From NCBI RefSeq assembly GCF_900155985.1, contig NZ_FTMA01000001.1, forward strand, positions 372,001-436,000: DNA of 64,000 bases. Reading direction: 5' to 3'. The notes under the pieces were generated by a model. The model ran no database searches. It saw only the letters and a program-made list of their open reading frames with translations, and was not told the DNA's origin. Below are positions 1 to 64,000 of the stretch, piece by piece; position 1 is the first letter of the stretch, and each line of letters starts with the position of its first letter. The translations under genes were made by a program, and so were the position numbers. The stretch is from Maribacter ulvicola (lineage in GTDB: Bacteria; Bacteroidota; Bacteroidia; Flavobacteriales; Flavobacteriaceae).

Positions 1-918
1 CAACGTGGAGAGCATGTGGCTATCATTGGTGAAAGCGGGTGCGGCAAAAGCACCTTACTTAAACTAATGTATGGTTTAATGGATTTGGAACAGGGTGAAA
101 TTTTCTGGGAAGACGAACAAATACTAGGTCCGGCGTACAACTTGGTACCTGGTGCCCCATTTATGAAATATTTGTCTCAAGATTTTGATTTGATGCCGTT
201 CATTACCGTTGCTGAAAATATAAGTCAGTACCTATCCGTATTTTATCCCGATGAATTAAAGCAACGAACTGAAGAGCTATTAGAGATGATAGAGCTGACA
301 GAGTTTGCCGATAAAAAGGTTAAAACGTTAAGTGGCGGGCAACAACAACGTGTAGCCTTAGCAAGGGTTTTAGCGCAAAAACCAGAAGTACTCCTTTTAG
401 ATGAACCTTTTAGCCATATAGATAATTTTCTTAAAAACAGTTTACGCCGAAATATTTTTAATTACCTGAAAGAGAATCTTATTACTACCATCGTTGCTAC
501 ACATGATGTGCATGATGTTTTACCTTTTGCCGATCGTGCCGTTGTTTTGCGTGATAAAGAAATAATAGCCCGGGCAAGACCTATGGAGCTTTATAAAAAT
601 CCTAAGAACTTATATGTAGCCTCTCTTTTTGGTGAGGCAAGTATGATTTCTATAGATGTATTAAAAACCTATGCCAATACCAAAAGAAAAATTATTGTCT
701 ACGCACATGAGTTTAGGGTTTCTCCTTCACAAGGCTTTCATGTTACCGTTGAAAAAGCATACCCAATGGGTAGCCATTACTTAACAGAAGGCAAGAGTGA
801 TGAAAATGAATCCATCTTTTTTAACGCAGATAGGTTATACCCAAAAGGAAAAGAAGTGTTTTTGAATGTAGCCATTGAAACTATCAACCAACGCATACAA
901 GAAGCCACTGCTCATTAA
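1..918 (+). CDS. ABC transporter ATP-binding protein, 5' end outside window
   Basis: ATPase subunit of an ABC transporter, cytoplasmic, powering an unseen permease. The frame is open from base 1 (Q-R-G-E-H-V before the Walker A), so the true start lies upstream of the window; the GTG at 16 is internal. Visible motifs are Walker A (GESGCGKST), signature LSGGQQQR, Walker B (VLLLDEPF) followed by SH, and the switch His in ATHD. After the nucleotide-binding domain there is a C-terminal extension of about 100 residues, as in importers of the PotA/CysA type, where such a domain is regulatory. The substrate cannot be told from this subunit alone. Its last bases lie next to the arfB-like gene, which is probably co-transcribed. 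Confidence 0.9.
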   Translation, partial: QRGEHVAIIGESGCGKSTLLKLMYGLMDLEQGEIFWEDEQILGPAYNLVPGAPFMKYLSQDFDLMPFITVAENISQYLSVFYPDELKQRTEELLEMIELTEFADKKVKTLSGGQQQRVALARVLAQKPEVLLLDEPFSHIDNFLKNSLRRNIFNYLKENLITTIVATHDVHDVLPFADRAVVLRDKEIIARARPMELYKNPKNLYVASLFGEASMISIDVLKTYANTKRKIIVYAHEFRVSPSQGFHVTVEKAYPMGSHYLTEGKSDENESIFFNADRLYPKGKEVFLNVAIETINQRIQEATAH

Positions 919-931
919 TAAAAAACGTGTT

Positions 932-1333
932 GTGAACCAAGAACAAATTCTTACCGAGTTACAGTTTAAAGCCATTAGAAGTAGTGGTCCGGGTGGTCAG
1001 CATGCCAATAAAGTTTCTTCTAAGGTAGAATTGTCTTTTCATGTAGAAGCTTCAACAGGGTTAACAGAACGCCAGAAAAAAAGAGTGCTTTTAAAATTAG
1101 GCAATAAACTAAGTAAAGAAGGTTTACTGATTTTACAGTGCGATGAATCTCGCAGCCAACATAAAAACAAAGAATTGGTTATTAAACGATTCTTTAAGCT
1201 TCTTGAAAAATCTCTAATTGTACCCAAGGCAAGAAAAAAAAGTAGGCCTACTAGGTCATCTATTGAAAAAAGGTTGAAGGGCAAGAAAATAGCTTCGCTC
1301 AAAAAGCAGAATCGCAGTAAGCCAGATTATTAA
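932..1333 (+). CDS. arfB: ArfB-like peptidyl-tRNA hydrolase (GGQ domain)
   Basis: Small release-factor-like protein that hydrolyses peptidyl-tRNA on stalled ribosomes. The catalytic GGQ lies in SSGPGGQHANKVSSKVEL, and the tail is Lys/Arg-rich (KARKKSRPTRSS to the end), as in ArfB/YaeJ, where it enters the empty mRNA channel. I chose the GTG at 932 because the reading M-N-Q-E-Q-I-L-T-E-L matches the usual short N-terminus of the family, giving 133 residues. A TTG at 875 would add 19 residues overlapping the ABC gene. It starts 13 bp after the ABC ATPase stop, so an operon is likely. It is convergent with the gntP-like gene. Function is certain at family level; the start is an inference. Confidence 0.85.
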   Translation: MNQEQILTELQFKAIRSSGPGGQHANKVSSKVELSFHVEASTGLTERQKKRVLLKLGNKLSKEGLLILQCDESRSQHKNKELVIKRFFKLLEKSLIVPKARKKSRPTRSSIEKRLKGKKIASLKKQNRSKPDY

Positions 1334-1345
1334 ATTTCTTGTTTT

Positions 1346-2674
1346 TTAAGCGAAAATGGTATAGCATACGAATACGGTTAGCGCACCAGTAAGACCAAGA
1401 ACGCCCGTACCCAACCCAAAAAGGCGATACCCAGTTTTTACATTCATACCACTCATTTGTGTTACTACCCAGAAAAAGCTATCGTTTGCATGAGATATTA
1501 CCGCAGAACCTGCGCCAATAACTACTACGACTAAAGCTTTCTGTATTTCGGTATCAAAACCTAAAGATGACATCATAGGCATGATAATAGATGCTGTGGT
1601 AACCAAAGCTACAGTTGAAGAACCTTGCGCCGTTTTTAACGCAGCAGCCAATACAAATGGCAAGAAAATACCCATATTATAATCCGTCAAGGTTTGCCCT
1701 AGAATTTCTGCAATGCCGGAGTTCTGTAATATTTTACCAAAAATTCCGCCTGCGCCTGTTATCAATAATATAGAAGCTGCATCTTTAATTGCTTTGCCTA
1801 CCCAACCCGCCGATGAGAGCATATCATAATTCAATTTTTTAGGCAAAAGCAAACATAAGAATACGCCAATTAATAAAGATATAACTGGCTCACCCACAAA
1901 ATTGATAACATCTACTAGTCCGTTTTCTTGTCCGATAACCATGGAGTTTAAAACCGATTTCAAGACAATTAGAAAAATAGGAACAAGTATGGGTATAGAC
2001 GCTTTTAAAGCACTTGGCGAATCTTTATTCTCTTGTTCTGCTTCTAGTGCATCTTCAACATCTGGTGGTATCATGGTTTTTGATGCATATTTTTTGGCGA
2101 ATATAATTCCGACAATCAAAGCAACAATACTTGTGGGAAATCCGAAAGCGATAACCAAACCTAAATCTGCCCCAAGAATACCAGCAGCGGCTATTGGACC
2201 CGGAGTTGGCGGCACCATCGTATGCGATGCCATTAAGCCCAAGCCTAGTGCTATTGCAGGACCAGCAATGGATATTTTGGCCTTTTTAGAAAGACTTTTA
2301 TTTAAGGGATGTAACAGCATAAAACCACTATCTGCAAAGACAGGTATAGATACAATATAACCAATAATACCCATTGCCGTTGTCACCCGTTTCTTCCCTA
2401 TTAGACCCAATACTTTCTCTGCAATTGCAAATGCGCCACCAGTATGTTCCAAAAATGCACCAATGATCACCCCAAGCACTATGATCAGACCAATTTTACC
2501 AAGTGTGCCGCCAAAACCATCATTTATAGATACAATGATGTCAGCATAGGGCATACCTGCAAAAACACCGTATAAAATAGAAATGATGAACAGTGCTAGA
2601 AATGCGTGGATCTTTAGCTTTGTCGTTAATATAATTATGGCAATGACCGCGAGTAGTAAGTAGAATATTTCCAT
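1346..2674 (-). CDS. GntP-family gluconate/organic acid permease
   Basis: Inner-membrane proton symporter of the GntP family, normally for gluconate or related sugar acids. At 442 residues it has the family length. It is hydrophobic throughout, with about 12 membrane segments. Family-like stretches include FADSGFMLLHPL, ASHTMVPPTPGPIAAA and, near the C-terminus, SHANDSFFW. The start is the ATG at 2674 directly before the first hydrophobic segment. No kinase or dehydrogenase for a sugar acid is adjacent, so the substrate (gluconate, glycerate, or another hydroxy acid) is open. It is convergent with the arfB-like gene 12 bp away and downstream of the Gre-like gene on the same strand (about 60 bp gap). 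Confidence 0.9.
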   Translation of the reverse strand: MEIFYLLLAVIAIIILTTKLKIHAFLALFIISILYGVFAGMPYADIIVSINDGFGGTLGKIGLIIVLGVIIGAFLEHTGGAFAIAEKVLGLIGKKRVTTAMGIIGYIVSIPVFADSGFMLLHPLNKSLSKKAKISIAGPAIALGLGLMASHTMVPPTPGPIAAAGILGADLGLVIAFGFPTSIVALIVGIIFAKKYASKTMIPPDVEDALEAEQENKDSPSALKASIPILVPIFLIVLKSVLNSMVIGQENGLVDVINFVGEPVISLLIGVFLCLLLPKKLNYDMLSSAGWVGKAIKDAASILLITGAGGIFGKILQNSGIAEILGQTLTDYNMGIFLPFVLAAALKTAQGSSTVALVTTASIIMPMMSSLGFDTEIQKALVVVVIGAGSAVISHANDSFFWVVTQMSGMNVKTGYRLFGLGTGVLGLTGALTVFVCYTIFA

Positions 2675-2735
2675 AATAGTGGTTTAATCAATTATTCGGT
2701 TGCTTTAAGATAACCATATAAATACTTGAATGTAT

Positions 2736-3206
2736 TTATTGAATACCAACAATAGTCAGCTCCCTCCCGTTAAAACTAAAAACATCTCCTACTGATTTTC
2801 CAAAAACTAGCTTCCCAATAGGTGTTGCGGCAGAAATACAGTAGACGGACTTAGGTTTGCATTTAAACTCCCCTGCCGATATGGCTATGTAATATATAAA
2901 AGCGTCTGTGACAACCAAACTACCCAAACCTACCGTTGGGGCATTTCTGTCTTTTGGCACTTTTGAGAGTAATTGTTGGGTTTTTTCAAGTTCTGCTAAT
3001 TGCTGACCTAGTTTTTCACGCTCTAGTTGAATCATAGCGCGACCCGTTTCATGCTTATCGCCAGCACTACTCTTTGTCTCTGAGGTTAAGGCCAACTCCA
3101 ATTCTTTAATTTGATTCTGTATTCTTGTCAACCTATCGTTGACGAAATGCACGCAAAAGTGGTAAGCGTCTTTTTTTAAAATCTCAAGTGATTCAATTTC
3201 CTTCAA
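2736..3206 (-). CDS. GreA/GreB-family elongation factor-like protein
   Basis: Gre-type factors bind in the RNA polymerase secondary channel and stimulate cleavage of backtracked transcripts. This 156-residue protein has an N-terminal coiled coil (residues about 20-85, rich in E/K/Q/L) and a C-terminal FKBP-like GreA domain (from about 92, with G-S-L-V-V-T-D, then SAATPIGKLVFGKSVGDVF). The tip acidic pair typical of GreA (D41/E44 in E. coli) is not clearly present, so it may be a Gre-related modulator rather than a cleavage factor. Its start overlaps the end of the upstream lipoprotein gene by 14 bp, suggesting translational coupling. Confidence 0.75.
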   Translation of the reverse strand: MKEIESLEILKKDAYHFCVHFVNDRLTRIQNQIKELELALTSETKSSAGDKHETGRAMIQLEREKLGQQLAELEKTQQLLSKVPKDRNAPTVGLGSLVVTDAFIYYIAISAGEFKCKPKSVYCISAATPIGKLVFGKSVGDVFSFNGRELTIVGIQ

Positions 3207-3801
3207 TGTGATACAGGTCTGCCAGTTTATAGATCAAGTAATTTACGATTTGATTATCACTTTCACCACCACTTAGCATCTTTTGAATTTCAATTTCATT
3301 TTCAGCTTTAAAATAGTCTAAATCACCAGAGCGATCATCACTGAAAATGTTCCACGATTTTAATCCGCTTAACATTGCTTTATGCGCTTCGTAACGGTTT
3401 GTTATCGCTTGAACTTTTTTCTTATCTAGCTTTTTGGTTGGCTCGCCATCCTTTAACAGCATGTAATCTGCCGTAATTTGTGCATCTGCTTTTTCTGCTT
3501 CGGTAATTATCTTAAAATAAGCTCTTGATACCAAAGATTCATACTTCGTATAAAAACCTGATTCTAAATTGTCGTCCGCCAATGTCACCTCAGAATCTGT
3601 ACTGGCATATAAATCATCTTTGACATACGAATTGCTGGCAATAAGGGATTGTTTCCAAGCCTCACTCTTTATATGCTCTCTCCACACTTTTGCATATTCT
3701 CGCTGGTAATGGGTTTTGGATAAACCGCAGCTATTTAGACATACTATTCCTATAGTGGCTAAAAGCGTAGCCGAAGTAATTCTTCTAATCAATGTTTTCA
3801 T
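3193..3801 (-). CDS. putative lipoprotein of unknown function
   Basis: I do not recognise a family. The 202-residue product begins with a lipoprotein signal peptide (charged MKTLIRR, hydrophobic stretch, lipobox LNSCG with Cys25), so it should be anchored in the outer or inner membrane facing the periplasm. The rest is hydrophilic and mostly helical, with many K, D, E and Y residues and no obvious catalytic motif. Its 3' end overlaps the Gre-like gene by 14 bp; the pairing of an envelope protein with a transcription factor is odd and may only reflect shared transcription. Confidence 0.7.
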   Translation of the reverse strand: MKTLIRRITSATLLATIGIVCLNSCGLSKTHYQREYAKVWREHIKSEAWKQSLIASNSYVKDDLYASTDSEVTLADDNLESGFYTKYESLVSRAYFKIITEAEKADAQITADYMLLKDGEPTKKLDKKKVQAITNRYEAHKAMLSGLKSWNIFSDDRSGDLDYFKAENEIEIQKMLSGGESDNQIVNYLIYKLADLYHIEGN

Positions 3802-3973
3802 ATAGTATACATGCTATTACAAACCAACTTAAAAGTGTACTGTTCTAGGGTAAACCAATAAGTGCATTTTGGGCAATAGGTAATCAAAGGGGATAGACAA
3901 TTTAAAAATAAAAATAAGAGTAGACCTGACTTTTTGATAAGAATTAAAAAAATAGGATGAACGGGAGGTTATT

Positions 3974-5089
3974 TTAGTCTAACTTATTAGCTAAGTTTTT
4001 ACCTATAATCCTGCCTATGGCAATGCCCATACCGCCCAAACGCACTCCACATGCTACGTTATCAGATATTTGTTTTACAATTGCCTTCTTCTGTTGCCCC
4101 ACACCCATAATACCGCTCCAACTATAATCAATTTCAAAAGGCTGCTCTGGTAAAATGACCGTTTCCAATAGTTGGTTTAATTTATTTTTAATTAAGACCG
4201 TAGTACCAAAATCTGTAGTTTGTTCCGCTTTAAAATCTAGATTACGACCACCACCCAACAAAATACGATTATCAATATTACGGAAGTAGTAATACCCTTC
4301 TTCTAAATGAAATGTTCCTTTAATTGATAAGTCCCTAATTGGTTTTGTAATCAATACTTGCGCCCGTGCAGGTTTCACGTTCTCTGACAATAACTGGGCA
4401 GCAAAGCCATTGGTGGCAATCAGTAATTTTTTGGTTGTAAATGCTATATCATCGGTTTTGATCAAGACCCCTGTACCTGTATCTTCAAAAGCTTTTACTG
4501 GCGTTGCATTTAAAATATTGATGTTTTTATCGTGTGCTAATTGCAGTAAAGAATGCATCATTCTACCCGTATCTATCTGCCCCTCAAAAACATTCGAGAT
4601 ATAAGTATTGTTAATCCCTTTAAAATTAAACTTATTTGGCACAACCTTAAACGCATCATTCTTGAACACGGGTTGCAATAGGGCATTGACCGAATTTAAT
4701 TCTTGTAAGCAGCGCTCATACAAGCCTACATCCTTATTTAAAAATAATTCGTGTCCGCCATTATTTTGATACCCTATTGCATCATCGCCCAAAAGAGTGC
4801 GTAGCGATTGTATACCATCAAACCGATCCTGTACCAATTGCAAAACCTCTTGCTCTGAATGTGTTTTGAGGTCGGATAAAATTTCAGAAATACTACCAAA
4901 ACAGGCAAACCCTGCATTTTTAGTACTGGCACCTTGTGGAAGCTTCCCTTTTTCCAAAATAAGAATACGTGCCTTCGGATGCTTCTTTCTTAATTCTAAA
5001 GCACAGTTTAAGCCTACAATTCCACTACCTACAACAGTAATATCTATATTAGAAAACCATGACTTTCGTTCCCAGTAGCTTAAATTCAT
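3974..5089 (-). CDS. FAD-dependent oxidoreductase (DAO family)
   Basis: Glycine-oxidase/D-amino-acid-oxidase-like flavoprotein of 371 residues. The N-terminal dinucleotide fold is clear: ITVVGSGIVGLNCALEL followed by acidic ILILEKG, then the FAD loop GASTKNAGFACFGS. A C-terminal GVRLGGMGIAIG motif closes the FAD site. I start at the ATG at 5089 (M-N-L-S-Y-W-E); 39 further upstream codons are open but run into the accC terminator and look non-coding. Similar proteins in Flavobacteria are annotated only as FAD-dependent oxidoreductases; the substrate is probably an amine or amino acid, but nothing here proves it. It lies downstream of accC on the same strand, separated by a hairpin. Confidence 0.85.
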   Translation of the reverse strand: MNLSYWERKSWFSNIDITVVGSGIVGLNCALELRKKHPKARILILEKGKLPQGASTKNAGFACFGSISEILSDLKTHSEQEVLQLVQDRFDGIQSLRTLLGDDAIGYQNNGGHELFLNKDVGLYERCLQELNSVNALLQPVFKNDAFKVVPNKFNFKGINNTYISNVFEGQIDTGRMMHSLLQLAHDKNINILNATPVKAFEDTGTGVLIKTDDIAFTTKKLLIATNGFAAQLLSENVKPARAQVLITKPIRDLSIKGTFHLEEGYYYFRNIDNRILLGGGRNLDFKAEQTTDFGTTVLIKNKLNQLLETVILPEQPFEIDYSWSGIMGVGQQKKAIVKQISDNVACGVRLGGMGIAIGRIIGKNLANKLD

Positions 5090-5140
5090 AGTAGTATTTG
5101 AATCTGATATAAGATAAACAATCCAACTTAAAAAATGACA

Positions 5141-5177
5141 TAAAAAAACTCCAACATTGCTGCTGGAGTTCGTTTTT
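5141..5177 (-). terminator. Rho-independent terminator after accC
   Basis: AACTCCA at 5147-5153 pairs with TGGAGTT at 5164-5170 around a 10-base loop. A run of A on the left (5142-5148) becomes the U-tract on the minus strand. It lies at the accC stop codon. A T-run on the right (5173-5177) could make it work in both directions. Confidence 0.65.
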
Positions 5178-6528
5178 AATTTTCTGGTTGAGGATCCATT
5201 TTCCAATTATCCATAAAGGCTGTTGTGTAATTACCCGCCAAATAATCTGGATGGTCCATTAACTGCCTGTGGAAAGGAATGGTCGTTTTAATTCCCTCAA
5301 TTACAAATTCATCTAAAGCACGCTTCATTTTATTGATTGCCTCTTCCCTTGTTTGGGCAGTAGTAATCAACTTTGCGATCATAGAATCATAGTTAGGAGG
5401 AATACTATACCCACTATACACGTGCGTATCCATACGTACCCCATGACCACCTGGTGTGTGTAACGTTGTAATCTTACCTGGTGATGGTCTAAAGTTGTTA
5501 TAAGGATCTTCCGCATTAATTCTACACTCAATAGAATGTAATTTTGGAAGATAGTTTTTACCTGAAATTGGCACACCTGCAGCTACAAGTATTTGCTCAC
5601 GAATTAAATCATAGTCAATAACCTGTTCTGTAATTGGGTGCTCTACCTGTATACGGGTATTCATTTCCATAAAATAGAATTTACGGTGTTTATCTACCAA
5701 AAACTCTATGGTACCTGCACCTTCGTATTTTATGTATTCCGCTGCCTTTACCGCGGCTTCACCCATTTGCTCTCTTAACTTATCTGTCATGAAAGGCGAC
5801 GGAGTCTCTTCCGTTAACTTTTGGTGACGACGTTGTACGGAACAATCTCTTTCTGATAAATGACATGCTTTACCGAATTGATCACCAACAATTTGAATTT
5901 CAATATGTCTTGGCTCTTCGATCAGCTTTTCCATATACATACCACCGTTACCGAAAGCAGCGGTTGCTTCGTTTACGGCACTATCAAAAAGCTCTTCCAT
6001 TTTGTCTTCTGAAAATACGGCACGCATACCTTTACCACCACCACCGGCAGTAGCTTTGATCATTACCGGATAGCCCATTTTTTTAGCTATCTTCTTTGCG
6101 TCTGCAACATCTTTCAATAGACCTTCTGAACCAGGTACACAAGGTACACCCGCTTCTTTCATGGTTTCTTTGGCCGTAGCTTTATCTCCCATTCGATCAA
6201 TTTGATCACCAGAGGCACCAATAAATTTTATATCATGCTCTGCACAGATACGTGAGAATTTTGAATTTTCTGAAAGAAAACCATATCCTGGATGGATCGC
6301 ATCTGCATTTGTAATCTCTGCGGCTGCAATTATATTTGGGATCTTTAAATAGGATTCACTACTAGCGGCAGGACCAATACATACAGCTTCATCTGCAAAG
6401 CGCACATGCAAACTTTCTTCATCTGCCTTACTATATACGGCTACCGTTTTAATACCCATTTCTTTACAGGTACGGATAACACGCAAAGCGATTTCTCCCC
6501 TATTGGCAATCAGTATTTTTTTAAACAT
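5176..6528 (-). CDS. accC: acetyl-CoA carboxylase biotin carboxylase subunit
   Basis: ATP- and bicarbonate-dependent carboxylation of the biotin on AccB, the first half of the acetyl-CoA carboxylase reaction for fatty acid synthesis; cytoplasmic. It is full length (450 residues) with the three expected parts: an N-terminal biotin carboxylase domain ([16 protein letters not shown]), an ATP-grasp domain with the glycine-rich loop GGGGKG at 162-167, the [12 protein letters not shown] block at 226-237 and [11 protein letters not shown] at 287-297, and a C-terminal domain with RINAEDP. It follows accB by 84 bp on the same strand and ends in a terminator, so fabH-accB-accC form a likely transcription unit. 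All key residues appear intact. Confidence 0.97.
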
Positions 6529-6612
6529 CTTTTAAATTTTAAGTTCTAGGTTCCACAAGATTCTTACACACCGTTTTGTAACGGTATCTAACAATTACTA
6601 CTCAAAATTTAG

Positions 6613-7107
6613 TTAAGAAGGATCTACCAAAAACAATGGCTGATCAAACTCTACCGGTGAAGAATCATCTACCAAAATCTTCACGATTTTACCAGAAACT
6701 TCAGATTCTATATCATTGAACAATTTCATAGCTTCAATAACACAAAGTACATCTCCTGTTCCAATTGAGTCACCTACTTCAACAAAAACAGGTTTATCTG
6801 GAGAAGGCTTTCTGTAGAACGTACCAATAATCGGAGATTTTATAGTAATGTACTTATCGTCCTCAGCTTTCTTCTTTTCAGCTTCTGATACGCCGGTAGC
6901 TGCTGGTTGAGCCTCTACTGGTGCAGGAGCTGCCGCTTGCATGGCTGGTTGAGCCATAGGCATGGTATGCACATAGGTAGGCTCAGAGTTACCTGTTAAG
7001 CTTCCAGTACGAATGGTAATCTTAATATCATCCGTTTCCAATTTTACCTCGCTAGCGCCAGACTTAGCAACAAACTTGATAAGGCTTTGAATTTCTTTAA
7101 TATCCAT
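6613..7107 (-). CDS. accB: acetyl-CoA carboxylase biotin carboxyl carrier protein
   Basis: Carries the biotin that shuttles CO2 between AccC and the carboxyltransferase. The 164 residues comprise an N-terminal domain (1-35), a flexible Ala/Pro/Gln-rich linker (about 48-72) and a C-terminal biotinyl domain from about residue 86. The biotin attachment site reads VIEAMKLFND with Lys128; the common sequence is EAMKM, so Leu replaces the second Met, which is also seen in other bacteria. It sits between fabH (33 bp upstream) and accC (84 bp downstream), the standard order in this phylum. A short hairpin (ACCGTT/AACGGT, 6570-6585) in the accB-accC gap may tune their ratio. Confidence 0.96.
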   Translation of the reverse strand: MDIKEIQSLIKFVAKSGASEVKLETDDIKITIRTGSLTGNSEPTYVHTMPMAQPAMQAAAPAPVEAQPAATGVSEAEKKKAEDDKYITIKSPIIGTFYRKPSPDKPVFVEVGDSIGTGDVLCVIEAMKLFNDIESEVSGKIVKILVDDSSPVEFDQPLFLVDPS

Positions 7108-7140
7108 ATTTTCTATGTTATAATTGGTAGTTGTTGTTAG

Positions 7141-8133
7141 TTAATATGCCCATTTAAGGTAGATAGAACCCCAAGTAAAACCACCACCAAAGGCAGCAAA
7201 AACTAGATTATCTCCTTTTTTAAGCTGTTTTTCGTAATCGAATAATAAAAGTGGCAATGTAGCAGATGTAGTATTACCATAGCGTTGTATGTTCATTAAT
7301 ACTTTTGAATCATCTACCCCCATTCTTTTGGCCGTAGCATCAATAATACGTTTATTTGCTTGATGTGGAACCAACCAGTCAACATCTGATTCTGTGAGAT
7401 CATTTCTATCCATGATCTTAGCGGCTACATCTGCCATATTGGAAACCGCGAACTTGAACACTGTTTTTCCTTCTTGAAAAATATAGTGTTTTTTATTGGT
7501 TACACTTTCTATGGTAGCCGGCAATAAAGATCCGCCACCTTCCATGCCCAAATACTGTCTTCCACTTCCGTCTGCCCTCAAATACTCATCTTGTAAGCCT
7601 AAGCCTTCCGTATTGGGTTCAAAAAGAACTGCACCGGCACCATCTCCAAAAATGATACAAGTAGTGCGATCGGTATAGTCAATTATAGATGACATTTTAT
7701 CTGCACCTATAAGAAGTACTTTTTTATATCGTCCGGTTTCAATATGTCCGGCAACTGTAGACATGCCAAAAAGAAAACTTGAACAGGCAGCCAATAGATC
7801 GTATGCGAAAGCATTTACCGCTCCTATTTCTGAAGCAACAAAAGCTGCTGTAGAAGCAACCATACTATCTGGTGTTGCGGTTGCAACTATAATAAGGTCT
7901 ATTTCAGAAGCATCTAGGCCCTTCTTTTCCATCAGGTCTTGCGCCGCTTTAATGGCTAAATATGATGTACCTTCTCCCTCTTCCTTCTTTAGTACCCTTC
8001 TTTCTTTAATACCAGTTCTTGTAGTGATCCATTCGTCATTGGTTTCAACCAAATCCTCAAGCATTTTGTTGGTCATTACAAACTGGGGAACATAGCCTCC
8101 TACCGCGGTAATAGCTGCTGTAATTTTGGTCAT
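7141..8133 (-). CDS. fabH: beta-ketoacyl-ACP synthase III
   Basis: Condenses acetyl-CoA (or branched acyl-CoA primers) with malonyl-ACP to start fatty acid synthesis. The Cys-His-Asn triad is visible: Cys117 in LLAACSSFLFG, His257 in VPHQANKRI and Asn287 in YGNTTSATLPL. The 330-residue length is normal and the C-terminal AFGGGFTWGS block is typical. It leads the fabH-accB-accC run; the 230-bp gap upstream contains the rpmF terminator, so fabH probably has its own promoter, though I could not pick a convincing one. In Flavobacteria such enzymes often use branched-chain primers, which cannot be judged from sequence. Confidence 0.96.
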   Translation of the reverse strand: MTKITAAITAVGGYVPQFVMTNKMLEDLVETNDEWITTRTGIKERRVLKKEEGEGTSYLAIKAAQDLMEKKGLDASEIDLIIVATATPDSMVASTAAFVASEIGAVNAFAYDLLAACSSFLFGMSTVAGHIETGRYKKVLLIGADKMSSIIDYTDRTTCIIFGDGAGAVLFEPNTEGLGLQDEYLRADGSGRQYLGMEGGGSLLPATIESVTNKKHYIFQEGKTVFKFAVSNMADVAAKIMDRNDLTESDVDWLVPHQANKRIIDATAKRMGVDDSKVLMNIQRYGNTTSATLPLLLFDYEKQLKKGDNLVFAAFGGGFTWGSIYLKWAY

Positions 8134-8310
8134 ACTTTATTTGCTTTCTTGTAAAAAACTTAAAAACCTGTCAAAAGTCATGAAAATTAGTGATTTTCGG
8201 CGACTTTTTGGGTAAAGTTATCGGGTTTTTGAAAAATTGCAATTTATAGCCATACCTCTGTTACTTCTAAATTTATCTGAGTAACAAGGTCATAAAATAC
8301 AAATTGGGCT

Positions 8311-8343
8311 AAAAAAAACTCCCTACTTCAAATGAAGTGGGAG
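8311..8343 (-). terminator. Rho-independent terminator after rpmF
   Basis: CTCCCTACTTCA (8319-8330) pairs with TGAAGTGGGAG (8333-8343) with one bulged base and a 2-base loop. The A-run at 8311-8318 gives the U-tract on the minus strand. It separates DUF177-rpmF from fabH. Confidence 0.75.
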
Positions 8344-8365
8344 CTTGGTATAATGTAAAAAGGTC

Positions 8366-8563
8366 TTAAGCTTCTGCTTCTTCAGTTTTGTCAACCAAAA
8401 CTTGACCTCTGTAATGTAACTTTCCTTCGTGCCAGTGAGCTCTGTGAAACAAGTGAGTTTCGCCAGTTGTAGAATCGGTAGCCAATGTTGGAGCTACTGC
8501 TTTATAATGTGTTCTTCTTTTGTCTCTCCTTGTTTTGGAAATTTTTCTTTTAGGATGTGCCAT
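8366..8563 (-). CDS. rpmF: 50S ribosomal protein L32
   Basis: Small basic ribosomal protein, 65 residues, with the diagnostic N-terminus [16 protein letters not shown] and the following HYK block. It lacks the CxxC...CxxC zinc ligands of some L32 versions, as usual in Bacteroidota. It is 7 bp downstream of the DUF177 gene, the conserved bacterial pairing, and is closed by a strong hairpin terminator. The intact frame and context make this certain. Confidence 0.98.
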
Positions 8564-8570
8564 TTAAACC

Positions 8571-9101
8571 TTATTTATCCGTTAATAGTTTCTTTAATTC
8601 GTCCCATCTGGGATCGTTTTCTTCTTTATTTGATCTTTTCTCTTTTGGTTGAAGCTCCTTTAACCTGTCTAACACTTCAGATTCTAAAGTGCCATCTTCA
8701 ATACCAGGATGAATTCTTTTTTGTGGAACCGCCAATACTAACATTTCATATACATATTGCGCAATGTTCAATTGATGTTCATTATGAGGGAGAATCAATA
8801 TTTCATCATTCTCATCATTATACTCTTCACCAAATTTCACCACCAAATGCAAATCGCCATTTATAGCTTGATCATAAGGTTCGCTGGTCATATCACAATT
8901 CACATTCACCGTTCCCGATGCTTCCAAATCAACCTCCATCATTGTACTTGACTTATGAAGTACTACATCTAAAATAATGGCGGCAGCGTTGAATTCATCA
9001 TATCCAAAAGAATCAAAGAACGTATTGTCAATCTGATAATTAAAGTCGTGTTTTCCTTGCTTCAATCCTGAGAAAGGAATATTGAACTCCTTTTGCTTCA
9101 T
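8571..9101 (-). CDS. DUF177 family protein (YceD-like)
   Basis: DUF177/YceD proteins are linked with 23S rRNA and ribosomal protein accumulation and are nearly always beside rpmF, as here. The start at 9101 (M-K-Q-K-E-F-N-I-P-F-S-G) fits the family; an ATG 12 codons upstream would place the start between the promoter and a conserved N-terminus and is unlikely. The protein (176 residues) is acidic in the middle; the metal-type cysteines of some members are absent apart from one Cys in VNCDMTSEPYD. A good promoter-like pair lies about 45 bp upstream. It forms a two-gene unit with rpmF. Confidence 0.88.
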   Translation of the reverse strand: MKQKEFNIPFSGLKQGKHDFNYQIDNTFFDSFGYDEFNAAAIILDVVLHKSSTMMEVDLEASGTVNVNCDMTSEPYDQAINGDLHLVVKFGEEYNDENDEILILPHNEHQLNIAQYVYEMLVLAVPQKRIHPGIEDGTLESEVLDRLKELQPKEKRSNKEENDPRWDELKKLLTDK

Positions 9102-9147
9102 CACGTACACACTTAAATTAACACTAATCGCCCACAAAAGGCGGGTG

Positions 9148-9177
9148 CAAAGATACTATAATTTTGATAAAAGACAA
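9148..9177 (-). promoter_or_regulatory. Bacteroidota-type promoter for DUF177-rpmF
   Basis: Read on the minus strand: TTG at 9177-9175, 19 bases, then TATCTTTG at 9155-9148. This matches the TTG-N19-TAnnTTTG pattern of the primary sigma factor in this phylum and lies 47 bp upstream of the DUF177 start. Seen by eye; no expression data. Confidence 0.6.
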
Positions 9178-9223
9178 TAGTTATCAACTATTTATCTTTA
9201 TAACTTTTTAATTGAGCCTAAAA

Positions 9224-10276
9224 TTAACGTTCCCTCTTTAAACGTTGCTTTTTTAAGACGTCTTTTGTGAGCTCTTTATACTCAGTTCTATTCTTAAAAA
9301 TCTTCAACGCCATAAAGACTGCTTCTTTAAACGAAGTCTCATCAGCCAATCCTTTTCCTGCTATTTCATAAGCCGTTCCATGATCTGGAGATGTTCTCAC
9401 CTTACTTAAGCCTGCCGTGAAATTAACACCCTGACCAAATGATATGGTCTTAAACGGAATTAAACCTTGATCATGATAGGCCGCCAAAATTGCATCGAAC
9501 TTTTTATATCCGTCAGAACCAAAAAAACTATCTGCAGAATACGGGCCAAATACCAAATGTCCCATATTCGCCATTTCTTTTATGACGGGTTTCAACACCT
9601 CTTCATCCTCTTTACCGATTACACCATTATCTCCACTATGTGGATTTATACCCAACAAAGCTATTTTTGGCTTTCGAATACCAAAATCCATCTTCAACGA
9701 TTTTTCAATGGTATTGACCTTATCTCTTATTAATCTAGGGATAATAGCTGCAGAAACATCTTTTACCGCTAAATGATCCGTCAACAAACCTACCTTTAAG
9801 GTGTCAGTCACCATAAACATCAAACTTTCCCCTTCTAGCTCCTGTGCTAAAAAATCTGTATGACCTGGGAATTTGAATTCGTCTGACTGAATATTATTCT
9901 TGTTGATCGGTGCCGTAACCAACACGTCTATATCTCCTTTCTTTAATGCATCTACCGCAGCCCTTAAAGATTTAATGGCATACTCGCCACCAGCTTTGGT
10001 CGCCTGACCAAAATCAACTCTTGGCACTTCTTTCCACACATTAACAATATTGACCTTATTATCTATTGCTTTTGATGCATCTGGTATACCATTGAAGACA
10101 ACATTGAGTTTCAGCTGCTTCATCTGAAAGGAAACCGTCTTGTTAGAGGCAAAAATAACAGGCGTACAAAAATCTAACATTCTGCTGTCTTGGAATGTTT
10201 TTAATGCCACCTCACAACCTATTCCGTTTAAGTCTCCTATTGAGATACCTAACCTTATTTTCCTATTTTCCTCCAT
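9224..10276 (-). CDS. pdxA: 4-hydroxythreonine-4-phosphate dehydrogenase
   Basis: NAD-dependent oxidation and decarboxylation of 4-phosphohydroxy-L-threonine in the DXP-dependent pyridoxal phosphate pathway. The start reads IRLGISIGDLNGIGCEV; the metal-binding histidines are present as His168 (TDHLA), His213 (GINPHSG) and His268 (AYHDQGLIPFK), with GHTDFLA at 138-144. The family usually has GDPxGIG in the first loop, whereas GDLNGIG here is the common Bacteroidota form. Length (350) is normal. It is divergent from ribE, sharing a 137-bp gap; both make cofactors. Confidence 0.96.
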   Translation of the reverse strand: MEENRKIRLGISIGDLNGIGCEVALKTFQDSRMLDFCTPVIFASNKTVSFQMKQLKLNVVFNGIPDASKAIDNKVNIVNVWKEVPRVDFGQATKAGGEYAIKSLRAAVDALKKGDIDVLVTAPINKNNIQSDEFKFPGHTDFLAQELEGESLMFMVTDTLKVGLLTDHLAVKDVSAAIIPRLIRDKVNTIEKSLKMDFGIRKPKIALLGINPHSGDNGVIGKEDEEVLKPVIKEMANMGHLVFGPYSADSFFGSDGYKKFDAILAAYHDQGLIPFKTISFGQGVNFTAGLSKVRTSPDHGTAYEIAGKGLADETSFKEAVFMALKIFKNRTEYKELTKDVLKKQRLKRER

Positions 10277-10413
10277 GATAATCTGTACCTTTGTAACTCC
10301 ACTTAAAACCTTGAAAATAGTTTTAGCTTTCCAAAAGGAAAAGCAAAGTGGCCGTCCCTACCTAAACTAAGGGACTCATATTAAAGGACAAAATTACTTA
10401 AATTAAACGACAC

Positions 10414-10998
10414 ATGTTTACGGGAATTATTGAAACATTAGGTAAGGTTATTTCTCTTGAGACTAAAGGTGGAAACTTAGATATCACCATTGAATCTAGC
10501 CTAACACCTGAACTTAAAATAGATCAAAGTGTTGCACATAACGGTGTTTGCCTAACCGTTGTTAGCCTTACAGACACTACTTATACAGTAACAGCTATTG
10601 CTGAAACACTGAATAAAACTAACCTAGACACCCTTAAAACCAATGATATTGTAAACTTAGAACGTGCCATGATCTTGGGGTCTAGATTGGACGGTCATAT
10701 AGTTCAAGGCCATGTAGATCAAACCGGCAAATGTACTAGCGTAAAAGAAGATAATGGCAGTTGGATTTTTTCATTTACCTATGACCCGGCAAACGGCAAC
10801 CCAACCATTGAAAAAGGCTCTATTACTATAGATGGTACAAGTTTAACCGTTGTTAATTCCGGCAAAAATACTTTTGAAGTGGCTATTATACCGTATACAT
10901 ATGAACATACACGGTTTAACTCCTACAAACCGGGTACTATTGTAAACCTGGAGTTTGATGTTATTGGAAAGTATGTTGCCAAATTGATGGCCAAATAA
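10414..10998 (+). CDS. ribE: riboflavin synthase, alpha chain
   Basis: Dismutation of two 6,7-dimethyl-8-ribityllumazines to riboflavin. The protein shows the internal duplication of two lumazine-binding barrels: the first opens with MFTGIIETLGKV and carries VAHNGVCLTV, the second opens after LGSRLDGHIVQGHVD and carries GTSLTVV. Length (194 residues) is normal. No FMN riboswitch-like structure is evident in the 137-bp leader. A TACCTTTG box at 10286-10293 could be a -7 element, but it lacks a clear -33 partner. The downstream neighbour is convergent, 4 bp away. Confidence 0.96.
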   Translation: MFTGIIETLGKVISLETKGGNLDITIESSLTPELKIDQSVAHNGVCLTVVSLTDTTYTVTAIAETLNKTNLDTLKTNDIVNLERAMILGSRLDGHIVQGHVDQTGKCTSVKEDNGSWIFSFTYDPANGNPTIEKGSITIDGTSLTVVNSGKNTFEVAIIPYTYEHTRFNSYKPGTIVNLEFDVIGKYVAKLMAK

Positions 10999-11002
10999 AC
11001 GA

Positions 11003-12091
11003 TTACACCTTTATAAATATCTCTTTCTGATGTAAGATATAGCCCACTAAGCTATAAAACAGCACTACGCTTAATCCGTATAATAAGGATGATGTTTCTA
11101 GTGCCAAAAAATCATGGACATATACTTTCTGAAACAACCAACCATGCAATGAGGTGTCACCAATTTGTATTTGTCCCATTACTTTACTGATAAAGCTAGA
11201 AAGAAAGTAAATTACAATAGCATTAGCCCCCGCATATCTGAATATGGATCCAAATTCTATTTTCTTTACATCCGTTAAATAATAAATCAAGGCCAGAATT
11301 AGATTTGCCCAACCTGCGGTTACCAATACAAAACTGCTAGTCCATAGTGCTTTGTTGATCGGGAAAAATATATCCCAAAAATGCCCTAAAATTAAAAGAC
11401 TACCACCCAAACCCATTAGAATGGTGGCTTTCTTTTCTTGTTTACTGGTTAAAATAAGACCTGTGAATACCCCTAACAAGGAACTTGCAATAGCCGGCAA
11501 AGTACTTAACAATCCTTCTGGGTCATAATCTGCTTTGTAATTATGAGAGCCAAATACTTGTACATCTATCCAATTGGCTAGATTATTAGGTGCTCTTTCT
11601 AATGTAGATGCCATACCTTCTACAGGAATAAAAGTCATTAACAGCCAATATCCTATCAACAGAAATGCAGTAACCCAAATCAACTGTTTCCAGTTCAGGT
11701 TAATGAATAAAATTGCAGCAAAAAAGAAAACCACCCCAATACGTTGCAACACCCCCGGAAAACGAATTTCACTAAAGCTTTTAAAGAACGGATAGTGAAT
11801 AAGAAACGCCCCCAAGAAAAGTCCCAGCGCAATTAGCTTCAATGCTCTAACGGCAATCTTTTTATAGGCAGCTGCGCCTACAGTTCTATTCTTATATGAG
11901 AATGCAATTGATGTACCTACTATAAATAGGAAGAACGGGAAAACTAAATCGGTCGGTGTATAACCATGCCAATCGGCATGTAAAAAAGGGGCATATACAT
12001 TAGACCATGTTCCCGGCGTATTGACCAAGACCATGAGCAGTATGGTAGCTCCTCGAAATATATCGACCGATAAAATTCTACCTTTTACCAT
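11003..12091 (-). CDS. HGSNAT/DUF5009-type membrane acyltransferase
   Basis: Polytopic membrane protein (362 residues, about 10 segments) of the family of heparan-alpha-glucosaminide N-acetyltransferase and its bacterial relatives, which transfer acetyl groups across the membrane to amino sugars. The opening RILSVDIFRGATILLMVLVN and the loop HADWHGYTPTDLVFPFFLF are diagnostic; the His residues in that loop are the presumed acetyl carriers. It is 7 bp downstream of a sodium:solute symporter gene, so the two probably serve the same sugar, perhaps an amino sugar. The actual acceptor is unknown. Confidence 0.85.
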   Translation of the reverse strand: MVKGRILSVDIFRGATILLMVLVNTPGTWSNVYAPFLHADWHGYTPTDLVFPFFLFIVGTSIAFSYKNRTVGAAAYKKIAVRALKLIALGLFLGAFLIHYPFFKSFSEIRFPGVLQRIGVVFFFAAILFINLNWKQLIWVTAFLLIGYWLLMTFIPVEGMASTLERAPNNLANWIDVQVFGSHNYKADYDPEGLLSTLPAIASSLLGVFTGLILTSKQEKKATILMGLGGSLLILGHFWDIFFPINKALWTSSFVLVTAGWANLILALIYYLTDVKKIEFGSIFRYAGANAIVIYFLSSFISKVMGQIQIGDTSLHGWLFQKVYVHDFLALETSSLLYGLSVVLFYSLVGYILHQKEIFIKV

Positions 12092-12098
12092 CTTGCTA

Positions 12099-13910
12099 CT
12101 ATAAGATGTTTCCTTTTAAGCGATTCCATGCTTTTACCAACAATACTCCCGCTATAGCAGAAACAACGGTTAAAACAATAGCTTGTGTAGTTCTACCATA
12201 AATCCAATACCCAGTAGCAAACATTATGGTGTAAATTAATACTACCCCTAATAACATAGCGGTTATACCTGCAGGTACACTCCACTTCTCTTTATCTTTT
12301 ACAATCTCCACTTTATCGGTTTTTGCATCGCTAACAACTTTAGACCAACCCGGACCACCAGGTTGAATTTTAGTGTAGAAACTTCTCAAGGTATCATTAG
12401 ATTCCGGCTGTGTCATTAATGTAGCCGCTAACCAAATTATCGTAGTTACTACTACTATAAATATGTATTCTGACCAATCTGGCAATACCCCAGTTTCCGT
12501 AGCAAATAAATATGCACCTACGGGAGTCAGTTTTAATATGATAGAAATAATACCAGATGCGAACATTGCCGTGATTTCACTCCATGCATTAATTCTCCAC
12601 CAGAACCATCTTAAAATAAATATGAGTCCGGTACCGGCACCAAATGCCAACAAGATATCAAACAATTGAAGTGCATTTTGAAGCAGCAATGCCAATGCAG
12701 CACTAAACACCATTAAAACTACTGTTGAAATTCTACCCACTGCAACCAATCTTTTTTCAGATGCATTAGGGTTTATTTGTTGCTTATAAAAGTCAAAAAC
12801 AATGTAAGACGAACCCCAGTTTAATTGAGTACTGATCGTACTCATATAAGCAGCTACCAAGGAAGCCAATACCACCCCTAACAATCCGCTAGGTAATTTG
12901 GTCAACATTGCCGAATATGCCAGATCATGACCTAATTTATCAGCGGTTACATTTGGGAAAGCCTCTTGAATACTTGCCAAATCTGGATACACCACTATAG
13001 ATGCCAATGCCACTAAAATCCACGGCCACGGTCTTAATGCGTAGTGCATAATATTAAAGAAAAATGTTGCACCTATTGCGTGATTCTCATCTTTTGCCGC
13101 CAACATACGTTGCGCAATATAACCACCACCACCTGGCTCCGCACCTGGGTACCATGAACTCCACCACTGTACTGCAAGGGGAATAATAAATAAGGTTATC
13201 AATGCTTTCCTATTACTGAAATCTGGAAGGATGTTCAATTTTGAAGCTACGTTCTCATTGGCCATTAAAGCTTCAATACCGCCTACTTCTGGGATATTCA
13301 CTAAATAATATGCCGCACCTATTGCCCCTGCCATGGCCACGAAGAACAGAAGAAAATCTGTATATACTACACCTTTGAATCCACCAAGGGCACTAAAAGT
13401 AACAGTTATCAAACCTGCACTTACCACCGTTTGCCAAGGCTCAAGACCTAGCATAATACTTCCTATTTTAATTGCTGCCAATGTAACCGCAGACATGGTG
13501 ATCACATTGAAAATAACACCTAGATAAACTGCTCTAAATTTTCTTAAAAAACTAGCTGGTTTTCCACCATAGCGCATTTCGTAAAACTCTAAATCTGTAT
13601 TAACGTTCGATTTACGCCAAAGTTTTGCATAAACGAAAACGGTCAACATCCCTGTTATTAAGAAACACCACCATACCCAGTTACCGGAAACGCCGTTGGT
13701 ACGTACAATATCGGTTACTAAATTGGGTGTGTCCGTTGAAAATGTTGTTGCCACCATTGAAAGCCCTAAAAGCCACCATGGCATGGTTCTACCAGATAGA
13801 AAAAATTCTGATGAATTTTTACCTGATGTTTTTGAGACATAAAACCCTATGCCTAAGACAAGGGAAAAGAAAACTATAATAAAAGTATAGTCAAGCGTAC
13901 TGAGTTCCAT
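12099..13910 (-). CDS. sodium:solute symporter (SSS family)
   Basis: Sodium-coupled symporter of 603 residues, larger than PutP-type members, with about 14 membrane segments and a hydrophilic loop near residue 510-550. The start is typical (LDYTFIIVFFSLVLGIGFYVSK, then FFLSGRTMPWW). FSTDTPNLVTDIVR and the GGFKGVVYTDFLLFF segment are family landmarks. The subset with the WWSSWYPGAEPGGGGYIAQRM block is common in sugar-degrading Bacteroidota and is often placed with sugar catabolic genes. It is in an operon with the membrane acyltransferase; the substrate is likely a sugar or amino sugar (inference). Confidence 0.9.
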   Translation of the reverse strand: MELSTLDYTFIIVFFSLVLGIGFYVSKTSGKNSSEFFLSGRTMPWWLLGLSMVATTFSTDTPNLVTDIVRTNGVSGNWVWWCFLITGMLTVFVYAKLWRKSNVNTDLEFYEMRYGGKPASFLRKFRAVYLGVIFNVITMSAVTLAAIKIGSIMLGLEPWQTVVSAGLITVTFSALGGFKGVVYTDFLLFFVAMAGAIGAAYYLVNIPEVGGIEALMANENVASKLNILPDFSNRKALITLFIIPLAVQWWSSWYPGAEPGGGGYIAQRMLAAKDENHAIGATFFFNIMHYALRPWPWILVALASIVVYPDLASIQEAFPNVTADKLGHDLAYSAMLTKLPSGLLGVVLASLVAAYMSTISTQLNWGSSYIVFDFYKQQINPNASEKRLVAVGRISTVVLMVFSAALALLLQNALQLFDILLAFGAGTGLIFILRWFWWRINAWSEITAMFASGIISIILKLTPVGAYLFATETGVLPDWSEYIFIVVVTTIIWLAATLMTQPESNDTLRSFYTKIQPGGPGWSKVVSDAKTDKVEIVKDKEKWSVPAGITAMLLGVVLIYTIMFATGYWIYGRTTQAIVLTVVSAIAGVLLVKAWNRLKGNIL

Positions 13911-13985
13911 AAATTGGTTTTAGGTTGATTGTTAAAGATATATTATTTTAGGACATTTTTATACCTAAAACGCTAAACGTACCAC

Positions 13986-14741
13986 GTGCTACTATCAATA
14001 ACTACTGAAATTACACCAACAGCTTGGATTCTTGCATCAATTGCCACTTTTATTATAGGATTATCCAAGGCCGGCATAAAAGGAATTGCTGTTTTAAACG
14101 TTACCATCATGGCATTAGCTTTTGGTGCAAGACAGTCTACAGGTATGGTGGTACCACTGCTGGTTCTAGCCGATATTTTTGCCGTCATTTACTACAATAG
14201 ATATACACAGTGGAAATATGTATTTAAAGTACTACCGTGGATGCTGGTTGGTTTACTTATAGGTGTTTTCATTGGAAATGAACTTCCTGAAAAACTCTTT
14301 AAAATAGGCATGGCCATTATCATCATCATTACCGTAGGTATGATGTTTTATTGGGACCGTAAGAAAGACAAGACCGTTCCTTCTCATTGGACTTTTGCCG
14401 GGTCTATTGGTATTATAGCCGGTATAACTACTATGGTGGGCAATTTAGCAGGAGCCTTTTCTAACATTTATTTCTTAGCCATGCGCTTACCTAAAAATCA
14501 ATTTATAGGCACGGCTGCGTGGTTATTTTTAATCGTGAATATTATTAAACTTCCTTTTCACTTTTTTGTTTGGAAAACCATATCCATTGAATCGTTGACT
14601 TTAAACTTAATGCTTTTACCGGGTATTCTCTTAGGTTTCTTTGTGGGTATTCGTTTTATTAAACACATAAAAGAAGCCTTCTTTAGAAAGATGATTTTGG
14701 TCTTGACCGCTGTGGGTGCCGTGCTTATTATGCTTAGTTAA
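13986..14741 (+). CDS. TauE/SafE family sulfite exporter-like permease
   Basis: Membrane protein of 251 residues with 7-8 hydrophobic segments, a member of the TauE/SafE family that moves sulfite or other sulfonate-related anions. The N-terminal half-repeat carries IGLSKAGIKGIAVLNVTI and the second half-repeat starts near MVGNLAGAFSNIYFLAM; both are family-like. The start is a GTG at 13986; an in-frame stop lies 12 bp upstream, so no ATG alternative exists nearby. It is divergent from the symporter gene (75-bp gap). It is the last ordinary gene before the R-M unit, which begins 107 bp later. Confidence 0.88.
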   Translation: MLLSITTEITPTAWILASIATFIIGLSKAGIKGIAVLNVTIMALAFGARQSTGMVVPLLVLADIFAVIYYNRYTQWKYVFKVLPWMLVGLLIGVFIGNELPEKLFKIGMAIIIIITVGMMFYWDRKKDKTVPSHWTFAGSIGIIAGITTMVGNLAGAFSNIYFLAMRLPKNQFIGTAAWLFLIVNIIKLPFHFFVWKTISIESLTLNLMLLPGILLGFFVGIRFIKHIKEAFFRKMILVLTAVGAVLIMLS

Positions 14742-14804
14742 ATTGGTCGTTATTTTAAATTAAGTTGTTCTTAAAATGATAATTAAATAGAAATTTAAAA
14801 AAAT

Positions 14805-14840
14805 GTCCGTAAATTTGTCCGTGTACGCAAAAACGTCCGT
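14805..14840 (+). promoter_or_regulatory. three GTCCGT repeats around a -7-like box, upstream of the R-M genes
   Basis: Direct copies of GTCCGT occur at 14805-14810, 14817-14822 and 14835-14840 (12 and 18 bp apart). TAAATTTG at 14810-14817 fits the TAnnTTTG -7 box and is embedded between the first two copies; no clear TTG is found 19-21 bp upstream. Because the next gene starts with a recombinase arm-site binding domain, these repeats are candidates for its binding sites and for autoregulation. The role is inferred. Confidence 0.5.
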
Positions 14841-14848
14841 GAATAATT

Positions 14849-17056
14849 ATGGCAACAATTAATTTTTATTTAGACAAGCCTGACAAAAAAGGGTTTGCCC
14901 CAATTCATCTACGAATAAACTGTAACGGAAGTCAAGTAAAGATTTCTACGGGACAGAAAATAGAACCTAAAAACTTCAATAAATCCAAACAGAAAGTGAT
15001 TGGATTAAGTATAGAGTCTCACGAAATCAATCATTATTTAGATTTCCTAAGAGAACGAGCGGATGAACTTCTACACCATTCCAACAAAAAAAACTTTGTA
15101 CAAGACGAAGTGAAAAGCATATTGAACGAACACATCGAAAACTATAAAGAAAATAACAATGTAAGCATTGTAAAAGAACAGGTTACGCTTTATGGCAAAC
15201 CATTCACTTTTGTGGATTTATTTGCTGGCGCAGGAGGTTTTAGTGAAGGTTTTTTACAAGCTGAACATAATAATAAATTCTTCGATTTCGTTGTTGCCAA
15301 CGACATCAACGAAAATTGCGAATTAACTCATGTGGTTCGATACAATCATCAATTAGGATTGGATGCTGAGTTTTTAAAACAAGATATTACTGAACCAGAC
15401 TTTTTAGACAATTTATTAGAAAAAATTGATGGACGAAAAATTGACGTTGTTTGTGGTGGACCTCCTTGTCAAAGTTTCAGTCTTGCTGGAAAACGAAAAA
15501 AATTCGATAAAAAAGACGACCTGTTTTCTCACTATTTAGAAGTTATTAAGGTTTTACAACCTAAATACTTTGTTATGGAGAATGTCAAAGGAATTTTAAC
15601 TAAAGAGGGTGGAAAAATAAAAGAATTAATTATCAAGGAAATCAACTCTATCGTTGATACTAAGGAAATACCGCTACTAAATACTTTCATTAAAAGAATA
15701 AGGAAAGAATCAAATTCTTTCATTTTCGATAGTATTATAAAAAGAGTAGAACTTGAAAAACTACTTGAAAAGGATAAGGAAACTGGAAAAATTGATTTCA
15801 TTGGCTTTGTAGAGAATAGATTTAAAAAACTGACACCAAAAATAGCGGACTACAAAACCAGTAAAACAGACGAAAATATAAATACAATTCGCCACGGTTT
15901 TAATCTTTTGGCAAGAACAAAAGAATGGGAAAAATTAAAGCGTGACATTATCAAAGAAAAAGATTTTTGTAATATTGATAGTGATGATTTTGCAAATGCC
16001 TTTACAGATTTTCTAACCGAAATAAGTTCTGAAAATGTCATTTCAAAAATTGAGAATTCATTTAAAGCATTAAAAGTTCCAACCAATTACAAAAAGGATT
16101 GTGAGGATATTATAACTGCTTTAAAAATCTACACAACATCTTTTGATGAATCCATTGAGATTTTAAAATCTCATTGTAACAATTCACAAAAAAAAGAATT
16201 AGAGACTATTCTTGAAAGTATTAGACTTTATAAAATAGAGCAACCATTTGTCGCTAACGCATCAAATTACGGCGTACCTCAAAATAGAGAAAGAGTACTT
16301 TTTATTGGTTGTCGCAAAGACCAAAAGTATATTTCTGAAATTCCTGCAACAGTTTCAGAAGAAGAAAAAGTAACCATTTTTGAAGCTTTATACGATTTAG
16401 ACTTTATTGGCAACAATCAGGAAGCGCATCGTTATGAAGAAATTGATATTTTCGCTCAATACAATGGAACTGCAAAGAAAATGGCTAAACTTCTCAAAAA
16501 AAGAAAAATTAATGGGAAGCCTATTTCTAAAGGTGGAAAATCATTTGCAGAATGGTCAAAAAAAGGCAGATTAATTGAACGATTTAAGCCTCAGACAAAA
16601 CCATTTTATGTAAAGAGTACAGAAAGTTTGGAGAACGGAGAAAAATATTTCGACATACTTAACAATCACAAAACAAGTAATCAAAACGAAACAGTTATTG
16701 AAAGACTTAACGTGATTTTAAAAAATGGTAATTATAGAAAAGCACAACCAGAACTTGAGAAATTAAATCTTTCTACAAACAAGAGAAATTACAATGTTTT
16801 AAAACCAGACGAGCAAAGTTCAACAATAATGACTATTGCAGACGATTACATTCACTACAATTCGCCTAGGTCTTTAACAGTTAGAGAAATGGCACGCTTA
16901 CAATCGTTTGACGACTCATTTGTATTTCAAGGAAAACGGTCTACAGGTGGAAATAATAGAAAAACAGAAGTACCACAATACACTTTAGTTGGAAATGCTG
17001 TTCCGCCTTTATTAGCTAGAGCAGTCGCAAGTGAAATTTTAAAACATATCAAGTGA
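14849..17056 (+). CDS. DNA (cytosine-5) methyltransferase with N-terminal recombinase arm-binding domain
   Basis: Modification enzyme of a type II R-M unit. Residues 1-50 (ATINFYLDK..., APIHLRI, KISTGQKIEPKNF) look like the Arm-DNA-binding domain that opens Bacteroidota tyrosine recombinases, followed by a helical linker (56-78). The C5-methyltransferase starts near 119: motif I FVDLFAGAGGFSEGF (121-135), motif IV GGPPCQSF with catalytic Cys207, motif VI ENVKG (244-248), motif VIII QNRERVLFIG (478-487), motif IX RSLTVREMARLQSF (674-687), motif X GNAVPP (715-720). About 220 K/E-rich, helical residues are inserted between VI and VIII, far more than usual. The frame is continuous from the ATG at 14849, so the fusion is real in this sequence. 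The stop overlaps the nuclease start (GTGA). The DNA is visibly more AT-rich than its neighbours, suggesting transfer. Confidence 0.92.
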   Translation: MATINFYLDKPDKKGFAPIHLRINCNGSQVKISTGQKIEPKNFNKSKQKVIGLSIESHEINHYLDFLRERADELLHHSNKKNFVQDEVKSILNEHIENYKENNNVSIVKEQVTLYGKPFTFVDLFAGAGGFSEGFLQAEHNNKFFDFVVANDINENCELTHVVRYNHQLGLDAEFLKQDITEPDFLDNLLEKIDGRKIDVVCGGPPCQSFSLAGKRKKFDKKDDLFSHYLEVIKVLQPKYFVMENVKGILTKEGGKIKELIIKEINSIVDTKEIPLLNTFIKRIRKESNSFIFDSIIKRVELEKLLEKDKETGKIDFIGFVENRFKKLTPKIADYKTSKTDENINTIRHGFNLLARTKEWEKLKRDIIKEKDFCNIDSDDFANAFTDFLTEISSENVISKIENSFKALKVPTNYKKDCEDIITALKIYTTSFDESIEILKSHCNNSQKKELETILESIRLYKIEQPFVANASNYGVPQNRERVLFIGCRKDQKYISEIPATVSEEEKVTIFEALYDLDFIGNNQEAHRYEEIDIFAQYNGTAKKMAKLLKKRKINGKPISKGGKSFAEWSKKGRLIERFKPQTKPFYVKSTESLENGEKYFDILNNHKTSNQNETVIERLNVILKNGNYRKAQPELEKLNLSTNKRNYNVLKPDEQSSTIMTIADDYIHYNSPRSLTVREMARLQSFDDSFVFQGKRSTGGNNRKTEVPQYTLVGNAVPPLLARAVASEILKHIK

Positions 17057-18234
17057 GAAAGCTTACAGATGCAGAACAAGAAAAGATAAAATTACTAACT
17101 AAAAACCAAGTTTCTCTTACTTTAATTGAACCAACTGAAACGGGATTAAAAAAATCCATAATGGATGCAACTGGTTCAGTCCGTAGTTATTTGAAAAATG
17201 AAAATATTCACGATTACGAATTACAAAATCAAGGAACCGAGAGCAAAATAATGATTCCTGCAATAATTCATACTGGTTTTAAGATTATAAAATCTAAAGC
17301 ATCATTATATCGTCCTTCAACTAAAAAAGGAGACCCAAGGATTTGGTTCTATAGTTTAACAAAAGTTGCCTGCCCAAATGATATTATTGCAATAACATTT
17401 TACAATGATAGTTTCCAAGTTTTCAACTTGACAACGTTGGATATCAATGCGTTGATTAATTCAGCTATAATTAATCCTTTTCAAGAGTTAATTTCGTCTA
17501 TTAATTTTGAAGAAAGCGAAATTTCTATTGAATTGCTTAACAAACTTAAGGTTATATCAAAAAAAGGCTTTGTGAAATCTGAAGTTAATTCAGACACAGG
17601 AATAGGAAGAACTATAGAGTCACTTCTTGGAATTGAAATGAACTCTTCGAAATTACCCGATTATAAAGGCATTGAGTTGAAATCTTTTAGAGATGCTAGA
17701 AATAACAGAAAAGGATTATTTGGAAAAACACCTAACTGGAATTTAAGTAAATTCAAATCACGAGTTGAGATATTGGACACGTTTGGATATTGGGAAGAAG
17801 GTATTTTCCGCCTTTATAATACAATGAGAGGTACTGGTAGAAATGCACAAGGTTTGATTTTAAGAATTGAGGATAAAAAGGATTGGCTTGTTGAGAATTC
17901 TGATAGACCAGAGATTGGCAATTTTCTAGTTTGGGAGCTAGAAATTTTAAGGAAAACATTATTAAAAAAGCATAAAGAAACTTTCTGGATAAAAGCCGAA
18001 AGTAACATTGAGGATAATAATGAGTATTTTCACTTCAAAGAGGTTGAACATACTAAAAATCCGATGGTTGATAAATTTGAAATCCTCATTGAAACTGGAG
18101 CAATCACAATGGATTATCCTATTAAGAGAATGCCTAGTGGTAAAGTTGTAGATAAAGGCTGTAATTTTAAACTGAAAGCAAATTGTCTAGATTTATTGTT
18201 TCCACCAAGTGCAAACTATGATTTAATGGCATAG
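17053..18234 (+). CDS. MvaI/BcnI-family type II restriction endonuclease
   Basis: Restriction partner of the preceding methyltransferase. The C-terminal part carries the MvaI/BcnI fold signature: GIGRTIESLLGIEMNSSKLP then DYKGIELKSFR, giving Asp203-x4-Glu208-x-Lys210, the D-ExK arrangement of this family, with Glu189 upstream. MvaI cuts CCWGG and BcnI CCSGG; a related target is likely but not shown. The 393 residues exceed MvaI (about 250) because of an extra N-terminal region of about 170 residues of unknown role. The start is a GTG at 17053 whose last two bases are shared with the TGA of the methyltransferase gene, a typical coupling that makes the methylase first. No terminator is obvious after the stop. 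Confidence 0.88.
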   Translation: MRKLTDAEQEKIKLLTKNQVSLTLIEPTETGLKKSIMDATGSVRSYLKNENIHDYELQNQGTESKIMIPAIIHTGFKIIKSKASLYRPSTKKGDPRIWFYSLTKVACPNDIIAITFYNDSFQVFNLTTLDINALINSAIINPFQELISSINFEESEISIELLNKLKVISKKGFVKSEVNSDTGIGRTIESLLGIEMNSSKLPDYKGIELKSFRDARNNRKGLFGKTPNWNLSKFKSRVEILDTFGYWEEGIFRLYNTMRGTGRNAQGLILRIEDKKDWLVENSDRPEIGNFLVWELEILRKTLLKKHKETFWIKAESNIEDNNEYFHFKEVEHTKNPMVDKFEILIETGAITMDYPIKRMPSGKVVDKGCNFKLKANCLDLLFPPSANYDLMA

Positions 18235-18432
18235 CGGAATTAGCAACGCCTAAACTATAATCCTTTAATTACACTCACAAAAATATATAATAACCGTAAA
18301 AAATATCTCGCTACAGCAAATTCGAGGCTTTCAATCACCAACCCAATAAAGCCCACATATTTCAGGTTAGGGTTAATGTTTAGCTCCTATCAAGAGTAAT
18401 TTAGCAGTGCTAACCTTAAAATACTGCTATAC

Positions 18433-19956
18433 ATGAATATCATAGGAAATTTTATAAAAGGTGTGATTGATATTGCCGACAAAATTACCGGTGATGACAA
18501 TCCTATTGAAGACCAAAAGGCCATGCTTCAACACCTTTTGGAAACTGCAAAAGATACTTCTTTTGGTAAAGCCTATGCTTTTGAACGTATTCTGGATAGT
18601 GATAATCCTCAGCAAACATTTCGTGATGCTGTGCCTTATTTCGACTATAATCAAATCAATGAAAAATGGTGGCATAAGTTGCACGAAGACCAGACCGATG
18701 TTACATGGCCTGGCAGTCCAGATTATTTTGCACTGAGTTCTGGTACTACAGGAAAAACAAGCAAACGTATTCCTGTAACCAATGATATGATAGATGCTAT
18801 AAGACAAGCGGGTATTAAGCAGGTTTTGGCAATATCTAATTTTGATCTTCCGGCAGATTTCTTTGAAACGGGAATTTTAATGCTGGGCAGTTCTACGGAT
18901 CTAGTTGAAAATGATGACCATTTAGAGGGTGAGATCAGCGGTATTAGTGCCAGTAATATTCCTTCTTGGTTTAGCGGATACTACAAGCCCGGAAAAGAAA
19001 TTGCCAAAATTGATGATTGGGACGATCGTGTGGCAAAAATTGCAGAAAAAGCTGCGGATTGGGATATTGGTGCCCTTAGCGGAATACCTTCTTGGATAGA
19101 ATTAATGTTGAAAGAGGTTATCAAAAAACATAACCTCAACAACATTCATGAAATATGGCCCAACTTACAAGTATATACTTCTGGCGGAGTAGCATTTGGG
19201 CCATATGAGAAAAGTTTCAATGCCTTAATGGGAAAACCGGTAACGGTAATTGACACCTATTTGGCTTCTGAAGGGTTTATTGCCTTTCAAGCAAGACCAG
19301 AAACCAATGCTATGAAATTGGTAACCGATAACGGAATCTATTTTGAGTTTGTTCCTTTCAATCCTGATTATATTTTAGAAGACGGTTCTCTTTCACAAGA
19401 TGCCCCTTCTTTAACACTTTCAGAAGTTGAAACCGGTCAGAATTACGTACTCATAATTAGTACCGTTAGTGGTGCTTGGCGTTACCTAATTGGTGATACT
19501 ATTGAGTTTACCGATGTGGAACGTGCCGAAATAAAAATTACCGGGCGCACCAAGTTCTTTTTGAACACCGTGGGATCGCAATTATCTGTCAATAAATTAG
19601 ACGATGCGTTACAGGACCTCATGAAAACCTTTGATATTGAAGTCCCTGAATATACCCTTTGTGCTAAAAAGTACGAAGACGGCTTTTACCATACCTGGTA
19701 TTTAGGCACTACAGCAACAGAAAGTGCTGATGCCATAGCCCAAAAACTAGATGAATCTTTAAAAGCTGCCAATAAAAACTATAAGGTTGCGAGGTCTAAA
19801 GCCTTGAAAGGAGTAAAGGTTTTTACTATTAATCCTAATGTTTTTTATAGCTGGAACGATAGCAACAAAAAGAAAGGCGGACAAGTAAAAATGGAGCGCG
19901 TTATGAAAGAAGAAAAGTTTGCAGAATGGGAAGCTTTCGTTGCGCAACAACCATAA
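18433..19956 (+). CDS. GH3 auxin-responsive promoter family protein (acyl-adenylating enzyme)
   Basis: GH3 enzymes form acyl-adenylates and conjugate carboxylic acids to amines in plants; bacterial members are common in Bacteroidota, with unknown substrates. Visible are the adenylation loop YFALSSGTTGKTSKRIPVT (about 97-115), YTSGGVAFGPYE, VIDTYLASEGF, and WRYLIGDTIEFT followed by ITGRTKFFLNTVGSQLS, the conserved core. Length (507) is normal. It stands alone between the R-M unit (198-bp gap) and a convergent zincin gene; gene position suggests no pathway. Role: probably ligation of an acid, inferred from family. Confidence 0.9.
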   Translation: MNIIGNFIKGVIDIADKITGDDNPIEDQKAMLQHLLETAKDTSFGKAYAFERILDSDNPQQTFRDAVPYFDYNQINEKWWHKLHEDQTDVTWPGSPDYFALSSGTTGKTSKRIPVTNDMIDAIRQAGIKQVLAISNFDLPADFFETGILMLGSSTDLVENDDHLEGEISGISASNIPSWFSGYYKPGKEIAKIDDWDDRVAKIAEKAADWDIGALSGIPSWIELMLKEVIKKHNLNNIHEIWPNLQVYTSGGVAFGPYEKSFNALMGKPVTVIDTYLASEGFIAFQARPETNAMKLVTDNGIYFEFVPFNPDYILEDGSLSQDAPSLTLSEVETGQNYVLIISTVSGAWRYLIGDTIEFTDVERAEIKITGRTKFFLNTVGSQLSVNKLDDALQDLMKTFDIEVPEYTLCAKKYEDGFYHTWYLGTTATESADAIAQKLDESLKAANKNYKVARSKALKGVKVFTINPNVFYSWNDSNKKKGGQVKMERVMKEEKFAEWEAFVAQQP

Positions 19957-19968
19957 ATAATATTTCTT

Positions 19969-20598
19969 TTATTCTTTACCTGTTGCATCTCTTTCTTCCA
20001 CCAAAATCATAATTTCCTCTGGAGATAAATAAAAGTTTTTTATACGATCCACATACGCTTGGGTCAACCCTGCCTTAGTTAAAATAAATTCTTTTGTTGC
20101 CAGTATATAGGTTTCCATACCATGTGCTACCGCAAAAGAATCTGCACGGCGCTCCGCCTCTCTTATATACGTATTAGAGGTAATGTATTTAAAGCCAAAA
20201 CCTATTAAATTAAATCCGCTACGTTGCTGGTAATCCATTACATGACCTAGTTCATGACCCAACCACCCGATCATAATTTCTGAAGGAATATCCTTAGTAT
20301 AATATACAGAATCTGCAATCTTAATTCTTTCACTGATCAATATATAATAAGACCGTTTTCTCTTAGACTTAAAGACACTCCAAAAAGAAGGTTGTGCCTG
20401 CATGGTAGACTTTTTGATATTCTTTTTAAACTTGAATTCAATTTTAGTATTGGCAAGCTCAGGATAGTGAGAAAGGGCAATTTTTGCTTCTTCGGTTATT
20501 TCTTTGGGAATTATATGTTGTGCAGATGCAACCATAGGGTAACTTAATAATAGTAAGATTAAATAATTCAGTTTTTTGATGATTAGGGAAGTTCTCAT
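19969..20598 (-). CDS. secreted putative zinc metalloprotease (HExxH...ExxAD)
   Basis: A 209-residue exported protein with an N-terminal signal peptide ending near VASAQ. The zincin core is GHELGHVMDY (HExxH near residue 115) and a downstream REAERRADSFAVAHG, in which Glu would be the third zinc ligand, as in M48-type peptidases. No other peptidase domain is visible, so it is a minimal zincin; substrate unknown. Its start overlaps the end of the cardiolipin synthase gene by 4 bp (ATGA-type overlap), so the two are co-translated. It is convergent with the GH3 gene, 12 bp away. Confidence 0.75.
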   Translation of the reverse strand: MRTSLIIKKLNYLILLLLSYPMVASAQHIIPKEITEEAKIALSHYPELANTKIEFKFKKNIKKSTMQAQPSFWSVFKSKRKRSYYILISERIKIADSVYYTKDIPSEIMIGWLGHELGHVMDYQQRSGFNLIGFGFKYITSNTYIREAERRADSFAVAHGMETYILATKEFILTKAGLTQAYVDRIKNFYLSPEEIMILVEERDATGKE

Positions 20599-22022
20599 AA
20601 CAACGGACTAAAGAATTTGGCGAGACCTTCCAAAAATTTACTGAACGGGGATCTTTTTTTAAATTTTTCTAAATCTATTTTTACATCTTCAGTACAGTGT
20701 TCTGTAAAAAACGTTTCTATGTCCGATGCTTTTTCTTTATCATACAAAATAGCATTGGTTTCAAAATTATGCTCAAAGCTCCGGTAATCAAAATTACCAG
20801 AACCCACAGAGACTATCTCACCATCAATAATAATCACCTTACTATGTGAAAAATCTGGTCTTAAATAAATACTGGCACCTACTTCTAACAATGCCTCAAA
20901 AGTGGAAAACATACTATATTGAGCCAACAGGGAGTCTGATATTTTAGGGGTTAGCAACGTAACCTCTACTCCGCTCAACGCCGCAATTCTTATGGCTTCT
21001 AAAACAGGTTCTCCTGGAATAAAGTACGGATTTGCAATACAGATACTCTTGGTGGCAATATTGATCATGGCCAAATATTGCTGCATAATTGCAGGATACT
21101 TAGAATCTGGTCCGCTAGATATTATTTGTGCCACAGTTTCACCCACTGGCTCTACTTTAGGAAAATACTTATCTTGAAGTAGCAATTCTTCCTCTCCAGC
21201 GAAATGGTAGTCTTTTACAAAAACGCGTTGCAGACTGTTTACTGCAGGACCTTCTATTTTTAAATGTAAATCTTGCCAAACCCCAAGTTCAGATATGGGT
21301 TTCATATATTTATCTGACACATTGAAACCGCCTGTAAAACCAACTTTACCATCAATGACAATAATCTTTCTATGGTTTCTATAATTAAGGGTGAACAATA
21401 GATTTCCAAATCTAATGGGCATGGTTGAAAATGCCTTTACGCCAAGATCCTTAAAACGTTTTACTCTTTTACCTCGCATAGAATTACTGCCAAAAGAATC
21501 ATACAACATTCTAATTTCTACCCCTTCTTTAACTTTCTTTTGAAACAACTCATAAAACTTATCAAGCAGCATACCGTCCTCAAGAATATAATATTGAAGA
21601 TGTATAAAATCCTTGGCGTTTTCTATTGCCTTAAAAATGGCACTAAAGGCTTCTTCTCCATCGTTTAACAAAATGACATTATTGCCTTCATAAGGAGCAA
21701 AATAGCTGTTCTTACGAATTAAAGCACCTAACTTTTCATGCTTATAATCATCAAACTTATGCACACTTTGTTCGCCGCCCTCCAGTTCCCTATAGGTTTC
21801 TGAATACAGCTTTCTTTTTTCGGTCTGTTTTAATTTAAAGAGTTTAAATTTTCTTCTGTTGATTCCAAACAAGTAATACAAAAGTGGTCCTAGAAAAGGA
21901 AATATGATAACAGATAAAGACCAGCTAATCATTTTAGCCGCTCTTGATCCATTAAAAATAATATTAATAATACTCCACAGAGTTACTATTATATAAGCAA
22001 GCCAAAAAATGGTATTTATCAC
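20595..22022 (-). CDS. cls: cardiolipin synthase
   Basis: Phospholipase D-type enzyme making cardiolipin from phosphatidylglycerol at the inner membrane. Two HKD motifs are complete: HRKIIVIDGKVGFTGGFN (His217, Lys219, Asp224) and HSKVIIIDGEIVSVGSGNFD (His393, Lys395, Asp400). Two N-terminal membrane segments (about 3-23 and 30-53) and a basic stretch follow the Cls pattern. Length (475) is normal. It forms a two-gene unit with the downstream zincin. Confidence 0.94.
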   Translation of the reverse strand: MINTIFWLAYIIVTLWSIINIIFNGSRAAKMISWSLSVIIFPFLGPLLYYLFGINRRKFKLFKLKQTEKRKLYSETYRELEGGEQSVHKFDDYKHEKLGALIRKNSYFAPYEGNNVILLNDGEEAFSAIFKAIENAKDFIHLQYYILEDGMLLDKFYELFQKKVKEGVEIRMLYDSFGSNSMRGKRVKRFKDLGVKAFSTMPIRFGNLLFTLNYRNHRKIIVIDGKVGFTGGFNVSDKYMKPISELGVWQDLHLKIEGPAVNSLQRVFVKDYHFAGEEELLLQDKYFPKVEPVGETVAQIISSGPDSKYPAIMQQYLAMINIATKSICIANPYFIPGEPVLEAIRIAALSGVEVTLLTPKISDSLLAQYSMFSTFEALLEVGASIYLRPDFSHSKVIIIDGEIVSVGSGNFDYRSFEHNFETNAILYDKEKASDIETFFTEHCTEDVKIDLEKFKKRSPFSKFLEGLAKFFSPLL

Positions 22023-22167
22023 TTTATTTAATGTTTACCATCAATATACTATAATTTAAAACGGCTTAACGTTCAAAAATCCTATCAAGACACTTTTAGT
22101 ATTAAACGAGTTAATTACTAGTACTAGATGTAAGTACTTTTAAAAAAAAGTGATGGGAGTAATTGCT

Positions 22168-22563
22168 ATGGATAAAAAACAGATAACATTATATTATAGT
22201 TCAGAAAATTCAATAGGTAAGCAATTAAATGCTTATGTGCAATCTTCTGGAAAGGAACATTTAACAATAGACATTTCTAAAACAAACGTTACCGGCACGC
22301 AATGGGCAGAATTAGCCGAAGGACTGGGCAAGGACATCCCTGACTTGATAGCTAAAGATTTGCCAGATTTTAGGGAAACGTACGGCACGGACACGGTAAA
22401 CTTAGATAATGATGGATGGTTGAAAATTCTGGATAAAAACCCGAGATTTCTTAAAAATGCCATAGTCATAAAAGGAGAAAACTATATTGAACTTACAAGC
22501 GCATCTGATTATAAGCAGTACATGGATCCTGATAGTGCAGGCATAGAAAAACCTTATAAATAA
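22168..22563 (+). CDS. ArsC/Spx-fold protein lacking cysteine
   Basis: Resembles ArsC-like thioredoxin-fold proteins of Bacteroidota (ITLYYSSENSIGKQLNAYV at the start, then LDNDGWLKILDKNPRFLKNAIVI, matching the ArsC pattern L..N...L.RPI). Canonical ArsC has a catalytic Cys near residue 12; here that region reads SSENSIG and the whole 131-residue protein has no cysteine, so it cannot reduce arsenate. It may be a binding or regulatory relative. I start at the ATG at 22168, preceded by GGGAG; a further ATG at 22153 and a GTG at 22150 are in frame. Solitary, divergent from cls. Confidence 0.7.
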   Translation: MDKKQITLYYSSENSIGKQLNAYVQSSGKEHLTIDISKTNVTGTQWAELAEGLGKDIPDLIAKDLPDFRETYGTDTVNLDNDGWLKILDKNPRFLKNAIVIKGENYIELTSASDYKQYMDPDSAGIEKPYK

Positions 22564-22644
22564 GACGCTGGACCATTAGAAAGAGTATACTTCTATATAT
22601 AGGGTTCTCTTAACCTTAAACTATATTCCCTTAATATATACCTT

Positions 22645-24198
22645 ATGCATAAACTCTTTAAATGGCTTATTGTATTTCTCATATTTTGTATTGGTGGCTA
22701 CATGATAGCTGAGTGGAAAGTAAAGAAAGAAATTATTGCATTTTTAGAACAAAAAGTACCAAATCATATAGAGTTTACATATGATGAACTAACCCTTAGC
22801 CTTTTAAAAGGAAGCATAGCATTTAATGATGTAGAGGTGGTTAACTTAGGAAAACAAACTTCTTCATGTGAAATTAAGATAAACGCCAATCAATTTGCAA
22901 TAAAAGGTTTTAATTACTGGAAAATGCTTTTTGAAAAATCTATTTTCATTAAGTCCCTGACCCTTAGCAAACCTCACCTAAAATTTAGAACCTGCCCTAA
23001 ACGCCCCGACAATAAAGACGAGATTAAAAACAACCCCATTAAATTAATAAAAGAGATTTTTATTGAAGATCTCATTCTTGATTCTGGCATAGTTGAAGTT
23101 TGGGATTCAGAAGAAAAAGTTGAATTAATATCTGTAGAGTCTATAAAGTTACATTTAAACAATGTAGCCACAAACCCAGATATCATTACCAAATACTTGC
23201 CATTTACCTCTTCTAAATATAACATTGAATTTAAAAATTTTAATGCGCCGTTGGGCAAGTACGAAAAGTTACAAATGGCATCAATGGTTATGAAAGATTC
23301 AACCATTAACATTACAGACCTTTCACTGTTCACCGTATATTCTAAAACTGAATTAAGTAAAGAGATTACTTACGAAAGGGATCATGTAAATTTATCTGTT
23401 CCTGTCATAGAAATAGAAAATCACAACTATTCAGTAGCAAACGATTCTATACATATATACTTTAAAGAACTGCTATTTACCCAACCAAATCTTGAAATTT
23501 ATAGGGATAAGTCTAATTTAGAAGATTTAGAAAACAAGTTACTTTATGGCAAATTATTACAAAAATTACCTTTTAAATTAGCTATTGACTCTGTTTTGAT
23601 CAAAAAAGGAACCATTGTATATGAAGAAGATATCCCTAATAATACAAAGGCAGGTGCTTTAAATTTTGATAAATTAAATGCCAACATTGGTCATCTGTCC
23701 AATATTAAAAATGAAAAACCACTAAATATACAATTGAACGCCAACCTTATGGGTACTGGAAAATTGCATCTTAATTGGCAATTTGATGTTCATGACCCAA
23801 AAAGCGCATTTCAAATTTCTGGAGAACTATCAAAATTCAATACCGTTAGTTTAAATGATTTTCTTGTACCTAATCTTAGAACACAGACGACAGGAACTAT
23901 TGATCAATTCTACTTTACCATTTCCGGAAACGAAGATGTTGCCGTTGGTGATATTAAAATGAGCTATGATGATTTTAAATTCGAAGTATTGAACAAAGAT
24001 AGGAATGGTGTAAAAAAAGTGCTATCCTTTATTGGTAACCTTTTGGTAAGCGATGGTTCTAAAGCAGATGAATATGGCTACAGATATGGAGATATTTCAG
24101 CAGAACGTGTTAAAAACAAATCTTTCTTCAATTACCTATGGATCAGCATTAAAGATGGTCTTCTAAGCGTCTTAACAGGCAATGGAAAAAAGGAATAG
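22645..24198 (+). CDS. AsmA-like membrane-anchored protein
   Basis: A 517-residue protein with one N-terminal membrane anchor (FKWLIVFLIFCIGGYMIAEW) and a long periplasmic part rich in short beta strands with repeated D/N/L patterns, such as the block near FDKLNANIGHLSN and the C-terminal SGELSKFNTVSLNDFL. This is the pattern of AsmA/DUF748-type proteins, associated in other bacteria with outer-membrane lipid traffic and assembly. I cannot assign a subfamily. It is followed by a strong bidirectional terminator. Confidence 0.65.
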   Translation: MHKLFKWLIVFLIFCIGGYMIAEWKVKKEIIAFLEQKVPNHIEFTYDELTLSLLKGSIAFNDVEVVNLGKQTSSCEIKINANQFAIKGFNYWKMLFEKSIFIKSLTLSKPHLKFRTCPKRPDNKDEIKNNPIKLIKEIFIEDLILDSGIVEVWDSEEKVELISVESIKLHLNNVATNPDIITKYLPFTSSKYNIEFKNFNAPLGKYEKLQMASMVMKDSTINITDLSLFTVYSKTELSKEITYERDHVNLSVPVIEIENHNYSVANDSIHIYFKELLFTQPNLEIYRDKSNLEDLENKLLYGKLLQKLPFKLAIDSVLIKKGTIVYEEDIPNNTKAGALNFDKLNANIGHLSNIKNEKPLNIQLNANLMGTGKLHLNWQFDVHDPKSAFQISGELSKFNTVSLNDFLVPNLRTQTTGTIDQFYFTISGNEDVAVGDIKMSYDDFKFEVLNKDRNGVKKVLSFIGNLLVSDGSKADEYGYRYGDISAERVKNKSFFNYLWISIKDGLLSVLTGNGKKE

Positions 24199-24203
24199 AA
24201 CTA

Positions 24204-24237
24204 AAAAAGCCAAGTAGTTAAACTACCTGGCTTTTAT
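24204..24237. terminator. bidirectional Rho-independent terminator
   Basis: AAAAGCCAaGTAGTT pairs with AACTACcTGGCTTTT, with only an A/C mismatch, and is flanked by A-run on the left and T-run on the right. It serves the AsmA-like gene from the left and the small lipoprotein gene from the right. Confidence 0.8.
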
Positions 24238-24257
24238 TTTCATAGCAATATTATATT

Positions 24258-24440
24258 CTAGTTGTCGTCAGTAGCATCTTCTACCGCATCTTCAACTTCT
24301 TCTGCTCCGTCTTCAATTTCGTCTCCAACATCATCAACCCCTTCTTCAATTTTATCTCCTGTTGATTTTTCCTCTCTACAACTTGTTGCAATACTCATTG
24401 TTGCAAAGGCAAATACAATCATTAATAGTGACTTTTTCAT
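24258..24440 (-). CDS. small acidic lipoprotein
   Basis: 60 residues: lipoprotein signal with lipobox SIATSC (Cys21), then a very acidic tail repeating EE/D-D/E-V-G/E-D as in DDVGDEIEDGAEEVEDAVED, a heptad-like pattern predicting an amphipathic helix. Family unknown; similar short acidic lipoproteins occur across Flavobacteria near stress genes. Function unknown. It shares the terminator at 24204-24237 with its convergent neighbour. Confidence 0.7.
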   Translation of the reverse strand: MKKSLLMIVFAFATMSIATSCREEKSTGDKIEEGVDDVGDEIEDGAEEVEDAVEDATDDN

Positions 24441-24690
24441 AATATAGATTTTAATAATTAGGTTAAAATTTTTAAATATGTAGATATATAGGGTTTACTA
24501 TACAGTACCTAATACCTTACAAACCAAAGATGCCACTATTACCTAAAACTATTTGGTTGTAAAAATATAAATCTTGACTCATCTGATAGATGCGTATTTG
24601 TGTTAATTAACATTTTAAAAGTGTTAAGGTAATTCTCCATTTTCTAGTTTTTTTGTAGTGTACAATTGCCCTTGTGCATAAAATAAAACA

Positions 24691-25728
24691 ATGAAAGAGT
24701 TAAGCATTAATAGTTCAAAGTCTAACGATATGTTTTCCCAAATACAAGCTTGTATACAGGGGGAACTTATAGAGGATTGGGGCGAAAGTGTTTTAACTTT
24801 TAATAATACTATTGGAAAAGGTTCTTTGAGAACTATAGATTTCAACTGGGGAATATCTCTTATTGATTGCAATATGAAACTTACCGAAGAAACCAAGTTG
24901 ATTTTTGAATCGCAAGATTTAGCACCGATCGAATTCATCTTTATCAGTAAAGGATATTTTGAATATAGCGAGAATAATACGGATGATTTTACCAAGTTAG
25001 AGCAATTTCAAAACACGATTATATCACACAAACGAAATGCGAAAAAGACTTTTCAATTTCCCAAAAATGAACATTTAAAAATTAATTTTATTAGAATTAA
25101 TCGGAAAGAATATTTACAAAAGAAGAATAACAACGTCTCTCAACTAAACCAATTATTGGTTTCGTTATTCAATGATAGTAAAGGAGAGGTGGCATTTAAA
25201 CATGGCGGTAGTTTTAGTTTAAGAATTGCTGACGAAATTAAATTGCTAAACAATGTTGATGCTAATAGTGGTATGCTAAGGTCTCTTTCTTTAGAGGGTA
25301 GACTTTATCTTATTCTGTCATTACAATTATTAGAACATAAAAATTTTGAAGAAAATATGAATATTCCAGAAGCCATCTCAAAAGAAGATATTCTAAAAAT
25401 CCATAAGCTTACTACTTATATATTAGAACATATTTCTGATAATATATCTATATCCACCTTGAGCGGAGAATCTGGTCTAAGCCCTAAAAAGTTACAACTA
25501 GGTTTTAAAATTCTATATTCCAAGACTGTAAATGAGTACGTTAGACAATTAAAATTAGAAATTTCAAAAGACTATCTAAAAAACTCTGACTTATCTGTTT
25601 CAGAAATCGTATATGCCATTGGAATTAAAAGCAGAAGTTACTTCTCCAAAATATTCTTTGAAGCTTATGACATTCTCCCTACCGATTATAGAAAGCACTT
25701 AAAAGATAAAAATACTGCACTTCGTTAA
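24691..25728 (+). CDS. AraC-family transcriptional regulator
   Basis: 345-residue regulator. The C-terminal about 100 residues are an AraC DNA-binding domain with two helix-turn-helix units: NISISTLSGESGLSPKKLQL and, for the second, SVSEIVYAIGIKSRSYFSKI, then FFEAYDILPTDYRKHL. The N-terminal about 230 residues resemble the ligand domain found in Bacteroidota regulators such as the AraC proteins that respond to small aliphatic ligands; the ligand here is unknown. The stop overlaps the convergent SRAP-like gene by 4 bp. Target genes are not evident. Confidence 0.88.
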   Translation: MKELSINSSKSNDMFSQIQACIQGELIEDWGESVLTFNNTIGKGSLRTIDFNWGISLIDCNMKLTEETKLIFESQDLAPIEFIFISKGYFEYSENNTDDFTKLEQFQNTIISHKRNAKKTFQFPKNEHLKINFIRINRKEYLQKKNNNVSQLNQLLVSLFNDSKGEVAFKHGGSFSLRIADEIKLLNNVDANSGMLRSLSLEGRLYLILSLQLLEHKNFEENMNIPEAISKEDILKIHKLTTYILEHISDNISISTLSGESGLSPKKLQLGFKILYSKTVNEYVRQLKLEISKDYLKNSDLSVSEIVYAIGIKSRSYFSKIFFEAYDILPTDYRKHLKDKNTALR

Positions 25729-26417
25729 CTCTCTGGATATTCATAGGGCATAAGCATACTATCGTATGAAATATCTTGGTTGAACAAGCTTTTGGCAATA
25801 GGTCTTATTTCTAAATCTGTTGTATGCGGAGGTTGTAATATCTCTTGCGCCCTTTCAATTGTAGTATCACCGGAAAACCATTCATATTTATCATCGCGGT
25901 CTATGATAACCGGCATATAGTCTACTAAATTTTGAAAATTGACTACCTCTTTTTCTAGTGGTCCCGTAAGTAAAGAACAAGTAATGAAACCATCATCTAA
26001 AATGGTATATATACCTGCTAGATATAATATTTCACCTTTTTTACAACTCACATGATAGGGATAGATTTCTCCGTTCTTTAATACAGATGTAAAAAAGCCG
26101 GTTACAGGAATTATGCATCTTCTACTCCTAAAAGAGTCATAGTACCAAATATCAGCCTGTAATTTATGTGCGGGTATGGTCAATGTATTGGTAAGTTTTT
26201 GAAATAGCTCCCAATCATCATTAAAACCACTGGGTAGCAAACCCCATATAGCTAAGTTGATCGCATTGGGCTCATCCATGGTAATGACAGGAATAGCAAC
26301 CTCTGTTAACCCGCTTATGACCACTTGGGGAGTATATAGATTTGGATACTTGAAGAAAGCATTTACCTCTCGTTCTATCTCCTTCACCTTTGCTGTATTT
26401 GAAATTTTAAAATACAT
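25725..26417 (-). CDS. degenerate SRAP/HMCES-like protein
   Basis: SRAP (YedK/HMCES) proteins cross-link abasic DNA through Cys2. The scaffold is recognisable: WGLLP, SFRSRRCIIPVTGFF, PYHVSCKKGEILYLAGIYT, ITCSLLT, YMPVIID. But the residues expected to be catalytic look lost: Cys2 is Tyr if M-Y-F-K-I-S-N-T is the N-terminus, the Asn of NAR is absent (HKLQADI), the Glu of GFYEW is Thr, and the His of HDRMP is Val. I start at 26417 because of that N-terminus and because a TATTTTTG box (26488-26481, minus strand) would start transcription downstream of the ATG at 26483; that longer frame begins M-C-F-C, which mimics Cys2. Likely a non-catalytic paralog. Confidence 0.75.
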   Translation of the reverse strand: MYFKISNTAKVKEIEREVNAFFKYPNLYTPQVVISGLTEVAIPVITMDEPNAINLAIWGLLPSGFNDDWELFQKLTNTLTIPAHKLQADIWYYDSFRSRRCIIPVTGFFTSVLKNGEIYPYHVSCKKGEILYLAGIYTILDDGFITCSLLTGPLEKEVVNFQNLVDYMPVIIDRDDKYEWFSGDTTIERAQEILQPPHTTDLEIRPIAKSLFNQDISYDSMLMPYEYPES

Positions 26418-26480
26418 ATCGATCATTTGCTTTAGCCATAAAGTTCGGTAATTGAGCGTAGCACTCTTATTGCAGAAACA

Positions 26481-26488
26481 CAAAAATA
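26481..26488 (-). promoter_or_regulatory. possible -7 box of the SRAP-like gene
   Basis: TATTTTTG on the minus strand (CAAAAATA as printed) matches TAnnTTTG. No clear TTG lies 19-21 bp upstream, so confidence is low. If used, it excludes the ATG at 26483 as a start. Confidence 0.3.
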
Positions 26489-26551
26489 TAACGCATTAAA
26501 AAAGAGGTGTTTATTTCATTTCTAAAAATGAGGTTTCCATAAAAATAAGCA

Positions 26552-26586
26552 CAAAAAAAAAGAGGCTAATGATAGCCTCTTTTTCA
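26552..26586 (-). terminator. Rho-independent terminator after the DUF2383 gene
   Basis: AGAGGCTA (26561-26568) pairs perfectly with TAGCCTCT (26573-26580), with flanking A- and T-runs that extend the stem. The 15-base string TGATAGCCTCTTTTT recurs just to the right inside the DUF2383 gene near 26647. Confidence 0.8.
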
Positions 26587-26603
26587 ATTCAACAAACTTA
26601 AAT

Positions 26604-27053
26604 CTATCTAATATCTTCCAACGTTTTAATATTTGAAAGTCCATTTCTGATAGCCTCTTTTTGGTTTCTTAATATGGTAGCCGTATTAGAAGGTAAAGAA
26701 GTTTCTTTTAAAACTTCTTCATATTCTTCAATTGCTGCCTTTTCTCCTCTAGTAGCCTCTTCCAGCATTGCTTCTGCATCATCTAAAGAGAATAGTGCCT
26801 TTACGTCCATCCAAGCTCTATGTGCTTTTCCGGTAAAACTGTCTCCCTTATCAATTTGTTTATCAAAAGACATCATTTCTGTTTTCAACTCATGACCAAA
26901 ATCATATCGTTGTTTTGCCTTTGATTCAAAATATGATTTTAACTGAACATTGTCCGTATTTTCTGCTGCTTTTTTAAAACCTTTTTCTGCATCATACGTT
27001 TTTTCTAAAAGATCATTTAACTTCTCACCTACTTCTTCTGTATATGTACTCAT
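26604..27053 (-). CDS. DUF2383 / PA2169-type four-helix bundle protein
   Basis: 149 residues, all-helical, ferritin-like in appearance: EKLNDLLEKTYDAEKGFKKA near the start, then RGEKAAIEEYEEVLKE near the end. These match DUF2383 proteins, which are found in many Bacteroidota and Proteobacteria and are associated with stress responses; no enzymatic role is known. The carboxylate/His set needed for a ferroxidase centre is not evident, so I do not call it an iron protein. It precedes a strong terminator and follows a small membrane-protein gene on the same strand (about 50 bp). Confidence 0.8.
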   Translation of the reverse strand: MSTYTEEVGEKLNDLLEKTYDAEKGFKKAAENTDNVQLKSYFESKAKQRYDFGHELKTEMMSFDKQIDKGDSFTGKAHRAWMDVKALFSLDDAEAMLEEATRGEKAAIEEYEEVLKETSLPSNTATILRNQKEAIRNGLSNIKTLEDIR

Positions 27054-27103
27054 TCTTTATAGTTTAAATTATGTGATTTATTATTTTTAGATGTCAACCA
27101 CAA

Positions 27104-27343
27104 TTACATCTTGTAAAATTTATTTCTATTTTTAAATTCTTGTAACTTTCTTTTTAATGCCCTAACATCTTTTGGTTCAGATTGGTCTGAATACATTAAA
27201 ACATGGTCCATATCTATTTCACAAAATGCATCTTCCTTTTCTACCCCAAAATCATTACTTGTATTTTCAACTATATAATTTCGCAATAATAAACCGATGA
27301 AACCTAAACCGACTATTATTGAAATAACTGTTACTAAATTCAT
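27104..27343 (-). CDS. small membrane protein
   Basis: 79 residues: one membrane segment at the N-terminus (VISIIVGLGFIGLLLRNYIV), then a charged soluble part (MDHVLMYSDQSEPKDVRALKRKLQEFKNRNKF). No family recognised. It lies upstream of the DUF2383 gene, same strand, so it may belong to the same stress-linked unit. Orientation of the tail is unknown; it may bind a partner. Confidence 0.55.
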   Translation of the reverse strand: MNLVTVISIIVGLGFIGLLLRNYIVENTSNDFGVEKEDAFCEIDMDHVLMYSDQSEPKDVRALKRKLQEFKNRNKFYKM

Positions 27344-27699
27344 TGTCTATGTTGTTTTGAACTCAAATATAATTTTCATTATCTATACTTTTTACCTTTA
27401 AAAAAAGTAGCATTGACTCCTTTGAATAAGGTTAATTTTCATGTCTTTAAGGTTAAAAAACAATAGGCTATTTGTAAAATGATGTGTTCCTTTAAGCTTG
27501 TAATATGAAAACAATACGCTTTCCGTTCTCATTTTAATGAGAACTTTAGCATTGTATATTAACTAATCCAAAAAATGGTAGATAGCACGATCCATTAGTG
27601 TATTCATAATCATGCGGTACAATACTTTTGTATGGCAATCAAAAGTGCACAAATAAAGTTAAAAACAAAGGAGAGTGCTCTTTGGCATGCTATTATTTA
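27344..27699. other. 356-bp AT-rich intergenic stretch
   Basis: No ORF with coding features. A perfect 8-bp hairpin GTTCTCAT-TTTA-ATGAGAAC at 27525-27544 is present without a U-tract. TATATTTG (27371-27364, minus strand) could be the -7 box of the gene ending at 27104, but lacks a -33 partner. Otherwise nothing is seen. Confidence 0.5.
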
Positions 27700-28770
27700 T
27701 TACTTCTTTTTAGACAAATCTGAAAGCGGATTAAAATCTGATATTAACTTGATCAACGCCTTCTCTGCAATGGTTTGATATTCTGATGCAGCTTCCATAT
27801 TGTTGAAAACAGCTCCTAATTCATTGTTCTCATATTTATTGACCAGATAAGGATGAACATAATATTTCTTACATACATTTCTAGTATTCCCTAAAGCTTT
27901 TGCGGTAGCATCAAAAGCTTTTAAGGTATTCTTTTTGATCTGGCGTTCATCTGTAGTACGCTTGTTTTGTAGTAACGATTCAAAAAAAATAATGGTTCCT
28001 GACCACGTCCTAAAATCTTTGGCCGTAAATAAATCTCCGCTAATTTCCTGTAAATATTCATTTACCATACCACTATCAATACTAGTTTTTACACCTTCTT
28101 CATCAAAAAACTGAAAAAGATCCCAACCAGGTATTTCCTCACATTGTAATACCAACCTACGTAATCTGCGATTGTTTAGGGTAATACTATGCTTTTTTCC
28201 TTTTTTACCTGTGAATTCAAATTTCAACCTATTCTTACTCATTTTTAAATGGCGTGTTCTAAGGGTAGACAATCCGTATGTTTTATTTCTCTTGGCATAC
28301 TGTTGGTTACCGATACGAATATGGGTTTCTTCCATCAACCTTACAATTAGGGCAAGCACTTTATCTTTGGGCCATCCTTGAAGTTGTAAGTCTTCATCCA
28401 CCTTTTTTCTAATGAGTGGTAATGCTTTCCCAAAATCATGCATTCTTAAAAACTTTGTGCGGTTTCTTATTCGCAACCATAAATCATGATATCGATATTG
28501 TAACCTTTGTTTAATATCAAAACCCACTGCTTGCAAATGTGCATTTGCAATTGAAGCAATTTTAACTTCTTGCCAAGCGGGCGGTATTACCAGTTTTTCA
28601 ATTCTAGATAGTTCAGATTTTTTATTGAAGGGTTTATTTTTTAATACATATTCAAAATGATCTTTCTTCTTGATCCTAAGTATTGAAAGTGCCTCTTTAT
28701 TCACATATTTTAAATGCATATGTTCAGCAATATCACTAGGTTCACCCGCCAATAACTCTGAATAGTTCAT
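27700..28770 (-). CDS. DNA topoisomerase IB (poxvirus type)
   Basis: Type IB topoisomerase, 356 residues, which relaxes supercoils by a 3'-phosphotyrosine link. Catalytic residues by eye: Arg152 (HIRIGN), Lys190 (FTGKKG), Arg254 (DFRTWSG) and Tyr304 (VCKKYYVHP), with the preceding GNTRNVC motif. It has the small N-terminal domain of the bacterial poxvirus-like group. Such enzymes are accessory, found in many Bacteroidota. Isolated transcription unit; the downstream side has no clear hairpin. Confidence 0.93.
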   Translation of the reverse strand: MNYSELLAGEPSDIAEHMHLKYVNKEALSILRIKKKDHFEYVLKNKPFNKKSELSRIEKLVIPPAWQEVKIASIANAHLQAVGFDIKQRLQYRYHDLWLRIRNRTKFLRMHDFGKALPLIRKKVDEDLQLQGWPKDKVLALIVRLMEETHIRIGNQQYAKRNKTYGLSTLRTRHLKMSKNRLKFEFTGKKGKKHSITLNNRRLRRLVLQCEEIPGWDLFQFFDEEGVKTSIDSGMVNEYLQEISGDLFTAKDFRTWSGTIIFFESLLQNKRTTDERQIKKNTLKAFDATAKALGNTRNVCKKYYVHPYLVNKYENNELGAVFNNMEAASEYQTIAEKALIKLISDFNPLSDLSKKK

Positions 28771-28999
28771 GATAAATCATTTTAAAAAATTGATATTTTG
28801 TTTATAGTTTTGAAATATATGTGAAACAAAATTAATGTATCATTCTACTATAACCGTATTTTATTGCACCCTTTAATAACTCAAAACACATAATTCTTAA
28901 GCTATAAATATTTCTTGATTGCGGTAGTATTCTGCTGTAACGGAGTCTTTTTAGTTTTAAAACTTCAATACCTTGGCACTTCACATATTATAACTACTT

Positions 29000-29605
29000 A
29001 TGAAAGGATCTCCCATGTTAATTTGTATACCAGATATAAGTGGCTTTACCGAGTTTATGAGTGAAACTGATTTTGAATTGAGTTCAAAAATTATACCTGC
29101 ACTTTTAAACCAAATTATCTACACCAATAAAATAGGACTTAAAGTTTCTGAAATTGAGGGTGATGCCGTTCTCTTTTTTAAGACCGGTGAAATGCCAAGC
29201 CTAAAGCAGCTTATTGAACAATGTAGAATATTTTATACAGAATTCTATAAAGAGCTTGATGCGCTTAGAGAAAAACACAAGCACAACAAAGATGCTGCGG
29301 CAATACCTGAAATACTTGGTTTAAAAATTATTCTTCATTATGGAAAAGAAATAGCGTTGACAAAGGTTGGTAATAGCATAAAACTATTTGGTGAAGATCT
29401 TATAATTGCTCACAAACTTTTAAAGAATAAAATTAGAATGAGCGAATACTTGCTCTTTACCGAAGGTTTAACGAACTATTACAAAGAGAATAATTTAGAT
29501 GAACAATTTGACTGGGGTTCTCTAAAACAAAACTCTACCGAATATGACCATGTAGGTGTAATTAACTACTCATACATTAATCTAAAACCTCTTGTAAATG
29601 AATAA
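29000..29605 (+). CDS. DUF2652 nucleotide-cyclase-fold protein
   Basis: 201 residues. The N-terminus PDISGFTEFM (Asp12) and EIEGDAVLFF (Asp55) are the metal-binding pair of class III nucleotidyl cyclases; further on GEDLIIAHKLLKN occupies the place of the usual G..VN.A.RL block, but with Ile and Lys where Asn and Arg would be needed, so cyclase activity is doubtful. Such single-domain proteins are common in Bacteroidota with unknown function. It lies just upstream of dps on the same strand (about 110 bp). A link to the HD-PycTM gene 5 kb away is speculative. Confidence 0.75.
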   Translation: MKGSPMLICIPDISGFTEFMSETDFELSSKIIPALLNQIIYTNKIGLKVSEIEGDAVLFFKTGEMPSLKQLIEQCRIFYTEFYKELDALREKHKHNKDAAAIPEILGLKIILHYGKEIALTKVGNSIKLFGEDLIIAHKLLKNKIRMSEYLLFTEGLTNYYKENNLDEQFDWGSLKQNSTEYDHVGVINYSYINLKPLVNE

Positions 29606-29712
29606 ATCAACGCCAACGTTAAATACCGTTAAAGTGTTCATCTATAAGTCTTCTGAGTTAAGGATATCAACCCAATAATATTACATTCGTACTATAAACA
29701 ATAATAAAATTT

Positions 29713-30180
29713 ATGAGCTATTTAGATATAAAATCGAAAGATATAAAGCCAATTGTAGACGAATTAAATACCCTATTGGCAGATTATAATTTATACTATC
29801 AAAACCTTAGAGGATATCACTGGAACGTGTCTGGGAAAAACTTCTTTGATCTTCATATAAAGTTCGAAGAACTGTATACAGATGCAAGAATTAAAATTGA
29901 TGAAATCGCTGAACGTATCTTAACTTTAAGACATAACCCAACTAGCGAATTTTCTAAATATTTTGAAGCCTCTTCAATAAAAGAAACACCTTCTCTTATT
30001 TCTGATACTGAAATGGTAAAACATATTTTAGACCAACACCAAACCTTGTTGAAACAAATGAGCAAGGTGGTAAAAATAGCCGAAAATGGTGGTGATGAAG
30101 GTACTATTGATATGATCGGTGGGTATATTGGTGAAATTGAAAAAGTAAGTTGGATGCTAGATGCCTGGACAAAAGAATAA
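29713..30180 (+). CDS. dps: Dps-family ferritin-like protein
   Basis: Dodecameric iron-storage protein that oxidises Fe(II) with peroxide, protecting DNA under oxidative and stationary stress. All ferroxidase residues are present at the right spacing: His36 (GYHWNVSG), His48, Glu52, Asp63 and Glu67 (in the ARIKIDEIAERI stretch). Length (155) is standard; the N-terminus is short and not strongly basic, so direct DNA binding is uncertain. Followed by a strong terminator. Confidence 0.95.
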   Translation: MSYLDIKSKDIKPIVDELNTLLADYNLYYQNLRGYHWNVSGKNFFDLHIKFEELYTDARIKIDEIAERILTLRHNPTSEFSKYFEASSIKETPSLISDTEMVKHILDQHQTLLKQMSKVVKIAENGGDEGTIDMIGGYIGEIEKVSWMLDAWTKE

Positions 30181-30200
30181 CAGCACTATAATTTTAACAT

Positions 30201-30231
30201 AAAAAAAGCACCTTTTTAAGGTGCTTTTTTT
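30201..30231 (+). terminator. Rho-independent terminator after dps
   Basis: AAAAAAGCACCTT pairs with AAGGTGCTTTTTTT around a short TTT loop, ending in a T-run. Confidence 0.85.
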
Positions 30232-30363
30232 ATGTACTAACATCGCTACAACCATACTAAAATTGCTAGTGCTGAATAATCAAGCTTAAAATGCTCCAGC
30301 GCTGCGTTGAGCTATTAATGATATTTTCAAATTCAATACCTTAGGGGCTTGCCCAGAGGTTAT

Positions 30364-30558
30364 TTACTTTATTACTTTACGCATTACGTATAGCATTCCA
30401 AATTTTTTGGCTGCGGAAAATGCGGTAGAGACCCAGTTATACGGACTTAAATCTTCTTGTACATCTTGTTTTAATCCTTTAAGTTCTTCTAAAGCAATTT
30501 CACGCTCTAATTTCAAGCGTTTTAAATTAAACTCTACTTCCTCAAAATTTTTGTACAT
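30364..30558 (-). CDS. small protein downstream of the YtxH/holin-like pair
   Basis: 64 residues with a predicted coiled coil (FNLKRLKLEREIALEELKGLKQ) and a C-terminal amphipathic or weak membrane helix (TAFSAAKKFGMLYVMRKVIK). It follows the holin-like gene by 6 bp and ends the three-gene unit ytxH-holin-this. No family known to me; the tight operon suggests a membrane-associated partner. Confidence 0.65.
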   Translation of the reverse strand: MYKNFEEVEFNLKRLKLEREIALEELKGLKQDVQEDLSPYNWVSTAFSAAKKFGMLYVMRKVIK

Positions 30559-30564
30559 AATTAT

Positions 30565-30912
30565 TTAATTAAAGAATTTATCCGATAATTTCCTTACCAA
30601 CATGCTGTCTATTTTACTTCTTAACACATAAGCCACGATCAAAAACACTACAAATAAGGCTCCTGCAATTAAACAAGCGCCTACCAAACTATTAATGACA
30701 TTTGCCAAGAAAACAACACCGGCAACAGTAATAAACATTAGTGCCAAAAAAGCAAGACCACCCATAACTGCCATTTTTAGCAGCATACCAGTGGTCATTG
30801 TTAATTGTTGAAACACTTTTAGCCTGTAGTATTCTTGGGTTTTCTTATAGTAAACCTCTGCTACATCAATTGCCTTGTTAGACGTTTCGTTAAGTGAATC
30901 AATAACTCCCAT
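30565..30912 (-). CDS. phage-holin-like / DUF1469-type membrane protein
   Basis: 115 residues with two adjacent long membrane segments (about 45-69 and 72-95) between helical soluble ends: MGVIDSLNETSNKAIDVAEVYYKK and SKIDSMLVRKLSDKFF. This matches the Holin-X/DUF1469 family, which despite the name is chromosomal and linked with envelope stress. It abuts the ytxH-like gene (starts coincide within 1 bp), so co-translated. Not a phage lysis gene: no endolysin or phage genes nearby. Confidence 0.75.
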   Translation of the reverse strand: MGVIDSLNETSNKAIDVAEVYYKKTQEYYRLKVFQQLTMTTGMLLKMAVMGGLAFLALMFITVAGVVFLANVINSLVGACLIAGALFVVFLIVAYVLRSKIDSMLVRKLSDKFFN

Positions 30913-31245
30913 TTATACTGTTTTCTGCAGTTTCTTATTTTTCGTTTTCAACTCTGCCAATTTCTTCTCTAAAGTAGAAATTACATCTTCTGTCTTATAA
31001 CTTATATCAGACACCAAAGATTCCACTCTCGTATCTAACGTATCTTTTTCATCATACATTTTAGATGCTACCCTATTCTTTAGGTCTATAGCGCTATCTG
31101 TAAAATTGTCTCTTGTTGCCGCAGCCTGATCAGCAATTAATTTTCTTGTATTCTCACCTTTATCCGGTGCATAAAGAATACCCAAAGCTGCACCAATGGC
31201 AGACCCTGCGATAATTGCTAATAATGTATTTCCACTATTGTTCAT
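30913..31245 (-). CDS. YtxH domain-containing protein
   Basis: 110 residues: N-terminal membrane/glycine zipper segment NTLLAIIAGSAIGAALGILYAPDKGENTRK (YtxH/GvpP-like, with LYAPDKGE typical), then a long helical tail rich in D/T/K. B. subtilis ytxH is induced by general stress, and Flavobacteria usually carry it in this same holin-containing unit. Function unknown; probably a membrane-bound stress protein. First gene of the operon. Confidence 0.85.
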   Translation of the reverse strand: MNNSGNTLLAIIAGSAIGAALGILYAPDKGENTRKLIADQAAATRDNFTDSAIDLKNRVASKMYDEKDTLDTRVESLVSDISYKTEDVISTLEKKLAELKTKNKKLQKTV

Positions 31246-31435
31246 GTTTTATATTTTAGATTAAACGTTTCTTGTACATGATAATTACCTTATCGTGTTC
31301 TACAAATGTCTTTATAAACAATACAATTACTTAACTCTAAACCTTTTAATATTGACGTAAACACTAGGTTAAAAGGATCAAGAATTATTGGAAACGAATT
31401 AACAGAATTTTCATCTTACCGCTAAATTTGTACTT

Positions 31436-32797
31436 ATGAAAGAATATCAGACGAAGAACCCATATACTACTGAAGTTGTCGATACCTATACGGAGGACAG
31501 TTCAGTAGAAATCGAATCTAAATTGAAAAAAGCCTTGGCTATAGAATCCTCTTGGGCACGTATGGAAATTGAAGATCGATGCGAATTATTGACCAATGTA
31601 GCAGAACTTCTTATAGAACGAAAAGAGGAATATGCAGCACTTATGACGCAAGAAATGGGTAAACCTTATGCTCAAGGTATTTCTGAAATTGAAAAATGTG
31701 CTTGGGCCTGTGATTTTTATGCTTTGAATGCCGACGATTTATTGGCTGATGAGATTATTGATACCGATGCCGATGAAAGTTTTATAAGTCACGATCCCTT
31801 AGGATGCATTCTTGCCGTTATGCCTTGGAACTATCCGTTTTGGCAGGTAATTCGTTTTGCCGCACCAACGTTAACCGCAGGAAATACAGCACTTTTAAAA
31901 CATGCACAAAATGTTACCGGATGCTCTTTAGCAATAGAACAGTTGTTTTTAGATGCAGGATATCCTGAAGGATGTTTTCAAAGTTTAAAAGCTGGTCATG
32001 AAGAAATAGAGAAACTTATTGCCAATGACGGTATAAAGGCAGTTACCTTGACCGGAAGCGAAAAAGCCGGTAAATCTATTGCAGGTACTGCAGGTAAACA
32101 CTTAAAAAAATCTGTTCTTGAACTTGGCGGCAACAATGCCTGTATTGTTTGGGAAGATGCAGATTTAGATCAGCATATAAACACCATGGTTACGGCACGT
32201 ATGCAGAATACCGGTCAAAGTTGTATTGCCGCTAAACGCTTTATAGTTTGTGAAGATATTTATGATGCTTTTTTAGAAAAATTTACGGCAAAAGTAAAGT
32301 CTCTAAAAAGTGGCGACCCTAGGAACGAAGAAACCTTTATAGGTGTTATGGCTCGTGAAGATTTAGCGGAAGAATTGCAAAAACAAGTGAACGAATCTAT
32401 AAAAAAAGGTGCTAAAGTTATTTTGGGCAACATGCGAAACGGAGCCTATTATTCACCTACCATACTTACCGATGTCACCATAGATATGCCTGTATTTATA
32501 GAGGAAACCTTTGGACCCGTTGCTGCAATTACCAAAGCAAAAAACAGGGAAGAAGCTATTGCTTTAGCCGCAAATTCTAGATTAGGGTTGGGCAGCATGC
32601 TTTTCACTGAAGATATTGATGCCGCAATGAACATAATATCTAACATACCTGATGGTGCCTTTTTTATAAACGACATGGTAAAATCTGATCCCAGACTGCC
32701 ATTTGGTGGTACAAAAGCATCTGGCTATGGTAGAGAATTATCTAGAGAGGGAATCTTAGAATTTGTGAACAAAAAAACAGTATACATTAAAAAATAA
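31436..32797 (+). CDS. NAD(P)-dependent aldehyde dehydrogenase (succinate-semialdehyde type)
   Basis: 453 residues, oxidises an aldehyde to the acid; the close relatives are annotated succinate-semialdehyde dehydrogenase. Visible are the cofactor loop MPWNYPFWQVIRFAAP, LTGSEKAGKSIAGTAGKHLKK, the general base in LELGGNN and the catalytic Cys in NTGQSCIAAKRF, with EETFGPVAAI and PFGGTKASGYGRELS at the end. Nothing near (no GABA aminotransferase) fixes the substrate. TAAATTTG at 31423 is only 5 bp from the ATG, too close to serve as its promoter. Confidence 0.92.
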   Translation: MKEYQTKNPYTTEVVDTYTEDSSVEIESKLKKALAIESSWARMEIEDRCELLTNVAELLIERKEEYAALMTQEMGKPYAQGISEIEKCAWACDFYALNADDLLADEIIDTDADESFISHDPLGCILAVMPWNYPFWQVIRFAAPTLTAGNTALLKHAQNVTGCSLAIEQLFLDAGYPEGCFQSLKAGHEEIEKLIANDGIKAVTLTGSEKAGKSIAGTAGKHLKKSVLELGGNNACIVWEDADLDQHINTMVTARMQNTGQSCIAAKRFIVCEDIYDAFLEKFTAKVKSLKSGDPRNEETFIGVMAREDLAEELQKQVNESIKKGAKVILGNMRNGAYYSPTILTDVTIDMPVFIEETFGPVAAITKAKNREEAIALAANSRLGLGSMLFTEDIDAAMNIISNIPDGAFFINDMVKSDPRLPFGGTKASGYGRELSREGILEFVNKKTVYIKK

Positions 32798-32801
32798 AAT
32801 A

Positions 32802-32963
32802 ATGACAGACGAAACAAAATTTGTAAAAGAACCGGAAGAAGAAACACGGGAGTACATACTTCAGAAAAATAAGAAAACAAAATTAGGGGTAACTATACTT
32901 ATTGCCTTTCTTGTTCTTCTTGTTGTTGGTCTCATTGTTTCAAATGTATTTTTCACGAACTAA
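32802..32963 (+). CDS. 53-residue single-pass membrane protein
   Basis: Starts 4 bp after the dehydrogenase stop: M-T-D-E-T-K-F-V-K-E... with an acidic/basic cytoplasmic head and one C-terminal membrane helix (VTILIAFLVLLVVGLIVSNVFF), then F-T-N and stop. The regular codon pattern, tight position and a terminator directly after support it. No family known; perhaps a tail-anchored partner of the dehydrogenase operon. Confidence 0.65.
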   Translation: MTDETKFVKEPEEETREYILQKNKKTKLGVTILIAFLVLLVVGLIVSNVFFTN

Positions 32964-32984
32964 AGAACACTAGTCAAAAAACAA

Positions 32985-33017
32985 AGGGTGAGAATTATTT
33001 ATTCTCACCTTTTTTTG
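32985..33017 (+). terminator. Rho-independent terminator after the 53-residue gene
   Basis: AAGGGTGAGAAT pairs with ATTCTCACCTTT, with a TTTTT tail. Between it and the ParD gene lie about 240 bp of AT-rich DNA holding no clear gene. Confidence 0.75.
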
Positions 33018-33259
33018 GTCGTACCAACTCGTAACCTATTTGCTCAGAAAAGGGCTACAGATTATTTGCATTCTTATTATGATTCTACCTTTATAGTTCA
33101 ATCAGAATTTGAAGATTGGGAGATAGAATTACATTAAATAATTTAGAGTTCAAGTTAAGCCACTAGAATGTAATTAGTTAAAATTGATAAAAGAATTAAT
33201 TCGCAAAACATATCTTATTTTTTAAGGATTGTGGACTACATGAAAAATTATTCTTAAAT

Positions 33260-33286
33260 TGAACCATTATTAATAATATTGGTTCA
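33260..33286 (+). promoter_or_regulatory. dyad operator abutting the ParD start
   Basis: TGAACCA (33260-33266) and TGGTTCA (33280-33286) form an exact inverted repeat around an AT-rich, itself near-palindromic centre (TTATTAATAATAT). It ends 2 bp before the ParD ATG at 33289. Antitoxins of this type usually repress their own operon by binding such dyads. Role inferred. Confidence 0.55.
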
Positions 33287-33288
33287 CC

Positions 33289-33540
33289 ATGGCTGTAATT
33301 AGAAAATCCATCACATTTACTCAACAACAAGATGCTTATGTTAAAAGCCTAATCGAACAAGGTTTCTATACCAACGATAGCGAATATGTAAGAGACATAA
33401 TTAGAAAAGATCAGGAGCGAAGAAAACGGATTGTAGATTTAAACGAAGCTCTTATCGAAGGCATGGAAAGCGGTCCTTCTGATGCTACTGTAGACAGTAT
33501 TTGGGAAGAAGCTATAAATGAATATAATGCCGGAGAGTAG
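33289..33540 (+). CDS. ParD-family antitoxin
   Basis: 83 residues. N-terminal ribbon-helix-helix DNA-binding part (ITFTQQQDAYVKSLIEQGFY, TNDSEYVRDIIRKDQERR) and a C-terminal disordered, acidic part that would wrap the toxin. Such antitoxins bind their own operator and neutralise the co-transcribed ParE. Overlaps the toxin gene by 23 bp, standard for the type. The 27-bp dyad upstream fits autoregulation. Confidence 0.9.
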   Translation: MAVIRKSITFTQQQDAYVKSLIEQGFYTNDSEYVRDIIRKDQERRKRIVDLNEALIEGMESGPSDATVDSIWEEAINEYNAGE

Positions 33541-33829
33541 CTACATACTAAGTGTTAAGGCAAAGAGTGATATTAAGTCCATTGCCAAATACACTATAAA
33601 GGAGTTCGGTACAAGTCAATCTTTAAAATATGCGAAAGGTTTAAAGGATATTTTGGGAGAACTCTCCAACAACCCAGATATGGGTAGAAGATATGTTGCT
33701 GTTAAGGACCAAATGCTTTTAAGGTATCGGTACAAATCTCACGTAGTTTTTTATTACATAGATGCTAAGTTTATCTTCATAGTTAGAGTTCTAGGCGGTA
33801 AGATGGACTTTTCTAAACACCTGAAGTAA
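33518..33829 (+). CDS. ParE-family toxin
   Basis: RelE/ParE-fold toxin; ParE members block DNA gyrase. 103 residues with the family pattern YILSVKAKSDIKSIAKYT, LSNNPDMGRRYV, LLRYRYKSHVVFYYI and FIVRVLGGKMDFSKHL. An ATG at 33527 (third codon on) is an alternative start and would still overlap ParD. Together with ParD a complete type II toxin-antitoxin pair, intact by frame. Target gyrase versus another is not determinable. Confidence 0.9.
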   Translation: MNIMPESSYILSVKAKSDIKSIAKYTIKEFGTSQSLKYAKGLKDILGELSNNPDMGRRYVAVKDQMLLRYRYKSHVVFYYIDAKFIFIVRVLGGKMDFSKHLK

Positions 33830-33842
33830 AGTTAAATAAAGG

Positions 33843-34253
33843 ATGAAAAAAATATTGATAGTTGCTTTAAGCGCTTTTCTTTTTATTGCCTGTGAAGAGG
33901 ACAATGAAAGCCCTTTGGAGGTTGACACAGATATTATCGGATGGTGGCTGTTAAATTCAATAATAATTGATGATGTTAAACAAGAACTTAATAGATGTCA
34001 AGCGGATACCTCTTTACTATTAGATGCTGACGAACGGGTAATAAATAACATCGATAATTTTAATCCGCAAATTGGTTGTTTTCCAAATGATGGTGGGAAT
34101 GGTTGGTATACAGTTAGTGGTAACGAAGTTACTTTTAACTACGATGAAGGCAACGTATTTAATGAAAGTGTAACTTATACATTTGAATTAAAGGATGATA
34201 CGTTGTATTTAGATATATCGAATAATGAAATCTATATTTATCAGAGGAAATAG
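33843..34253 (+). CDS. lipocalin-like lipoprotein
   Basis: 136 residues: lipoprotein signal with lipobox FIACE (Cys17), then a small beta-barrel-like part starting IIGWWLLNSI, with TVSGNEVTFNYDEG and YTFELKDDTLYLDIS typical of lipocalin-like Bacteroidota lipoproteins. It follows the toxin gene by 13 bp, so it may be a by-product of that promoter or belong to the accessory patch. Function unknown. Confidence 0.7.
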   Translation: MKKILIVALSAFLFIACEEDNESPLEVDTDIIGWWLLNSIIIDDVKQELNRCQADTSLLLDADERVINNIDNFNPQIGCFPNDGGNGWYTVSGNEVTFNYDEGNVFNESVTYTFELKDDTLYLDISNNEIYIYQRK

Positions 34254-34283
34254 ATAAAAAAGATAAAGTCTAATTAAAGGACG

Positions 34284-34448
34284 ATGTTAAAAAGAATTTT
34301 ATTGATAGCTATTTTTGGAGTGATATTCTTAGGTTGCGAAACCGATTCGCTACCTTGTGAAGATAGGTATATAGAAGTACCGGGTCAAAACGGACCTGTT
34401 TGCGTATCTGAAGGAGAAGTAAGAGCTATTTACATATTAACACCTTAA
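34284..34448 (+). CDS. 54-residue lipoprotein
   Basis: Small gene: M-L-K-R-I-L-L-I-A-I-F-G-V-I-F-L-G-C signal with lipobox, then a 36-residue mature part with two more Cys (LPCED, PVCVS) and a stop at 34446. It lies between the lipocalin-like gene and HD-PycTM, same strand, with gaps of 30 and 16 bp. No family recognised; the Cys pair suggests a disulfide. Confidence 0.55.
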   Translation: MLKRILLIAIFGVIFLGCETDSLPCEDRYIEVPGQNGPVCVSEGEVRAIYILTP

Positions 34449-34464
34449 GTTCAAATAAACAATC

Positions 34465-35676
34465 ATGTCCACACTAGTTGCTACAGCCGAAGAATTTGCC
34501 ACTAATTTATTAACTGAAAGTACAGACCCTAGATTTCTATATCATAATCTTAGGCATACACAGCGTGTTGTAGATAGCACCAAAGAACTAATTGAAGGCG
34601 AAAAAATTGGCAATGAAGAGAGCAAATTACTTTTGGTTGCCGCTTGGTTTCATGACCTTGGATACACTGTTTCTTACGAGAACCATGAAGAGCATAGCTG
34701 CCAATTATCTAGAGGTTTTTTAACCAAACATAATTGTACTCCAACTTTTATTACCAATGTTTGTAACCTAATTCTAGCAACTAAAAAAGGGTACGAACCA
34801 AAAAATGAATTAGAGAAAATTATACGTGACGCAGATTCCTCCCATTTTCATGTAAAGAATTTTATGGCTACCACAGCATTGTTACGTGAAGAGGTTTCAT
34901 TAATTGGTAAACAAAGTATTACTACTGCAGATTGGCGCGAAGAAAACATTACTCTTTTGCGAACCAAGCATCGTTTTTATACCGATTACGCCATCCAAAA
35001 TTGGCAAGCCGGAAAAGATAAAAATGTAAAGAGACTCATAAAAGCAAGAAAGAAGAACAATGAGCTGATTAAAAAAGAGAGCCTAAAAGCAAAATATAAA
35101 GGAGAATTACCAGATAGGGGAATACAAACATTGTATAGGGTAACCCTACAAAACCACTTGAAACTTAGCGATATTGCCGATACCAAAGCAAACATTTTAC
35201 TTTCCGTAAATGCCATTATTATCTCTATGGCGTTGGCAAATTTGGTGCCTAAATTAGATAATCCCTCAAACGATTACCTATTTTATCCTACCTTTTTATT
35301 CATTGTTTTTAGTGTAGTATCTATGGTGATGTCTATTATAGCCACAAAGCCAAATATTAGCACCGGACAGTTTACAGAGGAAGAAGTAACCACAAAAAAG
35401 GTAAACTTATTGTTCTTTGGTAATTTTCATAAAATGAAGTTAGAGCAATACAATTGGGCTATGAACAAGCTTATTAAGGATAAAGATTACATCTACAGTT
35501 CATTAACTAAAGATCTTTATTTTCTTGGGGTAGTTCTAGAAAGGAAGTACAGAATTTTACGATGGACCTATACTGTGTTCATGATAGGCATGATCATATC
35601 TGTAATTGTATTTGGTATTGCCCTTAAATTTTATGGTCCTGAACGGGTTTTAGAACTCCCCGTAATGCAGCCCTAA
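34465..35676 (+). CDS. HD-domain protein fused to PycTM (Pycsar effector-like)
   Basis: 403 residues in two parts. Residues 1-190 form an HD phosphohydrolase: His27/His31 (YHNLRHTQRV), His63-Asp64 (WFHDLGY), Asp122 (IIRDADSSHF), so the metal ligands look present. Residues from about 220 are a PycTM/DUF5706-like domain: LQNHLKLSDIADTKANILLS, then membrane segments at about 246-262, 272-294 and 369-388. In Pycsar anti-phage systems PycTM damages the membrane when its cyclase partner makes cCMP/cUMP. Here no cyclase is next to it and the HD domain takes the sensor place. It may hydrolyse a nucleotide signal and gate the membrane domain. Defence role is unproven; HD-PycTM proteins are widespread in Flavobacteria. 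Confidence 0.82.
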   Translation: MSTLVATAEEFATNLLTESTDPRFLYHNLRHTQRVVDSTKELIEGEKIGNEESKLLLVAAWFHDLGYTVSYENHEEHSCQLSRGFLTKHNCTPTFITNVCNLILATKKGYEPKNELEKIIRDADSSHFHVKNFMATTALLREEVSLIGKQSITTADWREENITLLRTKHRFYTDYAIQNWQAGKDKNVKRLIKARKKNNELIKKESLKAKYKGELPDRGIQTLYRVTLQNHLKLSDIADTKANILLSVNAIIISMALANLVPKLDNPSNDYLFYPTFLFIVFSVVSMVMSIIATKPNISTGQFTEEEVTTKKVNLLFFGNFHKMKLEQYNWAMNKLIKDKDYIYSSLTKDLYFLGVVLERKYRILRWTYTVFMIGMIISVIVFGIALKFYGPERVLELPVMQP

Positions 35677-35695
35677 AAAAGGGTTTTAAACTATC

Positions 35696-35821
35696 TTACC
35701 AACCAAAAGTCATTAAAAAGACGCATAACAAAATGCCAATTGTTGCAATTACAATAGTGACTTTCAACGCCTTTACTAACGCTGGCTCTTTATTTTGATT
35801 ATCTACATTTACTCTGGTCAT
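35696..35821 (-). CDS. 41-residue membrane protein
   Basis: Minus-strand frame from the ATG at 35821: M-T-R-V-N-V-D-N-Q-N-K-E-P-A-L-V-K-A-L-K, then a membrane helix (VTIVIATIGILLCVFLMTFGW) and stop at 35696. It is convergent with the HD-PycTM gene, 19 bp away. Sequence is plausible as a short membrane protein; no family known, no RBS can be judged in this phylum. It could be a regulator of the neighbouring membrane protein, but this is only proximity. Confidence 0.45.
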   Translation of the reverse strand: MTRVNVDNQNKEPALVKALKVTIVIATIGILLCVFLMTFGW

Positions 35822-36058
35822 GAGTGGCGGCTTATTTAGAATTATACCGCAAATTTATGCGGAATATTGCAACCGCATTAACTTCATAAATGAGTTTTTT
35901 ATCTCATAAAATATTTATAAATCATTGATTTAATGACACATACAAACACCTTTTAATAAAATATATCCACTTTAGGGTCTATAATTTTGAATTAGATTTA
36001 TTGAATCCCGAAAAAAATATCAGAATCTAGAGCAAACCTTGTAAAATCACAAAGGTCT

Positions 36059-36089
36059 TTGCCTATCTTGCCTTTTCTAAATAGCTTTG
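36059..36089 (+). promoter_or_regulatory. Bacteroidota-type promoter of the DUF4202-siroheme operon
   Basis: TTG at 36059-36061, 20 bases, then TAGCTTTG at 36082-36089, close to the TTG-N19-TAnnTTTG pattern; the ATG is at 36106, leaving a short leader. Seen by eye. Confidence 0.5.
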
Positions 36090-36105
36090 AGTAAATTATA
36101 GTACT

Positions 36106-36696
36106 ATGGTGACTACACCTAAATTATTAATTGCATTTCAACGTTTTGATGATGCAAACCAAAAAGATCCAAATACAGAAGTTTTTCAAGGTAATACCTA
36201 CCCTAAAGAAGTACTTTATGGAATAAGAATGTCTGAACGCTTAAACAGTTTTGATCTAGAAGCATCAGAAGCATTACAACTTACAGCACGTTGTCAACAT
36301 ATTTGTAGATGGGAAATACCAAGAGACGCGTATGAAATGAATAGGGCAGGGTATCTTAGGTGGCGACAAGAGCTGAAAAAATTCCATGTTAGCAAAGCTT
36401 CCGAAATATTAGAAGAAGTTGGTTACGATAAAAAGACCATAGAAAAGGTTAAATTTCTATTGCAAAAAAAACAGCTGAAGAAAAACGAGGAAACCCAAGT
36501 ATTGGAAGATGTCATTTGTTTAGTTTTCTTAGAGTTTTATTTTGAGCCTTTTGCTCAAAAACACCCTGAAGCCAAGACTCTTGATATTCTTCAAAAGACC
36601 TGGGTGAAAATGTCATTACAAGGACAAGAAGCCGCACTAAAACTACCGCTTTCTAAATTTTCTAAAGACCTAATAAACAAAGCCCTAAACAGCTAG
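36106..36696 (+). CDS. DUF4202 domain-containing protein
   Basis: 196 residues, helical, no known activity. The His/Cys/Trp block TARCQHICRWEIPRDAYEM and YLRWRQELKKFH are conserved features of DUF4202, a short protein of bacteria and plants. DUF4202 is often placed near sulfate assimilation genes; here it precedes a siroheme synthase by 19 bp on the same strand, in agreement. So a part in sulfite reduction is plausible but unproven. The His/Cys pair might bind a metal. Confidence 0.82.
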   Translation: MVTTPKLLIAFQRFDDANQKDPNTEVFQGNTYPKEVLYGIRMSERLNSFDLEASEALQLTARCQHICRWEIPRDAYEMNRAGYLRWRQELKKFHVSKASEILEEVGYDKKTIEKVKFLLQKKQLKKNEETQVLEDVICLVFLEFYFEPFAQKHPEAKTLDILQKTWVKMSLQGQEAALKLPLSKFSKDLINKALNS

Positions 36697-36715
36697 GCTT
36701 AATAACTTATTTTAC

Positions 36716-37300
36716 ATGGAACGTAATACGCTTTACCCCATATTTTTAAAAGTATCTAACCTACACATTCTAATTGTTGGGGGTGGAAATGTTGCTTTGG
36801 AAAAATTGACTTTTCTATTGAAATCTAGTCCAAACGCCCAGGTAGAAATGGTAGCACCCATGTTTAGGGAAGAAACCATTGAACTAGCCAATAAATTCGA
36901 CATTAAAATGAATGTGGCTAACTATGATGTTTCTTATTTGAAAGGAAAACATATTGCCATTGCCACTACCGATAATGTGCCCGTAAACGAACAGGTCTAT
37001 CATGACTGTAGGGAAAGGCAAATATTAGTGAATGTTGCGGATAACCCACCATATTGTGATTTCTACATGGGTGGTATTGTTACCAAGGGCAATGTAAAAG
37101 TGGCCATTTCTACCAACGGTAAATCACCTACCACAGCTAAAAGATTACGTCAATTTTTTGAGGATGTAATTCCTGAAAATATTGATGACCTTGTTCAAAA
37201 CCTCAACGAATTCAGAAAATCTATTAAAGGCGATTTTGAGGAAAAAGTAGAGACCCTAAATGAATTTACAAAGGGACTGGTAAACAAGAAAGATAAGTAG
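36716..37300 (+). CDS. precorrin-2 dehydrogenase / sirohydrochlorin ferrochelatase
   Basis: Met8/CysG-N type enzyme converting precorrin-2 to siroheme, the cofactor of sulfite and nitrite reductases. NAD site VGGGNVALEKLTFLL; NVADNPPYCDFYMGGIV and ISTNGKSPTTAKRLR are typical of the family. Length (194) is that of the two-function domain without the methyltransferase. Operon with DUF4202. A perfect 9-bp hairpin (37291-37312, AGATAAGTA/TACTTATCT) spans the stop codons of this gene and its convergent neighbour. Confidence 0.92.
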   Translation: MERNTLYPIFLKVSNLHILIVGGGNVALEKLTFLLKSSPNAQVEMVAPMFREETIELANKFDIKMNVANYDVSYLKGKHIAIATTDNVPVNEQVYHDCRERQILVNVADNPPYCDFYMGGIVTKGNVKVAISTNGKSPTTAKRLRQFFEDVIPENIDDLVQNLNEFRKSIKGDFEEKVETLNEFTKGLVNKKDK

Positions 37301-37302
37301 CA

Positions 37303-37857
37303 TTACTTATCTATGCTTGCATGGTCCTTATCATGGCTACAGCTGTAATGTGCATTATCAGCAGCATATGCAGATGCATCAGCGGCGTCTTGGGCCTCTC
37401 GCATTAAACGCTGCGCCTTTCGCATATAGAACTGTAAATTTCCTAGATTGTTCGCCTTTGCCGCATTTTTTACATTTTCAAAGGCCTCAGTAGAAAAATC
37501 ACGAGAATCAATGGCATATTTTTCTGCATCGATCGTGTAACTCATTGCTTCTTCTAGACCGCAAGTTTGAGAATCATATTGCGCTTCTGAAGCTAATATT
37601 ACAGACTCATCGGCTGCATTTACCGCCTGTCCCATTAATAACATAGCTATTTTAGCATTTTTTCTGGCTGTACTCATAGAAGCATTAAAAGCGGCAATTT
37701 CTGCAGGGCTACTCAATGAATCTGAAAGTGTACTAAACTGCGACATGTAACGCTGTACATCGCTAATCTCACTTTTAAAAACTTCGCATTGCGCTTGTAC
37801 ATATGTTGAAGTAACCAATAATACTGCAACTTTTAGGTAGGTTTTGATTGTAATCAT
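37303..37857 (-). CDS. secreted helical protein of unknown function
   Basis: 184 residues: signal peptide ending at TYVQAQC, then Ala/Asp/Ser-rich helical repeats (KAQRLMREAQDAADASAYAADNAHYS) and a His/Asp-rich tail. Four Cys in the visible mature chain suggest a disulfide. No family recognised. Monocistronic; convergent with the siroheme gene. Confidence 0.6.
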   Translation of the reverse strand: MITIKTYLKVAVLLVTSTYVQAQCEVFKSEISDVQRYMSQFSTLSDSLSSPAEIAAFNASMSTARKNAKIAMLLMGQAVNAADESVILASEAQYDSQTCGLEEAMSYTIDAEKYAIDSRDFSTEAFENVKNAAKANNLGNLQFYMRKAQRLMREAQDAADASAYAADNAHYSCSHDKDHASIDK

Positions 37858-38055
37858 ATTTAGGGGAATTCATTTGGTTATCATACTAACTTCATTATTC
37901 TATAAATCGTATTATAATTAGACCAACTGCATAAAATAATGAATCCTGGAACTTTTTTAACTTTTTACTATTCTACACGTAAATTTCTAACTCACTATTA
38001 CTATATAATGTGTTCTAGATTTCAATATCTTTAGCACTGAAATAGTATTTAGTTT

Positions 38056-39108
38056 ATGACTCATCAATCCATAGAAAGCATTTTACAAGAATTTAATCTT
38101 AATGCAAGCGAATGTAAATACACACCTCTTAACTCTGGTCTTATAAACGACACCTATTTAGTCTCTGGTGCTACTAGTGAGCAGTACATCCTTCAGAAAA
38201 TTAATCATAATGTATTTAAAAATGCAGGGATGTTAATGGACAATATCAATAGTACGCTGCCATTTTTAAATGCAGACAATTATTCCCAAATAACTTTTTT
38301 ATCTACTGTTGAGGGCAATAATTATCTTCAAAAAAATGGTGAGTTTTGGCGTATTATGACCTATATACCAAATAGTACCACCTATGACACTACTAATGAT
38401 ACTACCACAGCATATGAAGCTGGTAGAATTATTGGCGGCTTTCATCAACTTTTAAAGACTGTAGATGCTACCACGATTAAAGATACTTTGCCAAAGTTTC
38501 ATGATTTAACCCATAGAACACAAGAGTTTAAGGAAGCATTGGAGCATGCCGATGAGCAGAGAAAGCAAATTGCCGCTAACGCTATAAACCAAGCTAACCT
38601 ATTTTTAGATGAATTGGCTCAGTTAAACCATAAAGAGCTTCCAGTTAGAATTTGCCATAATGATACCAAATTGAATAATATATTATTCTCAAAAACTACC
38701 TATAAAGCGCTATGCCTTATTGATTTGGACACTATTATGAAAGGTTATTTTTTCTATGATTTTGGTGATGCCATTAGAACGGTAGTCAACAATGCCCCTG
38801 AAGATGAGCAGAACCATGATTTAATTAATTTTAATGACGGTTTGTTTAAAGCTTTTGTAGACGGTTTGGCTGCTAATGAACCTTTTCTTACCAAGGCCGA
38901 CAAGGAAAGTTTACCCTTAGGGGCTGTTTTTATGCCCTTTATACATGGATTACGCGCATTAACAGATTACCTGAACAATAATAAATATTATAAAGTAACT
39001 TATGAGAACCAGAACTTAGACCGCTGCCTTAGCCTCTTTAATTTTGCAGAAAAGACCCTAGAGAAAAAAGATTTTATGGCACGTTATATTGCAACTACCC
39101 TTGGGTAG
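38056..39108 (+). CDS. APH/choline-kinase-fold phosphotransferase
   Basis: 350-residue kinase of the aminoglycoside-phosphotransferase fold. Core motifs are LPVRICHNDTKLNNILF (catalytic Asp in HND) and ALCLIDLDTIMKGYFFYDFGDAIR (Mg-binding DLD). N-terminal LNSGLINDTYLV is the phosphate loop. Similar Bacteroidota proteins are N-acetylhexosamine kinase-like (NahK), acting on sugars; not an antibiotic resistance gene by any sign. Stands alone; convergent with the VTT gene. Confidence 0.85.
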   Translation: MTHQSIESILQEFNLNASECKYTPLNSGLINDTYLVSGATSEQYILQKINHNVFKNAGMLMDNINSTLPFLNADNYSQITFLSTVEGNNYLQKNGEFWRIMTYIPNSTTYDTTNDTTTAYEAGRIIGGFHQLLKTVDATTIKDTLPKFHDLTHRTQEFKEALEHADEQRKQIAANAINQANLFLDELAQLNHKELPVRICHNDTKLNNILFSKTTYKALCLIDLDTIMKGYFFYDFGDAIRTVVNNAPEDEQNHDLINFNDGLFKAFVDGLAANEPFLTKADKESLPLGAVFMPFIHGLRALTDYLNNNKYYKVTYENQNLDRCLSLFNFAEKTLEKKDFMARYIATTLG

Positions 39109-39116
39109 AATAGTAC

Positions 39117-39815
39117 TTATTCATTTTGTTTTCTTCGTTTATCCCACCAGATATAAATTCCAAAAAACAGTAAACTAATTAAAGACCCCCATAGCAATCC
39201 CATTTTAAGATCATCTATGTTTTTTCCGAATACGGCAATGAAACCGGTTAATGGTAAAATACCTACCATAGTTGCTCCCATAAATCTCCAATACCCCATG
39301 CTCAGAATTCCGCCAACAAAACTTATGGCATCATTAGATAAAAAAGGATTAACACGTGTTACAATTACCGCCCAAAAACCATAGTCCTCTAAAAATGAGG
39401 CAACCTTCTTTTCTGATTTCTTCCCTATAATTCGTTTTACAAAGACATCTCCAAAATAACTACCTATAAAATAACCTACCGTAGATGCAGCAAAAACTGA
39501 GGCAATTATGATAACACTACCCCAAATAGGACCGTAGGCCAATACAGAAACTACCATCAACAGAATACTGGGAACGACCAATAAAAACAACTGTGCCACC
39601 ATAGCTGCCACTAGTACAATTGGACCTAACCACCCAAAGCCGGACACCCATTGCTCAATGCGTGCTTCATCATCACTTGTTAATACCGACCATGCTTCAT
39701 TAAAAAAATCTTTTACGCTGGGTACTAAAAAATAAGAGACTACCAAAGCAACCAATAAACCAATGGTTATATATAATGGTAGCTTACTTTTAGATGTTGA
39801 TTTTTCTTCTGGCAT
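39117..39815 (-). CDS. VTT domain protein (TVP38/TMEM64 family)
   Basis: 232 residues with about five membrane segments. The VTT core (AASTVGYFIGSYFGDVFVKR and VTRVNPFLSNDAISFVGGILSMGY, with ILPLTGFIAVFGK) is typical of TVP38/DedA-like proteins, linked with membrane phospholipid scrambling and homeostasis. It starts 4 bp after the SdiA-regulated gene on the same strand: a two-gene operon. Role in lipid handling is inferred. Confidence 0.85.
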   Translation of the reverse strand: MPEEKSTSKSKLPLYITIGLLVALVVSYFLVPSVKDFFNEAWSVLTSDDEARIEQWVSGFGWLGPIVLVAAMVAQLFLLVVPSILLMVVSVLAYGPIWGSVIIIASVFAASTVGYFIGSYFGDVFVKRIIGKKSEKKVASFLEDYGFWAVIVTRVNPFLSNDAISFVGGILSMGYWRFMGATMVGILPLTGFIAVFGKNIDDLKMGLLWGSLISLLFFGIYIWWDKRRKQNE

Positions 39816-39819
39816 ATTC

Positions 39820-40704
39820 TTAAAGTAATAGTTTCAATTTTGTAATTGTACCGGTTTCATCATTTTTTCCTTCGCTAGAAATATACAAATCACCTTCTGG
39901 ACTAAAAGTGATACCCTCTGGTTGCGGAAAAACTTTCTTATCAAGCCCATAGCCTTTTTTAGGAATTCCGTTTTCATCCATAATTAGTAGCTTGGGTTTA
40001 GAACCTTCTAACATATACATCTCTTTCGTTTTTGGGTGGATGGCAATATCAGATGGTCTAAAATTTTTATAAACCTTATTCTCCCTAAAGTTTTTCAGCA
40101 CCTCATCATCCATATTTAGCTGCATAACCGGTGTAACTGCCAGTTTATATTCCTTTAGGGAGAAGGCGTACACACCTTTCATGTCATCCGAATCAATATC
40201 ACGATCCTTAGGTATCACCAACAACTGGTTGCCCGGCAGGTCTAACCAGAGACTCTCCATGTTATTCTTTTCACTGAATCTTGTGGTATAAGCGGTAATT
40301 TTTCTGTTAGATTCTTGAAAATTCTTAATTATAGTAATGGTACCATTGCTCTCAAGCACATATGCATTGTTGCCTTTAATGGCAAGACCTTCATAATCAC
40401 CTGATTTCCCAAATTTTATTTCTTTGACTACCTTTTTCTTGTCTAGGTCATAGATAAATATGATTCCGTCTTCATCTTGTATGGCTGCTATTTGATGCTC
40501 ATTCATCCAAGAAATACCAGAAACTTCACGTAACTGCTCTGGCAGCTCCCATCGTCCTGTAATTTCATACTTCACTTTTTCCGCGCTCTCATACGGTAAC
40601 CAATCCCTGAAATTCATAAAAAGGAACCCCATACCTATTACAATGGCGGCAATAGTCCAAAACTTCACTTTTGCTATACTTAATGTCTTGTTCGTAGTTG
40701 TCAT
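39820..40704 (-). CDS. SdiA-regulated-type beta-propeller protein
   Basis: 294 residues with one N-terminal membrane anchor (FWTIAAIVIGMGFLFMNF) and a six-bladed, WD-like propeller: LREVSGISWM, AIQDEDGIIFIYDL, YEGLAIKGNNAYVLES, RPSDIAIHPKTKEMYMLEG and QPEGITFSPEGDLYISSEG. Matches the SdiA-regulated (YjiK) family; no enzymatic function is known. Periplasmic, anchored. Operon with the VTT gene. Confidence 0.85.
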   Translation of the reverse strand: MTTTNKTLSIAKVKFWTIAAIVIGMGFLFMNFRDWLPYESAEKVKYEITGRWELPEQLREVSGISWMNEHQIAAIQDEDGIIFIYDLDKKKVVKEIKFGKSGDYEGLAIKGNNAYVLESNGTITIIKNFQESNRKITAYTTRFSEKNNMESLWLDLPGNQLLVIPKDRDIDSDDMKGVYAFSLKEYKLAVTPVMQLNMDDEVLKNFRENKVYKNFRPSDIAIHPKTKEMYMLEGSKPKLLIMDENGIPKKGYGLDKKVFPQPEGITFSPEGDLYISSEGKNDETGTITKLKLLL

Positions 40705-40788
40705 AATTCCTATTATTTAAATAAAAATAACCTTGAAATCTGTAAAAAAATGGGAACCGTTATACACTCATGGCTTTTTATAAAAAGC

Positions 40789-42063
40789 TTAACGACTTAC
40801 AGGAAAAATTATCATAAAATTATGCTGATCTGTAAAAGTATACGTTAGTTGTAACCCGTATTTATCTGCTATAGCCTTACTTATGGCTAAACCTAACCCA
40901 GTTGAACGACTATCTGACGAGGCTTTTTTAAATCTTGTAAAAAGACTATTACTATCTAAGGCTTTTTTCTTGCCATAATTTTTTATAGTTATGCTACTTG
41001 CATCAATTGTAATGGTTACTTCTTTACCGGTATTCCCGTGAATGATAGCGTTTTTTATTAAATTGGTAATCATTATAACCGCTAAATCAGCATTCATTGT
41101 ATAATTTACAGTAGCATTTCTGATTACTTTTAAACGCATATCTCTATGGGTGGTAAAGTCTAAAAAATCATTGGCAACGTTCATAACCAGAGTATTCATA
41201 TTTATATACTCTTCTTCTAAATACTGCCTATTATCAATTTTGGAAAGCAATAGCAAAGACTTATTTAATCGGGTTAACCGCGTTAGGTTATCTAAAACAC
41301 CGCCCACATCTTGTGACTGCAACCCAGACAGTTCATCTTTCTCTAACAACAATTCTAACCTGTTAATGGCAATAGCAAGTGGTGTCTGTAATTCATGAGC
41401 TGCATTTTCTATAAATTCTTTTTGTGCCACATAACTATCTCGCGATTTCTCGGTTAGTCGCGCTACGCTTTGGTTCAATAAATTAAACTCGTCAATTGAT
41501 GTAGGCTCAGGTTTTATGGGGTCATCTTTCTCTATATGAAAGTCTTTTAATCTATCTATTATGGTATAGAATGGTTTCCATACTTTCTTCATTACCAAAT
41601 TATTAAGCACTATAATACTCAATATTAACACCAAGTAAAGCCCTACAAGATATTTGAACAAATTTTCTATTTGATCATCTTCTTCTACCATAGAAGTAAT
41701 AAGCTTTATCTTATAATACTTACCATCTTGTTGAAACGTGCTTTCAAGCATACGAATAGGCTCAAACTCATTTTCGTTCTGCATGTACATTAGTGTATCT
41801 CTGTAATTATCTTTAAACTTGGTTTGAGCACTAATGGTTGTACTCTTAATGGTATAATTATTGACTCCAAACTCCGTGTCGTTCAACAGATCCGGTTCAT
41901 TGTTCAGCGCTTTTATAATCAACTCTTTTTGGTTCTCCAAACCGTCATCTAAACTGTCGTACACCTCATCTAACATGGCAAAATAAAAGATTACCGCCCA
42001 TATAGAAATCAATACTATAAGTAGTAATGCAAAGTATTTTGTGGTATGGTTTAGTAACTTCAT
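40789..42063 (-). CDS. sensor histidine kinase (OmpR partner type)
   Basis: 424 residues: membrane segments at about 9-30 and 136-158 enclosing a periplasmic sensor of about 100 residues, then a HAMP-like linker, H-box with His223 (ENAAHELQTPLAIA), N-box MITNLIKNAIIHGN and G-boxes STGLGLAISKAIA. Autophosphorylates and passes phosphate to the response regulator encoded upstream. Sits 9 bp downstream of the response regulator gene. The divergent PepSY-like gene is a likely target. Confidence 0.93.
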   Translation of the reverse strand: MKLLNHTTKYFALLLIVLISIWAVIFYFAMLDEVYDSLDDGLENQKELIIKALNNEPDLLNDTEFGVNNYTIKSTTISAQTKFKDNYRDTLMYMQNENEFEPIRMLESTFQQDGKYYKIKLITSMVEEDDQIENLFKYLVGLYLVLILSIIVLNNLVMKKVWKPFYTIIDRLKDFHIEKDDPIKPEPTSIDEFNLLNQSVARLTEKSRDSYVAQKEFIENAAHELQTPLAIAINRLELLLEKDELSGLQSQDVGGVLDNLTRLTRLNKSLLLLSKIDNRQYLEEEYINMNTLVMNVANDFLDFTTHRDMRLKVIRNATVNYTMNADLAVIMITNLIKNAIIHGNTGKEVTITIDASSITIKNYGKKKALDSNSLFTRFKKASSDSRSTGLGLAISKAIADKYGLQLTYTFTDQHNFMIIFPVSR

Positions 42064-42072
42064 ATGTACAAC

Positions 42073-42750
42073 TTAGATAACCTGTAATTTATACCCAATA
42101 CCATAAACAGCTTCTATCTCTATACTTGCCATGGCATCTGTTAATTTTTTACGTAGGTTTTTTATCTGAGAATAGATAAAATCAAAACTATCTGTTTGGT
42201 CAATATGGTCTCCCCAAACATGTTCTGCCAAAGCGGTTTTGGTTACCAAACGTGTTTTATTTGTAATCATATACAACAATACGTCATACTCTTTACGGTT
42301 AAGTAAAACCTCATGGTTCTTGATGGTAACACTTCTACTTTCTGGATCAATAATTACGTTACCAATTTCAATAAGTTTATTGCCGTCAAAAGTTCTACGG
42401 CGTACTATTGCTTTTACCCGTGCATGAAGTTCTGCCATATGAAAAGGTTTGGGCAAGTAGTCATCTGCCCCTAAATTAAGTCCTTTTATACGGTCATCTA
42501 AAGAGTCTTTTGCCGACACTATGATTACACCGTCATCTTTGCCCTGTTGCTTAATTTGCTTTAACAGTTCTAAACCATTACCATCCGGTAAGGTGATATC
42601 TAACAAAATACAATCATATTCATATACCCCGATCTTTGTACTGGCAGCAACAAAATCAGCAGCAGTTTCTACCGTATACTGCTCGCGCTCTAAAGTTAAG
42701 CGCATATTCTCTAGCATTTGCGGTTCATCCTCTACAATTAGAATTTTCAT
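42073..42750 (-). CDS. OmpR-family response regulator
   Basis: 225 residues: receiver with Asp51 (CILLDITLPDGNG) and a C-terminal winged helix (LIEIGNVIIDPESRSVTIKN..., IYSQIKNLRKKL, VYGIGYKL). The start is the ATG at 42750 (MKILIVEDEPQ); a longer frame to 42855 is open but begins in intergenic DNA. A GTTGT-N5-ACAAC dyad at 42757-42771 lies just upstream and could be a self-regulation site. It heads the two-component operon. Confidence 0.94.
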   Translation of the reverse strand: MKILIVEDEPQMLENMRLTLEREQYTVETAADFVAASTKIGVYEYDCILLDITLPDGNGLELLKQIKQQGKDDGVIIVSAKDSLDDRIKGLNLGADDYLPKPFHMAELHARVKAIVRRRTFDGNKLIEIGNVIIDPESRSVTIKNHEVLLNRKEYDVLLYMITNKTRLVTKTALAEHVWGDHIDQTDSFDFIYSQIKNLRKKLTDAMASIEIEAVYGIGYKLQVI

Positions 42751-42908
42751 GGTACTGTTGTTTGCTACAACAATATAATAGAATTCTAGAAAGATATGGG
42801 AATTACCATGCCAAGGAATTAAACTCAAAAAAAGTGAAATTAATGCTATTCCCAATTTCTTCTAGATTTGACTCTTTTCTTTGAAGAGAATTTAAAAATT
42901 ATCTGATT

Positions 42909-43355
42909 ATGAAAAATAAAAGTATAGCAACATTAACGTTAACCGTACTGGGTATATTTACTGTATTTGCACAAGATATAGATCCCAAAAATGTACCTGA
43001 AAAATTAAAGCAGCATTTTGAGCAGAATTACCCACAAGCAAACGATGTGGAATGGGAAATGGATGGACAGTCATACAAAGTTGAGTTTGACCATAACAAA
43101 CAAGAACATGAGATATGGTATACCGCAGATGGAAACACTACTAAAACAGAACTAGAAATTACTGAAGCAGAATTGCCAAGCGCCATTACCTCCGTGATTG
43201 CTAGTAATTATGATGGATACAAAGTAGACTCTGTTGAAAAAACTACCGTAAACGGAACTTCTACTTATGATGTTGAGCTTGAAAAAGGATGGAATAATGA
43301 AAAGGATATCGTTTTTGATGAAAACGGAAAAGTACTTAGTGAAATGGTTGATTAA
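42909..43355 (+). CDS. PepSY-like secreted protein
   Basis: 148 residues: signal peptide (cut near VFAQ), then two tandem PepSY-like (DUF2874) units: PEKLKQHFEQNYPQANDVEW ... EIWYTADGN and LPSAITSVIASNYDGYKVD ... DIVFDENGKVL. Such proteins occur beside OmpR-type two-component genes in Bacteroidota and are believed to be exported targets. It is divergent from the response regulator gene, supporting control by that system. Terminator follows. Confidence 0.85.
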   Translation: MKNKSIATLTLTVLGIFTVFAQDIDPKNVPEKLKQHFEQNYPQANDVEWEMDGQSYKVEFDHNKQEHEIWYTADGNTTKTELEITEAELPSAITSVIASNYDGYKVDSVEKTTVNGTSTYDVELEKGWNNEKDIVFDENGKVLSEMVD

Positions 43356-43380
43356 TGTTTCTTTTGATTGGGAGATGTGG

Positions 43381-43413
43381 AAAAGGCCGGAATTCATTTT
43401 TCGGCTTTTTTTT
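43381..43413 (+). terminator. Rho-independent terminator after the PepSY-like gene
   Basis: AAGGCCGGAA pairs with TTCGGCTT (a bulged G and a mismatch), followed by a run of eight T. Confidence 0.6.
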
Positions 43414-43425
43414 GTTTTAGCTGTC

Positions 43426-43992
43426 CTATTTTTCTATTAACCCATTTAACAACTCGCGTACTTTAGTACTGTTCCAATCTGCAGCACCGGTTTCCTTTAT
43501 AATTATCCTTCCGTTAGCATCTATTACATAGTTTGTGGGGATACTATTTTCTTGCAACGCTTCCGGAGCTCTCATTTGCGGAATATATATAGGGAGTTCA
43601 TACCCTCTTTTATTTATAAAGCGCTGCACTCTTTCTGGTGATTCTTGGGTCAGCAATATAAAATTAACCTGGTCTGCGTATTCGTTATATAACTCTTGTA
43701 TTCCTGGTAGTTCTGCTATACAAGGCGGACACCAAGTTGCCCAATAACTTATAAAAGTTACTTTACCCTTACCCACCGAAATACTTTGCGTTTCTCCCTG
43801 TAAATCTATCACGGTATATTGAAACGGAGTTACCTCACTTTGGTTCTCTTCATCTTCAACACTTGGTGACCAAACTGCCACTTTCAATGTGTTGACCGCT
43901 ACCTGAATGGGAGTTCTTGTCTGCGGAATTAACAACAACAAAATGAACACCGCAAATATGATATCACTGATCTTAAATTTTCGTTTTTTCAT
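43426..43992 (-). CDS. TlpA-family thiol-disulfide reductase
   Basis: 188 residues: N-terminal membrane anchor (IIFAVFILLLLIPQ), then a thioredoxin fold with WATWCPPC (Cys88 and Cys91) and ENSIPTNYVIDANGRII, whose Pro is the cis-Pro. Probably reduces periplasmic disulfides or helps cytochrome c maturation, facing the periplasm. Monocistronic, convergent with the PepSY gene. Confidence 0.9.
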   Translation of the reverse strand: MKKRKFKISDIIFAVFILLLLIPQTRTPIQVAVNTLKVAVWSPSVEDEENQSEVTPFQYTVIDLQGETQSISVGKGKVTFISYWATWCPPCIAELPGIQELYNEYADQVNFILLTQESPERVQRFINKRGYELPIYIPQMRAPEALQENSIPTNYVIDANGRIIIKETGAADWNSTKVRELLNGLIEK

Positions 43993-44124
43993 AAGGTAAG
44001 TGAGTCGAAATATTTGGTAATTGTTTACTCTGAGTTTAGGATTACATGCAAACTAGTACCATTTTGCCCTTTAATTTTACTAATTAACAATCAAAAGAGT
44101 AATATTGTACAATTTTTGAGGTGA

Positions 44125-44316
44125 TTATATTTTCTTCCGCTCTTTTAAATACCCATTCAAAATTACTCCGAATAAGGCAAGCCAAATTAGTCTATACATC
44201 CAAATATCCATTTCAAATCCAAATAAGGAACCGGTGTCGTTATCCTTAATAAAAGTAGAGACTATAGTGATAAACGCTATTATCATTCCAATAATTGCTA
44301 TTGTTGTTCTTTTCAT
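44125..44316 (-). CDS. small two-segment membrane protein
   Basis: 63 residues: hydrophobic segment 1 (TIAIIGMIIAFITIVSTFI), a loop with DNDTGSLFGFEMDIW, and segment 2 (YRLIWLALFGVILNGYL), ending KERKKI. No family known. Likely inner membrane. A stand-alone gene; function unknown. Confidence 0.5.
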   Translation of the reverse strand: MKRTTIAIIGMIIAFITIVSTFIKDNDTGSLFGFEMDIWMYRLIWLALFGVILNGYLKERKKI

Positions 44317-44603
44317 AATTTTTAAAATCGTATTCTTAATTTCTTAAAAAATAAGTAAGCTGGTGCTAAATCCTAACTTCATTTTTGCGAAATCTTAGAC
44401 TATATATTTAAAGTCAAAACTATAAAAATGTTATCTAAAATTCTCATAACCCAATAAATATAATATGTAAAGAAAAGTATACAGTCTGCCAAAACAATGG
44501 TCAAAATATCACACTATAATTTTTACCCCGGTATGTCTTTAGGCAGCTTCATTCTTATGTTTAAAACGTTCTACTTTGTTTAAATTACCTCAATTCATAA
44601 CGA

Positions 44604-44873
44604 TTATTCTTCACCTTCTATCTTAGATTTATTGTATTTAGTGAACTCTACTTTTTTATCTTCTAGAATTTTATAAAACCTCCTATGGCTAATTTTTAGG
44701 TCTTTAGTTATTTGCGCTACCTTTTTCTTCTTTTTCTTATACAGTTTAATTTCTGCTGTAACAGCTTTGTTGAAATAATGTTTTTGCAACGCTTCTACTA
44801 CTTCTAGTTCGGTTTTATTGCTGGTACTCACTAACCGATCTATTTCAGATTTTATTTGTTGTAAGCCTTTCAT
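44604..44873 (-). CDS. small basic protein with possible helix-turn-helix
   Basis: 89 residues, strongly basic (an IKLYKKKKKKVAQITKDLKI stretch), followed by ISHRRFYKILEDKKVEFTKY. The VAQITKDLKISHRRFYKILE pattern looks like a helix-turn-helix, so the protein may bind DNA. No family recognised. It is the last gene before the relic-rich stretch 44.9-45.6 kb, on the same strand as the flanking lipoprotein gene. Confidence 0.5.
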   Translation of the reverse strand: MKGLQQIKSEIDRLVSTSNKTELEVVEALQKHYFNKAVTAEIKLYKKKKKKVAQITKDLKISHRRFYKILEDKKVEFTKYNKSKIEGEE

Positions 44874-45640
44874 ATTTCAAATTATTTTTCTGGTACAGCG
44901 ATAGAGAATCTATTTACTTATCTACATCTTTTAGAGAATGATTACCACAATCAATGACCATGTTAAACTTTATATTCTTGTTTGCTAATTAACTGGCTAC
45001 TCTTTCTAGCGCTTCGGGGGAACCATTTATTTCAATCTTTGCCATTATTTACAAATTCATTTCATTTAAGTGTTTGCCTAATTTAATACTATTCTATGAA
45101 ATTTGGCCACTCTTATTTACTACCATCATCTATCTTCCTTTAAGTTTATTTTATTTTTAAATTTCTAAAAACTCATCATCCTTACTATCCTATTTCTAAA
45201 ACCTATGGTTCATTTTACTACTGTGAAATTCGTATTTATTACAATACCGATTCCCGATACGTTCAATGTAATGGCCTAATGGTACCACACAAAAAAAGAC
45301 TTCATAAAAGGAGCAAATCATACTTTTAAAATAGGTAGTGACCCAATGTTGTTGGGTGCAAATATCACTAGTTTAATTAGCAAACAGCTCCGGAGCAAGG
45401 CTATGAAGCAATGAATAAAAATAAATCTCTAAAGGTATTTTAATATACTTTGGGGAAATATATTCTTTGCAGGACTTCAATAAAAAATGCCCGTTAATAA
45501 AGAGCTATACTAATGCATTCTGGGGGAACTTTAGCATACTAATATTAAGGGCAGCCTCAATTTAACATTTTCTAGGAAAATATAAAAATCAGTTTTGAAT
45601 TCTATCTGATTTTGTACTAAAAAATCCCTTTAAAATGTAA
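44874..45640. other. gene-poor stretch with short decayed frames
   Basis: No intact gene is seen over about 770 bp, unusually long for this compact window. Two short protein-like frames are present: a minus-strand one at 44914-45045 (listed separately) and a plus-strand start-less frame at 45280-45412 (KKDFIKGANHTFKIGSDPML...). Both look like remnants. Confidence 0.5.
44914..45045 (-). pseudogene. possible short gene broken by a stop
   Basis: From the ATG at 45045 the frame reads MAKIEINGSPEALERVAS, meets TAA (44991-44989), and continues in the same frame LANKNIKFNMVIDCGNHSLK until TAA at 44914. Both halves look protein-like, so a nonsense change in a 43-codon gene is possible. Family unknown, low confidence. 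Confidence 0.25.
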
Positions 45641-45664
45641 AAAGCAGCCTGTAAGGGCCGCTTT
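45641..45664 (-). terminator. terminator after the 45.7-kb lipoprotein gene
   Basis: AAAGCAGCC (45641-45649) pairs with GGCCGCTTT (45656-45664) with one mismatch. A-rich DNA to its left gives T-rich DNA downstream on the minus strand. Confidence 0.5.
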
Positions 45665-45690
45665 CTACTATCCATATTTTTTTTACCTAC

Positions 45691-46458
45691 CTAGTCTGCT
45701 ACATAAGTGAAGGTTGTTACGTACGTTTCGTTTTCATCTGAATGCATAGAAACCGTAGAAACCGTTGCTGCCGTTGGGTAATCACCATCATAAGTGTAAG
45801 ACATATTTATAGTATATTCTATTTCTCCTTCCTCATTTTTATACACTATTTGCGCCGGATTATTGTTAGGAAACAATGCCTTTGCCCTTACAATTTCTTC
45901 TGCTTGTGGGGCACTTGCAAAGTTCAGTTTAATCTGATCCAAGACATTTATGATACCCGCTGCTTCTGCAGTTTTATAAAATGGATTTGGTTTATCGTCA
46001 TATGAAATTTCTGCCGTGTAATACACCATATCCTCTTCACCCGTCATGTAGTCATAATCATACTCAATAAATTGTATTACAGATGGGTTACCATTATCAT
46101 CATATGCTTGTATCTGCCCAGTTTCAAAAGCGTTATAGGGTGATTCATATAACTCCTCTACATTTCCGTTATCTATATTACCTGATACATTTGTTAAATT
46201 ATCTTCGTCATAGGTTAAGTTCGTCGATGCTGTTCCATCAAAAATGGAGGTCAATTGAAGTTTGCTATTGTACGAAAATAAGATATTGTTATGTTCTTCT
46301 TCATTTTCGGCAGACGCCACATTAATAGAACTAATAAGCTTAGTTTCTATATTTCCGTTTACTTCTTCAAACTCTTCTGAGGTTGATTTTTCGCAACTGA
46401 AGTTCAGGAATACAATAGATGAAAATAGTAATACGTAATTAATTGATTTCATGTTCAA
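45691..46458 (-). CDS. lipoprotein with Y/D-rich repeats
   Basis: 255 residues: lipoprotein signal with lipobox FSCEK (Cys22), then short beta-strand units (NNILFSYNSKLQLTSI, LTYDEDNLTNVSG, IEYDYDYMTGEEDMVYYTA, YTYDGDYP) of an RHS-like or RagE-like flavobacterial lipoprotein family. The C-terminal part has the DDKPNPFYK and NNNPAQIVY blocks, which also occur in the lipoprotein of the SusCD operon at 53.2-54.2 kb. So they are relatives. Function unknown; surface display likely. Confidence 0.7.
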   Translation of the reverse strand: MNMKSINYVLLFSSIVFLNFSCEKSTSEEFEEVNGNIETKLISSINVASAENEEEHNNILFSYNSKLQLTSIFDGTASTNLTYDEDNLTNVSGNIDNGNVEELYESPYNAFETGQIQAYDDNGNPSVIQFIEYDYDYMTGEEDMVYYTAEISYDDKPNPFYKTAEAAGIINVLDQIKLNFASAPQAEEIVRAKALFPNNNPAQIVYKNEEGEIEYTINMSYTYDGDYPTAATVSTVSMHSDENETYVTTFTYVAD

Positions 46459-46524
46459 GTTTATGTTTTAATTTATTTTAAAGGTCTATACTTAACCATG
46501 GGATTTTAAAAATATTGCACACAC

Positions 46525-46550
46525 AAATATTACGGAAATCCGTAATATTT
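46525..46550. promoter_or_regulatory. perfect 12-bp inverted repeat (operator candidate)
   Basis: AAATATTACGGA at 46525-46536 and TCCGTAATATTT at 46539-46550 with a 2-bp spacer: a perfect 12-2-12 dyad. It lies in the 319-bp gap between divergent genes, 67 bp upstream of the lipoprotein start and 228 bp upstream of DUF1080. It has no U-tract, so it is more like a protein binding site than a terminator. The rest of the gap shows nothing clear. Confidence 0.55.
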
Positions 46551-46777
46551 AGGTAAGGCTAATAGCTGTAGGCTTTAGTAGGAATAATAAAGTTTTAAAA
46601 AATGAAAAATTTAAAGTGAAACATGCCCCACTACAGGTACACTTTACTTCATACAATATACCTTAATTCCCTGTTAAACTTTAAATCAGCGTACAGCAGC
46701 TTTTTATTTTATCCTTACTTTTAAAACTTGCACTTGTTTCAGGTGCGTTCAAACCAACATTCTAACTCACTTTAATC

Positions 46778-47803
46778 ATGAAAAAAGTACCAGTTTTACT
46801 CATGGCATTTCTTCTTGTCATTACCTCAACATTTGCAACTTCAGTCGGCACCTCTACCGCACCTGAAAACACCTTTATTGGCACGTGGACCATTGATGTC
46901 GTCGGGGGTGGTGTAGCCTGGTTAAAAGTGCATGAAGAGCAAGGGGTCTTAGATGGCGAATTATTATGGATCGGCGGTAGTATTCTTCCAGTTTCCGATG
47001 TTTATATGGTAGACAAGAACACGCTTATTGTTACCCGTACGTCTAAAAATGAGCTTAAAACCACTTCAGGAAAAGCCCGTAGCCATACTAGAACTTGGAC
47101 CATGCGTATTACCAAAAGAAACGATGCTATCGCAGGTACAATGACAGGACCGGCATGGGGCAAAATTGGAGAGGAAATTAGTTATTTCACAGGCACTCGT
47201 TTGCCTGCGGTAGGTGCTGCTCCCAACTTAAGTCTCTTAAAATACAAAAAACCCATTCAACTTTTTAACGGTAAAAACTTAGAAGGCTGGAGAACCATTG
47301 ATCCTAAAAGCCCAAACGGTTTTAAAGTTGTAGACGGCACTTTACAGAACAATCCTGTACAGCCTAAAAATGGTGATCATATCTATTACGGAAACCTACG
47401 TACAGACCAAGAGTTCAAAGATTTTAATTTAAAATTAGAGGTCAATGTACCTAAAGGAAATAATAGTGGTATTTACCTAAAAGGACTGTATGAAATCCAG
47501 GTAGTAGACTCTTATGGACAAGAGTTGGACAGTCATCATATGGGTGCACTTTACAGCCGTATAACCCCTAGCGAAAATGCAGAGAAACCAGCAGGTCAAT
47601 GGCAGACGTTAGACATAACATTGGTAGAAAGACATGTAACAGTCATCTTAAACGGAAAAAAAATTATTGACAATGCAGCCGTTGAAGGACCAACCGGTGG
47701 CGCTATTAGCTCTGACGTTTACGCTCCAGGTCCGCTCTACTTACAAGGTGACCACGGTAATGTTGCCTATAGAAACATTGTTCTTACCCCAATTAAAAAA
47801 TAA
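46778..47803 (+). CDS. DUF1080 (3-keto-disaccharide hydrolase) protein with extra N-terminal domain
   Basis: 341 residues, exported (signal peptide to about TFATS). The C-terminal half from about 155 is the DUF1080 lectin-like fold: IQLFNGKNLEGWRTID, then NNSGIYLKGLYEIQVVDSYG and LYLQGDHGNVAYRNI. DUF1080 enzymes cleave 3-keto-glucosides. Residues about 30-145 form an additional beta-rich domain (TWTIDVVGGGVAWLKV, TRTWTMRITKRNDAIAGTM), not part of the core fold. Followed by the sorbosone-dehydrogenase-like gene 130 bp on. Together they suggest sugar or lactone oxidation, unproven. Confidence 0.88.
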   Translation: MKKVPVLLMAFLLVITSTFATSVGTSTAPENTFIGTWTIDVVGGGVAWLKVHEEQGVLDGELLWIGGSILPVSDVYMVDKNTLIVTRTSKNELKTTSGKARSHTRTWTMRITKRNDAIAGTMTGPAWGKIGEEISYFTGTRLPAVGAAPNLSLLKYKKPIQLFNGKNLEGWRTIDPKSPNGFKVVDGTLQNNPVQPKNGDHIYYGNLRTDQEFKDFNLKLEVNVPKGNNSGIYLKGLYEIQVVDSYGQELDSHHMGALYSRITPSENAEKPAGQWQTLDITLVERHVTVILNGKKIIDNAAVEGPTGGAISSDVYAPGPLYLQGDHGNVAYRNIVLTPIKK

Positions 47804-47933
47804 TTTTTATTGCACTACCGCACATTAAATGATACCACTTTACTTTTGGGTATCAATTATGTCCATGGTCTCTATATACGCACAACCTATTACAAACCAA
47901 TATTAACAAGGTATTCAAAACCTTTAACAGCTT

Positions 47934-49202
47934 ATGAACAAATCAATTACAATTAAAAACTCACTTTATTTACTTACATCAATGGCATTGACAGCTCTTT
48001 TTGTTCAGTGTAAACCAGAAACAAAGCCTGTTGCCAAAACAGTAAAAAATGAAACTATTTTAAAAGCTCCTGAAGGATTTTCAGTAGCAGAAATCGGTAA
48101 AAATTTAGGCGCCGTTAGGCATTTGACCGTGGCTAAAAACGGACATATCTATGCCAACCGATCGGTATTAAAAGATAGCACGGCAATTATTGTCCTTAAA
48201 GATACCAACAATGATGGTACCATAGATGAACAACAACAATTTTCTGAATTGCCGGGTACCGGTATTATAGCAACTGACGATTATTTATACACCTCTTCTA
48301 ATTCTGCCATATTCCGCTATCCGTTAAATGACGACCATGAAGTTGTAGATACCAATGCACCAGAGAAATTGGTTGACGGACTAATTGATATGGGTATGGA
48401 CAATGCCAAACCATTTACCATTGATAATGATCATAATTTATATGTTACTATTGGGTCATGGAACGATGCATGTAGAGATGGAGATGCAGGTATGATGCCC
48501 TGTACAATTTTAGATTCTGCGGGAGGTATTTGGAAATTTAAAACGAATAAACTGAATCAGACATTTGCCGATGGTTCTAGATATGCTACGGGACTTAAAA
48601 ATTCAGTAGGTATTCGTTGGAATTTTGAGACCAACTCTTTATTTGCAACAGATCACGGCCGTGGCGGATTACACTCTTTTTATCCAGAGGTATTTACACA
48701 AAAACAAGATGCCGAACTACCTGCGGAAACCCTTTATGAACTAAAAGAAGGTGATAATGCCGGATGGCCTGAAACGTATTACGACCATTTTAAAGATAGT
48801 AGAATGCTTGCGCCAGAGTACGGTGGCGATGGAGAACAAATAGCCAATAAAGACTATATTAATCCTGTAGTTGCATTTCCTGCACATTTAGGACCCAACG
48901 ACCTACTTTTTTATACAGGCGATATGTTTCCCGATAAATACAAAAACGGAGCTTTCATAGCTTTTCACAACCAGTCTGCAGAACTTAAAAAAGGATTTTT
49001 CGTTGCATTTGTTCCTTTTAAGGATGGAAAACCAAGTGGTGAATGGGAGATTTTCCTGGACAACTTTGCAGGTTTCGATTTAGCGGACACCACCACAAAA
49101 GGTACATTGAAACATCGCCCGTGTGGATTAGCACAAGGTCCTGACGGAGCTCTATATGTCTGTGATGATTTTGGCGGAAGTATATTTAAGATTACGTATT
49201 AA
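47934..49202 (+). CDS. sorbosone/glucose dehydrogenase-like beta-propeller lipoprotein
   Basis: 422 residues: lipoprotein signal with lipobox FVQCK (Cys27), then a six-bladed propeller of the soluble glucose/sorbosone dehydrogenase type (PGTGIIATDDYLYTSSN, NLYVTIGSWNDACRDGDAG, TGLKNSVGIRWN, FATDHGRGGL, PCGLAQGPDGALYVCDD). PQQ-dependent relatives oxidise sugars or aldehydes, but the cofactor is not shown by sequence. Same strand as DUF1080, so possibly one unit. Terminator follows. Confidence 0.85.
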   Translation: MNKSITIKNSLYLLTSMALTALFVQCKPETKPVAKTVKNETILKAPEGFSVAEIGKNLGAVRHLTVAKNGHIYANRSVLKDSTAIIVLKDTNNDGTIDEQQQFSELPGTGIIATDDYLYTSSNSAIFRYPLNDDHEVVDTNAPEKLVDGLIDMGMDNAKPFTIDNDHNLYVTIGSWNDACRDGDAGMMPCTILDSAGGIWKFKTNKLNQTFADGSRYATGLKNSVGIRWNFETNSLFATDHGRGGLHSFYPEVFTQKQDAELPAETLYELKEGDNAGWPETYYDHFKDSRMLAPEYGGDGEQIANKDYINPVVAFPAHLGPNDLLFYTGDMFPDKYKNGAFIAFHNQSAELKKGFFVAFVPFKDGKPSGEWEIFLDNFAGFDLADTTTKGTLKHRPCGLAQGPDGALYVCDDFGGSIFKITY

Positions 49203-49224
49203 CTTGTTTCATACACTAGATTCT

Positions 49225-49255
49225 AAAAACGCCCATCAAAATGATGGGCGTTTTT
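49225..49255 (+). terminator. Rho-independent terminator after the sorbosone-type gene
   Basis: AAAAACGCCCATCA pairs perfectly with TGATGGGCGTTTTT around an AAA loop; T-run follows. Confidence 0.85.
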
Positions 49256-49407
49256 ATTTTTTAAACATTGTCCTCTTCAAATTTTTACAGTCTAACTGTT
49301 AAAACATTTTGGCTGTACCCCAAGTGACATTCCATCAGTATGGAAACCAAACATGGCCTATATGAGGAAAAAGCCTATCTACATCAGGTAAGTTCCACCG
49401 CGCAACA

Positions 49408-52023
49408 TTATTCTGCAGCACCTTCAAAAATGCTATTGAAAATAAGCTTGTAGGTTCCTCTTGGCTGTGCTCTAAATTGTGGTCTAAAGGCAAATAATAC
49501 TACAGAACCTTTTCCGTATGTTGCTTTTACCATAGCTGGCTTTTTAGCAATATATTTTTTCTCGCCCATTGCCCAACCACTCATCAATAAATCTTTCTCC
49601 GCATAGGTCGCAATCACCTCTACTTCCGGTAATGGTGCATTTTTAATCTCTTCTGTACCACCTTCTCCTTTCTTACTTTGCTTATCAATAACAAAAGCGC
49701 GACTCTTATTAAAAGAAACCGCAACGGTATCTTGCATACCAAATGCTAACGGGTGCGTGGTGTCTATAGCTGTTTTAATCAACGAACCTGGTATAAAGAA
49801 CTCATTACTATCTATACCTTCCGTAGCATCTTTTAAAGGTAGTCCAAATTGCTCTATTATATAGTTACTTGCTTGATCAAAAGCCAATAACGTACCTCCA
49901 TTTTTCACATAATTACTTAAGGCTACCGTACCTTCTAAACCAATACCGCCCGTAAACTTCTGGGGCATTTTTAACGGTGAATTACCATGTAAAATAGATT
50001 TTGGTCGTTGCGAAGGGATAATCAACACATCATACTGAGATAAATCTTTTGTTTGAATGTCGATATCATGGAGCGTATCGGTCTCAAATGAGTATTCATC
50101 CATTATAAAACGTGTCCACCCTTCATCCATATTAGCCACCCAGGATTTGTACAAACCTACTTTGGGGGCATGTACCTTGGTCATTGCTACTTTTGGTTCT
50201 GCGGATAAACCTGTTACCTCTAAACCGTATTCAGCTGCTATATTTTCTACAGAAGCACTACCGCCAGAAACGATATAAGCACCTGGCGGATATGTTGTTT
50301 TACCAGACTTGAACGATGCATTTGTCTTGTATGCCGTTCCGCCCGCTTTTAATATTTTGTTAGTTACCTTAACAGATGCATTACTGTTGGCACTTAATAA
50401 ATATCCGAAGGAAGCATTTCCTTTTACTTCGCCCTCATAGTACGGCGCAGATTCTACTACTTTTTTGGTAGCTACTTCAAACGGCTCTGCAATTTTATCT
50501 ACCGTAATGCCCATTTGCAATGGCAATGTCCAACCCGCTAGGTCGTAAGGGGTGTCTGGAGGACCACCTGGATATTTAAAACGTGTTGGGTAGTTTTGCT
50601 TTTCCATCAAATCCATCAGATAAGGTCTAAAAGCTTGTGCTGTATAAATAACATAGGCCCCTTTCTCATATTTTTTTCCATTGACCTCAAAACTTTTGGT
50701 CGTTTTCTCTATTTCAATACCGCCTTTAAGCAACACATTGACCAAGTTTACAGCCTCAAAAGCATCCCATTGATCTTTACCTATTACATATGCAAACGGA
50801 CCTTCTTCTTTCGACTTCTCAATTGCAGAAGCTCCCATTTTGTAAATATTATACAAGTAATTGCTCTTACGATCGGCAGCCAAATCCAAAGTTGCCCAAG
50901 TAGCGGTCAGCATATAATCTACAGCATCACGAAAGTGAGATTCGCCCCCTTTCCATGGATCCGGATACATAATATCCGTACCATCTGTAGGTGTACCTCC
51001 CGCAACGGTCTTCGGTAATTTCTCTGGATCGTAGAATCTGGGCGTAGGAGTGGTATGACCAACCTCAGTTAAAATGCCGATCATATTATGGTAATAAGGC
51101 ACTGTACGCCCACCGCCGTTCCAGAACATGGTATAAAAATTATCGGCAATGGCACCCGGCATATTCTCCAATGAAAACCTTTTGGTCATCGCTGACCCTA
51201 CCTCACTAACTCCTGCAGTAATTGCAGGATGAATTCTTGGATTTACGGGATCTGCATACGGAGGCAGTGAAATTTTTGTCCACGATGGTGAGGATTGGTG
51301 GTGGTTATATACAATCTGCGGATACCACTCATTATACAATATTTTAGTAACATGATAAGTTTCTGGCATGGTATTCATAAACCAATCTCTGTTATTATCA
51401 TGCCCCATGTAATAATGATATAAAATAGGCGGTCGTGATGTTTCATAAGCGGTACCTAAGTTCTTCTTGTACCAGTCTACCACAATATCTAACCCATCAG
51501 GGTTCATAACAGGCATTAGTATCGTAATTACATTCTCCCTAATCTTTTTCATTTCGGTACTTTCAGATGTAGCCAAAGTATATGCCAGTTCTGATGTCAT
51601 TTGACCGTGAGCCAATTCGGTAGAATGCATACCGCCATCGATCCAAACAACAGCCTTACCTTCTTCAGCTAATTTTACGGCTTCATCATCGGACACTTGA
51701 ACACGAGCAAGTTTTGCACTTATGTCTTTCCATTTGTCTAAGTCCTTAAGGTTTTCTTCGCTTGAAATAAACAAGATGTACATTTTTCTACCTAACACGG
51801 TAGTGCCAATCTCTACTTTTTGTACACGTTCAGAAGAACTATCCAATATAGAAAGGTAGTCTTCAATTTGGCTATAATCTGCCAATTTATAATCGGTACC
51901 AACTTTAAAACCGTAAACATCTTCTGGTGAAGGTATGGTCTGCGCCACTGTTACTGATATGCAAGAAATGGCTAGTACAAGAATCAGCAATACCGTCTTG
52001 CACCAAGCGTTTGTTATCGTCAT
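49408..52023 (-). CDS. secreted M14-family zinc carboxypeptidase
   Basis: 871 residues: signal peptide near ISVTVAQ, M14 carboxypeptidase domain from about 45 with the Zn pair His133-x-x-Glu136 (GGMHSTELAHGQ) and a later His in QIVYNHHQSSP, then beta-sandwich and, near the C-terminus, a class I amidotransferase-like part (DVLIIPSQRPKSILHGN, LLAFDQASNYII). Large M14 proteins with this extension are typical in Bacteroidota and degrade peptides outside the cell. Located downstream on the same strand as the SusCD-metalloprotease cluster, which may share a peptide diet. Confidence 0.88.
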   Translation of the reverse strand: MTITNAWCKTVLLILVLAISCISVTVAQTIPSPEDVYGFKVGTDYKLADYSQIEDYLSILDSSSERVQKVEIGTTVLGRKMYILFISSEENLKDLDKWKDISAKLARVQVSDDEAVKLAEEGKAVVWIDGGMHSTELAHGQMTSELAYTLATSESTEMKKIRENVITILMPVMNPDGLDIVVDWYKKNLGTAYETSRPPILYHYYMGHDNNRDWFMNTMPETYHVTKILYNEWYPQIVYNHHQSSPSWTKISLPPYADPVNPRIHPAITAGVSEVGSAMTKRFSLENMPGAIADNFYTMFWNGGGRTVPYYHNMIGILTEVGHTTPTPRFYDPEKLPKTVAGGTPTDGTDIMYPDPWKGGESHFRDAVDYMLTATWATLDLAADRKSNYLYNIYKMGASAIEKSKEEGPFAYVIGKDQWDAFEAVNLVNVLLKGGIEIEKTTKSFEVNGKKYEKGAYVIYTAQAFRPYLMDLMEKQNYPTRFKYPGGPPDTPYDLAGWTLPLQMGITVDKIAEPFEVATKKVVESAPYYEGEVKGNASFGYLLSANSNASVKVTNKILKAGGTAYKTNASFKSGKTTYPPGAYIVSGGSASVENIAAEYGLEVTGLSAEPKVAMTKVHAPKVGLYKSWVANMDEGWTRFIMDEYSFETDTLHDIDIQTKDLSQYDVLIIPSQRPKSILHGNSPLKMPQKFTGGIGLEGTVALSNYVKNGGTLLAFDQASNYIIEQFGLPLKDATEGIDSNEFFIPGSLIKTAIDTTHPLAFGMQDTVAVSFNKSRAFVIDKQSKKGEGGTEEIKNAPLPEVEVIATYAEKDLLMSGWAMGEKKYIAKKPAMVKATYGKGSVVLFAFRPQFRAQPRGTYKLIFNSIFEGAAE

Positions 52024-52440
52024 TTTTCTAAATGGTTTGTTTGAACTAGTAAATTAAGAAATAGTAGAGAACTAGATACATCTAATAAAGATTATGTTAA
52101 AAAAATGTTTGTTTCTACTACTGAAACCAGAATGAAATTATCTCTACATAGGACTTTAACCGTAACAATATCAAAAAAATATATAATTAGTGCATTTTGA
52201 ATTTTTGCTAAAAATGAAATCAGATCCTTGTTACCAATCTAAATCCTATTTCCATACCACTACATATTTGCAAACAATAATATAACCCTTAACCTTTGTA
52301 TTACATTATACCGTAATTTCTATTTCTGTACAAAGGGCCTTCTACCTTTAATACCATTAAAATTGGATGTCATTTTAAACCCTTGACCCTACTTAGCCGG
52401 TTAAGATCAACAATAACGTTATTTAGTAAACAGATTGTAC
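52024..52440. other. 417-bp intergenic stretch
   Basis: AT-rich DNA between the M14 gene and the M48-like lipoprotein gene; should contain the M14 promoter. No convincing TTG/TAnnTTTG pair, hairpin or frame found. Confidence 0.4.
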
Positions 52441-53082
52441 TTAAATACTATTATTCCAAATATTTAAATACAGCTCTTTAAAGGCTATATTGTTAGTTTT
52501 GGTAGTACTTAAATTTATATACTTATTTATTTGTTTTATGCGATCGGTACCAGAAGGGTGTGTAAAGGTCTCACTACCTAAAATCAATTTTAAAATATGG
52601 AAATTACTTTTTAAATCTTCAAAAAATAGCGGTGCCTTAGATTTAATTAAATGTACAGCTATTAAATCTGCCAAATACTCGGCTTTTTTATAGGCATTTA
52701 ATTGCGGTCCTTCAGAAAGAAAACCTTCTAAATTAAATAAACTTGCTTGGTGTAAAGTAGCTATATGGGCAACCTCATGAGTTAAGGCGAATAATTGAAT
52801 ACTTTCTTCTGTACAATTAACTAACCCTCTACTTACTTCAACATAACCAAAGGCGGCACCGGCATTAACACCTAAATCTTGTTCAATAATTTGAAATTCG
52901 GAAGGTATTTCAAGTGCTTCATACCTTGAGAATAATGGAACTAATGTTGTATTATATAATTGAATTAATTTTTCCTCTTTCGTTAAAACAACCTCCTCTT
53001 CTTGTTCTAGCTGACTATTCTTACCGTCATTACTACAGCCAATAAATATTAAAACAAGTAATATGTAAATATAAGTTTTCAT
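52441..53082 (-). CDS. M48-like lipoprotein zincin
   Basis: 213 residues: signal with lipobox FIGCSN (Cys16), zinc motif LTHEVAHIATLHQ (HExxH near 100-110) and AEYLADLIAVHLI with Glu as third ligand; late THPSGTDRIKQIN is a feature of M48 peptidases. A minimal periplasmic or surface metalloprotease, possibly processing peptides for the nearby importer. Separated from the SusCD operon by a terminator, so independent. Confidence 0.8.
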   Translation of the reverse strand: MKTYIYILLVLIFIGCSNDGKNSQLEQEEEVVLTKEEKLIQLYNTTLVPLFSRYEALEIPSEFQIIEQDLGVNAGAAFGYVEVSRGLVNCTEESIQLFALTHEVAHIATLHQASLFNLEGFLSEGPQLNAYKKAEYLADLIAVHLIKSKAPLFFEDLKSNFHILKLILGSETFTHPSGTDRIKQINKYINLSTTKTNNIAFKELYLNIWNNSI

Positions 53083-53095
53083 GTATATTATTGTA

Positions 53096-53129
53096 TAAAA
53101 AAAGGAACACTCTTTATTAAAGTGTTCCT
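53096..53129 (-). terminator. terminator closing the SusCD operon
   Basis: AGGAACACT pairs with AGTGTTCCT around an 8-9-base loop; the A-run to the left (53097-53103) gives the U-tract on the minus strand. It lies after the lipoprotein gene that ends at 53163. Confidence 0.75.
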
Positions 53130-53162
53130 AGTATAAAATTGGCCTTAATTTAATTCTCTAAA

Positions 53163-54188
53163 TTAGTAGGTGTAATTTTTTTCTACGCTAGCCAAACCAT
53201 CAAAATATGTGTAAGATGCTTTAATTGGGTAGTTATCTGTATTGTACTCATAAGTAATAGCACCATCTGCTAAAGTACCAGAAATAGGATTATTGGTGTT
53301 TACAGCCGTAATGCCAGCATTTATAGCTGCATAAGCTGCAGGGTATAATCCTTTAAAAGGGTTGTTCTTATCATCATATGTGGCTATATAATCATCAGAA
53401 AATCTATTTTCAAGGACTACATTTCCTTCTTCGATCGTAAACTTCACCTCTGTCACGGCATCATCGCTTGTATGGTCTGTTCTTTTCTCAGAAGATAAAG
53501 CACCATTTGCATCATAGCTATATTCGTAGGTGTAGGTCAACTCAGATTCAAAGCTGTATTTACCTTTTACTATTTGTCCTTCATCATTATATTCGTAAAC
53601 CGTAATTGATTTAGAATCTGCAGATTTTTTTTCTAAAACTTGGTTTTTATCATCGTAAACTAAAATGTACTCTACAGTATTTATATCTCCAAAATCATTG
53701 ATTTCTTTAGTATAAGAACTTACAAAATTAGACTCATTATAGCTATACGTAGTTATTGAGTTTTCACCGAATAAATCTGCAATCTGATACGTAAGTAATT
53801 GCGTACCATTACCAACCTCTGCGCGAATATTGATCACTACACTATATTCTTTAGCAGTAGTACCATCTTCAGCGGTTACTATAAAAGTTTTAGCCTCACC
53901 GTCTACAAATGTCACCTCTGATCCAGAGTTTGGCGTTACTGTTGCATTTTCAGAAATCCCTATTGTTGGTACAACCGTAGTTAAGCTGGTTCCAAAAGGA
54001 ACTTCAATTGCTATAGTATTTCCTAAATCATATGTAATATCATCTGCATTGACACCATCTATTGCAATTGAAAAATCATTGATAGCTGTTAATGTTGATA
54101 ATGCCACAGTATCATCATCGCTTGAACACGAAACCATCACTGTTGAGATTGCTACAAATAGACTTAAAATCGAAAAAATTCTCTTCAT
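53163..54188 (-). CDS. lipoprotein of the SusCD operon (DUF5018-like start)
   Basis: 341 residues: lipobox MVSCSS (Cys21), then two Ig-like units of the DUF5018 kind (LSTLTAINDFSIAIDGVN, EAKTFIVTAEDGTTAKEYSV), then a Y/D-rich repeat part (YNESNFVSSYTKEI, YDDKNQVLEKK, YTYEYSYDANG) ending DDKNNPFKGLYPAAYAA and YNTDNYPIKASYTYFDG. This tail resembles that of the lipoprotein at 45.7 kb. Likely the surface ligand-binding accessory of the transporter. Confidence 0.75.
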   Translation of the reverse strand: MKRIFSILSLFVAISTVMVSCSSDDDTVALSTLTAINDFSIAIDGVNADDITYDLGNTIAIEVPFGTSLTTVVPTIGISENATVTPNSGSEVTFVDGEAKTFIVTAEDGTTAKEYSVVINIRAEVGNGTQLLTYQIADLFGENSITTYSYNESNFVSSYTKEINDFGDINTVEYILVYDDKNQVLEKKSADSKSITVYEYNDEGQIVKGKYSFESELTYTYEYSYDANGALSSEKRTDHTSDDAVTEVKFTIEEGNVVLENRFSDDYIATYDDKNNPFKGLYPAAYAAINAGITAVNTNNPISGTLADGAITYEYNTDNYPIKASYTYFDGLASVEKNYTY

Positions 54189-54281
54189 AATTTATTATTT
54201 ATTTAATTGTATTTAGAATGCCTTATTTAATTAATCCTTGAACCCGAAAGGCGTAAAACAGGTTACAATTTGTTCCCTTAT

Positions 54282-55598
54282 CTATAAATCGGGGTTATTT
54301 ATAATTGCATCATTAGGAAATGGAATAGTATATCTATCATCATCCTTTTCTAATCTAAACTCTTGATTTTTATAATTTTTAATCAGTAATGGTCGTGTAG
54401 TTCTTCTTAGATCGTTCCATCTATGCCCTTCTATAGCAAACTCTCTTCTTCTTTCTTCCAAGACTTCTTCCAATACGTCAGCTGAGTTTAACTCATTTAT
54501 TCTTGTTCTATATCTTTCTAAACCTATTGGCGTATATCTCATATTGGCAAGCTCAATTAAATGTGCCTTTGCCTGGTCTTGGTTATTTAACTGAGCATAA
54601 CACTCCGCAAGTATTAAATACAACTCTGCAGTTCTAAAAGAAACCTTAAACTTGGTATCTGCACTTTTACTAGAATGATAGGTACCGTCACTTTCTTCAT
54701 TGAAGTATATGGAAAAACGTAAGTCGTCTGTTTGATCGTAAATACTCAATAAATCCTCAGAGATACTTGCGTTTTCGGTCATATCAAAAGAGGCCACCGT
54801 TTCTAAAGCTAATATGGATTCTACAGAATTATACTCTGAAGGTAGTATTGCACTATTAGAGTTTAAATTTTGTAATTCGTCGTTTATAGCCAATGCTTGG
54901 TTAACTTCATCAATGGCCAATTGCCAATTATTCTTAAATAAATATACTCTTGCCTTAAATGCTTTTACCGCTAAAATTGAAAATCTATAATTATACCCAG
55001 TCTCTTGTTGACTTACATTTAAAAGAGATTCTGCAGATTCCAAATCGCTCAGTATTAAATCATAAACAACTTCAACCGTTTCTCTTGGATACGGTTTTTC
55101 AGAATCATAAGTTGTTGTGATCGGTACACCGGTATCAGTACTTGCAGTTGATGAATTGTATGGTTTTGCATACAGGTTGATCAAGTCAAAGTATTGCATT
55201 GCCCTTAAGGCATGAGCTTCTCCGATCAACTGCTCTTTTTCTAGAACGCCACCTTTCATTTCATCACCACTATTAATAACATGATTGGCATAAAAAATGA
55301 TATTATAAATACTGGCATATGGGTAAGCCGATGTCAATGGACTTGGGTTTTCATCGTTCCAAATAAAAAGATCTTCATATTGCTCAATTCCAACGGCTGT
55401 AGCACTTAAACTTAATTCATCTCCCCGGTAGGTCGTTAAAACCTTAGAACCCGTATTAATGGCGTATGCCGATGTTAAAAAATTTCTATAATCTTCTACT
55501 GTAGTCGGTATAATTTGACCTACCGGCTCAATGTCTAAATAATCATCACAAGCGGTAAAGCTCAATGTCAATAATATGATGTATGCTAGTTTTTTCAT
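54282..55598 (-). CDS. SusD/RagB family surface lipoprotein
   Basis: 438 residues: lipoprotein signal with lipobox FTACDD (Cys17), then the SusD helical (TPR-like) core and the C-terminal TELYLILAECYAQLN, YRTRINELNSADVLEEVLEE and RRREFAIEGHRWNDLRRT block, diagnostic of SusD. Binds nutrient on the surface and acts as lid of SusC. 14 bp downstream of susC. The nutrient is likely a peptide, judged by the neighbours. Confidence 0.95.
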   Translation of the reverse strand: MKKLAYIILLTLSFTACDDYLDIEPVGQIIPTTVEDYRNFLTSAYAINTGSKVLTTYRGDELSLSATAVGIEQYEDLFIWNDENPSPLTSAYPYASIYNIIFYANHVINSGDEMKGGVLEKEQLIGEAHALRAMQYFDLINLYAKPYNSSTASTDTGVPITTTYDSEKPYPRETVEVVYDLILSDLESAESLLNVSQQETGYNYRFSILAVKAFKARVYLFKNNWQLAIDEVNQALAINDELQNLNSNSAILPSEYNSVESILALETVASFDMTENASISEDLLSIYDQTDDLRFSIYFNEESDGTYHSSKSADTKFKVSFRTAELYLILAECYAQLNNQDQAKAHLIELANMRYTPIGLERYRTRINELNSADVLEEVLEERRREFAIEGHRWNDLRRTTRPLLIKNYKNQEFRLEKDDDRYTIPFPNDAIINNPDL

Positions 55599-55612
55599 GA
55601 ATACTGTCTTTA

Positions 55613-58600
55613 TTAAAATGCCAGATTGAACCCTACAGAAATAATTTTAGGGATTGGTTGAGAATAAATACTACCATAAGTTTCAGGGTCAAAGAAACCG
55701 TCATAATTTGTGCCTAAAACAAATAGATTACGACCTTCGATATTAAAATCCAAGCTTGCTATCTTTAGTTTGTCCAATTGCTTTTTTGGTATAGAATACC
55801 CTAGCTTAATGCTACTTATACGTATATAAGAAATGTCTTTAATCCAAATATCAAGATCATCATATGTTCTACCGTCATCTGAAGAATTGAACCAGTTATA
55901 AACTAAATCAGTATCAAAGCCAGGTGTATTAAATCCAATTAAGGCCGGAAAATTGCCTGTTCCTGCTTTAAGGATATCCGTGCTATAGTTTTTACCTGGT
56001 TCTGCTTGAGTTAGATAGTAACTAGGCGTTGCCTGAACCGTTTGCTTAAGATTAAAGTGCGTTAAAATACGAAGCCCAAATTGTTTATATTTAAAACTAT
56101 TATTGAAACCACCACTGAATTTAGGCGCACCATCACCAACATATGAGTATAAGTTTCGGTGCTCTTCTCTTGTTAATTGACTGCCATCTGTGCCTTCTTC
56201 TAAATTATAGAAATCTACTGCCGTTACTTTTTTACCATCTTTCCAGAATAATGGTAGCCCATTACTATCCAAACCGGCAGTTTTTATAGCAAAAATAGCC
56301 GTTGGACTGTACCCTTTTAGCGATGGTTTAAAATCTTCTTCCCTAATTTCAATATCCTCAACTATACTCTTGTTACGAGAAATATTAAAGCTTGATGTCC
56401 ATTTAAAATCATCATTTTGAACGTTAACCGTATTAATTAAAAATTCAAAACCTTTATTGCTAATACTAGCCCAGTTTGTATTTATAAAACTAAAACCGCT
56501 TTCTAGAGGAACAGATTGTAGACCAATTAAATCGGTACTCTTTCTGTAATAATAATCACTGGTAATATATACTTTGTTATTCAGTAACCCTAGATCAAAC
56601 CCAAGGTTTGAAGAAACCGTTTTTTCCCATCTTAAATTTGCATTTGGTGCATTTAATGCTCTTATAAGATCCTCATTGGTACCTGGTAAAAGAGATTCTG
56701 TATAGTACTCTCCAAGAACAAAAGGAGATGTAGATTTATCTATATTACCCTGTACACCATAAGATGCACGAATTTTTAAATCACTAATAGCATCTATATC
56801 ATAAAGAAAATCTTCGTTATTCACATTCCAAGACCCTGCAAAAGACCATAAAGGCAAATACCTATATTTAGGGTTTACCCCAAACAGGTTAGAACCATCA
56901 TATCTTAAACTTGTAAAAAAAGTATACTTACGATCAAATGTGTAAGACGCTGTTCCAAAGAACGAAGCATAAGCATTCTCGAAGTACGACTTCTTATACG
57001 GATCAAACAAAGCGTTTGTCAAAGACCTCTCATCTGTTATGGCAATGGTAGTTAATGTATTTTGATTAAAACCGAAGCCTTTTGCATGGATTTCTGTCTT
57101 TTTATTTCTTCTAAACTCCGTACCCGCCATTAAATCTAACTCATGTCTTTCATTAAGGGTTGTGTTGTAGTTTACTGTTGTCTTCCAATTATATTGAAAC
57201 ACATCTGAATTCCAGTTTTGCAGTATACCGCCCTTAGGCATATAAAATGCAGCACCATCCTCTGTATTGTATCTAGATCTTTGCTCATACTTTCTTGTAA
57301 AGTAACTTTGTTCATCACTAAACTTCTCGGTTTTGTCAAAATCTAACTGTAGCCCTAATTGAGTATTGATCTGTAGCCCAGCGAACAACTTATAATTAGC
57401 ATCAAAAATTGCTTTTAAAGAATTGGACACCAATTCGTAATTGGTATTTTCTCTTTCCTCTAAAACATTATAATCTAAGTTTAAGTCTGATCTTTCAACC
57501 AAATCTGGATCGTAAAGATAGTTTCCATTCTCATCGGTCAACTTTAAATAAGGGTTTGCATTTCTTGAATAATAAGAAGGGTTGGTATATGCATCAGCTC
57601 CAGTAATGTATGAACTTGTTCTTGTTTGACTTCCAAACAGAGCCACACCTACCTTAAATTTTTCGTTTATAGAAAATTTATCTTTTAAAGTAATATTATA
57701 TCGCTGCTGCCCTGTGCCCTTGGTAGTGCCTTTTTCATCAAAAATACCTGTAGAAAAATAATAGTTATTATTTTCATTGCCTCCAGAAACACTTACACTA
57801 TACTGTTGGTTAATGGCTGTTCTATATAAAACATCTCCCCAATCTGTGTTGGAGTTTCTTAGGTTATTGATTGCATTTTGAGACGCTGAAGAAATATTAT
57901 TAAAACCGTTATTTTGAAAATTTACATAATCATTATTAGCATTTAAAATACGAGCAACGTCTCCTCTACCTTGTTGGTAAGTTAAGTCTGTACGGTTTGC
58001 CAAATACAACTCAAAATCAACTTTTTCTGCTGAATTCATTAGGTTCAACTTAGAGAAATCTGGTTTTTGGGTAACAAAGATGTTACCATTTGCCTGTACC
58101 CGCATGGCACCCTTTTTACCACTTTTACTGGTTATTACAATAACACCGTTAGCAGCTCTTGCTCCATAGATTGAGGTTGCAGAAGCATCTTTTAATACCG
58201 TAATACTCTCAATATCTTCTGGGTTTAACCCAGCAATAGGGTAAGATTGTAGGTTGTCAATATTATCTTTATCCTTAAAATCTTTTGGGATATCATTACC
58301 TTCTAATGGAATACCATCTAACACCCAAAGTGGATCAGAAGATCCATTTAATGAAGCACTACCACGGATTACAATTTTCGCAGGTGCGCCAGGTGCACCG
58401 GTTGTAGGTTGAACCTGAACACCGGCAAGTTGACCGGTTAACATATGATCTACCGTCATAACGCCAGATTGTTCCAAATCTGACATTTCTACTTTCTTAT
58501 ATGCGGATGTTATTTTACGTTTTTCTATTTTCTGATATCCCGTTAAAACCACCTCATCAAGTGCTTCAACATTTTCGTTTAAAACAATGGTAAAATGCGT

Positions 58601-58906
58601 GTCGTTATCTGAAATAGTTACTTTTTCTGTTTCGTACCCCATATAGGAAACCAAAAAAGAAATAACATCGTTGTTAACGGTTAGTGAAAACTCACCATCA
58701 AAATTCGTTGTTGTACCCAACATACTACTATCTAAAACACCTTCTGTCTTAGTTTTGCTACCTATTATAGCTGAAGATACGTATACCGAAGCTCCGATAA
58801 TTGGCGATTTTGTGGCGTTGTCGATTACCTGACCGGTGATTACTTTTTGGTTTTGACCTAAAAGTAATGTTGGAATAAAAATTAATATATATAATAACCC
58901 CCTCAT
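55613..58906 (-). CDS. SusC/RagA family TonB-dependent outer-membrane transporter
   Basis: 1097 residues: signal peptide to LLLGQ, carboxypeptidase-regulatory-like domain (QVIDNATKSPIIGASVYV..., NFDGEFSLTV), TonB-box region (EALDEVVLTGY), plug (GQLAGVQVQPTTGAPGA, VLDGIPLEGND, SITVLKDASATSIYGARAANGVIVIT) and a long barrel to GFNLAF. All landmarks are present. With SusD it forms the importer. RagAB, its relative in Porphyromonas, takes up oligopeptides; the adjacent proteases support the same here. Confidence 0.96.
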   Translation of the reverse strand: MRGLLYILIFIPTLLLGQNQKVITGQVIDNATKSPIIGASVYVSSAIIGSKTKTEGVLDSSMLGTTTNFDGEFSLTVNNDVISFLVSYMGYETEKVTISDNDTHFTIVLNENVEALDEVVLTGYQKIEKRKITSAYKKVEMSDLEQSGVMTVDHMLTGQLAGVQVQPTTGAPGAPAKIVIRGSASLNGSSDPLWVLDGIPLEGNDIPKDFKDKDNIDNLQSYPIAGLNPEDIESITVLKDASATSIYGARAANGVIVITSKSGKKGAMRVQANGNIFVTQKPDFSKLNLMNSAEKVDFELYLANRTDLTYQQGRGDVARILNANNDYVNFQNNGFNNISSASQNAINNLRNSNTDWGDVLYRTAINQQYSVSVSGGNENNNYYFSTGIFDEKGTTKGTGQQRYNITLKDKFSINEKFKVGVALFGSQTRTSSYITGADAYTNPSYYSRNANPYLKLTDENGNYLYDPDLVERSDLNLDYNVLEERENTNYELVSNSLKAIFDANYKLFAGLQINTQLGLQLDFDKTEKFSDEQSYFTRKYEQRSRYNTEDGAAFYMPKGGILQNWNSDVFQYNWKTTVNYNTTLNERHELDLMAGTEFRRNKKTEIHAKGFGFNQNTLTTIAITDERSLTNALFDPYKKSYFENAYASFFGTASYTFDRKYTFFTSLRYDGSNLFGVNPKYRYLPLWSFAGSWNVNNEDFLYDIDAISDLKIRASYGVQGNIDKSTSPFVLGEYYTESLLPGTNEDLIRALNAPNANLRWEKTVSSNLGFDLGLLNNKVYITSDYYYRKSTDLIGLQSVPLESGFSFINTNWASISNKGFEFLINTVNVQNDDFKWTSSFNISRNKSIVEDIEIREEDFKPSLKGYSPTAIFAIKTAGLDSNGLPLFWKDGKKVTAVDFYNLEEGTDGSQLTREEHRNLYSYVGDGAPKFSGGFNNSFKYKQFGLRILTHFNLKQTVQATPSYYLTQAEPGKNYSTDILKAGTGNFPALIGFNTPGFDTDLVYNWFNSSDDGRTYDDLDIWIKDISYIRISSIKLGYSIPKKQLDKLKIASLDFNIEGRNLFVLGTNYDGFFDPETYGSIYSQPIPKIISVGFNLAF

Positions 58907-58909
58907 GAA

Positions 58910-61447
58910 TTAGTATTTCAGATTATAAGTGATTCTAGCGATCAAGTCGTTATAGTGTGCTCTTGTTGCCCTATCGCCTTTTCTTTTCTTTTTTTGTAAT
59001 AATTTCAATACTTTATCTAAAGCGGCACGCTTATTTGTACCAATATCCGCAACCCTTGGCAAGTATGAAAAATGAATGTTTTTAAACTGATCTTCACCAT
59101 CTACCGCTTTATTATCTTTCGTTTTTTCTAAAAGCTTGTTTCTATCAACAGTTAAAACATCTATATAGTTTTTCTGAGTCATTCGTTCAAACATATCTAA
59201 AGAATGGCCTTTTTTCGTTTTTGTAAAAATGGCATTGAACAACTGGTCAAACAAATACTCTTCCGTAAATGCTTCTTCATTATTTTTAACCAGCACCCTA
59301 TTTTCAGTTATTCGCATTAACCGATCTGTTTTAACCAACGCATAAATAGCATTGGTCTGATAAATACGCTGCATGGAAACAGGTGAGTAATAGCGTTCTC
59401 CATCTGGGGCATCCCTTACTGCAAATATTTTATTGATTATACTAGGTGTAAACAGCCACTTCTGTGGTAAAATGGCATTTTCTATAAGGTAGTCCAATGC
59501 CTGTTTTTGCATTTCTACACTTACTGGTTCATAGGTGTTTTTACCATCTTTATAAACCGTATTATTAATATGTACCCCACCTATATTTGCCATGACATGG
59601 CCATTGTATGTTTGCCATTGATCTATAACTTCTTTGTATAGCTTGGATGCCTTATAATACCCTTGTCCTTCTTCTTTTGTCCAGGTTAGAATATTAGGGA
59701 TAATTCGCTTTAAATTTTTAAGTCCGTATTCACTTGCTTTTACCGCATTATCTCCTAAATCCTCGCTTTGGGACCGTGGATCAACAACATCGCCTTGCTG
59801 TGGACCGTAAAAATACATAGGGTTGTTTTCGTGCTTGCGTATCCATTTATTTAGAATAGGCAATTCTTCATGGGCCGTTTTATTTTCTATCCATCGGTAT
59901 CCCCAGTCAATAGCATAAGTATCGTAAACCCCAATTTTTGGTGTAATGTCCACAATATCATCTCCTGGCTGTGCTACATAATTAAAGCGTGCATAATCCA
60001 TTATAGAAGGTGCAGTTCCACCCATTTTAGAAGTAAATGTTTTGGACCTCAAAGAATCTACTGGATAACTATAAGAAGCTGCCATGTTGTGTTTTAAACC
60101 AAAAGTATGACCAACCTCATGAGAAGACACAAAACGAATGGCTTCTCCCATATGTTCATCTGAGAATTTATTAGCTCTAGCTTTAGGGTCTATAGGTCCT
60201 GTTTGAACACGAATCCAAGAATGTAAACCTTTCATTAGATTATGCCACCAAATAATATCAGATTCCAAAATCTCTCCACTTCTAGGATCTACGACAGATG
60301 GTCCCATAGCATTTTGCTTTTCTGAAGCGGCATACGTAATTACCGAATAGCGCACATCATCAGCATCAAAATCAGTATCTTCCTCTGAAGGAAACTTCAC
60401 CTTTACCGCATTTTTAAATCCTGCAGCTTCAAATGCTACATTCCAATCATAAACACCTTGTTCAATAAACGATCTCCACTGTTTAGGAGTAGCCGGGTCT
60501 ACATAATACACTATAGGATCTTTTGGCTCTACCAACACGCCCTTTTTGTACTTCTCTATATCATCTTTTTTTGGTTCTAATTTCCAACGCGTAATCAATT
60601 GTCTTGACTCTACTTCATGCTGACTATCAGAATAATATTCCATTGGTATACTGAAATAGCCAATTCTATTGTCGGCAAAGCGTGGCTTCATAATTTTGGT
60701 TGGCAGTAATACAATATTTGTGGTAACACCAATAGTCAATGGCATACTGGGACCACCACCTTCTGCAACCGAAGTTGTCATTGCAGATTTCACCACAATA
60801 TTCTTAGGGAACGATTTAATACCTTCTAATTTTGAAAGATCGGTCTTAATGCTCCCACCTAGTCCAACATTGGTAAGTACATCACTAAAGCTTTTTTCTT
60901 TACCATTAAAGATCTTGTTCACTTTTATAAAATATGATGTAGAATCTGAGTTGTTTGTCTCAATATCGAACTCTTCAATGACAGATTCTCTAAAATTGTC
61001 TTTTACAGAACGAGTTATAGCATCTGTTTTAGGTGATTTTACTCTTGGGTTTATCGTTTTCACCCAGATTTTGTTCGATACCGAATCGCTATAAAAACGA
61101 ACCAATTTGGTCTCAAATGTCATTCCTTTATTTAACCCATGGCCATTTAATGCATACGGCACACTTGACACTTTATTTACAACGAGAAAATCTCGACTTA
61201 AAAGTGAATCTGGAATCTCAAAATAGTAATCTTCCTTTAAGGTATAAACATTAAACACTCCCTTTCTAACATTGCCCTCTTTAACTAATTTTTTATAATT
61301 AAGCTTTTTATCATTTCCTTTTTCAACACTATCTTTTTGTACAGCATCTTTTTTGTCTTGTGCAAAACCTGCTACTCCAACTAAAAACAATATAAAAATT
61401 ACAGAAAACCGGTAGGTGGTTTTTTCTTTTAACGAAGCGTATATCAT
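58910..61447 (-). CDS. secreted zinc-dependent metalloprotease (DUF5117/DUF4953 type)
   Basis: 845 residues: signal peptide to about GVAGFAQ, DUF5118/5117-like N-part (YKKLVKEGNVRKGVFNVYT, YYFEIPDSLLSRDFLVVNKV), then a metzincin-type core HEVGHTFGLKHN with His443, Glu444, His447 and His453 (HExxHxxGxxH), preceded by RFVSS. Such proteins precede SusCD pairs in many Bacteroidota. Degrades protein outside the cell or in the periplasm, feeding the importer whose genes follow at 3 bp. In the operon downstream of the LytTR pair (93-bp gap). Confidence 0.9.
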   Translation of the reverse strand: MIYASLKEKTTYRFSVIFILFLVGVAGFAQDKKDAVQKDSVEKGNDKKLNYKKLVKEGNVRKGVFNVYTLKEDYYFEIPDSLLSRDFLVVNKVSSVPYALNGHGLNKGMTFETKLVRFYSDSVSNKIWVKTINPRVKSPKTDAITRSVKDNFRESVIEEFDIETNNSDSTSYFIKVNKIFNGKEKSFSDVLTNVGLGGSIKTDLSKLEGIKSFPKNIVVKSAMTTSVAEGGGPSMPLTIGVTTNIVLLPTKIMKPRFADNRIGYFSIPMEYYSDSQHEVESRQLITRWKLEPKKDDIEKYKKGVLVEPKDPIVYYVDPATPKQWRSFIEQGVYDWNVAFEAAGFKNAVKVKFPSEEDTDFDADDVRYSVITYAASEKQNAMGPSVVDPRSGEILESDIIWWHNLMKGLHSWIRVQTGPIDPKARANKFSDEHMGEAIRFVSSHEVGHTFGLKHNMAASYSYPVDSLRSKTFTSKMGGTAPSIMDYARFNYVAQPGDDIVDITPKIGVYDTYAIDWGYRWIENKTAHEELPILNKWIRKHENNPMYFYGPQQGDVVDPRSQSEDLGDNAVKASEYGLKNLKRIIPNILTWTKEEGQGYYKASKLYKEVIDQWQTYNGHVMANIGGVHINNTVYKDGKNTYEPVSVEMQKQALDYLIENAILPQKWLFTPSIINKIFAVRDAPDGERYYSPVSMQRIYQTNAIYALVKTDRLMRITENRVLVKNNEEAFTEEYLFDQLFNAIFTKTKKGHSLDMFERMTQKNYIDVLTVDRNKLLEKTKDNKAVDGEDQFKNIHFSYLPRVADIGTNKRAALDKVLKLLQKKKRKGDRATRAHYNDLIARITYNLKY

Positions 61448-61540
61448 GAAAAAAATTAATTATGCCTCAAATTTTCATGAAATAACATGATGAACAAAAT
61501 GAAAAGGAGTGAACTCAATAAAAAAGGGAGTGAAGTATTA

Positions 61541-63181
61541 TTATACGTTAATAAAAGGTAGAATACATTTGAATTTGCCTTCAAATATTTCCGTTTTAAA
61601 GTCTTTAATTTGATAATGTTGATATGTATTCTCTAAATAAGTTAGCCCAATATGATGACTATTCTCAATTTTCTTCTTTCTAGGCATATAATTGTTTAAC
61701 ACAATGATGTTATTATTAGATATTGTTATTTCTATAAATAAAGCATTTTGTTTTGTTATATTATTGTGCTTAATTGCATTTTCGACTAAAGTTTCTAGAG
61801 ACAAAAAAGGTATTTTTTTCATTAAAATTTTATCATCACAATTATAAATAATAGATACATTTAGACCTTTATTAAATCGTATTTCTTGTAGAAATATATA
61901 TTGCTCCAAAAAAGTAATTTCCTTTTTAACTGATATTAAATTACCCTCTCTCTCTTCTAAAAGATACCGATATACCTCTGCAAGTTTAAGGACAAACTGT
62001 TGAGACAACTCTGGGTCTACATCAATTAAAACATGTAAAGAGTTTAAACTATTGAATAAAAAATGAGGATTCATTTTCTTTTTCAGTTGATTTAATTGAA
62101 GTACCGCATTCTCTTTCTGATATTTTTCATTGGTATAAACCAGCTGCTCTTTTTCTTCTAAAACTCTTAAATTTTCTGCATACTCTTTTTTTAACTGTAA
62201 CCTGTAGACTATTAACATCAACATAAAAGTTATAAAAGCTAGAAGGCTTATCCATGAAAAATAGCGCTGTATACTTTGCGTTGTTTCTTTTAAATGAATG
62301 TCTAAGGGAAAATTAACGACAACAATTAACGGTGTATGGTTTATTTTAATAGTATCATAATACCGTAACACTTCTAAATCTAAAAACTCAGACACCGCTT
62401 TTGTTTTTAATATGTTATGGTTTTTAGGAACATAATACCCATTTATTTCTACTGTACTTTCAAGTACCTTATCTAATGATATCGTATTAAAATACCCGTC
62501 TATTTTTTTTCCAATATAACTTGTCTCTGGGTGCAGCATACAAACACCCTCTTTATTAGTTACTACCGTATAGCCACCATCACCCTTATATTTTTCTGAA
62601 AAGTATTTCCAAAAACGCAACAAATCAACGTCATAACCATAAACGACTACTGTATTGTCATTTAATTTTTTAGTATAAGTTTTTCTATATACAACACTGT
62701 CCTTAACCGTTAGCACTACATCTTTACTCCCATTACTATTTAAGAGGTTATTCTCTAGAATATAGTCATCAACTTCTTTCTCAAATAAAGAGTCTGTACT
62801 AGAACTATAAAAATCTATTTTACCGTTTTCTTTTAAAATTTTGATAAAAGTATTAGAGATATTTCTATTTTCTACCACTAAACCAGAAGAGTACAACAGC
62901 TTTTTTTTCAGCTCATTACTATACACATTATATGCTTCATATTGGAAAATTTTCTCTATATCAATTAAATAGTTGTTAAGCTTATTGAATTCAAAAGAAA
63001 CAATGTTTTCCTTATACTTTAAATTCCCCTGAAAAAGGTCCTCCACCAAATTTTCTGATACAGAAGTAATTTTAGGAGTTATCAACGAACTTCCTATAAA
63101 ATAAACAGCAATAAACAATAGACTAACAAAGAAGTATTGGCTTTGTTTTTTATATTTTGACAGCATCTTATTTCCAAACAT
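61541..63181 (-). CDS. LytS-type sensor histidine kinase with Cache-like sensor
   Basis: 546 residues: membrane segment at about 15-31, a large extracytoplasmic sensor (about 33-295) with the Cache-domain pattern NKEGVCMLHPETSYIGKKID, membrane segment at about 308-328, a coiled coil, and a His_kinase domain (PF06580) with His373 (MNPHFLFNSLNSLH), then LSLETLVENAIKHN. The second ATP-lid motif (ISNNNIIVLNNYMP) is AT-rich but intact. The Cache sensor probably binds a small ligand such as an amino acid or peptide (inference). Starts 1 bp after the LytTR gene. Confidence 0.92.
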   Translation of the reverse strand: MFGNKMLSKYKKQSQYFFVSLLFIAVYFIGSSLITPKITSVSENLVEDLFQGNLKYKENIVSFEFNKLNNYLIDIEKIFQYEAYNVYSNELKKKLLYSSGLVVENRNISNTFIKILKENGKIDFYSSSTDSLFEKEVDDYILENNLLNSNGSKDVVLTVKDSVVYRKTYTKKLNDNTVVVYGYDVDLLRFWKYFSEKYKGDGGYTVVTNKEGVCMLHPETSYIGKKIDGYFNTISLDKVLESTVEINGYYVPKNHNILKTKAVSEFLDLEVLRYYDTIKINHTPLIVVVNFPLDIHLKETTQSIQRYFSWISLLAFITFMLMLIVYRLQLKKEYAENLRVLEEKEQLVYTNEKYQKENAVLQLNQLKKKMNPHFLFNSLNSLHVLIDVDPELSQQFVLKLAEVYRYLLEEREGNLISVKKEITFLEQYIFLQEIRFNKGLNVSIIYNCDDKILMKKIPFLSLETLVENAIKHNNITKQNALFIEITISNNNIIVLNNYMPRKKKIENSHHIGLTYLENTYQHYQIKDFKTEIFEGKFKCILPFINV

Positions 63182-63182
63182 T

Positions 63183-63953
63183 CTAATTATTTAACCAGTT
63201 TTTGAAAGCGTTGATATAATTGGCACTAACAAAAATTAAATCATTTGAATAAACAGGTACCTTTAATTCTATCTTTAATCTATTTTGGCTATACTTTGCC
63301 ATGGTTTTGATAGCAGAATGACTAATGATATACTTTCTGTTTATCTTAAAAAATTGCTTGGTAGAAAGTTTGTGCTCTAAACTAGAAATTGTGTCATCAT
63401 AAAAATAACGCTCCCCTTTATGGGTAAATAATAAGAGAGATTTGTTATCTGCCATAAAATAGGCTATTTCCTTACTATCTATTGAAAGCAGTAATTCTCC
63501 TTTTGATACCAAAAAGCGTTCTTGATATTCCTTTTTTTCTTGGCTACCCTTTAATTGATGAAGAAAGGAATCTAATTGGTTATAGTCTATAACTGAATTT
63601 GGTCTATATTCTATATGTTTTTTAACAGCACTACTTAACCTTATCATATCATAAGGTTTTAATAAATAATCTATAGCAAAAAACTGAAACGATTGAATAG
63701 CATATTGATCAAATGCTGTTGTAAAAATGATCGGAATACTAATATTTAAGGTTTCAAAAATCTCAAAACTTTCGCCATCACCTAAATGAATATCACTAAA
63801 AATAAGATCACATGTGTTGTTTTCAAACCATTGTAATGACTGTTCAACACTTTCCAAACGTTTTTTTATATGAATTGGATGGTCTAAATTCAGCAGCATC
63901 TTTTCTAGAGAACTTGCTGCTAGATCTTCATCTTCTATTATAACGATATCCAT
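63183..63953 (-). CDS. LytTR-family response regulator
   Basis: 256 residues: receiver with Asp54 (CDLIFSDIHLGDGESF), Lys99 (DYLLKPYD), and a C-terminal LytTR DNA-binding domain (FFKINRKYIISHSAIKTM, ...VPVYSNDLIFVSANYINAFK). Paired with the kinase gene next to it. The LytTR pair is the first unit of the protein-utilisation locus and probably its switch. Promoter at the window edge. Confidence 0.94.
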   Translation of the reverse strand: MDIVIIEDEDLAASSLEKMLLNLDHPIHIKKRLESVEQSLQWFENNTCDLIFSDIHLGDGESFEIFETLNISIPIIFTTAFDQYAIQSFQFFAIDYLLKPYDMIRLSSAVKKHIEYRPNSVIDYNQLDSFLHQLKGSQEKKEYQERFLVSKGELLLSIDSKEIAYFMADNKSLLLFTHKGERYFYDDTISSLEHKLSTKQFFKINRKYIISHSAIKTMAKYSQNRLKIELKVPVYSNDLIFVSANYINAFKNWLNN

Positions 63954-63971
63954 TCTATAATTTTAATATTT

Positions 63972-64000
63972 CAAAAATATAACACACTGTGCTTATGTCA
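63972..64000 (-). promoter_or_regulatory. possible promoter of the LytTR-kinase operon, cut by the window end
   Basis: TATTTTTG at 63979-63972 (minus strand) fits the TAnnTTTG box, 19 bp upstream of the LytTR start. The last two bases of the window are CA; if the next base is A, a TTG at a spacing of 19 would complete the pattern. Confidence 0.4.

Follow-up and report, generated by a model that had tools for sequence, protein, structure and literature searches.

Analyses of a 64,000-nucleotide stretch of the Maribacter ulvicola genome (the window) revealed a C5-cytosine DNA methyltransferase (MTase) whose residues ~3–94 are, as judged from profile matches and predicted structure, an integrase-type Arm-DNA-bind_5 domain fused in frame to the enzyme. 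An array of GTCCGT sites precedes the gene (Table 1), and we consider it quite probable that the Arm domain binds this array and represses the MTase's own promoter. No earlier description of an Arm-MTase fusion was found in the open-access literature searched.

Table 1. Features of the methyltransferase locus (positions in the window).
Feature	Position	Strand	Remarks
R-M insertion, approximate extent	14756..18344	.	versus empty site in same-genus genomes
Operator module 1 (putative), GTCCGT AAATTT GTCCGT	14805..14822	+	nearly invariant in 72 homologous loci
TAAATTTG, match to Bacteroidota -7 box TAnnTTTG	14810..14817	+	consensus from PMC9723704
Operator module 2 (putative), GTACGC AAAAAC GTCCGT, first site degenerate	14823..14840	+	homologous loci
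Arm-domain C5-cytosine DNA methyltransferase	14849..17056	+	735 aa, coordinates including stop codon; Pfam and full-length homologues
Arm-DNA-bind_5-type domain	14855..15130	+	residues 3-94; Pfam, AF2, profile-profile
C5-MTase motifs I-VI	15203..15652	+	residues 119-268, catalytic Cys207; Pfam and homologue alignment
All-helical insertion, motifs VI to VIII	15653..16183	+	residues 269-445; PF00145 split and helices in full-length model
C5-MTase motifs VIII-X and variable region between VIII and IX	16184..17053	+	residues 446-735
MvaI/BcnI-family restriction endonuclease	17053..18234	+	GTG start overlapping MTase stop; PF15515

The methyltransferase and its N-terminal domain

The Pfam search matched the protein to PF00145 (DNA_methylase, E=1.6e-53) in two stretches from residue 119 on, and motifs I, IV (PCQ), VI (ENV), VIII, IX and X of a C5-cytosine DNA MTase were present in order. 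Cys207 (in PPCQ), ENV (244–246) and the cores of motifs VIII–X were invariant in 37 of 37 dereplicated homologues, in agreement with an earlier interpretation made from the letters of the window (the sequence-only reading), which had described a complete C5-MTase with Cys207. The ~180-residue helical insertion between motifs VI and VIII, absent from the sequence-only description, was kept in all homologues. Its helices had pLDDT values of about 60–90 within an otherwise poor AlphaFold2 model of the full enzyme and, as the mean pLDDT of that model was 54, no conclusion was drawn on domain packing.

On comparative evidence, the start of translation at residue 1 is secure because M1-A2-T3-N5-L8 were invariant in the 37 dereplicated homologues, the protein has no further Met ahead of residue 243, and residues 1–78 had a pN/pS of 0.135, indicating purifying selection similar to that on the rest of the enzyme. 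The homologues share this start Met and show the signature of purifying selection. The invariant Met1 and the constraint on residues 1–78 run against a start after residue 100, the alternative named in the sequence-only reading.

That reading had assigned an Arm domain to residues 1–50, to be checked with Arm profiles and a structure prediction. The domain was borne out by the profiles, with an extent (residues 3–94) longer than proposed. PF17293 (Arm-DNA-bind_5) matched the whole protein at about residues 9–76 (E=2e-8, 35.1 bits) and the N-terminal 121 residues alone at E=3.5e-10 and 40.7 bits, above the Pfam gathering score of 22.6 bits, and it was the sole significant Pfam match in residues 1–121. 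When the N-termini of 37 homologues were compared by hhalign with Arm domains from 29 other ORFs, almost all of them integrases, the probability was 99.3% over residues 3–94. AlphaFold2 predicted a b-b-b-a-a fold (strands 3–8, 17–25 and 28–38; helices 55–76 and 85–113) with a mean pLDDT of 84. Divergent members were close to the PF17293 cutoff (L161, 22.9 bits; L163, 23.8 bits; L166, 20.2 bits). Foldseek and VIA-align searches of the PDB with the N-terminal model returned background-level matches only; the integrase arm domains 3ju0 (Z 4.0) and 3jtz (Z 3.8) were among unrelated rows and not above background. A sequence search of the PDB with the N-terminus found nothing relevant.

The N-terminal domain is homologous over residues 3–94 to that of the Bacteroidota tyrosine recombinases with PF17293. 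The enzyme differs from these in having no core-binding or catalytic recombinase domain, the MTase being attached instead; Pfam found no integrase catalytic domain in the 735 residues. The same genome also contains an ORF of 143–148 aa that consists of hardly more than an Arm_5 domain (L003, G000:C7:90182-90424) and is either a truncated integrase or a stand-alone Arm protein.

The restriction-modification unit

The protein encoded downstream of the MTase matched PF15515 (E=8.8e-77) and, in a sequence search of the PDB, R.MvaI (1.1e-9) and R.BcnI (5e-4). It shares its catalytic domain (residues 162–383) with R.MvaI and R.BcnI and differs from them in having about 160 extra N-terminal residues; on family homology, it may have an MvaI/BcnI-type specificity (CCWGG/CCSGG). 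M.MvaI and M.BcnI are N4-cytosine enzymes, whereas the modification enzyme here is a C5-MTase. The adjoining MTase and endonuclease genes are a type II R-M unit, and their pairing was retained in most homologues. The unit, about 3.6 kb long, was inserted here, since genomes of the same genus (L097 and L107) were contiguous across the insertion point, with the flanking transporter and GH3-like genes adjoining without it.

The endonuclease alleles were mixed. Most MTases ~95% identical to that of the window were paired with endonucleases only ~65% identical to its partner, and L028, L032, L049 and L064 carried the window-type endonuclease (78–96%). Endonuclease swapping among MTase backbones is likely. 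Several loci (L074:7204-8133(-), L076:7211-8158(-), L081, L083, L085 and L086) had, instead of the MvaI/BcnI endonuclease, a convergent gene of 309–315 aa (211 aa as read in L086) that ends at the MTase stop. Its product has an ESD...QCKTN motif, resembling PD-(D/E)XK nucleases, and had no match in Pfam, NCBIfam, PADLOC or the PDB where searched; perhaps it is an undescribed endonuclease. In L034 (L034:4104-6313), the R-M operon enclosed two defence genes, DzbA (PADLOC 3.5e-98) and DzbB (9e-51). Similar gene pairs, as judged by eye, lay between the MTase and endonuclease genes in L067, L072, L073 and L167, and in L051 the place of the DzbA/DzbB-like pair was taken by a GmrSD_N protein together with a protein of 207 aa.

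Distribution and origin of the fusion

Full-length homologues were identified in about 70 Bacteroidota genomes (67–96% identity), with further divergent ones at 56–60%, so that the architecture does recur in other genomes, where the sequence-only reading had suggested looking for it. The hosts of the fusion and its array belong to several orders of Bacteroidota; no full-length homologue was found in the phages, viral contigs and plasmids searched. The N-terminal profile, run against 296 genomes of the order, had its five best matches in ORFs of 737–775 aa that were MTases (for L175, as identified from 613 residues), and the remaining matches were in ORFs that were shorter and for the most part about as long as integrases. 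When 296 genomes of the phylum were surveyed with Pfam, no Arm_5 ORF among the matches listed was longer than 486 aa.

The Arm domains of the MTases formed one clade (ultrafast bootstrap 87) in a tree of 18 MTase and 26 other Arm sequences, which tentatively, the domain being short, suggests a single capture of an Arm domain by an MTase. Based on this clade and the occurrence of the fusion in about 70 genomes, the fusion is old and has spread horizontally. It does not stem from a recent joining to a local integrase gene; the sequence-only reading had considered recombination with an integrase gene possible. There was no evidence for the accompanying idea that an ancestral helix-turn-helix was swapped out for a recombinase domain.

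A conserved GTCCGT array over a promoter-box match

The array was located just before the ATG in 72 of 72 loci with an intact 5' end. Usually it consists of two tandem 18-bp modules, GTCCGT-N6-GTCCGT followed directly by about GTMCGY-N6-GTCCGY. The three GTCCGT repeats noticed in the sequence-only reading were confirmed as part of an array of four sites spaced 12-6-12 (sites at 14805, 14817, 14823 and 14835, the third being a degenerate GTACGC). Module 1 was kept in L070, L074 and L090, in which module 2 was missing or degraded. In 38 dereplicated loci aligned on the first site, the mean information content was 1.64 bits per base over the 36 bp of the array versus 0.16 bits at -100..-41. The first site lay 23 to 51 nt from the ATG; the internal spacing stayed constant while this distance drifted, and therefore the array is a unit.

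In nearly all loci the spacer of module 1 makes TAnnTTTG, which in sigma-A promoters of flavobacteria is the -7 consensus (PMC9723704), with nn at its two freest positions. In the window, the matching sequence overlaps each of the two module 1 sites by one base. No clear -33 element was found at the MTase promoter region. The exact pair GTCCGTN6GTCCGT occurs once in the genome, as module 1, and a search of the rest of the genome for a regulon, tolerating one mismatch, gave 7 matches versus 9 for the reversed control, which is background. CCNGG, taken as the methylation site solely from the family of the partner endonuclease, was present in 0 of 72 promoter regions, and methylation of the promoter at an MvaI/BcnI-type site therefore appears unlikely.

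Association of the array with the Arm-domain methyltransferase

A blind DNA-pattern search of 295 genomes of the class found GTCCGTN6GTCCGT pairs in 55. Where the spacer makes TAnnTTTG, an Arm-MTase was directly behind the pair in 8 of 8 genomes (G000, G127, G590, G415, G589, G574, G468 and G552), as it was in G143 (TAAAATTG); none of the other pairs examined in this search had one. The array was retained in homologues at 56–60% identity (L161–L166; also L175) and at the loci where the convergent gene replaces the endonuclease (L074, L076, L081, L083, L085 and L086). The latter indicates that the endonuclease is not needed for the array.

A host-encoded regulator, rather than the Arm domain, as the protein that binds the array is improbable because the array follows the gene, by horizontal transfer, through several orders of Bacteroidota. 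Such a regulator would have to be universally conserved, and this is unlikely for a factor with no other sites, as the window's own genome has no other exact pair. With a host factor and the endonuclease disfavored, the MTase is the remaining candidate ligand. Its N-terminal domain is related to integrase arm domains, for example those of lambda Int and Tn916 Int, which bind short repeats. GTCCG pairs were absent near 25 other Arm-domain ORFs, and the idea of an array common to integrases was rejected on this basis. As the related integrase loci have no GTCCGT repeats, these homologues cannot confirm the sequence read by this Arm domain.

We also considered that the Arm domain merely aids methylation through affinity or targeting, with no regulatory role and the array simply a promoter. 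Accessory DNA-binding domains can increase affinity; however, a promoter alone leaves the near-invariant GTCCGT sites at 12-6-12 spacing unexplained, and C5-MTases without an Arm domain have no such sites (GTCCG pairs upstream of 0 of 7), making this explanation very improbable.

The origin of Arm domains in integrases, and the attC-like cassette contexts of many copies, would fit a role in mobility, in which a recombinase would attach at the array and the fused Arm domain would be an accessory factor. This too we regard as very doubtful, since the array lies inside the insertion, has no copy at its other end, and the insertion in the window ends elsewhere. The cassette-like boundaries in relatives (GTTACCTG/CAGGTAAC) are well upstream and unlike GTCCGT, and the enzyme has no recombinase catalytic domain. 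The array as the attachment site itself was rejected, as it did not coincide with the insertion ends. In many relatives (L022, L023, L027, L028, L041, L047 and L053), the R-M unit was bounded, ahead of the MTase gene and behind the endonuclease gene, by GTTACCTGC... and ...CAGGTAAC, and these bounded units adjoined varying attC-like hairpins (AACACCGTGTATA ... TATACACAA.CGTT), as if they were integron-type gene cassettes. The window copy was without such GTTACCTGC/CAGGTAAC ends.

Proposed self-regulation

The domain identity, fusion, coding constraint, array conservation, promoter-box overlap and exclusive array-gene association were all computed. On this basis we infer that the Arm domain is the array binder, that the TAnnTTTG match is an active promoter, and that binding would repress it. 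The self-regulating role put forward in the sequence-only reading gains strong comparative support from the operator-like array over the gene's own promoter in all homologues, with binding and repression as the presumptive steps. The C-terminal part of the enzyme would methylate cytosine in the R-M recognition site, and the N-terminal Arm domain would grip the array just upstream of the gene. Two or more enzyme molecules may place their Arm domains on the GTCCGT sites and block the -7 box. As module 1 straddles that box, bound enzyme would keep RNA polymerase off, and the promoter would be shut by negative feedback once there was sufficient MTase. In the M-R operon form, as in the window, repression would throttle both genes; where the partner gene is convergent, only the MTase would be affected.

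A different outcome of binding, in which the enzyme activates or times expression or acts at the 5' leader, is unlikely. Module 2 is downstream of the presumed -7 box, probably within the transcript, and regulation by separate R-M controller proteins goes both ways (PMC12707154). Against this, the invariant part of the array is module 1, module 2 being lost or degraded in the three loci noted above, and a site overlapping the -7 box is what is usually seen with repressors.

Comparison with known systems

Self-repression is established for the SsoII, Ecl18kI and EcoRII MTases, and regulatory MTases are described as carrying a fused helix-turn-helix (HTH) domain at the N-terminus (PMC3978073, PMC12707154). 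The enzyme reported here resembles M.SsoII, M.Ecl18kI and M.EcoRII in being a C5-MTase with an N-terminal DNA-binding domain. At their own promoter these enzymes have a regulatory site that is not the one they methylate (PMC3978073, PMC12707154); its counterpart here would be the operator-like array over the TAnnTTTG-box match, with no CCNGG. It would thus function like a regulatory MTase yet lacks the class-defining HTH, having instead a b3-a Arm domain as the only significant match in its N-terminus. SsoII has a 15-bp quasi-palindrome (AGGACAAATTGTCCT) as its site, whereas the putative operator here is made of direct repeats in two 18-bp modules. The R gene of SsoII is transcribed from a separate promoter, whereas R here either shares the MTase operon or is convergent, and no stretch of raised synonymous conservation that might mark an internal endonuclease promoter was found in the MTase gene. 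Co-repression of M and R would give the endonuclease no delay, unlike in SsoII, and this counts against self-repression. R-M systems controlled by C proteins offer a likely analogy in their feedback via tandem operators at the promoter, and appear to differ in that the system here has no separate controller gene, the regulator being part of the MTase.

We think it probable that a tyrosine recombinase Arm domain was captured once as a sequence-specific transcription-control module, evolved an operator of direct repeats for itself and came to serve as feedback switch in an R-M system that spreads horizontally, giving a non-HTH class of regulatory MTase. Regulatory MTases in the cited reviews use HTH domains; the integrase-arm alternative would mean, if true, that feedback control of MTases arose more than once. 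In addition, the 36-bp putative operator offers a route to learning what DNA an Arm-DNA-bind_5 domain reads, which would be relevant to the many Bacteroidota integrases that carry one.
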